A stretch of DNA of 48,405 bases from Acidobacteriota bacterium. Its GTDB lineage: Bacteria; Acidobacteriota; Thermoanaerobaculia; Gp7-AA8. The stretch's first letter is position 1. Each line of letters opens with the position of its first letter. The notes under the pieces are model-generated. The model was not told where the DNA came from. It saw only the letters and a list, made by a program, of their open reading frames with translations, and searched no databases. The position numbers were made by a program, and so were the translations under genes. The stretch is from positions 1 to 48,405 of the forward strand of contig QHVT01000033.1 in NCBI GenBank assembly GCA_003223645.1, given 5' to 3'. This document shows positions 1-48,405 of the stretch, piece by piece.

Positions 1-101
1 GTCGCTCTCATCACCACCGAACCCTGCTCATCCCGAACACTCACCACCAGGGTTGCCTGATGGACATCGAGAGCCACATACTGAATCGCCTTTTGTTTCA
101 T
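1..101 (-). CDS. IS110-family transposase/recombinase, N-terminus only
   Basis: The minus-strand frame starts at ATG 101 and runs off the window edge, so about 33 residues are visible. The opening YVALDVHQATLVVSV followed by RDEQG fits the start of the RuvC-like DEDD catalytic domain of IS110-family recombinases, in which the Asp of the ALDVH segment is the first catalytic acid. A strong ribosome binding site (AAAGGAG) lies about 9 bases upstream. The family is known to move IS110 elements using a bridge RNA. The gene is partial because of the window boundary, so intactness cannot be judged. Confidence 0.8.
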   Translation of the reverse strand, partial: MKQKAIQYVALDVHQATLVVSVRDEQGSVVMRA

Positions 102-252
102 GGCTGCCGCTCCTTTCCTGCTCCTGTTGTCCGCAGACTTCACGGTAGCAGGAGGGAGCGTGCTTTCAATATGCGTTAGGCGGTGCAGTGTGCTCGTGAC
201 GTCGAATCGAGAGGCGGCTGCCGAACACATTGATGCACAATATCCGACATGA
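102..252 (-). ncRNA. IS110 upstream non-coding region, possible bridge RNA
   Basis: This is the non-coding stretch just upstream of the IS110-type recombinase on the minus strand. No gene is supported here. A short inverted repeat (CTCCTG near 121 and CAGGAG near 150) can form a hairpin just before the ribosome binding site. In the IS110 group, the bridge RNA is known to be encoded between the left end and the recombinase start, so this is the expected place for it. The RNA itself is inferred from position only; its loops and the element end were not identified. Confidence 0.3.
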
Positions 253-648
253 GCCAGGCCAAAGATTCTGCAGACAATCAAACGTCGGCGGCAGCACCGA
301 GAACTTCCGGACTTCGGAGATCCGGGAAATCATCCCGCACGAAATATTGTCGCCGCCGTTTTCATAATGATCGGTAGCCTTCTACTGTATGTCGAGACCG
401 TGTATCCTACGCTATTGCCCGCGTATGGCGGCGGACGTCTCACACCTATCAAGCTGAAGCTCGTGGATGAGAAAGTTCTCTCGGATGGTGCGGTTTCGCG
501 CAATCAGCAATGGTTTTTGATCGCCGACACCGACCAGTGGGTAGCCGTGACACCTGAGGATCCGTTGGCGCGTAGACCGTTTGCGCCTAGACATGCATTG
601 CGACTGAAAACGGACACCGTCGTATCGATAGCCTCGGGCGGTCCGTGA
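253..648 (+). pseudogene. Remnant of a membrane-anchored protein (C-terminal part)
   Basis: An open frame after the stop at 250 encodes a basic segment, a hydrophobic stretch (IVAAVFIMIGSLLLYV, about residues 33-48), then a soluble part with YPTLLPAYGGG and QQWFLIADTDQWVAV. The frame has no start codon before ATG 367, which lies inside the hydrophobic stretch, so the N-terminus of the original gene is probably missing. The arrangement of one membrane helix followed by a beta-rich domain near GGG suggests the end of a small cell-envelope protein of unknown function. It sits between the IS110 edge and a truncated PAS gene, so this is likely a rearranged junction. ATG 367 could still start a 93-residue product. 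Confidence 0.4.
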
Positions 649-659
649 CTCCGCATCGT

Positions 660-961
660 GACTTGGCATCCGCCGAACTCGATGTTCTCCGGCTTGTCGC
701 GCATGAGCATGTCGCCGAGGCGGGCGCCGATCACTTCGTCCGGCGACGTGAAGCCGTACATCCGCGCCATCGCCTCGTTGCATTCGGCGAGATAGCCGTA
801 GCGATAGCAGAGATCGATCTGCTCGTCGGGAGACACGACGTCGGCACCGGCTGTTCGAGCTCGAAGCGCCAGATCGCCTCGCTGCTGTTGGCGACGAATG
901 CGCGGTAGCGCTCCTCGCTTTCGCGAAGACGCGCCAGCAACTCGTCGCGATCGTCGCTCAT
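660..961 (-). pseudogene. PAS-domain protein, frameshifted and truncated
   Basis: Starts at ATG 961, overlapping the plsC-like stop (ATGA). It begins with ESEERYRAFVANSSEAIWR, a typical PAS domain N-terminus. Near 835-842 the reading frame changes: the continuation IDLCYRYGYLAECNEAMARMYGF is found in another frame, consistent with a one-base indel. The PAS match stops near 660 (DKPENIEF), where unrelated sequence from the IS110-side remnant begins. The original was probably a PAS histidine kinase or diguanylate cyclase, but the output domain is lost. It was translationally coupled to the upstream acyltransferase. A sequencing error could mimic the frameshift but not the truncation. Confidence 0.65.
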
Positions 962-1833
962 GTGCGCGATTGTACGAGCGAATCGATCAGCCCGTCCTTC
1001 TCGCGCCACACTTCCTCGATCCAGGCCTTGAACCGCTCGCGGGCAGGACCCGGATCGACCGCGTCGGGCGTGCAGAACTCCGGCGGGATGTCGAGCGTTC
1101 GCGCGCGCACGACGACGCACGGCACGCGGTTCGTGACGAAGTCCCACATCGTGATGTCGGGACTCGGATAGACGAGCGTGACGTCGATCATGGCGTCGAG
1201 CTGTTCGCCGAGGGAGGCGAGCACGAACGCGACTCCTCCGACGCGCGGGCGGAGGAGATGTTTGTACGGCGACTCCTGTTCTTCCTGTTTCTCGCGCGTG
1301 ATGCGCGTGCCTTCGACGAAGTTCAGGATCGCGACGGGGATGTGGCGATAGAGCCGGCAGGCGGTGCGCGTGGTCTCGAGATCGCGTCCGCGCTTTTCGG
1401 GATGCTTGGCGAGATAGTCGGGCGAGTAGCGGCGCATGAACGGGAAGCTCAGCGCCCAGGCGGCTTGTCCGGCGATCGGGAACCAGATCAGGACGCGTTT
1501 GATGAAGAAGCGGATCAGCGGCGCCTTTCCGCGGAAGGCGCGGAAGAGCGCGAAGATGTCGATCCAGTTCACGTGATTGCTGATGATGAGGTAGTGGCCG
1601 TCGCGCCGCAGTTCGTCGACTCCTTCGACGTCCCACCGCGTCGTGAGGAACGTGTCGAAGATCCAGTCGCAGCCGCGGGCCCACTGCTCGCCGAGCCGCG
1701 GCAGGTTGCGATTGATCCACCGGCGCGGACGCCCGAACGTCAACAGCTTGACCAATCCGCCGAGGAGCACGAGCGTGCCCCAGAGGAACAGGTTGAGGAT
1801 GAGCAGAACGATGATCGCGACGGCGCGCAGCAC
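958..1833 (-). CDS. 1-acyl-glycerol-3-phosphate acyltransferase family (PlsC/YihG-like)
   Basis: A 291-residue membrane-anchored acyltransferase. It has an N-terminal hydrophobic helix (about residues 5-30), the NHxxxxD catalytic motif as NHVNWID near residue 86, and the substrate-binding block FVEGTR near residue 172. The family transfers an acyl chain from acyl-ACP or acyl-CoA to lysophosphatidate at the inner membrane; the spacing and the long C-terminus resemble YihG rather than PlsC itself. The start is GTG 1833, with a -10-like TACACT seven bases upstream and no Shine-Dalgarno, suggesting leaderless transcription. The stop overlaps the start of the PAS remnant by four bases, so the pair was one operon. 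Confidence 0.85.
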   Translation of the reverse strand: MLRAVAIIVLLILNLFLWGTLVLLGGLVKLLTFGRPRRWINRNLPRLGEQWARGCDWIFDTFLTTRWDVEGVDELRRDGHYLIISNHVNWIDIFALFRAFRGKAPLIRFFIKRVLIWFPIAGQAAWALSFPFMRRYSPDYLAKHPEKRGRDLETTRTACRLYRHIPVAILNFVEGTRITREKQEEQESPYKHLLRPRVGGVAFVLASLGEQLDAMIDVTLVYPSPDITMWDFVTNRVPCVVVRARTLDIPPEFCTPDAVDPGPARERFKAWIEEVWREKDGLIDSLVQSRT

Positions 1834-1840
1834 GCAGTAG

Positions 1841-1846
1841 AGTGTA
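1841..1846 (-). promoter_or_regulatory. -10 box TACACT, leaderless promoter of the acyltransferase
   Basis: TACACT on the minus strand ends seven bases before GTG 1833. A transcript starting the usual 6-8 bases downstream would begin at or next to the start codon. There is no clear -35 because the upstream side is the octamer repeat. Confidence 0.45.
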
Positions 1847-1850
1847 GGCG

Positions 1851-1985
1851 CTCAGGGCTCATGGGCGCAGAGGCTCATGGGCGCACAGGCGCACAGGCTC
1901 ATGGGCTCATGGGCTCATAGACTGTGAGCCTTTGAGCCTGTGAGCCTATGAGCCTGTGCGCCTGTGAGCCTATGAGCCCGTGCCC
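1851..1985. repeat. Word-hairpin A: octamer TGAGCCTN arrays in inverted arms
   Basis: The right arm reads as consecutive octamers of the form YNTGAGCC or YGTGCGCC; the left arm is the reverse complement of the same words. Octamer variants differ at two fixed positions, and the order of variants differs between arms, so it is not one simple inverted duplication. It fills the whole gap between two divergent genes and ends directly at the DUF309 start codon. Confidence 0.85.
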
Positions 1986-2321
1986 ATGATTCTTCCGCCG
2001 CTCGAAGACGATCCGCGTTTCGCCGAGGCGCTGCGCTACTTCGGCGATGGCGACTGGATGGAGGCGAGCGATCTCTTCGAGGAGCTGTACTTCGAAGCGG
2101 TGCGCGACGAAGTGCCGCTCGTGCGCGTGCTGCTGCAGATCAGCACCGGCATGCATCACTTCTCGCGCGGACAGCGGAACGCGGCGCGGGAGCGGATCGA
2201 AGAAGGATTGCGCGCGATCGCCGAAGTGACGAACGCGCGCGGCGTCGATCTCGAACGGATTGCGCGTCAGGCGCGCGCCGCTATTGCTTCCCGTCCGGCT
2301 TCTTCTGACCGGGAGGCGTGA
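1986..2321 (+). CDS. DUF309 family protein
   Basis: About 111 residues. The pattern ALRYFGDGDWMEASDLFEELY followed by LLQISTGMHHFSRGQ matches the helical DUF309 family, whose members keep a 'small protein, E-x-H/E-x-x-EE-L-W' helix and a second helix ending in H. The function of the family is unknown. ATG 1986 directly follows the octamer hairpin, with no ribosome binding site; GTG 1980 inside the repeat is an alternative two codons upstream. The 3' end overlaps the convergent lipoprotein gene by 41 bases. Confidence 0.75.
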   Translation: MILPPLEDDPRFAEALRYFGDGDWMEASDLFEELYFEAVRDEVPLVRVLLQISTGMHHFSRGQRNAARERIEEGLRAIAEVTNARGVDLERIARQARAAIASRPASSDREA

Positions 2322-2775
2322 CTCCGTCGGGCGTTTTCTTGTCGTAGAGCTCGCGCAGACATCCGAGGTGCTCGAGCACTTTCTCGCGATCCACGCCTGC
2401 GGTGTTGCCTTTGCCTTCGACCCACGACTGCGTGCATTCGCCGCAGCACGGTCCGTTCGCGTCGATGACCTGGCGGCAGTGGCACTCGCCGGCGGTGAGG
2501 GCGCACTGGCGGCAGGCCGGCTTCACGCAGCAGTCGTACTTGCCGTCCGCCTTCAGCTCTTCGCGGAAGTGATCGATCTGTTCGAGGAGCAGCGACTGCT
2601 GCAGCGCGAGCGGCTCCGCGGTGAACGACGCGACCGCGACAGGATCCGCCGGCAGCGCGCGTGCGGCTTCTTCGGTGCGCGCGCTGTTGTGATCGATGGT
2701 TCCGTGCTGCGCGTGATACGCGGCGCAGCCCGCAAAGAGAAGTACGACCGGCACGGCGATGGCGAGCGGTTTCAA
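2281..2775 (-). CDS. Cys-rich lipoprotein, function unknown
   Basis: A 164-residue predicted lipoprotein. TTG 2775 was chosen because GGAGG lies six bases upstream and a signal peptide follows at once: a basic residue, a hydrophobic run (LAIAVPVVLLF) and lipobox FAGC. The mature part has a helical middle (LALQQSLLLEQIDHFREEL) and a dense cysteine cluster, with CC, CxxC, CxC and CCxxC spacings around residues 94-124 and one histidine. This suggests metal binding, but no named family is recognised; similar conserved hypotheticals are common in Acidobacteriota. The start overlaps the stop of the upstream membrane protein (TTGA), so the two are co-translated. The C-terminus is Pro/Lys rich. Confidence 0.7.
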   Translation of the reverse strand: MKPLAIAVPVVLLFAGCAAYHAQHGTIDHNSARTEEAARALPADPVAVASFTAEPLALQQSLLLEQIDHFREELKADGKYDCCVKPACRQCALTAGECHCRQVIDANGPCCGECTQSWVEGKGNTAGVDREKVLEHLGCLRELYDKKTPDGVTPPGQKKPDGKQ

Positions 2776-3080
2776 GAAGGTCCTCCGTTGGAAGTCGCGA
2801 GCGATTGTAAGGCGCGAACCGCGCCCGCGGCGGCAAACGATCCGCAAAAGGCAAACAATCCCGCGCGCCAGTCGGGCTCGTTCCAGCCGGCGAAGTCGAG
2901 TGCGGTCGCGAGAACGCCGAGGGCGAGCGCGGCCAGGAGTGTGATGCCGAGCTCGACCCACGGATTGCGGCGTGCGAACGGAACGAGTCTCGCAATGAGA
3001 AACGTGACGACGCCGCAGGAGAGCCAGAGCGCAATGCCCACGCGGACATTATCGCGGAGCAGCGGCGCATCAGCTTGCAT
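2772..3080 (-). CDS. Small membrane protein, function unknown
   Basis: 102 residues from ATG 3080. Three or so hydrophobic helices are visible: VRVGIALWLSCGVVTFLIA, VELGITLLAALALGVLAT and LFAFCGSFAAAGAVRAL. No conserved domain is recognised. It overlaps the downstream lipoprotein start by four bases, so the two probably form an operon and may work together at the envelope. A longer frame reaches upstream to 3281 but lies antisense to the response regulator and is not credible. Confidence 0.6.
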   Translation of the reverse strand: MQADAPLLRDNVRVGIALWLSCGVVTFLIARLVPFARRNPWVELGITLLAALALGVLATALDFAGWNEPDWRAGLFAFCGSFAAAGAVRALQSLATSNGGPS

Positions 3081-3116
3081 GGAAATCGCAAAGGGGCCCG
3101 GGGAGGAGTGGAATGT

Positions 3117-3545
3117 ATGTTGGAGGCACAACGCAGCAGCAACAACGATCACAACAAAATCCTCGCGATCGAAGACGATCCTGAAGTGCTTCAACTGTAC
3201 AAGTCGTACCTGCAGAAGCGCGGATATGAAGTGCTCTCCGCGACCGGTGCCGTCGAAGGGATGAACGTGCTGCAAGAGCATCCCGACACGCGCCTCATCC
3301 TCCTCGACCTCAACCTGCCCGGCATGAGCGGCGAAGAGTGGATCGCCTGGTACGTGCAGCAGGGGAAGCAGACGCCGGTCGTCGTCGCCTCAGGAAAAGG
3401 CGACATCCTGACGATCACCAAAGGCAACAACATGACCGCCGCGCTCACCAAGCCGTTTCACATGGAGGAGCTGCAGGAGCTGATCGAGGTGCTGCTGGCG
3501 GATGACTGGCACGAGCAGGTTTCGATCGATAAGAAACTGCACTGA
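3117..3545 (+). CDS. Stand-alone response regulator receiver protein
   Basis: A 142-residue single CheY-like receiver domain with no output domain. Key residues are in place: the acidic pair in ILAIEDDPEV, the phospho-acceptor Asp in LILLDLNLPG, the Ser of VVVASGKG and the Lys of ALTKPF. ATG 3117 has a GGGAGGAG site at good spacing; an upstream start at 3075 would overlap the divergent membrane gene. Such proteins relay phosphate from a histidine kinase by protein interaction. No kinase is adjacent, so the partner is unknown. The gene ends inside the hexamer/heptamer hairpin B. Confidence 0.85.
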   Translation: MLEAQRSSNNDHNKILAIEDDPEVLQLYKSYLQKRGYEVLSATGAVEGMNVLQEHPDTRLILLDLNLPGMSGEEWIAWYVQQGKQTPVVVASGKGDILTITKGNNMTAALTKPFHMEELQELIEVLLADDWHEQVSIDKKLH

Positions 3546-3774
3546 AAGCAGAAAGCAGAAAGCAAAAAGCAGAAAGTGCTTCGCTTCAGCACGCTTCAGG
3601 CGAAAGGCGTGCAAGTAGCAGCGCAGCCTTTCTGCCTTCTGCCTTTTGCTTTCTGCTTTGCTTTACCAGCAGAAAGCAAAAAGCAGAAAGTGCTCCGCTT
3701 CAGCACGCTTCAGGCGACAGGCGTGCCGGTAGCAGCGCAGCCTTTCTGCCTTCTGCCTTTTGCTTTCTGCTTTT
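3544..3774. repeat. Word-hairpin B: GCAGAAA heptamers, tandemly duplicated
   Basis: Two consecutive hairpins (about 3544-3665 and 3669-3774). Each has a left arm of GCAGAAA/GCAAAAA heptamers and a right arm of TTTCTGC-type words. The two loops are near-identical (starting GTGCTTCGCTTCAGCACG), differing at a few positions, so a whole hairpin was duplicated. The right arm ends at the ferredoxin stop codon. Confidence 0.85.
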
Positions 3775-4003
3775 ACCCGTCGTTCCCGATCGCCTCGACC
3801 GGACAGTTATCGAGCGCGTCCTTGCACAACAGCTCTTCCTCCGGCGTCTCGGGCTGTTTGAAGATGTAGGAGAAGCAGTCGCCGTCGTTGCGGGTGAAGT
3901 TCGCGGGCGAGGTCTCGCGGCAGAGATCGCAGTCGATGCACTGCGAGTCCACGTAATATCGGCCCGGCGTTTGCCCGGCTACTTTATCGTTCGGATCGGC
4001 CAT
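3773..4003 (-). CDS. Single-cluster ferredoxin
   Basis: 76 residues from ATG 4003. Cys22, Cys25 and Cys28 (CIDCDLC) with Cys67-Pro68 (NCPVEAI) form the classic ligand set for one [4Fe-4S] cluster, and Cys43 and Cys60 could form the disulfide seen in monocluster ferredoxins. It is a soluble cytoplasmic electron carrier; the partner enzyme cannot be told from its neighbours. It is divergent from the SIMPL gene with only 30 bases between starts, and has no evident Shine-Dalgarno. The stop lies at the edge of hairpin B. Confidence 0.85.
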   Translation of the reverse strand: MADPNDKVAGQTPGRYYVDSQCIDCDLCRETSPANFTRNDGDCFSYIFKQPETPEEELLCKDALDNCPVEAIGNDG

Positions 4004-4033
4004 GCTGCCGGACGCAACAAACGAGGAGGTTGT

Positions 4034-4744
4034 ATGAAAAGATTTCTCGTCCCCGCAATCCTTGTGTTCGCCGCCGCGAACGCGCTCGCGCAACCGCAGC
4101 CTTCCGCCATGCCGTGGGAGTCGGTGACGGTCGGCGGCATCGGCCGCGCGTCGCTCGCGCCGGATCGCTTTTCCTTCAGCGTCGGCGTGCAAACGGTCGC
4201 GCCGACCGTCGACGACGCGGTGACGGAGAACAACAGGCGCGTGCAGAGCGTGCTCGCCGCGTTGAAGAAAGCAGGCGCGCAGGAGAAGGACATCCAGACG
4301 TCGGGCTTCAACATCTATCCGCAGCAGAACTATGAACAGGGAAAGCTCCCGACCATCCTCGGCTATCAAGTCTCCAACAGCGTGACCGTGCGCTCGACGA
4401 AGATCGCCGACGCCGGCCGTCTCCTCGGCGTCGCGATCTCGGCCGGAGTGAATACCGCGAGCGGCCTCAACTTCGAAGTCTCCGATCCCGCGCGCGGACG
4501 CGAGCAGGGATTGCGCGCCGCGTTCGATGACGCGAAAGCGAAGGCCTTGCTGCTCGCTCAGGCCGCCGGCCGCACGCTCGGACGCGCACTGCTCATCCAT
4601 GAAGGCAGCGTGCAACAGCCGACGCCGCCGCCGTATCCGATGCGCGCGCAGGCCATGGCCGTCGAAGCGCGCGCCGACGTGCCGGTGGAGAGCGGAACGC
4701 AAGAGCTCACTTTCACCGTGACCGTCACCTTCGAATTGCGCTGA
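4034..4744 (+). CDS. Periplasmic SIMPL-domain protein (DUF541)
   Basis: 236 residues. ATG 4034 is preceded by GAGGAGG at good spacing and starts a signal peptide (KRFLVPAILVFAAANALAQ) with likely cleavage after ALA. The mature protein has the SIMPL features: TVGGIGRASLAPDRFSFSV near the N-terminus, a helix with VTENNRRVQSVLAALK, IQTSGFNIYPQQNY, and a closing QELTFTVTVTFELR. The family contains periplasmic oligomers such as E. coli YggE, linked to oxidative-stress tolerance; the exact job is unknown. Nothing in the neighbourhood narrows it. Confidence 0.85.
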   Translation: MKRFLVPAILVFAAANALAQPQPSAMPWESVTVGGIGRASLAPDRFSFSVGVQTVAPTVDDAVTENNRRVQSVLAALKKAGAQEKDIQTSGFNIYPQQNYEQGKLPTILGYQVSNSVTVRSTKIADAGRLLGVAISAGVNTASGLNFEVSDPARGREQGLRAAFDDAKAKALLLAQAAGRTLGRALLIHEGSVQQPTPPPYPMRAQAMAVEARADVPVESGTQELTFTVTVTFELR

Positions 4745-4810
4745 AAGGGGCATCGCGGTTGCAACTCCAATGAATGCAACGGCAAAGACCGGAGCACGAA
4801 AGGAGTCTCA

Positions 4811-5230
4811 ATGGAAAATCGCGAACGAGATCGCATGAGTCAGCGCAACTCTTCGACCGATGCCGGCGATGTGAATCGCAAGACGTCGGAGAAGCAGGGG
4901 CGTGAAAACAGCGGTACGGGCGCCGAGTTCGGACAGGACATCGGACGCTCGGAAAATCTCGAAGGAGGAAACATGGAGAACCGGAACAGAAGCAACATGA
5001 ACGACGAAAAATCGAACATGGACACCGAGAGAGAGCAGTCGCGCCGTCCGTCGGGCGACAGCGGCTACGGCTCGTCCTCGGGACGTTCCAGTGGTAGCAG
5101 CGGCAGCGGCAGCAGCAGCAGCGACAGCAGCAGCATCGAGCGCGATGACCTGAACGAAAGCCAGGAAAACCGCTCGCGCAGCGGCAGCGGCAACAGCAAC
5201 GTCGGCGGCTCCCGCGGCGGCGAGCACTAA
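4811..5230 (+). CDS. Disordered Ser/Gly-rich hydrophilic protein
   Basis: 139 residues of low complexity. It starts with an Arg/Asn/Glu-rich part (MENRERDRMSQ, later repeated as MENRNRSNMN), followed by a long Ser/Gly run near residues 85-115 and a Gly/Arg-rich tail. There are no Cys or Trp residues and almost no hydrophobic residues, so it should be unfolded in solution. The start has an AAAGGAG site. A good intrinsic terminator follows, so this is a real transcription unit. It resembles hydrophilic stress or desiccation proteins only in composition; no family is recognised. Confidence 0.65.
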   Translation: MENRERDRMSQRNSSTDAGDVNRKTSEKQGRENSGTGAEFGQDIGRSENLEGGNMENRNRSNMNDEKSNMDTEREQSRRPSGDSGYGSSSGRSSGSSGSGSSSSDSSSIERDDLNESQENRSRSGSGNSNVGGSRGGEH

Positions 5231-5253
5231 CGCAGAAGTTTTTGTTTGAAACC

Positions 5254-5287
5254 GAAGGCCGCGCGAGTTGCGCGGCCTTTTGTTTTT
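5254..5287 (+). terminator. Rho-independent terminator
   Basis: AAGGCCGCGC and GCGCGGCCTT form a GC-rich stem with a short loop, followed by TTTGTTTTT. It is 24 bases after the Ser-rich gene. Confidence 0.85.
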
Positions 5288-5292
5288 CATGC

Positions 5293-5425
5293 TTTATCCC
5301 GCGCGCAGACGCGGGATCTCCGGTTACACCGCGAGAGACGCTGCCGCACAACACGGCATGTGCGTCGTCGCTTGGATTGCTTGTGGCGGTGTGACCGGAG
5401 ATCCCGCGTCTGCGCGCGGGATAAA
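5293..5425. repeat. Palindrome family C, copy 1
   Basis: Near-perfect inverted arms of about 40 bases (TTTATCCCGCGCGCAGACGC onward, including ATCTCCGGTTACACCGC) flank a loop of about 50 unrelated bases. A second copy with a different loop lies at 43384-43530. Each arm also contains a smaller palindrome (CCCGCG and CGCGGG). Confidence 0.9.
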
Positions 5426-5442
5426 CTAATAAACTAAGACCG

Positions 5443-5886
5443 ATGGAAGACGTCACGATCACCCCTGCGAAGGCGACCGATGTCGATGCGATCAAATCGA
5501 TCCTCGTCGCGAACGATCTTCCGACCGATGGCGTGGACGATCACTGGAAGACGTTTCTCATCGCACGCGACGGAGACACGGTCGTCGGCTGCGGCGGCGC
5601 GGAGGCATACCAATTCGCGGCGCTCATCCGCTCGGTGGCGGTGATGCCGCAATATCGTAGTCACGGGATCGGACGGAAGCTCGTCCGTCAACTCCTGGAC
5701 CGTCTTGCGTCGCGCGGCCTGCGCGAGTTTTATCTGCTGACGACGACGGCCGAGGAGTACTTTCGCAAACGCGGATTCAAGCCGATCGATCGCGATGAAG
5801 TGCATCCGCAGCTCCTCGGCTCGCGCGAATTTCAGGGCGCGTGTCCCGACACCGCGGTCTGCATGCGACTGGTGATGCTCGTATGA
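5443..5886 (+). CDS. GNAT acetyltransferase, ArsN2-like
   Basis: 147 residues. The acetyl-CoA binding motif A is visible as VAVMPQYRSHGIGRKLV near residues 65-82. The rest (FYLLTTTAEEYFRKRGF, then SREFQGACPDTAVCM) follows the pattern of ArsN2-type acetyltransferases found in arsenic-resistance loci. Members of that group are thought to acetylate arsenicals or related compounds, but no ars genes are nearby, so the substrate is uncertain. Family C palindrome lies directly upstream. Confidence 0.75.
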   Translation: MEDVTITPAKATDVDAIKSILVANDLPTDGVDDHWKTFLIARDGDTVVGCGGAEAYQFAALIRSVAVMPQYRSHGIGRKLVRQLLDRLASRGLREFYLLTTTAEEYFRKRGFKPIDRDEVHPQLLGSREFQGACPDTAVCMRLVMLV

Positions 5887-5888
5887 CT

Positions 5889-5983
5889 GGATGGCAGATG
5901 GCGGATGGCGGATGGCGAATGCCGCCAGCTGACTGCCATCGGCCATCCGCCATCCGCCATCGGCCACTCGCCATCCGCCATCC
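5889..5983. repeat. Word-hairpin D, copy 1: GATGGCG heptamers
   Basis: The left arm has GGATGGC/AGATGGC heptamers, the right arm GCCATCC/GCCATCG. It spans the whole gap and ends at the base before the amidohydrolase ATG. Related copies are at 20800-20920 and 46216-46302. Confidence 0.85.
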
Positions 5984-6820
5984 ATGAAGATCTTCGACGT
6001 ACACGTCCACGTGCAGCCGTGGACGATGGTGAATGCCGATGCGCTGGCGATGATTGCTGAGGATCCCGCGCACGCGAATGCGAAAGACATTCTCTCGTCG
6101 CCGGACCATCTGCTGCGCTACCTCGACGAGAACGGCGTCGAGAAAATCTGCTGCATCAACTACGTCTCGCCCGACGTGATGGGATTCACGCGCGAGGTCA
6201 ACGACTGGATCGCGAACTTCACGCGCGACCATCGCGATCGTCTCGTGCCGGTCGGCTCGGTGAATCCGCTGCACGAGATGGACGTCCGCGCCGAGATCAA
6301 CCGCGTCCTCGACCTCGGCATCGGGATGATCAAGATCCATCCGCCGCACCAGCTCTTCGCGCCGAACGCGTATCGCGGCGAGCTGTGGCAGCTCGCCGAG
6401 GTGTATCGGGAGTGCGAAGTGCGCGGCGTGCCGGTCATGTTCCACACCGGAACGTCCGTCTTCCCGCGCGCGCGCAACGTGTTCGCCGACCCGATGCCGG
6501 TCGACGACGTGGCGATCGATTTTCCGAAACTGAAAATCATCCTCGCGCACGCGGGGCGGCCGCTCTACGGCGAGACTTCGCTCTTCCTCACGCGGCGGCA
6601 CGCGAACGTGTACATCGACCTCTCCGGCATCCCGCCGAAATCGCTGCCGAAATACTTTCCGCGTCTCGCGCAAGTGGCTGACAAAGTGCTGTGGGGCACC
6701 GACTGGCCGTCGATGGGCGTCGTCTCGCTGCGCAAGAACATTGACGAGCTCCGCTCGCTGAACCTCGGCGAGGAGATCGAGCAGAAGGTGTTTTGGGACA
6801 ACGCGGCGAAGTTGTTTTGA
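5984..6820 (+). CDS. Amidohydrolase family protein (TIM-barrel metal hydrolase)
   Basis: 278 residues. The metal-binding HxH appears as FDVHVHV at residues 4-10. Further His/Asp residues expected of the amidohydrolase-2 fold are seen in IHPPHQ, VMFHTGT, IILAHAG and LWGTDWPS, the last providing the catalytic Asp near the C-terminus. Relatives include decarboxylases and lactone hydrolases such as the ACMSD group, so the reaction cannot be assigned. The ATG immediately follows hairpin D with no ribosome binding site, so translation initiation must use the repeat arm as its leader. Confidence 0.85.
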   Translation: MKIFDVHVHVQPWTMVNADALAMIAEDPAHANAKDILSSPDHLLRYLDENGVEKICCINYVSPDVMGFTREVNDWIANFTRDHRDRLVPVGSVNPLHEMDVRAEINRVLDLGIGMIKIHPPHQLFAPNAYRGELWQLAEVYRECEVRGVPVMFHTGTSVFPRARNVFADPMPVDDVAIDFPKLKIILAHAGRPLYGETSLFLTRRHANVYIDLSGIPPKSLPKYFPRLAQVADKVLWGTDWPSMGVVSLRKNIDELRSLNLGEEIEQKVFWDNAAKLF

Positions 6821-6833
6821 TCGACTCCTTATA

Positions 6834-6949
6834 TGTGGTGACCGCTGCATATGTGGTGACCGCTGCCCCCAGCGGTCACAGCGCCGCCGAATGGCGGCGC
6901 CAGCGGCGCTTCGCGCCGCCGTGACCGCTGAGGGCAGCGGTCACCACAA
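6834..6949. repeat. Palindrome family E, copy 1
   Basis: TGTGGTGACCGCTGCC and GGCAGCGGTCACCACA form the outer arms. Nested inside are GGTCAC/GTGACC and GGCGCC-containing inner hairpins (GGCGGCGCC, AGCGGCGC, GCGCCGC). The left end has an extra partial repeat of TGTGGTGACCGCTGC. The second copy is at 10741-10837. Confidence 0.9.
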
Positions 6950-6957
6950 TCCAGAAC

Positions 6958-7761
6958 TCACACGTTGACGCCGAGGCGCCGCAACGCCTCGAACGAGCCC
7001 ACGTCCGACCATCCGAAATCGCCGCGGATCGTGGCGACGCGTTTCGATTTTTCCATCAGCGCGTAGTCGATCGAGATCGACGGCATCGACTCGTAGTTGT
7101 CGACGCTCACTTGCGCGATCTCGGGCGCGGCGGCGGTGAGCTCGCGGCGAAAGACGCCGGTGTGCCAGACGGACATGCTGGCGTTCCAGGTGTAGTTGCC
7201 GGCGCGCAGGAACTCCTCGGCGCGCTCGCGGTTCGGCTTCTCCGTGAATTTCACGACGCGGCGCACGTCGCCGTCGATCGCGTCTCCGGTCTCGAGGTAG
7301 CCGTACTCGGTGTTCGGCTCGGTCGGCGCGATGCCGATCGTCATCAGCTCGTCGTGCGATTCGGCGAAGGCGTAGGCGCGTCCGAGGATGCGGGCGAACT
7401 CCGGCTCGTCGGCGATGTAATGATCGGAGGCGAGGAATGAGACCGTGCATTCGCCGATGCGCGCTTCGATCGCGAAGGTGCAGAGCGCGATCGCGGGTGC
7501 GGTGTTGCGGCGCGCGGGCTCGGTGAGCACGTTCTCCGCGGGGAGTTGCGGGAGCTGCTCGCGGCACTTCGCGGCGTATTGCTCGTTCGTCGAAACATAA
7601 ATGGCGTCGTGGGGGAGGAGCATCGCCAACCGCGACCACGTGCGCTGCAGGAGCGACTCGCCGTGGAACAGCTTCAGAAATTGCTTCGGATTCTCGTCGG
7701 AGCTGAGCGGACGCAGCCGCGTGCCCGCGCCGCCGGCGAGGATCACTCCCGCACGTTTCAT
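6958..7761 (-). CDS. Mannose-1-phosphate guanylyltransferase family, short form
   Basis: 267 residues. The nucleotidyltransferase signature GVILAGGAGTRLRPLS at the N-terminus and ENPKQFL near residue 23 are typical of GDP-mannose pyrophosphorylases (ManC/RfbM). Also visible are TEPARRNTAPAIAL, FLASDHYI, FTEKPNRE and GWSDVGSFEAL. The enzyme makes GDP-mannose from mannose-1-phosphate and GTP for glycan synthesis. The protein stops soon after GWSDVGSF, whereas many members continue with a left-handed beta-helix; this may be a natural short form or a truncation near palindrome E. The start overlaps the upstream glycosyltransferase stop (ATGA). Confidence 0.85.
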   Translation of the reverse strand: MKRAGVILAGGAGTRLRPLSSDENPKQFLKLFHGESLLQRTWSRLAMLLPHDAIYVSTNEQYAAKCREQLPQLPAENVLTEPARRNTAPAIALCTFAIEARIGECTVSFLASDHYIADEPEFARILGRAYAFAESHDELMTIGIAPTEPNTEYGYLETGDAIDGDVRRVVKFTEKPNRERAEEFLRAGNYTWNASMSVWHTGVFRRELTAAAPEIAQVSVDNYESMPSISIDYALMEKSKRVATIRGDFGWSDVGSFEALRRLGVNV

Positions 7762-9155
7762 TTCTTTCTCCCGATGGCGATCAAGCTCAAGCCGGAGGAT
7801 GGATGCGTGCCGTCGAGGGCGCGCATCAGCGGCACGAGAAAGTCGAAGACACGCGACTGCGCGGACGGCAATTCACGGCGTCCGAACACCTGCGCGTTGA
7901 GCCGCCACGCGAGCCTGGCCGCGCGGTTTTGAAATCCGATCGACTCGACTTCGAATCCGCTCTCCTCGAGTTTCGCGATCAATTCGTTTTTCTCGTAGCG
8001 GCGCTGATGGCCAATGCCGCGGTCCATCGATCCGAAGAGCGACGCGTCCGCGGGAACGAAGACGACGATGCGTCCGCCGCTTTCGAGCAGCGCGTGCGCG
8101 TTGCGCAAGACTTTTCCGTCGTCGTTCGATCGCTCGAGCACGTTGATGGCCATCACGGTGTCGAAGCGATGGTGTGCAAGTCGCTGCGGATCATCCGACT
8201 CGAGGTCGAAACGCTCGACGACGACGCCGGGTCGACGGCGAAACGCGTTGCGCAGGCGATCGACGTACGCCGTTTCCGTGTCGGTCGCGACAATCAGCTC
8301 GCGGCCGTACAGAAAACGCGTCATCGTCCCGTTGCCCGCGCCCGCCTCGAGCACGCGCTGTCCGACGAACGGCTGCACGCGCTCCCACACCCAGTTGTTG
8401 TAGCGCTTGAGGCGCGCGCGGCGGCGCAACTGCGTGTACGTCTTCGGCTCGCTTGCGCGGTCTGGGAAGAGGCCGAAGCGAAAGATCGTCCAGAGCGCGG
8501 CGAAGCCGTCCTTCCAGTTGATCTTTTTCCCTTCCCAATAATCGCGGCCGTAGTACGCGATTGGCACTTCGAACACGCGATCGCCGCGTTGCGCGACCTT
8601 GGCCGTGATCTCGGGCTCGAAGCCGAAGCGGTTCGAGCGGATGCGGATCGACTGGATGACGTTGCGGCGAAAGGCCTTGTGGCAAGTCTCCATGTCGGTG
8701 AGATCGAGGTTCGTCGTCATGTTCGACAGAAACGTGAGCAGCGTGTTGCCCACGCGGTGCCAGAACAGCATCACGCGCCTCGGATGTCCCTCGAAGCGCG
8801 ACCCGTACACGACGTCGGCATGTCCGTCGAGGATCGGCTGGATCAGCTTCGGATACTCGTCGGGATCGTATTCGAGATCCGCATCCTGCACGATCACGAC
8901 CTCGCCCCGCGCCTCGGCGAACCCGCGCTGCATCGCCGCCCCCTTGCCCATGTTGCGCGGCTGGATGAGATGACGCAGCTCCGGCCACTCGCGCGCGAGC
9001 GCCGCGACGACGTCGCGCGATCCGTCCGTGGACTGATCGTCGACAACGATGATCTCCTTGTCGATCGCCACCGCGCGCACGCGGCGCAGCAGCTCCGCGA
9101 CGGTTGCGCGCTCGTTGTAGCAGGGGACGACCACTGTTAGCACGGGGCTGCTCAT
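7758..9155 (-). CDS. Glycosyltransferase family 2 fused to SAM methyltransferase
   Basis: 465 residues from ATG 9155. Residues about 1-235 are a GT2 domain of the dolichol-phosphate-mannose synthase type (VVVPCYNE, VVDDQSTDGS, QDADLEYDPDEYPKL). Residues about 270-460 are a class I methyltransferase: VLEAGAGNGTMTRFL is the SAM site, with FDTVMAINVLERS and GGRIVVFVPA after it. Natural fusions or neighbours of this kind occur in glycan or polyprenyl-sugar pathways. The start was chosen because TACAAT lies ten bases upstream, which excludes the upstream ATG 9167 that overlaps that box. The next gene makes GDP-mannose, a plausible donor. Confidence 0.85.
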   Translation of the reverse strand: MSSPVLTVVVPCYNERATVAELLRRVRAVAIDKEIIVVDDQSTDGSRDVVAALAREWPELRHLIQPRNMGKGAAMQRGFAEARGEVVIVQDADLEYDPDEYPKLIQPILDGHADVVYGSRFEGHPRRVMLFWHRVGNTLLTFLSNMTTNLDLTDMETCHKAFRRNVIQSIRIRSNRFGFEPEITAKVAQRGDRVFEVPIAYYGRDYWEGKKINWKDGFAALWTIFRFGLFPDRASEPKTYTQLRRRARLKRYNNWVWERVQPFVGQRVLEAGAGNGTMTRFLYGRELIVATDTETAYVDRLRNAFRRRPGVVVERFDLESDDPQRLAHHRFDTVMAINVLERSNDDGKVLRNAHALLESGGRIVVFVPADASLFGSMDRGIGHQRRYEKNELIAKLEESGFEVESIGFQNRAARLAWRLNAQVFGRRELPSAQSRVFDFLVPLMRALDGTHPSSGLSLIAIGRKK

Positions 9156-9165
9156 TCGGGCGCGC

Positions 9166-9171
9166 ATTGTA
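9166..9171 (-). promoter_or_regulatory. -10 box TACAAT, leaderless promoter
   Basis: TACAAT on the minus strand followed by GCGCGCC and the ATG at 9155. The spacing predicts a transcript that starts within a few bases of the start codon. Confidence 0.5.
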
Positions 9172-9184
9172 GAAGAGGCGAGGG

Positions 9185-9252
9185 TGGAGTGGTGCGCGCC
9201 TCCGGCGCGCCCTGGGGGGACGGGAGGCGCGCCGGAGGCACGCACCACTCCA
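9185..9252. repeat. Palindrome family F, copy 1
   Basis: GGAGTGGTGCGCGCCTCCGG begins the left arm, and its reverse complement with one mismatch closes the right arm. The loop is about 14 bases and G-rich (CTGGGGGGACGGGA). Intergenic copy. Confidence 0.95.
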
Positions 9253-9319
9253 CACCATACGTATCAGAAAGCGGCGGCGTCGCCGCCGCGGTCCAAAGGC
9301 TCCGCATCGCTCTTTACGA

Positions 9320-9350
9320 TTCATCCTTCATCCTTCATCCTTCCTCCCTC
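9320..9350. repeat. Word repeat P: CATCCTT heptamers, one arm only
   Basis: Three to four CATCCTT heptamers end two bases before the next start codon (ATG 9353). No matching arm of AAGGATG words was found nearby, so this may be half of a word-hairpin. Confidence 0.7.
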
Positions 9351-9352
9351 TG

Positions 9353-10690
9353 ATGTCCCACACCACGAACGAGCTCCTTAGAAAAGCCCTGCACATCGGC
9401 TTCGGTCTCTTCGCCCTCGCGCTGAAGTGGATTCCGTGGTGGGCGGCGGCGATCGTCGCGGCGGTCGCGGTCCTGGGCAACTGGCTGGCACTGCACAGGA
9501 TCGTAGGCACGCGCGTCGCCCGCCACGAGCGCGGCTACGACGCGGGAATCGTGCTGTATCCGCTCGTGGTGATGCTGCTCATTGTCATCTTCCGCGACCA
9601 CATCGCCTACGCCGGCATCGTCTGGGCGATCCTCGCGTTCGGCGACGGCATGGCGACGGTGATCGCTCGCTTCGCGCGCATCGCGCCACTGCCGTGGAAT
9701 CGCGCGAAGAGTTGGGGCGGGTTCGCCGCGTTCGTCGTGTTCGGATTTCTGGCGGGGTGGGGCGTGGGGTGGTGGTTGGGAGAGAAGGATGTGCTTGCGA
9801 TCGCGATTGCCGTCGTCGCAGCGGCGATCGGCGAGTCGCTCGACCTGCACATCAACGACAACATCACCGTTCCGTTCGCGGCGTCCGTCGCGCTCATCAT
9901 CGCCGCCATTCATCCCGTCGTTCCATTCGGCCAGTGGCCGCACACGCCTGTGTGGTTGATCGTCAACACCGTGCTCGCGCTCATTGGCTACGCCGCGAAG
10001 AGCGTCAACTTTTCCGGTGCGTTAGGCGGCTGGGTCCTCGGCACGATCCTCATCTTCGGCGCGGGCTGGCCGATGTACGTCGCGCTCCTCGCGTTCTTCA
10101 TCATCGGCAGCGCGACGACGAAGCTCGGCTACAAACGGAAGGCGGACCAGGGACTCGCGCAGGAAGGCGGCGGCCGCCGCGGCTTCTCGCACGCGTTCTC
10201 GAACGTCGGCGTGGCCGCGATCTGCTCGATCGCCGTCTCGCGATTGTTCCGCGCCGATGCCGTCGAGCTCGCGATCATCGCGTATTTGATGGGAATCGCG
10301 TCGCTCGCCACCGCCGCCGCCGACACGACTGCCTCCGAGGTCGGCCAGCTCATCGGGCGCCGCGCGTTTCTTCCGCTGACGCTCAAACGCGTGCCCGTCG
10401 GCACCGAAGGCGCGATCTCGATCGAAGGCACGGTCGCCGGCGCGATCGGCGGAGCGCTCGTCGCGATCTTCAGCATCGCGGCGCTCAACACCATGTTTCC
10501 CGACTTTCGCATGGGCATCGAAACGATCGCGCCCATCGCACTCGCCGCCTTCCTCGGCTCCTACATCGAGAGCCTGGCCGGCAGTTGGAACCGGAAGCAG
10601 AGCGATCCGATCCCGAACGGGGTGCTGAATTTCTTCAATACCGTCGCCGGCGCATTCCTGTTGTACGTGCTGCGCGGCCTGACAGCGTAG
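9353..10690 (+). CDS. Fused phytol/dolichol kinase-like and DUF92 membrane protein
   Basis: 445 residues, almost entirely transmembrane helices. The N-terminal half starts with LLRKALHIGFGLFAL and contains FGDGMATVIAR, typical of the CDP-alcohol/polyprenol kinase superfamily (VTE5, SEC59). The C-terminal half carries the DUF92 signature: LGGWVLGTILIFGAGW, then GIASLATAAADTTASEVGQL and PVGTEGAISIEGTVAGAIGG. DUF92 includes plant VTE6, a phytyl-phosphate kinase, so the two domains would catalyse the two successive phosphorylations of an isoprenoid alcohol. This is an inference from family knowledge. The ATG directly follows a CATCCTT word repeat and has no ribosome binding site. Confidence 0.8.
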   Translation: MSHTTNELLRKALHIGFGLFALALKWIPWWAAAIVAAVAVLGNWLALHRIVGTRVARHERGYDAGIVLYPLVVMLLIVIFRDHIAYAGIVWAILAFGDGMATVIARFARIAPLPWNRAKSWGGFAAFVVFGFLAGWGVGWWLGEKDVLAIAIAVVAAAIGESLDLHINDNITVPFAASVALIIAAIHPVVPFGQWPHTPVWLIVNTVLALIGYAAKSVNFSGALGGWVLGTILIFGAGWPMYVALLAFFIIGSATTKLGYKRKADQGLAQEGGGRRGFSHAFSNVGVAAICSIAVSRLFRADAVELAIIAYLMGIASLATAAADTTASEVGQLIGRRAFLPLTLKRVPVGTEGAISIEGTVAGAIGGALVAIFSIAALNTMFPDFRMGIETIAPIALAAFLGSYIESLAGSWNRKQSDPIPNGVLNFFNTVAGAFLLYVLRGLTA

Positions 10691-10693
10691 AGC

Positions 10694-10699
10694 TATACT
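10694..10699 (+). promoter_or_regulatory. -10 box TATACT before an interrupted frame
   Basis: TATACT followed by CCGGCGTT and ATG 10708, the same arrangement as at other leaderless starts in this window. Confidence 0.4.
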
Positions 10700-10707
10700 C
10701 CGGCGTT

Positions 10708-10908
10708 ATGGAACTCCTGCCGCTCAAGCGGCTGGGAGAATGTGGTGACCGCTGCCCTCAGCGGTCACGGCGCCGCCTCACGGCGGCGCCAGCGGCGCAT
10801 AGCGCCGCCGCGACCGCTGAGGGCAGCGGTCGCCACAAAGCTCTTGGAGATTTTTCACAACCTCTGAGAATGTGGGCATTCACAAAAGCTTTCGAGATTT
10901 CTTCATAG
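10708..10908 (+). pseudogene. Short frame interrupted by palindrome E, possible gene remnant
   Basis: After the promoter-like TATACT, the ATG opens MELLPLKRLGE and then runs straight into palindrome E (10741-10837), ending at 10908 after 66 codons. The first 11 residues may be the only native part of a gene destroyed by the palindrome and by later decay. No homologous family is recognised. It could equally be spurious. Confidence 0.25.
10741..10837. repeat. Palindrome family E, copy 2
   Basis: Same outer arms as the 6834 copy (TGTGGTGACCGCTGCCCTCA / TGAGGGCAGCGGTCGCCACA), with the same nested GGCGGCGCC hairpins and small differences in the loops. Confidence 0.9.
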
Positions 10909-10928
10909 CCTCTCAGCGCGTAGCGAAC

Positions 10929-10983
10929 GATCTCGAGCTACGTATTTTGAGATCTTTCGCCGTCTTCGCGGCTCAAGATGACG
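10929..10983. repeat. Palindrome family H, partial copy
   Basis: The right arm TTTTGAGATCTTTCGCCGTC...AAGATGAC is complete, while the left arm is reduced to GATCTCGAGCTACGTA. The stretch 10840-10928 holds degenerate flank words (TTTTTCACAACCTCTGAG) that also occur at the 22980 copy. No gene is seen in 10909-11012. Confidence 0.7.
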
Positions 10984-11012
10984 GTCATAACTGAACTTCG
11001 CGAATGAAGTAC

Positions 11013-11018
11013 TAAGAT
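11013..11018 (+). promoter_or_regulatory. -10 box TAAGAT upstream of der
   Basis: TACTAAGAT followed by GCGCGCGCG and the der ATG nine bases later. It matches the TAnnAT-GCGC arrangement at other starts here; the transcript would be leaderless or nearly so. Confidence 0.4.
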
Positions 11019-11027
11019 GCGCGCGCG

Positions 11028-12383
11028 ATGTCTGCGCTGAAAAAAATCGTGATCGTCGGCCGCCCCAACGTCGGCAAGTCGACGCTCTTCAATCGCCTCG
11101 CCGGCAAGCGGCGCGCGCTGACCCATGACTTGCCGGGGATGACGCGCGATCGCTTGTCCGAGGTCGTCGAGCTCGATGACGGGCGGCGTTATGAGCTGAC
11201 GGACACGGGCGGGCTCGAATACGGCGACACGCCGATGTCGGCATTTGCGGGGGAGATTCGCGAGCAGGCGGAGCGCGCGTTGCGCGACGCGGACTTCATC
11301 GTGTTCGTCGTCGACGGGGCGGCGGGTGTGCTCTCGGAGGATCGCGACATCGCGCAGCAGTTGCGCCCGGAGGCGGCGAAGACGGTGCTCGTCGTCAACA
11401 AGACGGATCGCAAGGACGCGGAAGAGAGTGTTCCGGAATTCTGGGAGCTCGGGCTCGAGCGCGTGCTGGCAATGTCGGCGGAGCATGGTGATGGCGTCGA
11501 TGATTTGATCGACGCGATCGGCGAGATCGTTCCCGCGGAAGCGGCGGCGGAAGAAGAGGAAGACGAGCATGCGCCGGTACGCGTGGCAATCATCGGGCGG
11601 CCGAACGTCGGGAAGTCATCGCTCCTGAACAAGCTGACGCACGAGGAGCGCGCCGTCGTGTCGCCGATCTCGGGGACGACCCGCGACGCGATCGACTCGG
11701 AGCTCGTGCGCAACGGGCGGCGCTACACGATCATCGACACGGCCGGCATTCGGCGAAAGGGAAAGACGACCGACGAAGCGGAGAAGCTCGCCGTCATCTC
11801 GGCGCGGCGCGCGATCGAGCGTTGCGAGATCGCGCTCGTGCTGTTCGACGCGATCGAAGGCGCGACCGGGCAGGACGCGACCGTCGCCGGCTACGCGGAA
11901 GACGCGGGCAAGGCGGCGATGCTGCTCGTCAACAAGTGGGACGCCGGCGAGCACGGGCCGGACGACTACAAGAAATTCGAAGAGCGTCTGCGCTTTCGCC
12001 TGAAGTTTCTGTCGTACGCGCCGCTCCTCTTCATCGCCGCGAAAACGGGACGCAACGTCGAAAAGATTTTTCCGAAGATCGATCAGATCATCGCCGGCTA
12101 TCGCCAGCGCTCCCGCACGTCCGACCTCAACGCGATCCTCGAGCGCGCCGTCACCGCGCACAACCCGCCCGCCGTGCGCGGTAAGCCGCGGCGCTTCTAC
12201 TACGTCACGCAGCTGAAAGCGGGACCGCCGACGTTCGCGCTCTTCTCGAACGTCGACGAGCCGCTGCACTTTTCGTATAAGCGGTATTTGGAGAATCAGT
12301 TCCGCGATGCGTTGGGGCTGGTCGGATGCCCCGTCCACTTCGTGATCAGGGCGCGGAAGGGGATGAAGAGGGAGAGTCGGTGA
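11028..12383 (+). CDS. der: Ribosome biogenesis GTPase Der (EngA)
   Basis: 451 residues with two tandem TrmE-Era-EngA GTPase domains. The first has IVGRPNVGKSTLFNRL at residues 9-24, DTGG near 63 and NKTD near 124. The second has IIGRPNVGKSSLLNKL near residue 188, DTAGIRRKGK near 236 and NKWD near 303. A KH-like C-terminal domain follows (PRFYYVTQ-type segment, then FVIRARKG). Der is needed for 50S ribosomal subunit assembly. The gene stands alone and ends five bases from the convergent STAND NTPase gene, with no room for a terminator. Confidence 0.97.
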   Translation: MSALKKIVIVGRPNVGKSTLFNRLAGKRRALTHDLPGMTRDRLSEVVELDDGRRYELTDTGGLEYGDTPMSAFAGEIREQAERALRDADFIVFVVDGAAGVLSEDRDIAQQLRPEAAKTVLVVNKTDRKDAEESVPEFWELGLERVLAMSAEHGDGVDDLIDAIGEIVPAEAAAEEEEDEHAPVRVAIIGRPNVGKSSLLNKLTHEERAVVSPISGTTRDAIDSELVRNGRRYTIIDTAGIRRKGKTTDEAEKLAVISARRAIERCEIALVLFDAIEGATGQDATVAGYAEDAGKAAMLLVNKWDAGEHGPDDYKKFEERLRFRLKFLSYAPLLFIAAKTGRNVEKIFPKIDQIIAGYRQRSRTSDLNAILERAVTAHNPPAVRGKPRRFYYVTQLKAGPPTFALFSNVDEPLHFSYKRYLENQFRDALGLVGCPVHFVIRARKGMKRESR

Positions 12384-12387
12384 TGAG

Positions 12388-15300
12388 TCAGCGGCCGAGA
12401 TAGCGGCGGCGGAGCTCGTCGAGTCGGGACTCCTGAGGGCGCTCGATAGCCAATGCTTCGATGAGTTCACCGATGAGGCCGAGGCGGTGGAAGTGTTGCA
12501 ACACGACAGATACGTCCACCATGAACGTCGACGACATAGGGATCGTCGGGAGATGGCGGCGGAACCGATCCGCGAGGAGCATGCGGAACGCGGAGAGATC
12601 GAAGGTCTCCATGATGACGTCGCGCAGTTCCGCGAGCTCGTAACTCGTCATGCGAACCGCTCCCGATTGCGCGATCACGCTTCCGAGCTCCCGCGCCTCG
12701 AGGCTCTTGACGACCTTGCTCACCGGCATGATCAGACATTCGCGACGGCGTGAAGGGTGGGGTCCGCACTGCACGCCCACCAGTCGAAACTCCTGATCGA
12801 AGCACGGTCCGCCGGCGAAACGATCGCGGTCGTTGGCCTGCAGGGCGATGCCCTCATCGGTCACAGTCAAAGCGTCCGATCCGGAAACCTGCAGCCCGTC
12901 CTTTTCTGAGTGCCAGAACCAGAAAATCGGTGACTTTCCATCGACTCGCGCGCCGGAACGGAGGTCGAGCGTGCGTCTCGCGGGCGAGTTGTGGCTGGCT
13001 TGGCCACCACCGACCGGCTCCTCCGCAACGGGTCTTGCAAGCTCGAGCACGCACAGTCGCTCGGCGAGGAAACCGAACACCTTCGCGGTGCATGGGACGC
13101 CGTCGCTGTATGCCGTTTCGCCGATCGCTCCGTAGTCGAAGCGCACCACGGTCTCTCCTATGTTCGCCGCGTCGACCACCGGCTCCGACGTCAGCACATG
13201 CGACGGGCCGATCAGAAATCCCGTCCCGCGAAACGCTCCTTCGACTTCGATGCGGCAGATGCGTTGCTCGATGAGAAGGATCGCCGTGCGATGACTGTGC
13301 ACCTGCTCCGCGAGCACCTTCTCCCGCAGGGTGGGACCCCCCGCATACGCGACGCGTACACCGATCCCGAGGTCGTCGAGGGCTGACAAGAGTCTTGCAG
13401 ACGGAGTAGCGGACTGACGCAACGCGTCGAGCAGCGCTGCCAGCCATCCTTCGCCCTCCGCGCGGAAAAGAACGTCGGTGAAGACCGCGTGAGGTTCCTT
13501 CGCAAAGGAGATCGCCGCGACGTTCCGATCGAAGCGTCGTACCAGAACGTCGCCGAGGGCAGAAACGTCGACACCCGATCTCAGGAGCATCGCTGCGAGC
13601 TCGGCGCTGTGGGCTTTGAGCTTCGGACCGCGCTGCTGGCGCGATGCGGCCGATTGCTCCTCGATCGGCATCTCCTCGCCGAGAATTTGCGCGACGACTG
13701 CGGCGATACTCAGGCGTGATGGGCTATCACCCAGTGCCCATTCGGCGCGTTTCCAAACGGAGGTGTTGAGGTCCACGGTTCTGCCCCAGCCGGCGAGGGC
13801 TTCTTCGAGCTTCCGCTCGTCCTTGGCGCGCAGGCTGTAGCCGCCCGCGATTCGCACGGCCTTTTGCACGAGATTCACGTCCGCCGCACCGACGATGGCC
13901 GCAGTCTTGCGGAGCAACGCCGGCTCCCGGAACCAGCGCTCCTCGTCGATGCGCGCCGCCGCGCTGCGGATCTCGTCGATCGCCGTTGCATTGTCGGCGG
14001 CCGGCCGGCGAGCGACGAGCGCACGCAGCAGCCAGATGTCGTCTCCCTGTGCGCGCGCCAGCGTCTCGGCCTCCTTCAACGCGGCATCGGCGGTCGCCGG
14101 GATGTTGCGCCGTCGCGCGAGATCTGCGGACGCGAGCAGCGCTTCGAATGCCGCGGGCCAGTTCCCGGCGAAGGTGTAGGCGCGCACGGCGTCGGACAGC
14201 AGCCATGCCGCCCGCTCGAGAAATCCGAAGGCGCGCTCGTGAGGCATGGCATTCGCGCGTGGATTGACCTTGTTCAGCCATGCAGCCTGCTGCGACGGCA
14301 ACGCGCTTCTGCCCAGTTCCACGTAAACCGCGGCCTCGCGCACGCGCAGCATCGTCGCCGCGGAGCGCTCCGTCCGTTCGTCCAGCAGGGCAACGGCCGC
14401 CATGACCACACCGCTTTTCAGATACTCGTCGATGCTCCGCACCGCCGCGCGCTCCCAGATCTCGAGACTCGCGCTGGCGCGGGAGTCTTCCGGAATCTCC
14501 ATGCCCAGGAGGTCGGCCAGAAGCGCCTTCTCCGGAGCGTTGAATTCGTCCAGTGCGTTCCAGAGGTTCGCCTTCACGTCGGGGAGGAACCGCTGTCTGG
14601 CCTCATCGAGCTCGCCCAGCGAGAGCAGGTGATAGATCTCCTCGCCCCGTGACACGGCGTCCTCGAACCGGCGGTAATACTCGACGGCGGCGTGATGAAT
14701 GGCCTGCACCCGAACCGGTTCTTCGTCGCGCAGGGCTTTCAGCATGATCTTGCGCACGTCGGGCCGGTGCTTGACGACTCCCGGCTCCTCGGCGGGAGAG
14801 ACCAGTGCGATCTCGCGTTGCAGCTCGTTGAAGAGATCCTGCGCGCGCTCGAGCGTTGCCACGTCGAGTCCGCACGGACCGGCGAGCACGTCGCGAATGA
14901 TCTCCGGCGTCACTCTCCTCAGGATCAGTCCCGGATGCGCGATCCTGCGCACGTCGGGATCGTGGACGTGCCGCAGGATCCGCTCGAAGAGCTGGCCCTG
15001 AACGTTCTTTTTGCGCACGAAGGCGAGCTTCGTGAAGTCGTTGCCGCTCGTTTCCTGTTCGATCCGGAACACGGCCGTGGCGAGACGGAGCGTCAGCGGG
15101 TTCCCGCCCACCTGCTTGAAGATGGTCGTCGCGAGCTCCTCATTCGCGATCCCGTTCTTCCGCAGGAAGGCCAGCGCCGACTGCTCTTCGAACTCCGCGA
15201 GCTCGATTACCTCCTCGAATGCGAATTCGGGGACGGAGGCCCGGCCGACGATCACCACGCGCAGCTTCGGGATGTCCTCGGCGAGCTTGCCGATGAAGTC

Positions 15301-16416
15301 ACGAAGCGTCTCCACGAAGGCACGGCTGCGGTACTGAACCTCCTCGAACGTATCCAGCACGAGCAGCACCGGCAGCAAGGAATCCACCTCCAGTTTTTGA
15401 ATGAAGGCGACGAAATCGCGGCGGATGCTGTCGCGCGCGCGAACGTCCGACCGAGGGCCGCCCTTAGTGCTGCGGCCTGCCGAGGCGAGCAGCGAGCGCC
15501 ACGAACGCCGCAGCGCCTCCGCCGAGTCGGCGGCCTGCTCGTACTGCAGGCCGATCTGACGGACAGCCTCGACGAGGATCGATGCCGGCTCGTCGACCAT
15601 GACCGTGCGGCGGTCGAAGTCGAGATAGGCGAAGGGAAACGGCGTCCATTCTGCCGCCTTCGTGTGGTCCTGAATGAACTTCCCCACGAGCGTCGACTTG
15701 CCCACGCCGCCCACGCCAAAAATGAGAAATGGCTTCTTGCGCGTCCACGAGACGGCACGCGCGAACGTCTCGAGGAAGCCCTTCGACTGGAGAACGTCGA
15801 CGTAGATGCGGAGGTCGCGGAGCTCGGCTTCACGCCCTTCGAAGTCCTTTCCGACGAGACGGTCGAACGGCTCGAGCAGACGCAGAAGCTCCAGACGCCG
15901 ATCGATTTCCCTGCGCGAGGGGAATCCGCTCACGTCGTTACCGACGGCGTCGACAAAGGGAACGATCGAGGAGAGCGGCGCCAGGGGCAGGACTCGCAGG
16001 GCGTTCGGTCCATCGGTCTCCAGTGCAGTCAAAGCCGCGCGCAACGGGTCATTCGGTTCGGCGATGGCTGTGCTTCCGGCGAGCGCTTTGGCGAAGCGGT
16101 TTGTGCGGCTGAGGTGACGAAGGATGTCTGCGCGGACGTCGGGCAGGAGCGTCCAGAAGCCCGAGGCGGAACGATCGGCGATCGGAACGGAGTCGCTGAC
16201 GACGCTCCGGATCTGCATACGGTCCGCTGCGAGGTTCTCCAGGCTGGCGATGCGGAAGCGCGATACGACTGCCGCGGCTTCGTGTGCGTCGCTGAATACG
16301 ACCACGGTCGGCGTACTCGCGGTTCGTGCTCTCGCCGCCTGCAACTTGGCGTGCGCGAGCTCGATGGCTCGCTGGAGCTCGGGGCTGCGTTCTTCGTTCT
16401 CCACGCTCTCGCTCAA
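12388..16416 (-). CDS. STAND-type NTPase with dead trypsin-like domain and EAD1-like C-terminus
   Basis: 1342 residues. Residues 1-180 are an unrecognised N-terminal region. A STAND/AP-ATPase-type NTPase follows: Walker A FGVGGVGKST at 233-242, Walker B LLVLDTFEE at 351-359, sensor-type GRAS near 391, and GGNPL at 437-441. Residues about 580-1000 are helical and TPR-like. Residues 1043-1255 are homologous to the trypsin-like protease encoded two genes upstream, but the catalytic triad is lost: by alignment His becomes Pro1079, Asp becomes Arg1120 and Ser becomes Ala1201. Residues 1256-1342 (LAELRDVIMETFDLSAFRML) resemble effector-associated domain EAD1. The TTG start overlaps the upstream stop (TTGA) with GGAG eight bases before. 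It probably acts as the regulated sensor hub of a conflict system. Confidence 0.85.
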   Translation of the reverse strand: MSESVENEERSPELQRAIELAHAKLQAARARTASTPTVVVFSDAHEAAAVVSRFRIASLENLAADRMQIRSVVSDSVPIADRSASGFWTLLPDVRADILRHLSRTNRFAKALAGSTAIAEPNDPLRAALTALETDGPNALRVLPLAPLSSIVPFVDAVGNDVSGFPSRREIDRRLELLRLLEPFDRLVGKDFEGREAELRDLRIYVDVLQSKGFLETFARAVSWTRKKPFLIFGVGGVGKSTLVGKFIQDHTKAAEWTPFPFAYLDFDRRTVMVDEPASILVEAVRQIGLQYEQAADSAEALRRSWRSLLASAGRSTKGGPRSDVRARDSIRRDFVAFIQKLEVDSLLPVLLVLDTFEEVQYRSRAFVETLRDFIGKLAEDIPKLRVVIVGRASVPEFAFEEVIELAEFEEQSALAFLRKNGIANEELATTIFKQVGGNPLTLRLATAVFRIEQETSGNDFTKLAFVRKKNVQGQLFERILRHVHDPDVRRIAHPGLILRRVTPEIIRDVLAGPCGLDVATLERAQDLFNELQREIALVSPAEEPGVVKHRPDVRKIMLKALRDEEPVRVQAIHHAAVEYYRRFEDAVSRGEEIYHLLSLGELDEARQRFLPDVKANLWNALDEFNAPEKALLADLLGMEIPEDSRASASLEIWERAAVRSIDEYLKSGVVMAAVALLDERTERSAATMLRVREAAVYVELGRSALPSQQAAWLNKVNPRANAMPHERAFGFLERAAWLLSDAVRAYTFAGNWPAAFEALLASADLARRRNIPATADAALKEAETLARAQGDDIWLLRALVARRPAADNATAIDEIRSAAARIDEERWFREPALLRKTAAIVGAADVNLVQKAVRIAGGYSLRAKDERKLEEALAGWGRTVDLNTSVWKRAEWALGDSPSRLSIAAVVAQILGEEMPIEEQSAASRQQRGPKLKAHSAELAAMLLRSGVDVSALGDVLVRRFDRNVAAISFAKEPHAVFTDVLFRAEGEGWLAALLDALRQSATPSARLLSALDDLGIGVRVAYAGGPTLREKVLAEQVHSHRTAILLIEQRICRIEVEGAFRGTGFLIGPSHVLTSEPVVDAANIGETVVRFDYGAIGETAYSDGVPCTAKVFGFLAERLCVLELARPVAEEPVGGGQASHNSPARRTLDLRSGARVDGKSPIFWFWHSEKDGLQVSGSDALTVTDEGIALQANDRDRFAGGPCFDQEFRLVGVQCGPHPSRRRECLIMPVSKVVKSLEARELGSVIAQSGAVRMTSYELAELRDVIMETFDLSAFRMLLADRFRRHLPTIPMSSTFMVDVSVVLQHFHRLGLIGELIEALAIERPQESRLDELRRRYLGR

Positions 16417-17453
16417 TGGTTCTCCTGCCGGATTTTCCGAATCTGCAACGCGAGCTCTTTGCCCATGACGTCGAGCGGCGCGTCCGCAGCTTCCATCTTC
16501 AGAGCGATGTCGACGGCGTGCGTCGATGCGCGATCTTCCCGGTCCGTCACCGCGGGCAGATGCTCGCTGTAGAACTTCAGGAAGAAGCTGGTCAGATCGT
16601 CGACGGTGATCGGCGCGGTCTTGTCCTCCGTCACGATCGGGGCCATTTCCACCGGTAGGTCGCGCTCGTAGCTGATCAGCACCACACGCACCGACAACAG
16701 CGCCTCATCGACGCGTGCGCAGAATTCATCGACGAAATCGTCGACCGCGAGCGGCACGGAGACGGATTGAAAACCGTCGATGACGACCCACCAGGTCTTC
16801 GCCTGCGCCGCCGACGAGCGAAGCTGGCCGACGAACCAGTCGAAATACGCGACCGTCCAGCGGGCCAGCTGTTCGTTGCCGGGAGCCGGCGCACCGGCGA
16901 AGCCCATCTGTGAGGCGATCGCCGTTCCGAGATCGACAGGGGAGACGTCCTGCCCCGCGGCATAACGCACCAGATCGATGCGCACGAGCTCGAATCCGAA
17001 CTGCCTGGCGAGGTACTTGATGAGGTTCGAGGTGTACGTCTTGCCGGAGCGTGGTTCGCCGCGCACGACCAGGATGCGCGGACCGCCCATCGTTAGGATC
17101 CTCAGGGTCTGGCGCAGCGGGATGCGGTTGACGAACGGCCGGTTGTCCGCGAAACAGACGGCGTAGTGATCGAGAACGACCGCCGGCGCCACGATCGTGA
17201 GCGACGCGACGAACCTGCCGAGGTCGGGATCGTTCGGCCGCTTCCTGCGAAACGCATCGAGGAACTTGTCGATCCAGCCTTCGTTGTTCGCGGCCGTGAT
17301 CGCCTGGAACGCCACGTTCTGCAGGTTACCTGGCTCGGAGATCCGTTCGAGTTTGTCGTTCAGCCCCGCGACGAGCATCGTCAACTCCGCGTTCGTGAGG
17401 AGTGCCACGACGAGGTCGCTCAACTTCGTCACGTCGGCGCCGGTGATTTTCAT
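16413..17453 (-). CDS. EAD1-like domain plus P-loop ATPase
   Basis: 346 residues. Residues about 5-90 (LSDLVVALLTNAELTMLV, LERISEPGNLQNVAF, AANNEGWIDKFLDAF) match in pattern the EAD1-like N-terminus of the neighbouring protease. Residues 125-265 are a P-loop ATPase: Walker A VVRGEPRSGKT ending at 139, and Walker B TWWVVIDGF with Asp226. The rest is helical. ATG 17453 lies two bases after the protease stop and the gene's own stop overlaps the STAND gene, so all three are co-translated. The role is inferred: an ATP-dependent switch or adaptor that joins protease and STAND hub through EAD1-EAD1 contacts. Confidence 0.8.
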   Translation of the reverse strand: MKITGADVTKLSDLVVALLTNAELTMLVAGLNDKLERISEPGNLQNVAFQAITAANNEGWIDKFLDAFRRKRPNDPDLGRFVASLTIVAPAVVLDHYAVCFADNRPFVNRIPLRQTLRILTMGGPRILVVRGEPRSGKTYTSNLIKYLARQFGFELVRIDLVRYAAGQDVSPVDLGTAIASQMGFAGAPAPGNEQLARWTVAYFDWFVGQLRSSAAQAKTWWVVIDGFQSVSVPLAVDDFVDEFCARVDEALLSVRVVLISYERDLPVEMAPIVTEDKTAPITVDDLTSFFLKFYSEHLPAVTDREDRASTHAVDIALKMEAADAPLDVMGKELALQIRKIRQENH

Positions 17454-17455
17454 GA

Positions 17456-18556
17456 TCAGGCCGAGAGCGCGCCGTACTTCTGCCGCTTCTTCAGAAGGTT
17501 GACGATGAGTTGGATCGGAATGCCCTCGTTGTATCCGGGCCGATGGAGCTCGCTGAAGTCGGGATCGCCCGCGTGGTGCAATGCGATGAGCTTCCACTGC
17601 TGGTCGAAGACGGGGGAGCCGGACGACCCGCCCTCGGTGTTGGTCTGATACCGCAGCCTCGTACCGTTGCCGTTCGCCTTCAGCATTCCCTGCGTCTCCA
17701 TCGCCAGCGCGAGTGGATCGCCTTTCGGATGCTGCACGATGAAGACGGACGTTCCGGCTCTTGGTGATGCGGCAGGCGACAAGCCAAGGTCGATCGAGCC
17801 GCGGCTCGGGGCGTTCGTGTCGCTGCTGTTCAGGACGACCGGCTCCTCGGCGACTTTCTCCGCCAGTCGCAGCACGGCGTAATCCAGCTCCTCGGTCGTC
17901 GGCAGTGTTACCGGATCCACTTCGGAGTCCGCCGTTGCATACGGGCTGGAGTCGATGAGCCAGTCCGTGGAGAGTCTCACGATGCGGCCGTCGTCGACCT
18001 TGCCGTCCGGCAATTTCTTGTAATCGAACTGCACTCGGACATCGCTCGCTTGCGCCTTCTGGGCTTCGAGGGCCTGGATGACGTGGTAGTTCGTCAGGAG
18101 CGCCGACGGTCCGACAAGAAAGCCGGTCCCGAACACGATTCCCTCCGCGATGTCATAGCTGATGCGCGCGACTTGGCGTTCGATGGCGGCGAGCTTCTCG
18201 CGCCACTGCATGATGTTGAGGAAGCTGCTCGTTTTGACGACCAGCCGCTCGAGAGCGGCGTCGCTGACTTCACTCGTGCGGATCCCGAGTCCGAAGTGTT
18301 CCTGGGCGAAGGCATAGAGGCTGGCCTCGCGCGATCGAACCTTGCGCGCCGCCTCGACCAACTCGTCGGTCCAGAAGTCGCGATTCGCCTCGGCGATGAC
18401 ATCGAAGATCACCGCTTCCTTGTTGTCGGCCAGGCTGATCGATTCGAGATCGCGGTCCAGGGCATCGCTGAGGAGCATCCCGAACTGCTTAAACGTGAAG
18501 ACACGGAGCAGGATCTGCCGCAGTTTCTCGCTGTCGGAGCCGTTCAGTCTCGCCAT
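17456..18556 (-). CDS. EAD1-like domain plus active trypsin-like serine protease
   Basis: 366 residues. Residues about 8-90 are EAD1-like (LRQILLRVFTFKQFGMLLS, LESISLADN, ANRDFWTDELVEAAR). Residues about 125-350 are a trypsin-like domain with an intact triad: His158 (LLTNYHV), Asp225 (ELDYAVLRL) and Ser312 (EGGSSGSPVFD). There is no signal peptide, so it should act inside the cell. ATG 18556 has AGAAGG nine bases upstream and a perfect TATAAT at 18581-18576; the upstream ATG at 18577 overlaps that box. It is first in the three-gene operon and the likely effector: activated proteolysis of host proteins is the expected outcome for EAD-coupled proteases, but the target is unknown. Confidence 0.85.
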   Translation of the reverse strand: MARLNGSDSEKLRQILLRVFTFKQFGMLLSDALDRDLESISLADNKEAVIFDVIAEANRDFWTDELVEAARKVRSREASLYAFAQEHFGLGIRTSEVSDAALERLVVKTSSFLNIMQWREKLAAIERQVARISYDIAEGIVFGTGFLVGPSALLTNYHVIQALEAQKAQASDVRVQFDYKKLPDGKVDDGRIVRLSTDWLIDSSPYATADSEVDPVTLPTTEELDYAVLRLAEKVAEEPVVLNSSDTNAPSRGSIDLGLSPAASPRAGTSVFIVQHPKGDPLALAMETQGMLKANGNGTRLRYQTNTEGGSSGSPVFDQQWKLIALHHAGDPDFSELHRPGYNEGIPIQLIVNLLKKRQKYGALSA

Positions 18557-18575
18557 TCCGGATTGCCTTCTCGCC

Positions 18576-18581
18576 ATTATA
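18576..18581 (-). promoter_or_regulatory. -10 box TATAAT of the EAD operon
   Basis: A perfect TATAAT on the minus strand. Transcription would start near 18569, leaving a leader of about 13 bases with the AGAAGG ribosome binding site before ATG 18556. No clear -35 is seen upstream, where the GH16 remnant lies. Confidence 0.55.
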
Positions 18582-18757
18582 AGGAACAGCGTTGATCGGT
18601 CTGCATGACCGCGTAATCGTTGTTGAGCACCGGGTTGCGTGCGAGCAATTCGATGTCGATTTCGTCGTGCCAGTTCGGGATGTTGTCGCTGTGTAGAGCC
18701 CGTAGCCATGGACGCACTCCGACTTGTACTCGCCGGATGAAGCGGGAGCGGTGAGCT
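18580..18757 (-). pseudogene. Decayed GH16 beta-glucanase fragment
   Basis: In one minus-strand frame the bases encode LTAPASSGEYKSECVHGYGLY, and in another frame DNIPNWHDEIDIELLARNP then VLNNDYAVMQT. The first block resembles the GH16 segment before the active site (GEYRS...YGYGLYE), and the second contains the GH16 catalytic signature DEIDIE. About 20-25 residues between them and both gene ends are missing, and the frame changes at the join. This is a relic of a laminarinase or lichenase-type enzyme. It abuts the promoter of the EAD operon, so it may mark the insertion point of that cassette. Confidence 0.6.
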
Positions 18758-18766
18758 AGGGCCGAT

Positions 18767-20758
18767 TCACCACACCCGCACGCGTTCCGCCGGCCGCAAA
18801 TACAACTTCTGTCCCGGCTTCACGTTGAATGCGCTGTACCACGCATCGAGGTTGCGCGCGGTGTCCGCGCGATATTCCGCCGGCGCGTGTCCGTTCGTAA
18901 TGATCTGGCTGCGCAGTGCCTCGGGGCGCGTTTTGCGGCGCCACGCTTGTGCGAACGCGATGAAGAAGCGCTGGTCGCCGCGATAGCCCTGCTTTGTCGG
19001 GCCTTCTTTTCCCCCGAGGGAAGCGCGGTAGCCGTCGTAGGCGGCGGAGAGTCCGGCGACGTCGGCGATGTTTTCGCTGAGCGTCAGCTTGCCGTTGACG
19101 TGGATGCCGGGTAGCGGCTCGTACGCGTTGTACTGCGCTTCGAGTCGCGACGCGGCTTCGCTGAAGTGCGCGAAGTCTTCCGCGGTCCACCAGTTCGCGA
19201 GGCGTCCCAGTTCGTCGAACTGGCTGCCCTGGTCGTCGAAGCTGTGGCTGATCTCGTGGCCGATCACGGATCCGATTGCACCGTAGTTTTCCGCGGCGTC
19301 CGATTTCGGATCGAAGTAGGGCGGCTGGAGAATCGCCGCTGGAAAATTGAGCGCGTTCTGCAGCGGGAGGTTCAGCGCGTCGACGGTCTGCGGCGTCATC
19401 CACCACTCGCTCTTGTCGACCGGCTTGCCGAGTTTCGCAAGCGCTCTGCGATAGTCGAACAGCGCCGCGCGCTCGGCGTTGCCGAACGCGTCGTCGCTGC
19501 GCACGTCGAGTCCGGAGTAGTCGCGCCAACGTTCCGGGTAGCCGATGCCGACGTAGAGAGTGCTGAGCTTCGCCTTCGCTTTCGCCTTGGTCGCGGGTGT
19601 CATCCACGGCAGCGCGTCGATGCGCGTGCTGAACGCGGCGATCATGTTCTTCACCATCGACTGCACGCGCGCCTTCGACGACCCGGGAAAGTATTTGGTG
19701 ACGTAGAGCTTTCCGACTTCGTCGCCGAGGGCGAGGTTCGTTTCGTCGACGGCGCGCTTCCAGCGGTCGCGCTGCTGCGTCGTGCCCGAGAGCGCCGTGC
19801 CGTAGAAGCGGAAGCGCTCGCCGGCGAACGCTTTCGGCAGATAGTTGGACATGCGATCGATCGCGTGGAAGGTGAGATAGTCCCTCCACGTGTCGAGCGG
19901 CTCGCTGCCGGCGAGAAGAGCGATGCCGGTGACGGCGCGCGGATGCCAGACGATGATCTTCGGCTGCGACGCGAGTTGTGCGGCCGTAAAGTACGCCGGC
20001 CAGTCCAGTCCCGGCGCCTTCGCCGCGAACTCCGCGAGCGTCCAGGGGTTGTTCCCCTTCTGCACGTCCACCGATTCGGTCCGCGTCGCATGCGCCTCGG
20101 CGATCTTTCGCTCGAGGTCATAAATCCGCGCCGCGCGATTCGCGGCGTCGTCGATGCCGGTGAGCTGCAGCACGGAGGCGATGTGCTCGCGATATTTCTT
20201 CTGCAGCTCGACGTCGTTGGCGTCGGTGCTGATGTAGTTCTCGCGATCGGGCATGCCGAGGCCGCCCTGGAGGAGGTAGGGGACATTGATGGACGGGTTG
20301 GCGAAGTCGGGCGAGACCCAAAGGCCGAATACGCGATCGGTTTGAAAGTCGGTTGCGTTCAGCGCATCGACGTCGGCGCGGAGATCGCTGCCGAGTTTCG
20401 CGGCGAGCGCGCTGCGATCATTGATGGCGGCGATCGCGCGCAACTCGGGCTTCAGCGGATTCGGCCCGCGCGACTCGATCGTCTTCTCGTCCATGAACGC
20501 GGCGTAGTAGTCGCCGACCTTCGATCCCTTCGCGTTCCGAATCAGCTCCGCCGTTCTCCGGTCTGCTTGTTCGGCGACGATCGATCCGGTGCCGATGCTC
20601 GCGCGCTCGGGCGGAATCGGAGTCGCCTTGAACCAGGCGCCGTTCGCGAACAAGAAGAAGTCGTTGCCGGGCGCGACCGACGGGTCCATTCCTTTCGTGT
20701 CGATGGCGAGCGCTGCGGCGGTGTAGAGGACGAGGGCGAGAACCAGCGACTTGCGCAT
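18767..20758 (-). CDS. M13 family metallopeptidase (neprilysin/PepO type)
   Basis: 663 residues. The N-terminus is a signal peptide (KSLVLALVLYTAAALA), followed by the M13 opening MDPSVAPGNDFFLFANGAWF. The zinc site is VIGHEISHSFDDQGSQFD (HExxH) near residue 494, and the third ligand lies in ENIADVAGLSAAYDGY near 553. NxFPAAILQPPYFD is the usual substrate-binding segment. M13 enzymes cut short peptides outside the cytoplasm. The length is typical and the gene appears intact, ending in ERVRVW rather than the more common C-x-VW. It stands alone; GATAAT six bases before the ATG suggests a leaderless transcript. Confidence 0.95.
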   Translation of the reverse strand: MRKSLVLALVLYTAAALAIDTKGMDPSVAPGNDFFLFANGAWFKATPIPPERASIGTGSIVAEQADRRTAELIRNAKGSKVGDYYAAFMDEKTIESRGPNPLKPELRAIAAINDRSALAAKLGSDLRADVDALNATDFQTDRVFGLWVSPDFANPSINVPYLLQGGLGMPDRENYISTDANDVELQKKYREHIASVLQLTGIDDAANRAARIYDLERKIAEAHATRTESVDVQKGNNPWTLAEFAAKAPGLDWPAYFTAAQLASQPKIIVWHPRAVTGIALLAGSEPLDTWRDYLTFHAIDRMSNYLPKAFAGERFRFYGTALSGTTQQRDRWKRAVDETNLALGDEVGKLYVTKYFPGSSKARVQSMVKNMIAAFSTRIDALPWMTPATKAKAKAKLSTLYVGIGYPERWRDYSGLDVRSDDAFGNAERAALFDYRRALAKLGKPVDKSEWWMTPQTVDALNLPLQNALNFPAAILQPPYFDPKSDAAENYGAIGSVIGHEISHSFDDQGSQFDELGRLANWWTAEDFAHFSEAASRLEAQYNAYEPLPGIHVNGKLTLSENIADVAGLSAAYDGYRASLGGKEGPTKQGYRGDQRFFIAFAQAWRRKTRPEALRSQIITNGHAPAEYRADTARNLDAWYSAFNVKPGQKLYLRPAERVRVW

Positions 20759-20764
20759 GAGGCG

Positions 20765-20770
20765 ATTATC
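20765..20770 (-). promoter_or_regulatory. -10 box GATAAT, leaderless promoter of the M13 peptidase
   Basis: GATAAT on the minus strand, followed by CGCCTC and the start codon. No ribosome binding site fits in the six-base gap. Confidence 0.5.
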
Positions 20771-20799
20771 GTCGCTTGCGCGTCGCGGCCACTATCACG

Positions 20800-20920
20800 G
20801 GATGGCAAACGGCAGATGGCGGATGGCAGATGGCGGATGGTAGATGGCGGATGGTAGATGGCGGATGGCGGATGGCGTCGCTTCTGCCATCCGCCATCCG
20901 CCATCTGCCATCCGTTCATG
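20800..20920. repeat. Word-hairpin D, copy 2: GATGGCG/GATGGTA heptamers
   Basis: The left arm has about ten consecutive heptamers (GATGGCA, GATGGCG, GATGGTA alternating). The right arm has only about four (GCCATCC, GCCATCT), so the arms differ in copy number. It fills the gap between divergent genes. Confidence 0.9.
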
Positions 20921-20922
20921 AT

Positions 20923-20928
20923 TAGAAT
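20923..20928 (+). promoter_or_regulatory. -10 box TAGAAT of the aconitase-family gene
   Basis: TAGAATGCGCC directly after word-hairpin D copy 2, giving a leader of about 30 bases to ATG 20966. The same TAGAAT-GCCGC-type sequence occurs at 25853, 28195 and 38921. Confidence 0.5.
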
Positions 20929-20965
20929 GCGCCTGGCGTATCACGTTGTTGAAAGCAAAGGACCG

Positions 20966-22979
<2,014 letters not shown>

Positions 22980-22990
<11 letters not shown>

Positions 22991-23138
22991 GAGGCTGTGA
23001 AAAATCATCCGTCATCCTGAGCCGCGTAGACGGCGAAGGATCTCTAAATGGCAGACTCTTCGTAGTTTGAGATCCTTCGTCGCGCTTCGCCGACTCAGGA
23101 TGACGAGGGATTTCTTTCACAGCGGTTCAGGGATGACG
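22980..23138. repeat. Palindrome family H, full copy with outer arms
   Basis: The core arms are GTCATCCTGAGCCGCGTAGA...GGATCTC and GATCCTTCGTCGCGCTTCGC...AGGATGAC. Outer arms GGCTGTGAAAAATCATC and GATTTCTTTCACAGC extend the inverted repeat. The left outer end provides the stop codon of the aconitase-family gene. Confidence 0.9.
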
Positions 23139-23142
23139 AGAA

Positions 23143-24534
23143 TCACGTGGGCCGAGTGAACGCTCGCCCCGCTTGCGGTCTCACGATTTCCGCGAGGTCG
23201 CGCGCGAACAGCGCGGCATCGCGCGGCTCCAGCGTCGAGATCGTGACGCGGATCGCCGGCGGCGTGGCGATGCGGTAACGCTCTCCCGCTTTCACGCCCC
23301 ACCCTTTCTTCGCGAGCTCCTGCACCGTCGCAATCTCCTCGGCCACAGGAATCCATACGTTCAATCCCGACACGCCGTGCGCATCGATACCGCGCGCGCT
23401 CAGTTCGCGCAGAAGCGCGTTGCGCCGCTCCGCATAGACGCGCTGCGCGCGCAGCGGAGCACGGTCGCGCCAGATCATGGCGACGGTGCGCTGCAGGATG
23501 TGACTGACCCAGCGGATGCCGAGGGTCTGGCGGCCTTCGACGCGCGCGTGCGTTTGCGCGTCGGAGGCTAGGAACGCGACGCGGAGGTCGGGGCCGAACG
23601 ATTTCGAGACCGAGCGGACGACCGCCCACTTCTCTCGCGCTCTCAAAGTGGAGCGGCGGCCGCTCTCGGCCGCCGGCTTCTCGCGAGAGGTCGGCGGCCG
23701 AAGCGGCCGCCGCTCCACAGGTTCGGCGACGAGCGTGCGGTACTCGGCGCCGGCGATGACACCGGCGTGGTCGTCTTCGATGACCAGCACGTCCGGACGC
23801 GCGGCGAGCAGCGCGCGCAGCTCGCGCGCGCGGCGAGCGGAGAACGCGGCGCCGGTCGGGTTCTGCGCGCGCGGCGTCGCGATGAGCGTCTTGCACGAGC
23901 GCAGCGCGCGCTTGAGCTCGGACGGAAGCAGTCCTTCGTCGTCGACAGTCACGGGAACGGCGATGAGCGCGAGCGCGTGCAGGAGATCGAGCACGCCGGT
24001 GAAGCCGGGATCTTCGACGGCGACGCGATCGCCGGAGCGGAGATGTTCGCGCAGCACGCGCTCGAGGCCGTCGAGCGCGCCGCTGACGATCGCGACGTGA
24101 TCGGCTGGAATGTTGTCGTCGCGGAACTGCTCGCGCGCGAGCGCAAGGAGCGCGGGATCATTCAGCTCATCGCCGTACAACCGCTGCGCGAGCGGCGAGC
24201 GGCGCTTGCGCAGATCGGGGAGGAGGCGCACATCCGGGTTTCCATCGACCAGGTTGTACACCCCCTCGGGGACGGCGTGTTCGAACGGCAGCACCAGCGG
24301 GGGCGCCGGACGGACGCGCGTGCCGCGGCGGCCGTCGCTCACGATCACGCCGCGCTCCTGCAGGATCCGGAACGCCGCGGCGACGGTCGCGCCGCTGACG
24401 CGGAGGTGCTGCGACAGCGCGCGGACGGTGGGCAGCGCGTCGCCGGCGGCGAGCTTTCCGCCGGCCAGCGCCGACTCCACCGAGCCGGCGATGTTGACCG
24501 CGGTCGTCCCGCTGAGGTAATTTTGTTCTAGCAT
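23143..24534 (-). CDS. MocR-type regulator: GntR HTH fused to PLP aminotransferase fold
   Basis: 463 residues. Residues 1-75 are a GntR winged helix (GGKLAAGDALPTVRALSQHL, VSGATVAAAFRILQERGV). Residues about 90-450 have the class I aminotransferase fold with PLP-site features: NPTGAAFS, LVIEDDHAG and SVSKSFGPDLR with the Schiff-base Lys. An in-frame palindrome G (23648-23718) adds about 23 residues (VERRPLRPPTSRE onward) just before that Lys segment. The divergent gene encodes a PNPOx-like protein, the classic setting of PdxR/MocR regulators that sense PLP. Fewer than 30 bases separate the starts, and an inverted repeat spans them. Confidence 0.85.
   Translation of the reverse strand: MLEQNYLSGTTAVNIAGSVESALAGGKLAAGDALPTVRALSQHLRVSGATVAAAFRILQERGVIVSDGRRGTRVRPAPPLVLPFEHAVPEGVYNLVDGNPDVRLLPDLRKRRSPLAQRLYGDELNDPALLALAREQFRDDNIPADHVAIVSGALDGLERVLREHLRSGDRVAVEDPGFTGVLDLLHALALIAVPVTVDDEGLLPSELKRALRSCKTLIATPRAQNPTGAAFSARRARELRALLAARPDVLVIEDDHAGVIAGAEYRTLVAEPVERRPLRPPTSREKPAAESGRRSTLRAREKWAVVRSVSKSFGPDLRVAFLASDAQTHARVEGRQTLGIRWVSHILQRTVAMIWRDRAPLRAQRVYAERRNALLRELSARGIDAHGVSGLNVWIPVAEEIATVQELAKKGWGVKAGERYRIATPPAIRVTISTLEPRDAALFARDLAEIVRPQAGRAFTRPT
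23648..23718. repeat. Palindrome family G, copy in the MocR-type gene
   Basis: GTGGAGCGGCGGCCGCT...and...AGCGGCCGCCGCTCCAC arms, with an inner palindrome CTTCTCGCGAGAG in the loop. It lies in frame inside the coding sequence, between the core strand region and the PLP lysine. Confidence 0.9.
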
Positions 24535-24559
24535 AGAGTGAAGATTGTACTAGAACAAA
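24522..24559. promoter_or_regulatory. Inverted-repeat operator between MocR and PNPOx genes
   Basis: TTTGTTCTAG (24522-24531) and CTAGAACAAA (24550-24559) are perfect inverted repeats separated by 18 bases. The left arm lies in codons 2-4 of the MocR gene. The same arms can be read as TTGTTC -35 boxes for both strands, with TGTACT (24546-24551) at 17 bases for the plus strand and TATGCT (24530-24535) for the minus strand. Binding by the regulator would cover both promoters. The site is seen in the sequence; regulation is inferred. Confidence 0.7.
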
Positions 24560-24560
24560 C

Positions 24561-25202
24561 ATGAAAACGGAACGAACGACGCTCAAGCGGCTCCCCAAGC
24601 GCGGCACCTACGACCGCGACACGCTGTACGCGATCCTCGACGAGGCGCTCATCTGCCACGTCGGCTTCGTCGTGAATGGCGCGCCGGTCGTGATCCCCAC
24701 GATCCACTGGCGCCACGAGGACACGCTCTACTTCCACGGCTCCGCCGCCAGCCGCATGCTGCGCTCACTGCGGGAAGGCGTCGAAGCGTGCGTCACCGTC
24801 ACGCTCCTCGACGGCCTCGTCCTCGCGCGCTCGGCGTTTCACCACTCGATGAACTATCGCTCCGCCGTCGTCTTCGGCACCGCGCGCGAAGTCACCGACC
24901 GCGAAGAGAAACTCCGCGCGCTCGACGCGCTCGTCGAGCACGTCGTCCGCGGCCGCTCCGCCGAGGTGCGCGGCCCGAACGAGAGCGAGTTGCGCCAGAC
25001 GATGCTGCTCGCGCTGCCGATCGAAGAAGCGTCCGCAAAAATCCGCACCGGCCCCCCGATCGACGACGAAGAGGACTATGGAGTGCCGGTGTGGGCGGGC
25101 GTGCTGCCGGCGCGCCTCGAATTCGGTTCAGCGATTCCGGACGAGCGAAGTGCTGCGACGATTCCGGATTACGTCACACGCTACGCGCGCCGAGCCTCCT
25201 AG
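24561..25202 (+). CDS. Pyridoxamine 5'-phosphate oxidase-like FMN-binding protein
   Basis: 213 residues. The split-barrel flavin-binding pattern is visible: RDTLYAILDEALICHVGFV, VVIPTIHWRHEDTLYFHG, LLDGLVLARSAFHHSMNYRS and VVFGTAREV. This is the Pfam 'pyridoxamine 5'-phosphate oxidase-like' group, which includes PLP-related and other flavin-linked proteins. It is divergent from a MocR-type regulator, a common pairing, which suggests PLP-responsive control. The leader before ATG 24561 would be only a few bases. Its stop lies at the start of repeat J. Confidence 0.85.
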   Translation: MKTERTTLKRLPKRGTYDRDTLYAILDEALICHVGFVVNGAPVVIPTIHWRHEDTLYFHGSAASRMLRSLREGVEACVTVTLLDGLVLARSAFHHSMNYRSAVVFGTAREVTDREEKLRALDALVEHVVRGRSAEVRGPNESELRQTMLLALPIEEASAKIRTGPPIDDEEDYGVPVWAGVLPARLEFGSAIPDERSAATIPDYVTRYARRAS

Positions 25203-25252
25203 CCGCCAAGCCTCCTGGCCTCCTAGGAGGCTCAGAGGCTGGGAGGTCCGGA
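25193..25252. repeat. Word-hairpin J: GCCTCCT / AGGAGGC words
   Basis: CCTCCTAGCC, GCCTCCTGGCCTCCT on the left and AGGAGGCTCAGAGGCTGGGAGG on the right. The first word overlaps the end of the PNPOx-like gene and supplies its TAG stop. It lies between convergent genes. Confidence 0.75.
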
Positions 25253-25253
25253 G

Positions 25254-25802
25254 CTACCGGCTCCAGGGCGGAACGACGCCGTTCATTCGCGCGTAGGCGA
25301 TCGACTGGCCGAGGTGTTCGTGCAGGTGGCTGAGCATCGTCACGAGCACGCCGCGATCGCTCGACGGCTTGCCGAACATCTTCACGCCGCGCTCCAGGTC
25401 TTTCACGTTCATTGCGGCATTGCGCAGGTGCTCGAACGATTTTTTCAGCTCGGCGATCACGTCCGCCTTCGCCGTCACGGCCGTCTCCATGTCCTCCTTC
25501 ATTCCCTTCGGCGCGGGGACGCCGAGGAATGTCGCGAGGAAGTAGTTGCCGCCGGCGATGTGCATGTACACCTCGCTGATCGAGCGCACGTCCTTCGACG
25601 GACGCCACGTGTACTTGTCCGCCGGCGTCGCCTCCGCGAGCTCCATGATCTTGTCCTGCACCTCGTCGAGGTTGGCAAAGAACTCGCCGCGGAATCCAGG
25701 CAGCGGCTTGGCCGGCGCGGGTGCGGGCTGGTTCTGCCGCGCAAACAGCGGGAAGGCGAGAGCGAACAGAGCGAGCGCAAGGGCGACCGATTTTTTATTC
25801 AT
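25254..25802 (-). CDS. Secreted DinB-like protein
   Basis: 182 residues. A signal peptide (KKSVALALALFALAFPLFA) is followed by a four-helix DinB-like domain: EFFANLDEVQDKIMELAEA, then EVYMHIAGGNYFLA with the first His, and LVTMLSHLHEHLGQSIAYA with two more. These His residues are the metal triad of the DinB/YfiT superfamily, which includes thiol transferases; the extracytoplasmic forms are of unknown function. It is convergent with the PNPOx-like gene across repeat J, and divergent from the acyl-CoA dehydrogenase. Confidence 0.8.
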   Translation of the reverse strand: MNKKSVALALALFALAFPLFARQNQPAPAPAKPLPGFRGEFFANLDEVQDKIMELAEATPADKYTWRPSKDVRSISEVYMHIAGGNYFLATFLGVPAPKGMKEDMETAVTAKADVIAELKKSFEHLRNAAMNVKDLERGVKMFGKPSSDRGVLVTMLSHLHEHLGQSIAYARMNGVVPPWSR

Positions 25803-25852
25803 AACAGGACCGAATGGCGAGCGTCAGAGTAGCACGGACGCGGCGGCGCGGA

Positions 25853-25858
25853 TAGAAT
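25853..25858 (+). promoter_or_regulatory. -10 box TAGAAT of the acyl-CoA dehydrogenase
   Basis: GATAGAATGCCGCTCC, with the leader to ATG 25935 about 70 bases long. A GGAG site lies at 25921-25924. Confidence 0.5.
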
Positions 25859-25934
25859 GCCGCTCCTGCCTGATGCGGCGCGAAATGCGAGTCGCGCCAC
25901 TCCGCAGTAAGACAAAGCTCAGGAGTCTTTCCGA

Positions 25935-27080
25935 ATGGATTTTCGTCTGACCGAGGACCAGTTGCTCATCCAGCAGAGCGTGCGCGAATTCGCGGAGAGC
26001 GAGATCAAGCCGCACCTGATGGAATGGGATGAGGCGCAGCACTTTCCCGTCGACACCTTCAAGCGCGCCGGCGAGCTCGGCATGCTTGGAGTCACCTTCC
26101 CCGAGGAGTACGGCGGCGCCGGACTCTCATACGTCGACTACGTGAACGTCATCGAAGAGCTGGGCGTCGTCGACAGCGGCTTCGCGCTCAGCGTCGCCGC
26201 GCACAATTCCCTCGGCAGCGGCCACATCTACCTCGCCGGCAATGACGAGCAGAAAAAGAAATGGATGCCGAAGCTGACCACCGGCGAATGGATCGGCGCG
26301 TGGGGACTCACCGAGCCGGGATCGGGATCCGACTCCGCGGGCCTGCGCACGGTCGCGGTCAAAGACGGTGAGGACTGGGTGCTGAACGGCACGAAGAACT
26401 TCATCACCAACGCGACCTACGCCGACATCTCCGTCGTCCTCGCGATCACCGATCGCAACGATCAGAAGCGCGGCATCACCGCGTTCGCGATCGAGATGGA
26501 TCGTCCCGGCATTCGTCCCGGCAAGAAAGAGAACAAGCTCGGCATGCGCGTCTCCGACACCGCGGAGCTGGTGCTCGAGGATTGCCGCGTCCCGTCCGCC
26601 AACATCCTCGGCGAAATCGGACACGGATTCATCGACGCGATGAGAGTCCTCGACGGCGGCCGCATCTCCATCGGCGCGCTCGCCGTCGGCATCGCGCGCG
26701 GCGCATACGAAGCGGCCCGCGACTACTCGAAACAGCGGCAGGCGTTCGGCAAGCCGATCTCCGATTTTCAGGCGATCCAGTTCATGCTCGCCGACATGGC
26801 GACCGAGATCGAAGCCGCGCGACTGCTCTGTCATCGCGCCGCGACGGTCAAAGACGCCGGCGAAAAGGTGACGCAGTTCTCCGCGATGGCGAAGCTCTAC
26901 GCGTCCGAAGTCGCCGTGCGCGCGACGGAGAAAGGCGTGCAGATCTTCGGCGGCTACGGCTTCATCAAAGAGTTCCCCGCCGAAAAGTACTACCGCGACG
27001 TGAAGCTCTGCACGATCGGCGAAGGCACGAGCGAGATTCAGCGGATGGTGATTGCGCGGAACATCCTCGCCGGCAATTAG
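25935..27080 (+). CDS. Acyl-CoA dehydrogenase
   Basis: 381 residues of normal family length. Visible are the FAD/substrate motif WGLTEPGSGSD near residue 122, the KNFITNATYAD segment, and the catalytic Glu region LCTIGEGTSEIQRMVIARN near the end. Acyl-CoA dehydrogenases oxidise acyl-CoA to enoyl-CoA, passing electrons to ETF. It is most like short- or medium-chain or branched-chain enzymes, but the substrate is not settled by sequence. MeaB, which supports methylmalonyl-CoA mutase, follows 93 bases downstream, separated by word-hairpin K1; propionate or branched-chain amino-acid breakdown would fit. Confidence 0.92.
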   Translation: MDFRLTEDQLLIQQSVREFAESEIKPHLMEWDEAQHFPVDTFKRAGELGMLGVTFPEEYGGAGLSYVDYVNVIEELGVVDSGFALSVAAHNSLGSGHIYLAGNDEQKKKWMPKLTTGEWIGAWGLTEPGSGSDSAGLRTVAVKDGEDWVLNGTKNFITNATYADISVVLAITDRNDQKRGITAFAIEMDRPGIRPGKKENKLGMRVSDTAELVLEDCRVPSANILGEIGHGFIDAMRVLDGGRISIGALAVGIARGAYEAARDYSKQRQAFGKPISDFQAIQFMLADMATEIEAARLLCHRAATVKDAGEKVTQFSAMAKLYASEVAVRATEKGVQIFGGYGFIKEFPAEKYYRDVKLCTIGEGTSEIQRMVIARNILAGN

Positions 27081-27086
27081 AAGCGA

Positions 27087-27170
27087 TGAACGCAGAACGC
27101 AGAGCGCAGAACGTAGAACGTAGAAATCGTTCTCAATTCTGCGTTCTGCGCTCTGCGTTCTGCGTTCAAT
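27087..27170. repeat. Word-hairpin K, copy 1: GAACGCA heptamers
   Basis: Heptamers GAACGCA, GAGCGCA, GAACGTA on the left, and TTCTGCG/CTCTGCG words on the right. It fills the gap between two codirectional genes and ends three bases before the MeaB start. Copies at 31447 and 42541. Confidence 0.85.
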
Positions 27171-27173
27171 CGA

Positions 27174-28097
27174 ATGCCTGATCTCTCCACCCCCCGCGCC
27201 CTCGGCCAGGCCATCTCCCTGATCGAGTCCGCCGATCCCCGCGCCGAGGACCTTCTCGCGCAGATCTATCCCCAAACCGGCCGCGCGCGCATCCTCGGCA
27301 TCACCGGCTCGCCCGGCGCCGGCAAGTCGACGCTCGTCGCGGCGCTGGCGAAGCACTATCGCAAAGAGGACAAGCGCGTCGGCATCATCGCCGTCGATCC
27401 GACGTCGCCGTTCACCGGCGGCGCGATCCTCGGCGATCGCATCCGCATGGCCGAGCTCTACACCGATCGCAACGTCTTCATCCGCTCCATGGCCACGCGC
27501 GGGTTTCTGGGCGGACTCGCGAAGGCGACGAATGACGCGGTCGATGTTCTCGACGCCGCGGGCTTCGACGTCGTGCTCGTCGAGACCGTCGGCGTCGGAC
27601 AGGACGAAGTCGAAGTCGTGCGCACCGTGCAGACGAATGTCGTCATCCTCGTTCCCGGCATGGGCGACGACATCCAGGCCATCAAGGCCGGGATCATGGA
27701 GATCGGCGACGTCTTCGTCGTCAACAAAGCGGACCGCCCCGGCGCCGACAAGACCGTCACCGAAGTCACGATGATGATGTCGCTCGTCGAAGAGCACGGC
27801 GACTGGATTCCGCCGATCGTGAAGACCGTCGCGTCGAAGTCGCAGGGCGTCGACGAGCTCGACGCCGCGATTCAGAAGCATTACGACTACCTGCAGTCGT
27901 CCGGCGAGCTCGATCGCCGCAATCGCGACCGCGTGCGCATCCGCATCGAGACGCAGCTCAAGGAGCGCTTCATGGACCGCCTCATCGGCGGCACCATTCC
28001 GCGCGCGGAGTACGAGGAGCTGCTCGAAGACGTCCTGCGCAAGCGCAACAACCCGCACGACGCCGCGGAGAGCGTGTTGAAGCGCGTCACGTTCTGA
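27174..28097 (+). CDS. meaB: Methylmalonyl-CoA mutase-associated GTPase MeaB
   Basis: 307 residues. The G domain shows ILGITGSPGAGKSTLVAAL (Walker A) near residue 42, VGIIAVDPTSPFTGGAILGDRIRM, SMATRGFLGGL, LVETVGVGQDEVEV, and VFVVNKADRPGADKT. This is the MeaB/ArgK signature. The protein chaperones adenosylcobalamin loading and protects methylmalonyl-CoA mutase, so B12-dependent propionyl-CoA metabolism is expected, though no mutase gene is in the window. The ATG follows hairpin K1 and has no ribosome binding site. Confidence 0.93.
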   Translation: MPDLSTPRALGQAISLIESADPRAEDLLAQIYPQTGRARILGITGSPGAGKSTLVAALAKHYRKEDKRVGIIAVDPTSPFTGGAILGDRIRMAELYTDRNVFIRSMATRGFLGGLAKATNDAVDVLDAAGFDVVLVETVGVGQDEVEVVRTVQTNVVILVPGMGDDIQAIKAGIMEIGDVFVVNKADRPGADKTVTEVTMMMSLVEEHGDWIPPIVKTVASKSQGVDELDAAIQKHYDYLQSSGELDRRNRDRVRIRIETQLKERFMDRLIGGTIPRAEYEELLEDVLRKRNNPHDAAESVLKRVTF

Positions 28098-28126
28098 TCG
28101 ACGAACGCGATCTTTTCGCGGCGCTC

Positions 28127-28155
28127 CGGCGGCCGAGGGCGGCCGCCGCTCCACA
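28127..28155. repeat. Palindrome family G, shortened copy
   Basis: GGCGGCCGAGGGCGGCCGCCGCTCCA: the right arm of family G with most of the left arm missing. No gene is seen between 28098 and 28209 apart from the promoter at 28195. Confidence 0.65.
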
Positions 28156-28194
28156 GGAAACGTCACGCGGGGGTCGCACGCGCACATCGCGAAG

Positions 28195-28200
28195 TAGAAT
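28195..28200 (+). promoter_or_regulatory. -10 box TAGAAT, leaderless promoter
   Basis: GTAGAATGCCGGCGCC immediately precedes ATG 28210; the gap of nine bases implies a transcript starting within a few bases of the start codon. Confidence 0.5.
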
Positions 28201-28209
28201 GCCGGCGCC

Positions 28210-28482
28210 ATGAAAAAGAACAAAGACAACGACTCGCTCTTCGCCGGGGACGAAGGAGAGATCCTCTCCCGCCTCGGCGATCGCGTGGAAAAAGCCGTCG
28301 GCACGATCCAGGAGCTGCGCAAGGAGCGCGACCAGCTGCGCGCGCGCGTCGAGGAGCTGGAAGCGCGCGTGAAAGAGCAGGACTCGCTCGACGAAGAGCA
28401 CGAGCGATTCAGAAAAGAGCGCGGCGAGATTCGCGATCGGATCGAGGCGATCCTGGGGAGCTTGGAAGCGCTGGAGGAGTAG
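28210..28482 (+). CDS. Small coiled-coil protein, ZapB-like
   Basis: 90 residues, nearly all one heptad-patterned helix (RVEKAVGTIQELRKERDQL, ARVEELEARVKEQ, FRKERGEIRDRIEAILGSL). Length and pattern resemble ZapB-type division proteins or other short cytoplasmic coiled coils. There is no catalytic residue or membrane segment. Function by homology is not secure because coiled coils match each other by composition. It ends inside word-hairpin L. Confidence 0.6.
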   Translation: MKKNKDNDSLFAGDEGEILSRLGDRVEKAVGTIQELRKERDQLRARVEELEARVKEQDSLDEEHERFRKERGEIRDRIEAILGSLEALEE

Positions 28483-28569
28483 TAGGACGAATAGGACGCA
28501 TAGGACGGATAAGACAGATAGGACGTCCTATCTGTCCTATGCGTCTTATCTGTCCTATCTGTCCTATCC
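28482..28569. repeat. Word-hairpin L: AGGACGNAT nonamers
   Basis: Left arm nonamers AGGACGAAT, AGGACGCAT, AGGACGGAT and AAGACAGAT; the right arm read in reverse complement gives AGGACAGAT, AGGACAGAT, AAGACGCAT, AGGACAGAT. Both arms draw on related words (including one AAGAC form each) but in a different order. It lies between convergent genes. Confidence 0.9.
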
Positions 28570-28578
28570 TGGAAGCGC

Positions 28579-28938
28579 TCACATCTCCGCGATCAACTTC
28601 TCCCTGCACCGCTCGAGCTGTCTCCACGCCAACCCCTCGTTCGCGGCGCGATCGACGAGCAATACGACGTAGTAGCCGTCTTTGATGTCGGAGAGGAGCA
28701 CTGCCGTTTCTTCGAACTCGACTTTGAAGCGACGCGGCTCGCCGGCTCCGATGTCGTTGCACATCGCGCGCAGTTGCGTGAGGAAGATTCCCTGGTAGGC
28801 GCCGAGGATGCGGAGGTTGTGGTCGTCGAGATCGTGCTCGCACATGAGCTCGACGGTCTCGCCTTCGTAGTCGAGAAAGAGCGCGGCGAGTGCACCGTTC
28901 GTGGTCGCGATCAACTCGTGCAGAATCATTCGGAACAC
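28579..28938 (-). CDS. Roadblock/LC7-like protein
   Basis: 119 residues. The pattern ELIATTNGALAALFLDYEGETVEL near the N-terminus and TAVLLSDIKDGYYVVLLV near residue 80 fits the Roadblock/LC7 alpha-beta fold, found in bacteria as small dimeric partners of Ras-like GTPases and signalling proteins. The match is by pattern only. It is the last gene of the HD-GYP and TPR operon, with a seven-base gap after the TPR gene. GTG 28938 and ATG 28929 are both possible starts. Confidence 0.55.
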   Translation of the reverse strand: MFRMILHELIATTNGALAALFLDYEGETVELMCEHDLDDHNLRILGAYQGIFLTQLRAMCNDIGAGEPRRFKVEFEETAVLLSDIKDGYYVVLLVDRAANEGLAWRQLERCREKLIAEM

Positions 28939-28945
28939 GTGCGCG

Positions 28946-29662
28946 TCACTCCCACATCACCAGAAATTTTCTTGCTTCGACCGCCTCGGCGGAATCGGGC
29001 GCGGTGTCGATTACGCGCTGCAGATAGCTCTTGGCGACGTCGAGGCGTCCCGCGCGCTGCGCCGACAGGCCGAAGCGCAACAGCGCCGCGGGTGCGTCGG
29101 GATGCGCCTTCAGGTAGTCGAGGTACGCGCGGCCGGCGCCCTGCAGATCGCCGCGCCGCTCGCGCAGCGCGCCGATGTAGAGCAGCGCGGCGTCGAGTTT
29201 CGGCTCGAGCGTCAGCGCGCGGGTGAGCCACGTCTCCGCATCGGCGGTGCGTCCGAGGCGATCGAGGGCGACGCCGTTGTGATACGCGGCGTCCGCGCGC
29301 AGCGACGACGTTTCGTCCGCGAAGATTTTCTCGAATTCCGGCGAAGCCTTCGCGGCTTCGCCTGCGCGCAAGAGCGTGAGCGCGCGATTGAATCGCGCTT
29401 CGATGAGCGCCGGCTGCAGTTTCAGCGCGGCGTCGAAGCTCGCCAGTGCTTTCGCATTGTCGCCCTTCAGCAGCAGCGCGAGTCCGCGCAGATTCTCGAC
29501 TTCGGCCGGCGACGCGCCGGATGTCTTCGCGCCTTCGAGCTGATGCAACGCCGCGTCGTATTGGCCGCGGAGGATGTAGTAGACGGAACGATCGCAGGCG
29601 GTCGGAGTGGTGCGCGCCTCCGGCGCGCCTCCGCCCGCAGGCGCGCCGGAGGCGCGCACCAC
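28946..29662 (-). CDS. Secreted TPR-repeat protein carrying palindrome F at its N-terminus
   Basis: At least 238 residues with about five TPR units (GQYDAALHQLEGAK, GDNAKALASFDAALKLQP, GRTADAETWLTRALTLEP, GDLQGAGRAYLDYLKAHP, GRLDVAKSYLQRVI). GTG 29662 lies inside palindrome F. The frame stays open upstream to CTG 29704, which overlaps the HD-GYP stop (CTGA) and would add RRRAVALLIVSLG, a plausible signal peptide; F then encodes VVRASGAPAGGG at the cleavage region. The true start is therefore uncertain. It is probably a periplasmic scaffold made together with the HD-GYP protein. Confidence 0.65.
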   Translation of the reverse strand: MVRASGAPAGGGAPEARTTPTACDRSVYYILRGQYDAALHQLEGAKTSGASPAEVENLRGLALLLKGDNAKALASFDAALKLQPALIEARFNRALTLLRAGEAAKASPEFEKIFADETSSLRADAAYHNGVALDRLGRTADAETWLTRALTLEPKLDAALLYIGALRERRGDLQGAGRAYLDYLKAHPDAPAALLRFGLSAQRAGRLDVAKSYLQRVIDTAPDSAEAVEARKFLVMWE

Positions 29663-29665
29663 TCC
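29604..29665. repeat. Palindrome family F, copy 2 (signal-peptide region of TPR gene)
   Basis: Perfect 26-base arms (GGAGTGGTGCGCGCCTCCGG...) and a 10-base loop. At 62 bases it is not a multiple of three, unlike the copies in hemW and the glycosyltransferase. Confidence 0.9.
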
Positions 29666-29700
29666 AAGTGAAACGATGAGCAGCGCGACCGCCCGCCGTC

Positions 29701-31431
29701 TCAGGCGGCGCCTCGCACTTGATCTTCAATCTGGATGTCGCCGCGCTTGACCGCGATCACGAACGCGTCGACCACGTGCGGATCGAAGCGCGTGCCGGCG
29801 AAGCTCTTGATCTTCTCGACGACGTAGCCGATCTCCATCGCCTTCTGATACGGGCGGTTCGTCGTCATCGCGTCGAGCGTGTCGGCGATCGCGACGATGC
29901 GTGCCTGCATCGGAATCTGCTCGCCTTCGAGTCCATCGGGATATCCGCCCCCCGACCACTTCTCGTGGTGGTATTTCATCCCCGGGATGATGTCGATCAG
30001 CTGCGCGACGCCGCTCATGATTGCCGCGCCCTTCGCCGGATGCTGCTTCATGAACTCGAACTCTTCGTCGCTGAGCGCGCCCGGCTTGCGGAGGATGCGA
30101 TCGTCAATGCCGATCTTGCCGACGTCGTGAAGGAGCGCGCTGATGCGGAGGTTGCGCATCTCCTTCTCCGGCAGTTCGAGGTTCTTGCCGATCGCGATCG
30201 CGTAGCGCGCGACGCGTTCGGAGTGTCCGCGCGTGTATGGATCTTTCGCGTCGATCGCGGCGGCGAGCATGCGTACGGAGTTGATGAAGAGGAGGTGGTT
30301 TTCGTGCGCCGCTTTCTTCAACTGCTCGACGGCCGTCTCGATCGAGGACGACATCACGTTGAAGTTCTGCGCCAGCTCGCCGATCTCGTTGTGCGTCTTC
30401 AGCTCCACGCGCTGCTGATAATTGCCCTGGGCGATTTCATAGCTGCGCGCGGCGAGCATGCGGATCGGCCGCGAGATGTTCGAGGCGAAGAGGATCGCCA
30501 CGATGATCGCCAGCGCCAGCGCGATCGCGACCCACTGCACGGTGCGCTTGATCATCTGATCGACGGACGCGTAGGCATGCGACTCCGGTTTCTGCACGAT
30601 GACCGCGGCGTTGGCGACGGTCGGCGCCACCGTGCCGATGAGCTTCGTGTTATCGGCGTCGGTGTACGACTCGGTGAGTCGCGCCGGCGCTTTCGCAAAG
30701 TCCTTGACGATCTTCAGGTTCGAAAAGTCGGGATGCTGCACGTCCACCGCCGGCTCGCTGTGCAGCAGCACGCGTCCGTCGCGATCGACGAGAAACGCCG
30801 TGACGTCGCCTTTCCCTTCTTCGCGCACGCGATCGACGATGCGCCGCAGTCCGACGACACCGACGACCGCGCCCAGTACGTTGTCGCCGTCCTTCACCGG
30901 AACCGCGAGCACCATCGCCGGCTGGTTGAGCGACTCGAGGTGGATGATGCGGCCGGTCGAGTCGCCTCCCGCGAGCGCGACGTCGCGCGCGAGCTCCATC
31001 TCTTTCAACGCCGCCGCGTCGAGTCCCGCCGGAATCGCCTCGGCGCCCTGTCCCGCCGTGTTGATCGCGCGCAGCGCGAGGAGATCGCCGTCCGGCGTCA
31101 CGTAGTCGGCGATCCACTTCGTCTCGGCGGCGTACTGAAATGCATCCGTGCCCGCGGGAAGCGCCGTGCGCATCGTTCGCAGCGCCGCGGCGATCTGCTG
31201 CAGCTGCTGGCGATTGTTGGCGACGAGATTCTCGAGATCGCCGGCGATCGAGACCGCCGAGCGCGTCAGATATTTTTTCTCCAGCGTCTCCAGCGACTCG
31301 CGATTGATGTTGATGAGGAAATAGTGCGAGACGACAAGGGGAAGCAGCCCCACCAGAATCATCGCGCCGAGAAGCGTCCAGAGGAGGCGGGGGCGGCGCG
31401 TGGCGGGTGGGGGAGCGGAAGCGTCGGACAT
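29701..31431 (-). CDS. Membrane HD-GYP domain phosphodiesterase with sensor and HAMP
   Basis: 576 residues from ATG 31431. A transmembrane helix (WTLLGAMILVGLLPLVVSHYF) is followed by a periplasmic Cache-like sensor (residues about 45-280), a second helix (VQWVAIALALAIIVAILFA), and a HAMP domain. The HD-GYP domain covers about 380-560: RGHSERVARYA, LLHDVGKIGIDD, and HHEKWSGGGYPDGL with GYPDGL as the signature. Such proteins hydrolyse cyclic di-GMP in response to an extracytoplasmic signal. The ligand is unknown. A perfect TATAAT seven bases before the ATG suggests a leaderless transcript; the TPR and roadblock genes follow in the operon. Confidence 0.93.
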   Translation of the reverse strand: MSDASAPPPATRRPRLLWTLLGAMILVGLLPLVVSHYFLININRESLETLEKKYLTRSAVSIAGDLENLVANNRQQLQQIAAALRTMRTALPAGTDAFQYAAETKWIADYVTPDGDLLALRAINTAGQGAEAIPAGLDAAALKEMELARDVALAGGDSTGRIIHLESLNQPAMVLAVPVKDGDNVLGAVVGVVGLRRIVDRVREEGKGDVTAFLVDRDGRVLLHSEPAVDVQHPDFSNLKIVKDFAKAPARLTESYTDADNTKLIGTVAPTVANAAVIVQKPESHAYASVDQMIKRTVQWVAIALALAIIVAILFASNISRPIRMLAARSYEIAQGNYQQRVELKTHNEIGELAQNFNVMSSSIETAVEQLKKAAHENHLLFINSVRMLAAAIDAKDPYTRGHSERVARYAIAIGKNLELPEKEMRNLRISALLHDVGKIGIDDRILRKPGALSDEEFEFMKQHPAKGAAIMSGVAQLIDIIPGMKYHHEKWSGGGYPDGLEGEQIPMQARIVAIADTLDAMTTNRPYQKAMEIGYVVEKIKSFAGTRFDPHVVDAFVIAVKRGDIQIEDQVRGAA

Positions 31432-31438
31432 CGGAGAG

Positions 31439-31444
31439 ATTATA
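31439..31444 (-). promoter_or_regulatory. -10 box TATAAT, leaderless promoter of the HD-GYP operon
   Basis: A perfect TATAAT on the minus strand, followed by CTCTCCG and the start codon. It abuts word-hairpin K2. Confidence 0.55.
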
Positions 31445-31446
31445 AG

Positions 31447-31533
31447 GAACGCAGAACGCAGAGCGCAGAACGAAGAGTGAGAACGAACGCGGATTTCTAA
31501 GCTCTTCATTCTGCGTTCTCTCGTTCTGCGTTC
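31447..31533. repeat. Word-hairpin K, copy 2: GAACGCA heptamers
   Basis: GAACGCAGAACGCAGAGCGC begins the left arm; TTCTGCG words form the right. It occupies the gap between the divergent HD-GYP and hemW genes, and its last base touches the hemW ATG. Confidence 0.85.
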
Positions 31534-32670
31534 ATGCCTCTCTCCATCTACGTCCACCTCCCTTTCTGCACGCAACACTGCACCTATTGTCCCTTTGCGA
31601 TCTCGACGGATCTCGCGCTGCAGGATGAATACATCGACGCGCTCCTGCGCGAGATCGATGGAGTGGTGCGCGCCTCCGGCGCGCCTTTGGGCGAGAGGCG
31701 CGCCGGAGGCGCGCACCACTCCATCGACAGCATCTACCTCGGCGGCGGCACGCCGTCGCGCACGAGCATCGCCAATCTCTCGCGACTCTTTGCGCGACTG
31801 CGCGAGCGATTCGACGTCCGCGACGATGCGGAGATCTCGATGGAGGCGAACCCCGAGGATGTCGATGCGGATGCGCTCGCGCGCTGGCGCGCGCTCGGCG
31901 TGAATCGCGTGTCGATCGGCGTGCAGTCGTTTCACGACGATGAGCTGCGGGCGATCAGCCGCGTGCACGATCGCGCGCGCGCGATCGCTGCCGTGCGCGC
32001 GGCCGTCGGCAGCGGGATGCGCACGAATCTCGATCTCATCCTGGGACTTCCTGCGCAAACGCCGGAGTCCTTTCGCGAGACACTCGATCTCGCCGTGTCT
32101 CTCGGTGCGGGACATCTCTCGCTCTACATGCTCGACCTCGAAGAGAAAACGCCGCTGCAGGTGCAGGTCGAGCGCGGGCGCGTCGCGCTTCCCGAAGACG
32201 AGTCGGTCGCCGCGCTGTATGAAGAAGCGATCATCCGGCTCGATGCTGCGGGGCTGCATCAATACGAGATCAGCAACTTCGCGCGCGACGGGGAAGTGTG
32301 CAGACACAACCTCCGCTACTGGACGCGCGGCGAGTATCACGGCTTCGGGCTCGCCGCGCATTCGTTCATCGGCGACGAGCGATTCGCGAACACTCGCGAC
32401 ATCCGCCGCTACATCGCGGAGTCGCCGAACGCGCGCGATTTCTCGGAAACGCTCGGCGCCGGCGAGGCGCGGCGGGAGACACTCTTTCTCCGTCTGCGCC
32501 AAACCTCCGGCATACTCTATGAAGACCTGGTCGGACTTTGCGGACAGGAGGGCATTGCATGGACGGAGCGCGGAATCGAGGACGGGTGGCTGCGGAGGGT
32601 GGACGGACGCGTCGCGTTCACGCCCCAAGGCTTTCTGCAAAGCAACGATTTCATCTCGCAGCTTTTCTGA
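31534..32670 (+). CDS. hemW: Radical SAM heme chaperone HemW with in-frame palindrome insert
   Basis: 378 residues. The radical SAM cluster Cys12, Cys16, Cys19 (CTQHCTYC), IYLGGGTPS, ANPEDVD, VNRVSIGVQSFHDDEL, and LGLPAQTPESF all match the HemN/HemW family; LHQYEISNFAR and CRHNLRYW near 250-270 are typical of HemW. It binds heme and delivers it to proteins. Residues 43-63 (GVVRASGAPLG...GAHHS) are encoded by palindrome F and sit between the first helix and the IYLGGGTPS strand, where family members have a short loop. The gene follows hairpin K2 without a ribosome binding site. The last 112 bases overlap the next gene in another frame. Confidence 0.92.
   Translation: MPLSIYVHLPFCTQHCTYCPFAISTDLALQDEYIDALLREIDGVVRASGAPLGERRAGGAHHSIDSIYLGGGTPSRTSIANLSRLFARLRERFDVRDDAEISMEANPEDVDADALARWRALGVNRVSIGVQSFHDDELRAISRVHDRARAIAAVRAAVGSGMRTNLDLILGLPAQTPESFRETLDLAVSLGAGHLSLYMLDLEEKTPLQVQVERGRVALPEDESVAALYEEAIIRLDAAGLHQYEISNFARDGEVCRHNLRYWTRGEYHGFGLAAHSFIGDERFANTRDIRRYIAESPNARDFSETLGAGEARRETLFLRLRQTSGILYEDLVGLCGQEGIAWTERGIEDGWLRRVDGRVAFTPQGFLQSNDFISQLF
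31655..31727. repeat. Palindrome family F, copy 3 (inside hemW, in frame)
   Basis: Arms extend to TCGATGGAGTGG...CCACTCCATCGA. The core is 63 bases (21 codons), so the hemW frame is preserved. It encodes GVVRASGAPLG then ERRAGGAHHS. Confidence 0.95.
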
Positions 32671-33365
32671 TCGTGATCGCCGCGCTGCCGCTCGCGGCGC
32701 AGGACGCCATCCAATTCGATCCGGCGACGACGCAGGCGGAGTTCACGAAGTTCTCGCGCCTCCTCGCGCAAGGCATCTACGCGACTCCCGTCGAGCCCGC
32801 GCGCGCCCGCGGTCTCCTCGGCTTCGACATCGGCGTCGCCGCGACGGCCGTGCCGGTCGACACGAGTGCGTCGTACTGGACGCACGCCGTGCGCGACGAC
32901 TTCACGGTCAGCGACTACGTCGTCGTCCCGCGCATCGTCGCGTCGAAAGGTTTGTTGAAGGCGACGATCTCCGGCATGTACGCGCGCGTGCAGAGCGCCG
33001 ACGTCACGATGTGGGGCGGCGCGCTCGACGTCCCGATCATGAGCGGCGGCCTCCTGAAGCCGACACTCGCGCTGCGCGCTGCCTACTCGACGCTCAGCGG
33101 CAGCGACGTCTACGACCTCAAAACCTACGGCGCCGAGATTTTTCTCTCGAAAGGATTCGGACCGATCACGCCGTACATCGCCGCAGGCCGCATGAAGCTC
33201 GACGCGAGCGGGCGCGTCTCACCGACGATCACCCTCACGGAAAAAGGCGGCTTCAACCGCTACACCGCGGGCGTGCGGTTGTCGCTGCTCCTGCCGAAGA
33301 TCTCCGTCGAGGCGACGCAGGGAGAGGTGCGCAGCTACGCCGTGAAAGTGAGCTTCGGGCTTTAG
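32559..33365 (+). CDS. Probable outer-membrane beta-barrel protein
   Basis: 268 residues. ATG 32559 has a strong AGGAGG site at six bases. A long N-terminal extension (about 30 basic residues, overlapping hemW) precedes a hydrophobic segment (FHLAAFLIVIAALPLAAQ) with an apparent cleavage after AAQ. The rest alternates short polar and hydrophobic segments typical of beta strands and ends in SYAVKVSFGL; a C-terminal aromatic or hydrophobic residue is common in barrels. No named family is recognised. The 112-base overlap with hemW is unusually long and may mean that real initiation is later than 32559. Confidence 0.65.
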   Translation: MDGARNRGRVAAEGGRTRRVHAPRLSAKQRFHLAAFLIVIAALPLAAQDAIQFDPATTQAEFTKFSRLLAQGIYATPVEPARARGLLGFDIGVAATAVPVDTSASYWTHAVRDDFTVSDYVVVPRIVASKGLLKATISGMYARVQSADVTMWGGALDVPIMSGGLLKPTLALRAAYSTLSGSDVYDLKTYGAEIFLSKGFGPITPYIAAGRMKLDASGRVSPTITLTEKGGFNRYTAGVRLSLLLPKISVEATQGEVRSYAVKVSFGL

Positions 33366-33390
33366 TGGAGCGGGCGGCTCTTAGCCGCCC
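33365..33390. repeat. Short palindrome related to family G
   Basis: TAGTGGAGCGGGCGGCTCTTAGCCGCCC: GGGCGGCT and AGCCGCCC pair. It lies directly after the beta-barrel gene. Confidence 0.55.
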
Positions 33391-33826
33391 GGATCGCATC
33401 GGCGATTGTGCAAGTAGATGAGCCCTGAGCACGGGGCGCATTCACTTGCGCCGACTAATCTGCATCTCTCACACCTCGCGTCATCTTGAGCCGCGTAGAC
33501 GGCGAAAGATCTCAATCTACGTAACTTGAGATCCTTCGCCGCGCTTCGCCGGCTCAGGATGACGTTTATTGAATTCCATTGATGTGGTCGTTCGCGGCGA
33601 TGGCCGATGTGTTCCCGCGATGACGCCTATAAGTTACTGATCCTCATCACGCGCGAGGCAATCTTCGGCAGCCTCAACTTCATAGCGCTGCGAATTTACG
33701 CGCTCACCCTCATTTTTGTGCAATTCCCTGCACACTGAAGGGTGTCATTCGTGCCCTTTCCATCACACCGGGAGTGAGAGGGCGCCCTCCGAAGAAGTCC
33801 GGCTGAAGCCGGCAACAGGAGGGTTT
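33391..33826. other. Non-coding stretch between beta-barrel gene and small secreted peptide
   Basis: No gene is supported here. A weak inverted repeat is visible at about 33410-33455 (GCAAGTAGATGAGCCC with GGGGCGCATTCACTTGC), then palindrome H (33479-33564), then about 250 bases without obvious structure, except a small GCCGGCTGAAGCCGGC-like hairpin near 33800 just before the next ribosome binding site. Confidence 0.6.
33479..33564. repeat. Palindrome family H, copy 3
   Basis: GTCATCTTGAGCCGCGTAGA...AAGATCTCA and TGAGATCCTTCGCCGCGC...CAGGATGAC, with a short AATCTACGTAAC loop. Confidence 0.9.
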
Positions 33827-34012
33827 ATGCGTAATGTCCGTTTCTGTGCCCGCGGTGTCCTCGTTCTCTCGCTCGTTCTCGCCCTCGGCGCCCCCGTCAG
33901 TGCACTCCCGCGCGGTGAACGCGAACCGGGAGCGAAGAATCCGATCGCGCGGATTCTGAAGTTCTTCCGGCAGATTGTGACGGGGGATGGACTGATTATC
34001 CCGGTGCCTTGA
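33827..34012 (+). CDS. Small secreted peptide (61 residues)
   Basis: ATG 33827 follows AGGAGGG at close spacing. Residues 1-26 are a signal peptide (FCARGVLVLSLVLALGAPVSA), leaving a mature peptide of about 35 residues: basic, with an amphipathic segment (IARILKFFRQIV) and the ending DGLIIPVP. A cationic amphipathic helix plus signal peptide resembles a secreted peptide or small envelope protein; the function is not known. It is convergent with the TPR gene next to an ECF sigma factor, which may or may not be related. Confidence 0.55.
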   Translation: MRNVRFCARGVLVLSLVLALGAPVSALPRGEREPGAKNPIARILKFFRQIVTGDGLIIPVP

Positions 34013-34018
34013 GCAACA

Positions 34019-35221
34019 TCACGCCGTTGCGATGAATCTTCGATTCGGTTCCGCTCGCAATGAATAGATGTACTGACGCACGTTCGCGGCCGTCGCAGCT
34101 GAAGCACGACGCGCGGTGATCGCCTCGGTCAAATATCCGAGCGCGGTGATCGCCCGTGTGTTGAGCTGTGCGGCCGTGAACTCGTTGACGATTCGGCGCG
34201 CGAGCGATTCGGCATCCACCGCCATTTCGCGAATAAGGAATGCTTCGACGATATCGAGTCCGCACAGTCCCGCTTCTTCGACGAGTCCGTAGCGGAGGAA
34301 TCGATCGCGTGTCGCCGCGAGGATGCGAATGCCGTTTTCTAACTGGCCGCGCCGTACCATCATGCGACCGCGAGACAACTCGACCTTTGCCAAACAGACA
34401 GGCAAGTCGAGTTGCACAAAGAACTCCGCCGCCTGCTGCAGATATGTTTCGGCGGTGCGAAAGTCCTCCAACTCCACAGAGGCATGGCCGATGTTGTTGA
34501 GCAGCATCGCTGTCGAGGGCTTGTCGCCGAGTTCGTGTGCGAGTGGAAGCAAGTCCATATAGACCGTGCGCGCCTCGCGAGGGCGGTGCATGTGATTCAG
34601 CACTGTGCCTTCGGCAATTCCGCAAATCAAAAAACGCCGCTGGTCCCCATGATCTTTAAACACGACCTTGCACTCGGCGAGAAGAGCGAGCGCCTCGTCG
34701 AATTGTTGAATCTCCTGAAGCGTCGATGCGCGCACGAGCCGAACGATCGCGCGATCGTGTGCGACGGTACCGAACGGAGCGAGATTTCTTTCGGCATGAT
34801 CGAGCGCGTCAAGCGCTTCTTCGTAACGGGCGAGATACCACAGCGCCTGTCCGCGATCTTTCCATGAGGTTGCGCGCAATTGCGCCATTACGATTCTCGG
34901 ATAGGTGTCGGCCGGCAACGCATCGGCGATGTTCGTCTCGAGATCCGCGATGGCGAGCGCTTCGAGCGGACTACGATGAAGACGAGACGTGGACTCCTGC
35001 CCCAATTTCTCCAACGCCCCGCTATTCCGCAACTCCTCCCGCCCCGCCAACTTCGGCCATTCCGAGTAAGGCGTCTCGCTCAACAAACGCGTGACCACGC
35101 CTGCGGCGGTTTCGCGTTCCTGCTGCAGCTTGCGCGCGGTGGCGGCGAATTCGGCGATGCGGGCGGGGTCGGGCTGGCGTTGGCCGCGGTCGAAGGGAAC
35201 GAGCTTCTCGCGTTCGCTCAT
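34019..35221 (-). CDS. TPR protein co-encoded with an ECF sigma factor
   Basis: 400 residues from ATG 35221. Helical throughout, with TPR-like units (RGQALWYLARYEEALDALDH, ASTLQEIQQFDEALALL, STAMLLNNIGHASVELEDF, RTAETYLQQAAEFF). There is no signal peptide, membrane helix or zinc motif, so it is not a typical anti-sigma factor with a zinc fold. The start overlaps the sigma factor stop (ATGA), so it is translated with it. Cytoplasmic TPR partners of ECF-like sigma factors are common in Acidobacteriota and Planctomycetes; a regulatory or scaffold role is inferred. Confidence 0.75.
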   Translation of the reverse strand: MSEREKLVPFDRGQRQPDPARIAEFAATARKLQQERETAAGVVTRLLSETPYSEWPKLAGREELRNSGALEKLGQESTSRLHRSPLEALAIADLETNIADALPADTYPRIVMAQLRATSWKDRGQALWYLARYEEALDALDHAERNLAPFGTVAHDRAIVRLVRASTLQEIQQFDEALALLAECKVVFKDHGDQRRFLICGIAEGTVLNHMHRPREARTVYMDLLPLAHELGDKPSTAMLLNNIGHASVELEDFRTAETYLQQAAEFFVQLDLPVCLAKVELSRGRMMVRRGQLENGIRILAATRDRFLRYGLVEEAGLCGLDIVEAFLIREMAVDAESLARRIVNEFTAAQLNTRAITALGYLTEAITARRASAATAANVRQYIYSLRAEPNRRFIATA

Positions 35222-35739
35222 TGCACTTTTCCCTTCTCGCCATACAGCGTCTCGGCGCGGCGGAGGCACTTGGCGATGAGCTTTTGCGCGTATTTCGGTT
35301 TGACGCCGAGGCGCTCGGCCACCTCGATGACGGTACATCCTTCGAAATACCGCATCGACAGGATCTCGCGGCAGCGCGGGTTGAGGCATTCCAGCGCTTC
35401 GCGCGCCGCGAGCTGGTTGGGCAGGCTGTCGAGGATGCGCACCGATGCGGGATCGACGCGATCGAGCTTGTCGTCCGTATCCGGCGCGACGTTCCGGCTG
35501 TTGAGGCGCCAGTAATGCCGGCTCGCATGGCAGATCGCGCCGACGAGCCACGGCCGGAGCTCGATCACGTCCTGGCTCTTGCGCAGGTAGCTCATGAGCA
35601 CATCGTGCGCGAGCCCTTCCGCCTCGGAGTCAGGGACGCGGAACTTATGTATCGCAATCTGCACCAGGAGACCGAAATAGCCGGAGTAGACGACTTCGAA
35701 CTGCCGGTCATCCTGCAGGTGTGTCGTGATCAGTGTCAT
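35218..35739 (-). CDS. ECF-type RNA polymerase sigma factor
   Basis: 173 residues from ATG 35739. Region 2 is visible at about residues 12-80 (VYSGYFGLLVQIAIHKF, EAEGLAHDVLMSYLR, IELRPWLVGAICHASRHYWR). Region 4 starts near 115 (LAAREALECLNPRCREIL, MRYFEGCTVIEVAERLGVKP). It probably drives a small regulon controlled by the coupled TPR protein. Starts further upstream (35766, 35793) are possible; no good ribosome binding site distinguishes them. Confidence 0.85.
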   Translation of the reverse strand: MTLITTHLQDDRQFEVVYSGYFGLLVQIAIHKFRVPDSEAEGLAHDVLMSYLRKSQDVIELRPWLVGAICHASRHYWRLNSRNVAPDTDDKLDRVDPASVRILDSLPNQLAAREALECLNPRCREILSMRYFEGCTVIEVAERLGVKPKYAQKLIAKCLRRAETLYGEKGKVQ

Positions 35740-35828
35740 GGCCCCGATTTGGATTAGAGGCCACATTACCACGATCCGGAGGTAGGGACTCATGGATTTC
35801 CGTACACTCCGTAGAAGAGGGGACGTGA

Positions 35829-36341
35829 GTGTCGCCTATAAGAGTCAAAACCAAGCGAATCAGTAACTTATACGTTCTGATCATCTACGCTCCGGGCGAT
35901 CGCAGCGCGGTCGCCGCACGTTTTACCGCCCGACGTCCGACGGCGTCTTTCGCCGTCGGCGAGGAGATTCGAATCGGACGCGCGCGCGTCCGCGTCATCG
36001 AAATCATCCGCCGCATCGAGGATCGCGGCGATTCCGTGGAACATATTTGTGACGTCTTCACTCGCGCCATTCAGCGCCGGCGGGCCATGAAGAATGTCGC
36101 GCTGATGCCGACGGGCGATCAGTCGGTGATCGCACAGTTCATCCGCTATCACGTGCTGGTGCGCGTGTTCGACGGCGACCCCGACGCCTGGCTCGCGCAT
36201 CTGCGCGCGAGCGGCGGCGATCCGGCGGACTTGCGATTCGTGCGCTGGGTACGCTCGCGGCTCAGACAGGATCCCGCGCTGCTGACGGCGATCAAGCGGA
36301 TGGTCGACGCGACTCCGTTCTGGCGTGCGGCCGGCGCGTGA
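35829..36341 (+). CDS. Conserved-looking hypothetical protein
   Basis: 170 residues from GTG 35829, with AGAGGGGA just upstream. Divergent from the sigma factor. Visible features are an N-terminal beta-rich part (LYVLIIYAPGDRSAVAARF, EEIRIGRARVRVIEIIRRI), then a helical C-terminal half (WLAHLRASGGDPADLRFVRWV). There is no signal peptide or membrane helix. No family is recognised; the position suggests a possible target of, or partner for, the sigma factor system. Confidence 0.6.
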   Translation: MSPIRVKTKRISNLYVLIIYAPGDRSAVAARFTARRPTASFAVGEEIRIGRARVRVIEIIRRIEDRGDSVEHICDVFTRAIQRRRAMKNVALMPTGDQSVIAQFIRYHVLVRVFDGDPDAWLAHLRASGGDPADLRFVRWVRSRLRQDPALLTAIKRMVDATPFWRAAGA

Positions 36342-36360
36342 TGTAGTTTCGCGCCCGACT

Positions 36361-36449
36361 TGTCATCCCGAGCGTAGCGAGGGACCCCCCCGCCGGCGAG
36401 CGATTGACGTTCTTGTGCCGGGGATCCCTCGCTGCGCTCGGGATGACAC
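36361..36449. repeat. Palindrome family I: TCATCCCGAGCGTAGCGAGG
   Basis: TGTCATCCCGAGCGTAGCGA...and...TCGCTGCGCTCGGGATGACA arms with a loop of about 40 bases. Reading through it gives the widely seen CHPERSEGS peptide. It fills the gap before trmB. Confidence 0.9.
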
Positions 36450-36459
36450 AAACGACCAT

Positions 36460-37038
36460 ATGGAGCTCGTCATCAATCCGCGCGAGACGGGATTCGTCCG
36501 TGTCGACTTCGCGCAGCTGTTCGGCAACACGAACCCCGTCGTCCTCGAGATCGGCTCGGGGAAGGGACGTTTTCTCATCGCGACCGCGACGGAGCAGCCG
36601 GACGTCAACGTGATCGGCATCGAGAAGTCGCTGCACTATCACCGCGTGATCGCCGAGCGCGTGAACAAGCGGCATCTGACGAACGTTCGTCTCATCAATC
36701 ACGACGCGTTCCTCGTTCTGCAGAAGATGGTGCCGGACGCGTCGATCGCCGAGGTGCATGTTTACTTTCCCGATCCGTGGCCGAGGCCGAAGGAACAGAA
36801 GCGACGGATCATTCGCGAAGAGGTACTTGCGGAGATTCGAAGAGTGCTCGTCGACGGCGGGAGCGGAATCTACGTGACGGATCACCAGGAGTACTTCGAG
36901 AGCGCGGCGCCGCTGATTGAACAAGTATTTCGCGCGGAGAGGCGCGTGCCCGGCCCCGACGATCCGCCGCGGACGAACTACGAGGCGAAATATCGCGCCG
37001 AAGGGCGGCCCATCTACGAAGTTAGATTTTGGAAGTGA
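36460..37038 (+). CDS. trmB: tRNA (guanine-N7-)-methyltransferase TrmB
   Basis: 192 residues. PVVLEIGSGKGRFLI is the SAM site near residue 27, VIGIEKSLHYHR the second motif, and VHVYFPDPWPRPKEQKRRI with PDPWPK-type sequence is the TrmB hallmark near 110. The end, TNYEAKYRAEGRPIYEVRFWK, is also typical. The enzyme makes m7G46 in tRNA. It is slightly shorter than E. coli TrmB at the N-terminus, as in many non-proteobacteria. The upstream gap is palindrome I. Confidence 0.95.
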   Translation: MELVINPRETGFVRVDFAQLFGNTNPVVLEIGSGKGRFLIATATEQPDVNVIGIEKSLHYHRVIAERVNKRHLTNVRLINHDAFLVLQKMVPDASIAEVHVYFPDPWPRPKEQKRRIIREEVLAEIRRVLVDGGSGIYVTDHQEYFESAAPLIEQVFRAERRVPGPDDPPRTNYEAKYRAEGRPIYEVRFWK

Positions 37039-37109
37039 CGGTTTCGCGGTTACGCGGTTGCTCGGTCACTCGGGCCCCGCAACTGCGCGACCGCGCAACC
37101 GCGAAACCA
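37039..37109. repeat. Word-hairpin M: GGTTNCGC octamers
   Basis: Left octamers GGTTTCGC, GGTTACGC, GGTTGCTC; right arm GCGACC, GCGCAACC, GCGAAACC. It lies between trmB and ruvC, starting exactly after the trmB stop. Confidence 0.8.
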
Positions 37110-37123
37110 TTCATAATCCCGTC

Positions 37124-37624
37124 GTGCGCATCCTCGGCATCGACCCCGGCTCCATCACCACCGGTTACGGCATCATCGACTATGAGCGCGGACGGCTCGC
37201 GCTCGTCGATCAGGGATCGATCTCGACGCCACGCGGTGCGGAGTTATCGGAGCGGCTGGGAATCATTCATGAGAAGTTGCTGGTGGTGATCGCGCGCACG
37301 CAGCCGTCATCGGTCGCCGTCGAGACTCCGTTCGCGGGACACAATGTGAAGAGTCTCATCCAGCTCGCGCATGCGCGCGGCGTGATTCTGCTCGCGATTC
37401 GCAGCGCGCAGCTCGAAATGTTCGAGTACTCGCCTCGATCGGTGAAGAGCGCGGTCGTCGGATACGGCGGCGCCGAAAAAGAACAGGTCGCGAAGATGGT
37501 GCGGATGCTGCTCCCCGGTTGCGCGTCGATGAAGATGACGGTCGATGCCGCCGACGCGCTCGCGATCGCGATCTGCCACGCGCACACGGCGGGAACGGCC
37601 GCTCGTCTGAAGATCCGGGCATGA
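37124..37624 (+). CDS. ruvC: Holliday junction endonuclease RuvC
   Basis: 166 residues from GTG 37124. LGIDPGSITTGYGII carries the first catalytic Asp, VAVETPFAGHNVKSLIQLAHARGV the Glu, and TVDAADALAIAICHAH the two C-terminal Asp residues. EYSPRSVKSAVVGYGGAEKEQVAKMV is the usual DNA-contact segment. It resolves four-way junctions with RuvAB, which are not in the window. The stop overlaps the MFS gene start (ATGA). Confidence 0.95.
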   Translation: MRILGIDPGSITTGYGIIDYERGRLALVDQGSISTPRGAELSERLGIIHEKLLVVIARTQPSSVAVETPFAGHNVKSLIQLAHARGVILLAIRSAQLEMFEYSPRSVKSAVVGYGGAEKEQVAKMVRMLLPGCASMKMTVDAADALAIAICHAHTAGTAARLKIRA

Positions 37625-38892
37625 GCGCGTCGCTTCCGCAGGAACAGGCGATCGAGGCACAGGCCCAGACTCCTCCGCCGCGCGGCCCGATCGGGCGCAC
37701 GTTCAGCGCACTGCAATACCGCGATTTCCGCCTGCTCTGGTTCGGCGCCTTCATGTCGACGACCGGCACGTGGATGCAGACCGTCGCGCAGGGTTGGGTC
37801 GTGCTGAACATGACGAACTCGCCGTTCCTCCTCGGCGTGGACGGATTTCTCGCGACGGGACCGATGCTGCTCTTCTCGCTCTTCGGCGGCGTCATCGCCG
37901 ACCGCATCGAGCGGAAGAAAATCATGCTGCTCTCGCAGTACCTGCAGATGACGTTCGCGTTCATCCTCGCCGCGCTCCTGCTCAGCGGCAACGCGAGAGT
38001 CGAGCACATCTTCATCCTGTCGTTCCTCACCGGCAGCGCGCAGTCGTTCAGCGGACCCGCATACATCTCGCTGTTGCCGCTGCTCGTGCGGCGCGAAGAC
38101 GTGCCGAACGCGGTGGCGATGAACTCCGTGCAGTTCAACCTCGCGCGCGTCATCGGGCCGCTGCTCGCCGGCATCGCGCTCGCCGCGTGGGGCGCGCCGG
38201 CGTGCTTCGCGATCAACGGCGTGTCGTTCATCGCGGTCATCATCGCGCTGCTGCTCATCCGCTCGCCGAAAGTGAACAAGGAAGAAGCGGCGGACGGAAT
38301 GGTGAACGAGATGAAGGCGGGATTCCGCTTCGTCTTCAGCCGCAAGAAACTGCTCGTGCTGACGTTCCTCGCGTTCGCCGGCACCTTCATCGGCATGCCG
38401 CTCGTCACGTTTCTGCCGGTCGTCGCGAAGTCGATCTTCGCGATAGGCGCGAAGGGTTACGCGTGGATGATGACGACGTACGGACTCGGATCGGTGTGCG
38501 GCGCGCTGCTCGTCGCCGCGTCGGCGTACTCGGCGAAGAAAGGGAAAGTCGCGCTGACGCTGCAGTTCGTCTTTGCCTGCCTCCTCACGATCTTCGCGTT
38601 CTCGCGCTCACTCCCGCTGAGCCTCGTCCTGCTGTTCTTCAGCGGCATGTGCGTCGTCGGCGTGATCTCGCTTTACAGCTCGCTCGTGCAGCTGACGACC
38701 AGCGACTCGATGCGTGGCCGCGTGATGTCGATCTTCATGCTCGCCTTCCGCGGCGGCATGCCCCTCGGCAACCTGATCGCCGGCTACGTCGCGACCCGCT
38801 GGTCGATCACGACCGCGTTGGCGATCAACGGCGTCGTGCTCGCGGTGGTCGCGCTGACGTTCATCGCGCGACGGACGCAGCTCGACGAGTGA
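37621..38892 (+). CDS. MFS transporter, EntS/MFS_3-like
   Basis: 423 residues with about 12 transmembrane helices. RDFRLLWFGAFMSTTGTWMQTVAQGWV at residues 34-60 is the classic start of the MFS_3/EntS subgroup, followed by GGVIADRIERKKIM (the loop 2-3 motif) and SLYSSLVQLTTSDSMRGRVMSI later. Substrates in this group include siderophores and drugs; the real one is unknown. It is translationally coupled to ruvC (ATGA), probably an accident of compaction. Confidence 0.88.
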   Translation: MSASLPQEQAIEAQAQTPPPRGPIGRTFSALQYRDFRLLWFGAFMSTTGTWMQTVAQGWVVLNMTNSPFLLGVDGFLATGPMLLFSLFGGVIADRIERKKIMLLSQYLQMTFAFILAALLLSGNARVEHIFILSFLTGSAQSFSGPAYISLLPLLVRREDVPNAVAMNSVQFNLARVIGPLLAGIALAAWGAPACFAINGVSFIAVIIALLLIRSPKVNKEEAADGMVNEMKAGFRFVFSRKKLLVLTFLAFAGTFIGMPLVTFLPVVAKSIFAIGAKGYAWMMTTYGLGSVCGALLVAASAYSAKKGKVALTLQFVFACLLTIFAFSRSLPLSLVLLFFSGMCVVGVISLYSSLVQLTTSDSMRGRVMSIFMLAFRGGMPLGNLIAGYVATRWSITTALAINGVVLAVVALTFIARRTQLDE

Positions 38893-38920
38893 TCCCATTC
38901 CTCCGCGGAGAAGGAGTGTA

Positions 38921-38926
38921 TAGAAT
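38921..38926 (+). promoter_or_regulatory. -10 box TAGAAT (TATAGAAT) of the E1/E2 cluster
   Basis: GTATAGAATCCGCCTCCGCG, with a leader of about 40 bases to ATG 38974. Part of the TAGAAT-type group seen also at 20923, 25853 and 28195. Confidence 0.5.
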
Positions 38927-38973
38927 CCGCCTCCGCGCGGCGTGCAACGTGCAACGACCGCGCGTCAGTGGGA

Positions 38974-40026
38974 ATGGCAAAAGCGAAGAAAGAAAGTGAC
39001 AGCGCGGTCCTGGACGCGGCGTGCGCGCCGGAGTGGACGGAGATCCTCAAGCAGATGATCTTCATCCGCCGCTTCGAGGAGGCGACGGAGCGCGAGTTCC
39101 GCAAGGGAAAAATCGGCGGCTACCTCCACGTTTACATCGGACAGGAGGCGGTGGCATCCGGCATCGTTGGCGCGCTGCAGAAAGGCGACGCCGTGTTTTG
39201 CGGCTATCGCGATCACGCGCAGGCCCTCTCCCTCGGCAGCGATCCGAATCGCGTCATGGCCGAGTTGTTCGGCAAAGGCACCGGCGTGTCAAAGGGCAAG
39301 GGCGGCTCGATGCATTTGTTCGACGTCGAGCACGGCCTGTACGGCGGTTACGGAATCGTCGGCGGACATCTCACGCTCGCCGCCGGCGCCGCGTACGCGA
39401 AGCGCTATCAGGGCAGCGACTCGGTCGTCGTCTGCTACTTCGGCGACGGCGCGATGAACATCGGCTCGTTCCACGAGGCGATGAACATGGCCGGGCTGTG
39501 GGGACATCAGGGGATGTGCCCGATCGTCTTCGTCATCGAGAACAACGGCTACGCGATGGGCACGTCGGTCGAGCGCCATTCCGCGCTGACCGATCTCGCG
39601 GCGCGCGTGCGTGCGTACGACATCGCGGGAGAAAAAGTCGACGGGCAGGACATCTTCGCCGTCCGCGGCGTCGCCGATCGCGTCGTCCGCCAGGTGCGCG
39701 AGACCGGCAAGCCGTATTGCATCGAAGCCGTCACGTATCGATTCTCAGGACACGGCGCGGCCGACATCCTGCAGCCGTATCGCACGAAGGAAGAAGTCGA
39801 ACAGCATCGCCATCGCGATCCGATCAACATCCTGCGCAAGCGTCTCGGCGAAGTCTGCGGCCTGACCGACGACGACGTGAAGGCGATGGACGAATGGGCG
39901 ATCGAGCGGGCGGCGAACGCTGTCAAGTTCGCGGAAGAAAGCTCGCAGCCGGCGCCGGACGAGTTGTTCGCGGACGTGGTTGCCGAGCATGGACCACGGC
40001 CGGTCAGTGAGGACGAAAGAGAATGA
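38974..40026 (+). CDS. Thiamine-dependent dehydrogenase E1 alpha subunit (pyruvate/acetoin type)
   Basis: 350 residues. The TPP and phosphoryl-loop pattern is seen: FEEATEREFRKGKIGGYLHVYIGQEAV, YRDHAQALSLG, GKGGSMHLFDVEHGLYGGYGIVGG, and the thiamine site GDGAMNIGSFHEAMNMAG...VIENNGYAMG (GDG...NN). E1 alpha and beta make the E1 heterotetramer that decarboxylates a 2-oxo acid and passes the acyl group to E2 lipoate. The substrate could be pyruvate, acetoin or a branched-chain 2-oxo acid. A start at GTG 38968 is also possible. Confidence 0.93.
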   Translation: MAKAKKESDSAVLDAACAPEWTEILKQMIFIRRFEEATEREFRKGKIGGYLHVYIGQEAVASGIVGALQKGDAVFCGYRDHAQALSLGSDPNRVMAELFGKGTGVSKGKGGSMHLFDVEHGLYGGYGIVGGHLTLAAGAAYAKRYQGSDSVVVCYFGDGAMNIGSFHEAMNMAGLWGHQGMCPIVFVIENNGYAMGTSVERHSALTDLAARVRAYDIAGEKVDGQDIFAVRGVADRVVRQVRETGKPYCIEAVTYRFSGHGAADILQPYRTKEEVEQHRHRDPINILRKRLGEVCGLTDDDVKAMDEWAIERAANAVKFAEESSQPAPDELFADVVAEHGPRPVSEDERE

Positions 40027-40032
40027 ATGCAT

Positions 40033-40098
40033 GGAGTGGTGCGCGCCTCCGGCGCGCCTTTGGGGGATGGGAGGCGCGCCGGAGGCGCGCACCACTCC
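40033..40098. repeat. Palindrome family F, copy 4 (between E1 alpha and E1 beta)
   Basis: Perfect 26-base arms and a 14-base loop (66 bases). It makes up most of the 88-base gap between the two co-transcribed subunit genes. Confidence 0.95.
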
Positions 40099-40114
40099 GT
40101 CGCGTGAGAACGAG

Positions 40115-41101
40115 ATGAGCGAGAAGTCGTACCGCGACGCGATTCGCGACGCGATGATGGAAGAGATGGACCGCGACGCGAACGTCCTCATCATGGGGGA
40201 GGACATCGGCGTCTACGAAGGCACGTTCCGCATCACCGCGGGCATGCTGAAGAAATACGGGCCGAAGCGCGTGCTCGACACGCCGATTGCCGAAGCCGGG
40301 ATGGTCGGGACCGCGGTCGGCATGGCGATGCTCGGCCTGCGTCCGATCGTCGAGATGATGACGATGAACTTCGCCATCGTCGCCGCCGATCAGATTCTCA
40401 ATCACGCCGCGAAGGTGCGGTACTTCTCCGGCGGGCAGGTCGACGTGCCGATGGTCGTGCGCGGTCCTCAAGGAGCGGGAGTCCAACTCTCCGCGCAGCA
40501 CTCGCAGTCGTTCGAGTCGTTCTACGCGCATTTCCCCGGCATCCACGTCGTCGCGCCCGCGACTCCCGCGGACGCGAAGGGACTCCTGAAGACCGCGATT
40601 CGCGGAAACGATCCCGTCATCTTTCTCGAAAGCGCTGCGCTGTACGGAATGAAAGGCGAAGTGCCGGACGATCCGAACTTCACGGTGCCGTTCGGTCAGT
40701 CGCGCGTCGCGCGCGAAGGGAAGGACGTCACGATCGTGTCGTTCAGCCGCATGCTGCAGCTCTCGCTCGCCGTCGCCGCCAAGCTCGCGTCGGACGAAGG
40801 CATCGAGTGCGAAGTCATCGACCTCCGCACGCTGCGTCCGCTCGACATGGATCCGGTGTACGCCTCGGTGACGAAGACCCATCGCGCGGTCGTCGTGCAG
40901 GAGCAGTGGAAGCCGTTCGGCGTAGCCGCGGAGATCGCCGCGAACATCACCGAGACCGTGTTCGACGAGCTCGACGCGCCGGTCGCGCGCGTGACCGGCG
41001 AAGACGTGCCGATGCCGTACGCGCGCAATCTCGAATTATTAGCCACACCTCACGAGCCGGAGATCGAGCGCGCGGTTCGGAAAGTTTTGTACAAAACGTG
41101 A
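40115..41101 (+). CDS. Thiamine-dependent dehydrogenase E1 beta subunit
   Basis: 328 residues. GEDIGVYEGTFRITAGMLKKYG, TPIAEAGMVGTAVGMAM, MTMNFAIVAADQILNHAAK, and VVQEQWKPFGVAAEIAANI are typical of E1 beta. ATG 40115 was chosen because upstream in-frame codons come only from palindrome F; GAGAACGAG lies just before. It pairs with the E1 alpha subunit encoded upstream and the E2 downstream; an E3 gene is not in the window. Confidence 0.93.
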   Translation: MSEKSYRDAIRDAMMEEMDRDANVLIMGEDIGVYEGTFRITAGMLKKYGPKRVLDTPIAEAGMVGTAVGMAMLGLRPIVEMMTMNFAIVAADQILNHAAKVRYFSGGQVDVPMVVRGPQGAGVQLSAQHSQSFESFYAHFPGIHVVAPATPADAKGLLKTAIRGNDPVIFLESAALYGMKGEVPDDPNFTVPFGQSRVAREGKDVTIVSFSRMLQLSLAVAAKLASDEGIECEVIDLRTLRPLDMDPVYASVTKTHRAVVVQEQWKPFGVAAEIAANITETVFDELDAPVARVTGEDVPMPYARNLELLATPHEPEIERAVRKVLYKT

Positions 41102-41226
41102 GGTGAAAGGAAAAAGGTGAAAGGTAAAAGTACGCTGCGCGCATTCGCGCGATTTTTGCTCGAACCCCCAAGCGGGCGTTCAGGCGGAGCCACTTTCACC
41201 TTTGTCCTTTTCCCTTTCACCTTTGC
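41102..41226. repeat. Word-hairpin N: GTGAAAG heptamers
   Basis: Left GTGAAAG, GAAAAAG, GTGAAAG, GTAAAAG words; right CTTTCAC, CTTTGTC, CTTTTCC, CTTTCAC. The loop of about 65 bases has its own small palindrome (GCGCGCATTCGCGCG). It lies between E1 beta and E2. Confidence 0.85.
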
Positions 41227-41249
41227 TTGCGAGAACTGAGCGAATCACC

Positions 41250-42518
41250 ATGCCCGAAATAATCATGCCGAAGATGGGCGACGCGATGACCGAGGGAAAG
41301 GTCGTCAAGTGGTACAAACAGCCGGGCGATCGCGTGAAGAAGGGGGAGGCGGTCGCGGAGATCGAGACGGACAAAGTGAATCTCGATCTCGAAGCCGAGG
41401 CGGACGGAACGCTCGGCGAGCAGGCCGCGAAAGAAGGCGACATGGTTCCGGTCGGCGGCGTGCTCGCGAAAATCCTCGGCGAAGGCGAGAAGGAAGAGAA
41501 GAAAGACGAAGCGCCGCAACGTCGGGTAACGGACAAGAAGGACTCGGTCAAGCACACGACCGGCGAGTATCACGAAGCGATCGAGCAAAAGGGACCGCGG
41601 CGCGATCTCGCGCAAAACGTGGTCGCGATGCCCGCGGCAAGCGAAGGCGGACGGCGGAAATCCTCGCCGCTCGCGCGCAAGATGGCCGCCGAGATGGGCG
41701 TGAGCCTCGAGCAGGTGCAGGGGAGCGGTCCGCGCGGAAGAATCGTCGCGGCGGACATCAAGAAAACCAGTGGAGCGGCGGCCGCTTCGGCCGCCGAATT
41801 CTCGCGAAAACCGGCGGCCGAAGCGGCCGCCGCTCCACTGGAAACGAAAATCATCCCGCTCACCGCGATGCGCCGCACGATCGCGAAGCGACTCGCCGAG
41901 TCGACCGGCCCGATCCCGCACTTCTATCTCACGGCCGATTTCGACGTTACGAATCTCGCGGCAATGCGCCAGCAGTTGCTCGACATCAGCGGCGCGAAGC
42001 TGAGCCTCAACGACTTCATCATCCGCGCCGTCGCGCTCGCGCTGCGCCATCACCCGAACGTGAACGCGAGCTGGGGCGATGACGCGATCACGCAGCATGG
42101 TGAAGTGCACGTCGGCGTCGCCGTCGCCACCCCGGAAGGACTGATCACGCCCGTCATTCGCAATGCCGATCAGAAATCGGTCGTCGACATTGCGTCCGAG
42201 GTGCGCGCGCTCGCGGACAAAGCGAAGAACCGCAAACTCAAACCGGACGAATATCAGGGCTCGACCTTCACGATCTCCAACCTCGGCGCATGGGGCATCG
42301 AAGAATTCACCGCGATCATCAACCCGCCGAACGCCGCCATCCTCGCCATCGGCGCAGCGGAATCGCGTCCGGTCGTGATCGACAAACAAATCGTCATCCG
42401 CGAGCGGATGAAAGTGACGATGTCGTGCGATCACCGGATCGTGGACGGCGCGCTCGGCGCAGAGTTTTTGAAGACGTTGCGCCAGTACATCGAGCAGCCG
42501 TTGCGCTTGTTCGTGTGA
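41250..42518 (+). CDS. Dihydrolipoamide acyltransferase E2 with palindrome-encoded linker
   Basis: 422 residues. A lipoyl domain (residues 1-78) carries Lys in EIETDKVNLD. An E3-binding domain (about 136-172) has SPLARKMAAEMGV and GSGPRGRIVAADI. A catalytic domain follows with SCDHRIVDGALGAEF (HxxxDG) near the C-terminus. It passes the acyl group from lipoyl to CoA. Between the E3-binding and catalytic domains, palindrome G encodes SGAAAASAAEF...PAAEAAAAPL in frame, i.e. an Ala-rich linker much like the usual Ala/Pro-rich linkers of E2 proteins. A single lipoyl domain is present. ATG 41250 has GAGAA upstream but no strong site. Confidence 0.93.
   Translation: MPEIIMPKMGDAMTEGKVVKWYKQPGDRVKKGEAVAEIETDKVNLDLEAEADGTLGEQAAKEGDMVPVGGVLAKILGEGEKEEKKDEAPQRRVTDKKDSVKHTTGEYHEAIEQKGPRRDLAQNVVAMPAASEGGRRKSSPLARKMAAEMGVSLEQVQGSGPRGRIVAADIKKTSGAAAASAAEFSRKPAAEAAAAPLETKIIPLTAMRRTIAKRLAESTGPIPHFYLTADFDVTNLAAMRQQLLDISGAKLSLNDFIIRAVALALRHHPNVNASWGDDAITQHGEVHVGVAVATPEGLITPVIRNADQKSVVDIASEVRALADKAKNRKLKPDEYQGSTFTISNLGAWGIEEFTAIINPPNAAILAIGAAESRPVVIDKQIVIRERMKVTMSCDHRIVDGALGAEFLKTLRQYIEQPLRLFV
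41767..41841. repeat. Palindrome family G, copy inside E2 gene
   Basis: CCAGTGGAGCGGCGGCCGCT...AGCGGCCGCCGCTCCACTGG arms, with loop GAATTCTCGCGAAAACC. It lies in the linker-coding part of the gene. Confidence 0.95.
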
Positions 42519-42540
42519 GGAGGGCGCGTACACGGCCCAC

Positions 42541-42653
42541 GAACGCAGAACGCAGAGCGCAGAACGAAGAATTGAGAAGCACGCTCGCCCATGACGCGGA
42601 GCGCGGTGGGCGGGTTTCTTCCTTCTGCATTCTGACTTCTGCGTTCTGAATTC
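42541..42653. repeat. Word-hairpin K, copy 3: GAACGCA heptamers
   Basis: GAACGCAGAACGCAGAGCGC begins the left arm, as in copies 1 and 2, and the loop is longer and GC-rich (about 60 bases). The right arm is more degenerate (CTTCTGCATTCTGACTTCTG). The rest of 42654-42729 shows nothing but the promoter region. Confidence 0.8.
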
Positions 42654-42731
42654 CGTGCCGGTGCACGCGAATCACGCTACGCAGCTCAACACTTTCAACC
42701 CATGCGAGAAGCAATTCGTCCCTTTGTTTGT

Positions 42732-42737
42732 TACACT
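42732..42737 (+). promoter_or_regulatory. -10 box TACACT before the small membrane protein
   Basis: TTGTTACACTGCC, giving a leader of about 10 bases to ATG 42753. Confidence 0.4.
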
Positions 42738-42752
42738 GCCAGGCATTCCTCC

Positions 42753-42902
42753 ATGACGGGCCACGAGCTCCTCATTCTGCTGGTCGTCATCTTCGTGATC
42801 TGGATCGTGCTGAAGATGGCGAAGCTCGCGATCAAGCTGATCTTGTTCATCATCGCGATCGTGATCATTGCGGGACTGCTCTGGCATTTCTTCCCGAGGT
42901 GA
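42753..42902 (+). CDS. Small membrane protein (49 residues)
   Basis: Almost entirely two hydrophobic helices (LLILLVVIFVIWIVLKMAKL, ILFIIAIVIIAGLLWHF), with a few charged residues between. No family is recognised; its size and pattern suggest an inner-membrane subunit or a small regulator. An upstream start at 42702 overlaps the promoter-like box. The stop is four bases from the start of the zinc-ribbon gene, so the two are an operon. Confidence 0.55.
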   Translation: MTGHELLILLVVIFVIWIVLKMAKLAIKLILFIIAIVIIAGLLWHFFPR

Positions 42903-42906
42903 ACCT

Positions 42907-43371
42907 TTGAGCGATCGCAAATACAAACATAAGGGATATCAGGACGGAGGCGGATACTCGTACTCCGGCGGACAACAACAGCAGCGCCCGCAAGGCCCGC
43001 GGACGGACGGACCGAAGCAGCGCCTCGAAGGCGCGCCGCGCGGACGGACGGCGGGCGGCTTCGGCCCCGAGGCGTTCAAATGCAACCGCTGCGGCGAGCA
43101 GAGGCATTCGCTCGGCGAGATGACGTTCGATGAGACTTGCCTCAAGTGCGCCGCCGACCTCCACACCTGCGGCAACTGCCGCCTCTTCGACACGACGACG
43201 CTGTGGGAGTGCCGCGAAAACATTCCGAAGCGCGTGATCGGAAAACACGTGCGCAACGAATGCACGTTCTTCCAGCCGAAGATCGTGAGGGACCTCGCGG
43301 CCGACAAGAGCAAACAATCGCTGACTCCGGACGACGCGCGCAAAGCGTTCGACGCGCTGTTCAAGAAATAG
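42907..43371 (+). CDS. Zinc-ribbon protein with basic, low-complexity N-terminus
   Basis: 154 residues from TTG 42907, with GAGGTGA five bases upstream (the end of the previous gene). The N-terminal 55 residues are Gln/Gly/Arg rich and disordered. Then come CNRCGEQ (near residue 61), CLKC (near 82), HTCGNC (near 90), CRE and NECTFF, which together look like two zinc ribbons or a treble-clef pair. The C-terminus is helical (TPDDARKAFDALFKK). The Cys set is conserved-looking, but no characterised family is recognised. Cytoplasmic; RNA or protein binding is a guess. Confidence 0.6.
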   Translation: MSDRKYKHKGYQDGGGYSYSGGQQQQRPQGPRTDGPKQRLEGAPRGRTAGGFGPEAFKCNRCGEQRHSLGEMTFDETCLKCAADLHTCGNCRLFDTTTLWECRENIPKRVIGKHVRNECTFFQPKIVRDLAADKSKQSLTPDDARKAFDALFKK

Positions 43372-43383
43372 GTTGCTCTTTCA

Positions 43384-43530
43384 GTTTATCCCGCGCGCAG
43401 ACGCGGGATCTCCGGTTCCACCGCGACCATCGCTCCGAACGACGAAAACCATTCAACCGTGCGCCCATCGACTGTCGGCAACCCTTCTGCCGGTGTAACC
43501 AGAGATCCCGCGTCTTCGCGCGGGATAAAC
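43384..43530. repeat. Palindrome family C, copy 2 (at the lnt 5' end)
   Basis: GTTTATCCCGCGCGCAGACG...and...GCGTCTTCGCGCGGGATAAAC arms as at 5293, with a different loop (about 65 bases). The right arm and part of the loop are read as the first residues of lnt. Confidence 0.9.
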
Positions 43531-45039
43531 TGGGTTCTCGCGAGCATTTCCGGCGTTCTCTTCGCGCTCTCGTTCCCGAACGCCGCCATCGGCTGGCTCG
43601 CGTTCATCGCGCTGGTGCCGCTGCTCGTCGCGATCACCAACGCGCGCAGCGCGTGGGAAGCGTTCTTCGTAGGCTGGCTGTCGCAGACGATCGCCTGGCT
43701 GATGATGGTGCCGTGGGTGATCCGCGTGATGTCGCATTACGGTGGACTGCCCGAGCTCACCGGCATCCTGCTTTTCGTCGCGATGTGTCTCATCCTCGGC
43801 CTGTACGGCGGCTTGTTCGCGGCGATCATGAAACGCCTGCGGCTCGGCACGCGCTTCGCGCCGTGGCTCGTCGTGCCGCTGGCGTGGGCGGCGGTCGAGT
43901 ACGCGCGCACGTATCTCCTCAGCGGATTCCCGTGGAACCTCCTCGCGACGGCGATCGTCGACTACACGCCGCTGATTCAAATCGATCGCTTCGGCGGCCC
44001 GTACTTTGTCGGGGCGCTGATTCTGATTCCGTGCACGATTGCCGCGTGGTGGATCACGCAGCGTCCGCCGTCGATCGCGCGTGTGCTCGCCGGCGGCGCG
44101 ATCGGGATTCTCGCGCTGACGTGGTGGGGGACGGGACTCGTCGCGTCGAAGCTGCTCGGGCGCTCGAGCGATGCGCCGGTGCTGATGGCCGCGCTGCTGC
44201 AGCCGAACATCTCGCAGGAGATGCGCTGGGACGAAGCGAACGTGATGGCGATCTATCAGCGGATGATCGCGATGACGGAAGAAGCGGCGGATCACGGCGC
44301 GAATGTCGTGATCTGGCCGGAGTCGACGGTCCCGCTCTCGTTCACGGAGACGCATTTCTTCAAAGACGCGATCGAGCAGATCTCGCGCGAGCGCAAGATC
44401 GACATCATCCTCGGCTCCGTTGCAACCGATCCCGCGCGTCCGAATCGTCTGTGGAACTCCGCGTTCCTCGTCAGCAACGGCGTCACGATCGGACACTACG
44501 ACAAGATCCGGCTCGTGCCGTTCGGCGAGTACGTTCCGCTGCGGCGCGTGCTCTTCTTCGCAAAGAAGCTCGTCCATGCCGTCGGCACGTTCGAGTTCGG
44601 CACGAACGACTTTCCGCTGGCCGGCAAAATGAAATACGGCCCGGCGATCTGCTACGAGATCGTCTATCCGCAGATCCCGCGCGAGCAGATTCGCCACGGC
44701 GCGCAAGTGCTCGTCACGATCACGAACGACGCGTGGTACGACGGGACGGCCGCGCCCGCGCAGCATCTCTGGCAGGCGCGCCTCCGCGCCGTCGAAACCG
44801 ATCGCTACCTGCTACGCGCGGGAACGACCGGCATCTCCGCATTCATCGATCCGACGGGCCAGATCCGCGAGTCGCTTCCAATGGGCCGCACGGGAATCAT
44901 CTACGCGCTGTTTCAGTCTCATACGTGGACGACGTCCTACGTCCGCTTCGGGGATTGGTTTGCGTGGGGAAGCGTGGTCGTGGTACTCATCGGATTGGTA
45001 CGAATGAAGGCAGAAGGCAGAAGGCAGAAGGCAGAATGA
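43459..45039 (+). CDS. lnt: Apolipoprotein N-acyltransferase Lnt with repeat-encoded ends
   Basis: 526 residues from GTG 43459. About six transmembrane helices occupy residues 25-215 (WVLASISGVLFALSFPNAAIG, WLAFIALVPLLVAI), then a nitrilase-type domain with Glu in VVIWPESTVPL, Lys in HYDKIRLVPFGEYVP and Cys in AICYEIVYPQ, the Glu-Lys-Cys triad. It adds the third acyl chain to lipoproteins at the inner membrane. The first 24 or so residues come from palindrome C (RDPASSRGIN) rather than native sequence, and the last, MKAEGRRQKAE, from word-hairpin O. The native start codon seems to have been replaced. No ribosome binding site is clear. Confidence 0.92.
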   Translation: MRPSTVGNPSAGVTRDPASSRGINWVLASISGVLFALSFPNAAIGWLAFIALVPLLVAITNARSAWEAFFVGWLSQTIAWLMMVPWVIRVMSHYGGLPELTGILLFVAMCLILGLYGGLFAAIMKRLRLGTRFAPWLVVPLAWAAVEYARTYLLSGFPWNLLATAIVDYTPLIQIDRFGGPYFVGALILIPCTIAAWWITQRPPSIARVLAGGAIGILALTWWGTGLVASKLLGRSSDAPVLMAALLQPNISQEMRWDEANVMAIYQRMIAMTEEAADHGANVVIWPESTVPLSFTETHFFKDAIEQISRERKIDIILGSVATDPARPNRLWNSAFLVSNGVTIGHYDKIRLVPFGEYVPLRRVLFFAKKLVHAVGTFEFGTNDFPLAGKMKYGPAICYEIVYPQIPREQIRHGAQVLVTITNDAWYDGTAAPAQHLWQARLRAVETDRYLLRAGTTGISAFIDPTGQIRESLPMGRTGIIYALFQSHTWTTSYVRFGDWFAWGSVVVVLIGLVRMKAEGRRQKAE

Positions 45040-45106
45040 AGAAGTCGTGATTTGGCGTCCGCCACCTCTTACTTCTGCCTTCTGCCTTCTGCCCTCTGCC
45101 TTCATA
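45005..45106. repeat. Word-hairpin O: GAAGGCA heptamers
   Basis: Four GAAGGCA heptamers on the left and GCCTTCT words on the right, with a loop of about 45 bases. The left arm overlaps the lnt C-terminal codons (EGRRQKAE). Confidence 0.9.
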
Positions 45107-45111
45107 CGACG

Positions 45112-46216
45112 ATGAAAGACGACACTCCTTTCCGCATCGACTCCCTCCGCGAACGAATCAGCTCCGTCCGGAGCTATCTTTGACCTAGCCTCGGCGAGAC
45201 GGGCGCTCGACGAGATCGAGCGCGAGATGTCCGTGCCCGGCTTTTGGGATCGTCCCGAAACGGCGCAGGAGACTGGACGCAAGCGCGCGCGCGTCGAGAA
45301 GCGCATCCAGTCCGGCCAGTCGATCGATTCGAAGTCGGAAGAGCTCGACGTGTTGCTCGATCTGCAGCGCGAAGGCGAGAGCGTCGACGGAGACATCGAG
45401 TCGCTCATCGATCAGCTCGAGCGCGAAGTCACCGACATCGAGCTGACGATGAAGCTCTCCGGCGAGCACGATCTGCGCGATGCCATCATCACGATCCATC
45501 CCGGCGCCGGCGGCACGGAGTCGCAGGATTGGGCGGAGATGATGCTGCGCATGTACCTCCGCTACTGCGAGCGCAAGGGTTGGTCGACGGAGCTCCTCGA
45601 GTATCAGGCCGGCGAAGAGGCGGGACTCAAGAGCGCAACGGCGTTGGTGCGCGGCGACTACGCGTTCGGCTATCTGAAGGTGGAGAACGGCGTCCACCGC
45701 TTGGTGCGCATCTCGCCGTTCGATGCCGCGAAGCGGAGACACACGTCGTTTGCGTCGGTGTTCGTGATCCCCGACATCGACGACACGATCCATATCGAGA
45801 TCAACGACAAGGACCTGCGCGTCGACACGTATCGTTCTTCGGGCGCGGGCGGACAGCATGTCAACGTGACCGACTCCGCGGTGCGCATCACGCACCTGCC
45901 GACGAACATCGTCGTGACGTGCCAGAACGAGCGCAGCCAGCACAAGAACCGCGACGTCGCCATGCGCCTCCTTCGCGCGCGGCTGTATCAACTGGAGCTG
46001 GACAAGCGCAAGGAAGAGCAGGCCAAGGTCGAAGGGGAGAAGAAAGACATCGGCTTCGGCAGCCAGATCCGCTCGTACGTGCTGCAGCCGTATCAGCTCG
46101 TGAAGGATTTGCGGACGGGATACGAAGTTGGCGATCCGTCGCGCATCCTCGACGGCGATCTCGACGGATTCATCGAGGCCTTTCTCGCGGCGCAGGCGCG
46201 GAAGACGGCGGATTAG
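45112..46216 (+). CDS. prfB: Peptide chain release factor 2, programmed +1 frameshift
   Basis: ATG 45112 opens 23 codons ending CTT TGA C at 45178-45184. As in most bacteria, RF2 is made only when ribosomes shift +1 at this UGA, reading CTT and then GAC from 45182. The upstream CCGGAGC about three bases before CTT serves as the stimulating Shine-Dalgarno-like element. The full product is about 367 residues: SPF motif VRISPFDAAKRRHTSF (RF2-specific stop codon reading) and GGQ in RSSGAGGQHVNVTDS. It recognises UGA and UAA and frees the peptide. The usual feedback applies: low RF2 raises shifting. Confidence 0.95.
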
Positions 46217-46302
46217 ATGGCGGATGGCAGATGGCAGACGGCAGCCACGGACGAGCAGTCGCTTCGTGAATCGCCATCCGCCATCCGCCATCCGCCATCG
46301 GC
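46216..46302. repeat. Word-hairpin D, copy 3: overlapping a gene start
   Basis: GATGGCGGATGGCAGATGGC on the left and GCCATCCGCCATCCGCC words on the right, with a loop of about 30 bases. The first ATG of the left arm is the only usable start for the glycosyltransferase that follows. Confidence 0.9.
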
Positions 46303-47710
46303 GAAGATCGCGGTTCTCACGCCGTTGCCTCCCGCCCGCACCGGCGTCGCGCACTACGCATCGATGCTCATCCCCGCGCTCGCGAAGCGCGCGGACGTGC
46401 GCGCGTTCGACGCATCGCCCGGAGTGGTGCGCGCCTCCGGCGCGCTTTTGGGGGACGGGACGCGCGCCGAAGGCGCGCACCACTCGATCGATACGTATCG
46501 CCGCGACGACTTCGATCACGTGATCTATCACCTCGGCAACAATCCGCATCACGAGTGGGTGTACGCGGAAGCGATGCGCGAGCCGGGCGTGATCGTGCTG
46601 CACGACCTGGTGCTGCACCACCTCATCGTCGAGATGACGCTCGCGCGCGGCGACGTCGAGGGATACGTCAGCGCGCTGCGCGCGAATCACGGAGAGGCAG
46701 GCGCGGCGTGGGCGCGCGGACGGGCGGCGGGGCTGCACAGCGAGATGGGCAACTTTCTCCTGCCCGCGTCGATCGAGATTGCGAATCGATCGAAGAGCGT
46801 CATCGTCCACAACCACTACGCGCGCGAGCGTCTGCAATCGTTCGGCGTCACGACGCCGATTCATGTCGTGCCGCATCCGTACGTGCACGCCGAACCCGCT
46901 CCCGTCCAACGCTCGCCGGAAAAGCGCGTGATCGGTTTCTTCGGCTTTCTCACGTCGGCCAAGCGGGCGGAAGTCGTGCTCGAAGCGTTTCGCATCGCGC
47001 GCGAGCTCGATCCGCGGCTCGAGTTGCTGATCGTCGGACAACCCGCGCCGAACATCGCGCTGCCGGAAGGGGAGGGAATCATCACCACCGGCTACGTCGC
47101 CGACGAAGACTTCCCCGCCTACTACGCGGCAGCGGACCGGCTCGTGAATCTGCGCTATCCGTCCGCCGGCGAAACGTCCGGCACACTGATCCGCGCGCTC
47201 GATGCGGGAAAGCCGGTGGCGGTCAGCGACTACGCGCAATTCGCGGAACTGCCCGACGAGATCGCAGTGAAGATCCCATTCGACCGCGAGATCGAGGCGC
47301 TGGCCGATTTCTTCTTGCGCGACATCCCCGATCCCTCACGAGCGCAGCGAGAGTGGCTGGAGAGAAACGCTTCGCTGGACTTGACGGTGGACGGCTATTT
47401 GAACGCATTGCATGGTGAAGCGGCCGCCGCTCCACTTTTTCCGCAACTCGAGCTCGTCGCAGCGACGACGAACGCGATCGTCGTCCGTAACATCGGCGAC
47501 TCCACCATCCCCACCCGCACCTACGGCACTCCCGAATATCGGCTCATCGCCAACGATCGCTGGCTCGCACTGCCGTGCGATCTCGCGCCCGGCGCGACTG
47601 CCACGATCGATGTGCACCTCGACGAAGGCCCGCTGCGCCTCTATCACGCGCTGCAGGACGTGCCGATGCTGCCGCCGGAGCCTTTTGCATGTTCGACGAT
47701 CACGCGCTGA
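46217..47710 (+). CDS. Glycosyltransferase family 4-like protein with three repeat inserts
   Basis: 497 residues. The core is GT4-like: KIAVLTPLPPARTGVAHYASML at the start, HLGNNPHHEWVYAEAM, VIVLHDLVLHH, ANRSKSVIVHNHYARERLQ, then RVIGFFGFLTSAKRAEVVLEAF, LLIVGQPA, GYVADEDFPAYYAAAD and SAGETSGTLIRALDAGKPVAVSD. Residues 1-28 come from word-hairpin D, about 69-90 (GVVRASGALLG...GAHHS) from palindrome F in frame, and about 401-406 (EAAAAP) from half of palindrome G. The start codon lies inside the repeat. It likely transfers a sugar in surface-glycan synthesis, donor unknown. It overlaps the Nudix gene by 22 bases. Confidence 0.8.
   Translation: MADGRWQTAATDEQSLRESPSAIRHPPSAKIAVLTPLPPARTGVAHYASMLIPALAKRADVRAFDASPGVVRASGALLGDGTRAEGAHHSIDTYRRDDFDHVIYHLGNNPHHEWVYAEAMREPGVIVLHDLVLHHLIVEMTLARGDVEGYVSALRANHGEAGAAWARGRAAGLHSEMGNFLLPASIEIANRSKSVIVHNHYARERLQSFGVTTPIHVVPHPYVHAEPAPVQRSPEKRVIGFFGFLTSAKRAEVVLEAFRIARELDPRLELLIVGQPAPNIALPEGEGIITTGYVADEDFPAYYAAADRLVNLRYPSAGETSGTLIRALDAGKPVAVSDYAQFAELPDEIAVKIPFDREIEALADFFLRDIPDPSRAQREWLERNASLDLTVDGYLNALHGEAAAAPLFPQLELVAATTNAIVVRNIGDSTIPTRTYGTPEYRLIANDRWLALPCDLAPGATATIDVHLDEGPLRLYHALQDVPMLPPEPFACSTITR
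46421..46485. repeat. Palindrome family F, copy 5 (inside glycosyltransferase, in frame)
   Basis: Slightly degenerated arms (GGAGTGGTGCGCGCCTCCGG and CCGAAGGCGCGCACCACTC). The core is 66 bases, preserving the frame. Confidence 0.92.
47417..47435. repeat. Half palindrome G inside the glycosyltransferase
   Basis: GAAGCGGCCGCCGCTCCAC is one arm of family G, encoding EAAAAP near the C-terminal quarter of the protein. Confidence 0.6.
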
Positions 47711-48261
47711 CGCGGCTTCGCTCGATCCTCGCGTCGCGTCCGGCGATCGAGATCACGGCGCCGCAGCATCGCCGCGCGTGCGTGCTCATCCCGCTCGTCC
47801 GCAAGAACGGCGCGTGGTCGATCCTCTTCACCAAACGCTCCGAGAACCTCGCCGCCCACAGCGGACAGGTTGCGTTTCCCGGCGGGGGAGTCGAGGACGG
47901 CGAGACGCTGGAACAGGCCGCGATCCGCGAGGCGGATGAAGAAGTCGGCATCCCACCGCGCGACGTCGAGCTGATCGGACGCCTCGACGACGTCATCACC
48001 CACAGCGGCTTCCTCGTCGCGCCGTTCGCCGGCGTCATTCACGAGCCCCTCGAGTACGTCATCCAGGAGTCGGAAGTCGTCGAAGTCTTCGAGGTGCCGG
48101 TCGAGGCGCTGCTGGACATGTCGAACCCTGAAGTCCGGTACGTGCCGTTCCGCGCAAAGCAGTATCCCGCCTACTTTTACCACTACGGTCCGTACGAGAT
48201 CTGGGGACTGACGGGACGGATGCTGAAAGCCTTCCTTGATTTAGTGTGGCAGGCCGTTTAG
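47689..48261 (+). CDS. Nudix hydrolase, CoA pyrophosphatase-like
   Basis: 190 residues. The Nudix box is complete: GGGVEDGETLEQAAIREADEEVGI near residues 62-85 (GX5EX7REUXEEXGU). Just before it, SENLAAHSGQVAFPGG matches the extra motif of CoA-pyrophosphatases (NudL/YeaB type), which cleave CoA derivatives to 3',5'-ADP and 4'-phosphopantetheine. ATG 47689 overlaps the glycosyltransferase end by 22 bases. The C-terminus shows YPAYFYHYGPYEIWGLTGRML, typical of that subgroup. Confidence 0.9.
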   Translation: MFDDHALTRLRSILASRPAIEITAPQHRRACVLIPLVRKNGAWSILFTKRSENLAAHSGQVAFPGGGVEDGETLEQAAIREADEEVGIPPRDVELIGRLDDVITHSGFLVAPFAGVIHEPLEYVIQESEVVEVFEVPVEALLDMSNPEVRYVPFRAKQYPAYFYHYGPYEIWGLTGRMLKAFLDLVWQAV

Positions 48262-48405
48262 GAGTTCTATGAAAGCGATTGTCAAGGACGGTTCTCTTCC
48301 TCACTGATTGCTTTTCGGTCTTTTCCTTTGCAATCAGCTCCTTCCGACCCGAAGAGGACGATCGCGGATGCTTCTGGGTGGGCGGTACAGTCTTCCGTCG
48401 CAGAC
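48262..48405. other. Non-coding or partial tail of the window
   Basis: A short frame MKAIVKDGSLPH begins at 48269 and stops after 12 codons. It could be a broken antitoxin-like start but is too short to support. A minus-strand frame crosses the window edge without recognisable motifs. No further feature is supported here. Confidence 0.4.

What the first reader, a model, noticed from the sequence alone, without database searches (positions are those of the whole stretch)
31655..31727. Palindrome F inserted in frame in hemW
Exactly 21 codons (GVVRASGAPLG...GAHHS) lie between the first helix and the conserved IYLGGGTPS strand, where HemW proteins have a short loop. The arms are perfect and the frame is kept. 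This is the behaviour of Rickettsia palindromic elements, which insert in coding genes, but in an unrelated high-GC lineage.
Basis: partly seen in the sequence, partly recalled or inferred. Interest (0 to 1): 0.8.

Follow-up and report, generated by a model that had tools for sequence, protein, structure and literature searches.

The report
Mobile DNA hairpins translated inside proteins
A bacterial genome of the phylum Acidobacteriota carries a recently multiplied family of short mobile DNA hairpins that have inserted in frame into dozens of genes, so that ordinary enzymes such as HemW, glycerol kinase and TilS carry an extra loop of about 20 residues that their relatives lack.

Summary
A 63-nt inverted doublet (31660-31722) adds 21 codons to hemW; none of 27 aligned relatives has it. 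About 7 codons of the old loop are missing, so the net gain over the nearest relative is 14 codons. The doublet belongs to a genome-wide family: 211 REP-like arms here, none in the same-genus genome (3 mismatches allowed) and none in 395 sampled genomes of the phylum (2 allowed). Of 88 sites examined, 71 are inverted doublets (REPIN architecture) and 50 lie in frame in 49 genes. A strict flank test gives 32 frame-kept doublets against 1 frame-changed. 37 of 41 in-gene doublets enter in one codon phase, giving GVVRASGAP. At 9 doublet sites with a usable ortholog, 7 lack 6-26 nt of target; no duplication exceeds 2 nt. A second REPIN family, which flanks the only RAYT transposase found, also sits in frame in genes. 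Best reading: a REPIN-like selfish element, translated as a floppy linker, working like Rickettsia palindromic elements. In-gene REPs are already in print; the in-gene share, phase bias and target loss are what is new. Translation itself is inferred.

The parts
31660..31722 (+). Family F inverted doublet inside hemW (codons 43-63, GVVRASGAPLGERRAGGAHHS)
   Evidence: absent from 27 aligned HemW
31534..32670 (+). hemW host gene (378 aa)
   Evidence: AlphaFold2 model mean pLDDT 92.5, residues 53-60 below 50
46421..46486 (+). Family F doublet in frame near the start of a glycosyltransferase-type ORF (46217-47707)
   Evidence: PF13692, 44.6 bits; left-flank codon score is weak
41770..41838 (+). Family A doublet in frame in the linker of a 2-oxoacid dehydrogenase E2-type gene (41202-42518)
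   Evidence: it falls between the E3_binding and 2-oxoacid_dh domains
9186..9251 (.). Family F doublet, intergenic
29604..29665 (.). Family F doublet, intergenic
40033..40098 (.). Family F doublet, intergenic
23693..23718 (-). Family A arm, flanks not coding on both sides

Best explanation
The palindrome is one copy of a REPIN-like selfish miniature element: two inverted REP-like hairpins of about 25 nt around a short spacer, multiplied recently in this species. SHOWN: it is inserted DNA that relatives lack; the family has hundreds of arms; in-gene copies keep the reading frame; entry phase and length class are biased in genes. INFERRED: it is translated as a flexible surface linker of about 20 residues; copies that changed the frame, or that would be read in the Trp/Cys-bearing or Arg-rich frames, were mostly removed by selection, so the survivors are tolerated decoration rather than a functional domain. 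INFERRED, weaker: it moves in trans by the RAYT found in this genome or by an unseen relative, and its insertion replaces a few to about 26 nt of target instead of duplicating it.
For: 211 arm matches, control 0; 0 in the same-genus genome at up to 3 mismatches; 1 of 396 phylum genomes, the own one, at up to 2. 71 inverted doublets among 89 entries for 88 sites. 50 sites in frame in 49 ORFs. Strict flank test: doublets 32 same frame, 1 different. Phase 0 in 37 of 41 in-gene doublets, binomial p 5e-14. Length 2 mod 3 in 32 of 41 in-gene against 13 of 30 other doublets (Fisher p 0.006). 64 of 71 doublets have no stop in any of six frames. All 12 copies with an ortholog of 50% identity or more are absent from it, and GlpK (two copies), TilS and GGT are empty in the relatives aligned. 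Target loss of 6-26 nt at 7 of 9 doublet sites; 282 of 301 background positions show no length change (Fisher p about 1e-7). Model of HemW: confident core, insert 53-60 below pLDDT 50. A RAYT is present, NF047646, 103.5 bits, cut-off 80.
Against: No RNA or protein data. The RAYT is flanked by family A, not by family F. Target loss rests on one 60-75% identical reference for most sites, in loops that vary in length; 2 of 9 sites show none. At undisturbed control positions 98 of 3193 also score as same strand, different frame, so the strict test is not error-free. One search found one 3-mismatch match in G002, where the control also gave one.
Confidence: 0.8

Rival explanations
1. The insert is removed from the mRNA, or the ribosome hops over it (as with byps of yeast mitochondria; recalled, seen only in a search listing), so the protein is unchanged.
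For: The insert is a very stable hairpin. One REPIN paper speculates that RAYT might excise REPINs from mRNA (passage).
Against: Removal or hopping needs neither a kept frame nor a fixed phase; the doublets show 32 to 1 and 37 of 41, and 64 of 71 have no stop in any frame.
Confidence: 0.05
2. The insert is a useful peptide module kept by positive selection, for instance a linker or interaction motif.
For: The same peptide recurs in 37 of 41 in-gene doublets.
Against: Host genes are unrelated. The same sequence sits in 18 sites with no spanning gene, and in-gene doublets are not commoner than random coding positions (32 of 71 against 1720 of 3193, p 0.15). The insert in HemW is modelled as disordered.
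Confidence: 0.1
3. Assembly or binning artefact.
For: The named near relatives are metagenome-assembled genomes, and reads could not be seen.
Against: Both flanks of the aligned copies continue the same gene in the same frame. Unique flanks surround each of 88 sites. Elements of 57-71 nt are shorter than common reads (recalled).
Confidence: 0.03
4. Insertion is by ordinary clean strand transfer, and the missing target bases are unrelated loop-length variation.
For: Two of 9 doublet sites show no loss (-1 and -2), and the GGT linker varies among relatives.
Against: Seven of 9 sites lost 6-26 nt, while 16 of 301 background positions differ by 2 codons or more; GlpK site 2 and hemW are shorter than every relative aligned once the insert is discounted.
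Confidence: 0.35

Closest known systems
REP sequences and REPINs with RAYT transposases (PMC3116915, passages; PMC3733652, sections 15, 16 and part 1 of 17)
   Same: A roughly 25-nt hairpin unit, inverted doublets, hundreds of arms, no target duplication, a RAYT in the genome. PMC3733652 reports REPs inside ORFs, more than 50% of these inserts dimers or groups encoding 20-30 residues, and a Verrucomicrobia family tagged GTGG.
   Different: REPs are described as mostly intergenic (PMC3116915: 14 16-mers overlapping genes, of 1,067). Here 50 of 88 sites are in frame in genes, with a phase bias and target loss. Family F itself does not flank the RAYT.
Rickettsia palindromic elements (through passages of PMC10969869 and PMC3733652; the original papers were not held)
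   Same: Selfish palindromes inserted in frame in many unrelated genes with a recurring peptide.
   Different: RPEs are given as about 150 bp and lie in a reduced intracellular genome. Family F is about 62 nt, GC-rich, and the genome is 6.4 Mb.
Coding palindromes of Nematomorpha mitochondria (PMC6649704, passages)
   Same: Inverted repeats translated inside genes.
   Different: There the arms encode conserved residues of the protein; here the repeat is foreign dispersed DNA.

Membership tests
REPIN (inverted REP doublet) | Short hairpin unit of about 20-40 nt | tested here: met
   7-bp stem with TCC loop in a single arm, -10.1 kcal/mol, z -2.9
REPIN (inverted REP doublet) | Units organised as inverted doublets | tested here: met
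   71 doublets among 89 entries for 88 sites
REPIN (inverted REP doublet) | High copy number | tested here: met
   211 arms
REPIN (inverted REP doublet) | GTAG-type unpaired tag at one end | tested here: inconclusive
   GTGG lies before the stem but inside a longer conserved end (GAGTGG); GTGG as a GTAG variant is in PMC3733652
REPIN (inverted REP doublet) | Flanks a RAYT gene | tested here: not met
   The one RAYT found is flanked by family A; family A meets this feature, family F does not
REPIN (inverted REP doublet) | Predominantly extragenic | tested here: not met
   50 of 88 sites in frame in genes, 18 with no spanning gene
Rickettsia palindromic element | In-frame insertion in many unrelated protein genes | tested here: met
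Rickettsia palindromic element | Sequence homology to an RPE family | not tested
   No RPE sequence was fetched; the claim is 'works like', not 'is'
Rickettsia palindromic element | Protein product with the insert is made | not testable with these tools
   No proteome for this organism

The most novel reading that the evidence does not exclude
REPIN-type elements of this lineage insert by replacing a short, variable stretch of target, perhaps by an end-joining or cut-and-fill route (three Ku matches are present) rather than clean strand transfer. Because the lost length varies, in-frame outcomes are frequent enough for one burst to decorate some 1% of the proteins with the same linker, and in-gene copies record at near base level an insertion footprint that intergenic REPINs cannot show.
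Probability: 0.35. Interest if true: 0.75.

Novelty: new variant of a known kind. Interest (0 to 1): 0.62.

Why it matters
It shows Rickettsia-style invasion of proteins by selfish palindromes in a large, GC-rich genome that is not reduced, at dozens of sites including GlpK (twice), TilS, RecF, NuoN and a 2-oxoglutarate dehydrogenase. Because the copies are young and sit in conserved genes, they let one read what a REPIN-like insertion does to its target, and they form a natural library of tolerated loop insertions in enzymes.

Tried and rejected
Rfam gave no match in the window at gathering thresholds. A clean 21-codon insertion in hemW was rejected because the residual loop (8 residues) is shorter than in all 27 relatives (14-24). 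Target-site duplication was looked for: of 71 doublets 57 have none, 5 have 1 nt, 9 have 2 nt. The complementary flanks at hemW were taken as host sequence (2 of 71 doublets). The one frame-changed doublet (C44 65409) lies beside a predicted gene end. The GGT site (apparent loss 50 nt) was left out of the footprint count because its linker varies among relatives, as were two single-arm copies (h11, h33). Two sites with 44% and 39% identical homologs (h09, h41) read by eye as a loss of 2 and 14 nt and were not counted. Hosts whose best G001 match was under 50% identity, or that had none, were dropped before the count: 12 of 50 copies remained. The background of 301 positions includes five values of -114, an alignment artefact. 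One search used a miscounted background (12 of 296); one search repeats the test with 11 of 296 and with 16 of 301. Entry C41 31421/31429 is one site listed twice, so the 8 same-frame single-arm entries may count it twice. Pfam at 1e-10 found nothing on the RAYT protein; PF01797 matches it at 3e-7. Papers: PMC3733652 passages, sections 15 and 16 whole, section 17 part 1 of 2; PMC3116915, PMC10969869, PMC6649704, PMC8049555 passages only. Ogata 2002 was not held. Searches for in-print cases; none listed a paper on in-gene palindromes in this class, in an open-licence library only.

Full report
The feature. Window 31660-31722 is a 63-nt inverted doublet: arm GGAGTGGTGCGCGCCTCCGGCGCGC, an 13-nt spacer, and the exact reverse complement of the arm. 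A single arm forms its own 7-bp hairpin with a TCC loop; the whole folds as a perfect stem. It lies in hemW as codons 43-63.

Relatives. A HemW-type match was found in 40 of 40 genomes searched, own included. Of the loci fetched, 27 homologs were aligned and none has the insert. Between E40 and G70 the window has 29 residues, the relatives 14-24. Of 23 homologs from public genomes 22 have 15-23 residues there and one has 28. The nearest, G001, agrees in contig length and position with JAFATB010000025.1, an Acidobacteriota metagenome-assembled genome; two other near ones are named Thermoanaerobaculia. The class of the own genome is inferred from these.

A family. The arm occurs 211 times in the own genome at up to 3 mismatches, control 0. 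Among 40 genomes (own included) at the same setting only G002 has another match, one, with a control of one; at up to 2 mismatches only the own genome of 396 in a phylum sample matches. The place list stops at 100, so I took the copies listed there and with their flanks and parsed 89 entries for 88 sites: 71 doublets and 18 single-arm entries, many of the latter with a decayed second arm.

In genes. With a codon score trained on the same loci, 50 of the 88 sites lie in frame in 49 ORFs; 43 of the 50 have at least 60 residues on both sides, and 11 ORFs run off the fetched stretch. Of the other 38, 18 have no spanning predicted gene and 20 do, many of these near a gene end. In a stricter test on 180-nt flanks, doublets give 32 same-frame, 1 different-frame, 2 opposite-strand, 35 not coding on both sides, 1 at an edge; single-arm entries give 8, 0, 1 and 9. 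Random positions in the same loci give 1720, 98, 128 and 1247. So in-gene doublets are not detectably rarer than coding positions (32 of 71 against 1720 of 3193, p 0.15), yet frame changes, two thirds of what random insertion would give, are nearly absent. Entry phase is 0 in 37 of 41 in-gene doublets, giving GVVRASGAP; the other phases give EWCAPPAR and SGARLRRA. Lengths of 2 mod 3, ending in EARTTP, make up 32 of 41 in genes against 13 of 30 elsewhere. Hosts over the cut-off of at least one model: GlpK (two copies), RecF, NuoN, TilS and a multifunctional 2-oxoglutarate dehydrogenase. Below cut-off, or by Pfam only: a dehydroquinase/shikimate dehydrogenase-type fusion, gamma-glutamyltransferase, an oligopeptidase A-type peptidase, a UvrD-type helicase, a sigma-54 activator, ABC transporters and others. 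Of 49 host genes 17 were put to family models.

Empty sites and footprint. 12 of the 50 in-frame copies have a G001 ortholog of 50% identity or more in what I held of G001 (38% of its genome plus loci); all 12 are empty there. Nine are doublets at alignable sites. Element length minus net length change is 6 (TilS), 26, 8, 21 (hemW), -2, 18, -1, 8 and 17 nt (the last two GlpK). At random positions of the same alignments 282 of 301 show no change. Alignments with 5 relatives for GlpK and 12 for TilS show the sites empty. The unit may include one more base at each end, since base -1 is T or C in 64 of 71 and base +1 is A in 42 of 71; that would raise each loss by 2.

Transposase. One Y1_Tnp match is present in the own genome; its ORF is a REP-associated tyrosine transposase by NF047646, with what I read by eye as an HUH and a tyrosine motif (labels recalled). 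It is flanked by doublets of family A, and a family A unit forms the end of its ORF. Family A has 233 arms here, 178 in G006, 17 (all with 2 or 3 mismatches) in G002 and none in the other 17 of 20 genomes, G001 included; G001 has no Y1_Tnp match, but G005 and G009 have 15 and 14 without family A arms, so the link of A to one RAYT type is by position, not by count. Of 14 family A copies given to the flank test 12 were classified and 7 are same-frame. One is in the window (41770-41838), in the linker of an E2-type acyltransferase. Another shares its gene with a family F copy, and G001 lacks both; it was the only one of 7 family A hosts with a match in the G001 stretches. Family C (window 6853, 10742) gave 3 same-frame of 8, the other 5 not coding on both sides.

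Structure. AlphaFold2 on 24 sequences gives HemW mean pLDDT 92.5; the first helix runs to residue 48 and residues 53-60 are below 50. HemN (1olt) aligns with 11 fewer residues there.

Reading. A REPIN-like selfish doublet that works like a Rickettsia palindromic element. Insertion, recency, copy number, frame keeping and phase bias are shown; translation, neutrality, removal of bad insertions by selection and mobilisation by the RAYT are inferred. Target replacement is supported at 7 of 9 sites but needs same-species empty alleles. The genome has three Ku matches, which makes an end-joining route possible and proves nothing. In-gene REP doublets encoding 20-30 residues are in print (PMC3733652), so the kind is known; the in-gene share, the phase bias and the footprint are the new parts.

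Noticed in passing
window 41770-41838: A family A REPIN sits in frame in the linker between the E3-binding and catalytic domains of an E2-type acyltransferase.
   Followed up: partly
L060 1423-1968 and 1870-2200: The only RAYT found ends in a family A repeat unit that supplies its last residues, followed by two further doublets in tandem.
   Followed up: partly
G000 C6 176749-178323 (L069, L235): Glycerol kinase carries two separate family F insertions, both in frame.
   Followed up: yes
L009, C29 317650 and 317992: One membrane-protein gene carries both a family A and a family F insertion; the same-genus ortholog lacks both.
   Followed up: partly
G000 C22:61259, C23:73566, C23:74371 (L321-L323): Three Ku matches in one genome.
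   Followed up: no
intergenic family F sites: 15 doublets with no spanning gene: 10 are 66-67 nt, against 3 of 41 in genes; several start 6-9 nt past a predicted gene end. There may be two subfamilies by spacer.
   Followed up: partly
window 6851-6949 and 10740-10838: A third palindrome family (TGTGGTGACCGCTG...), two 99-nt copies 91% alike, with related arms elsewhere in the genome.
   Followed up: partly
window 5882-5992, 20793-20922, 46201-46309; also 27074-27175, 31433-31484, 42541-42654, 45001-45111: Intergenic arrays of short words (GGATGGC; GAACGCAGA) that run into their own reverse complements, making large hairpins of another kind.
   Followed up: no
window 1855-1983 and 28483-28566: Imperfect 8-nt repeat array (GGGCTCAT...) that turns into its reverse complement, and a 42-nt imperfect inverted repeat of TAGGACG words.
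   Followed up: no
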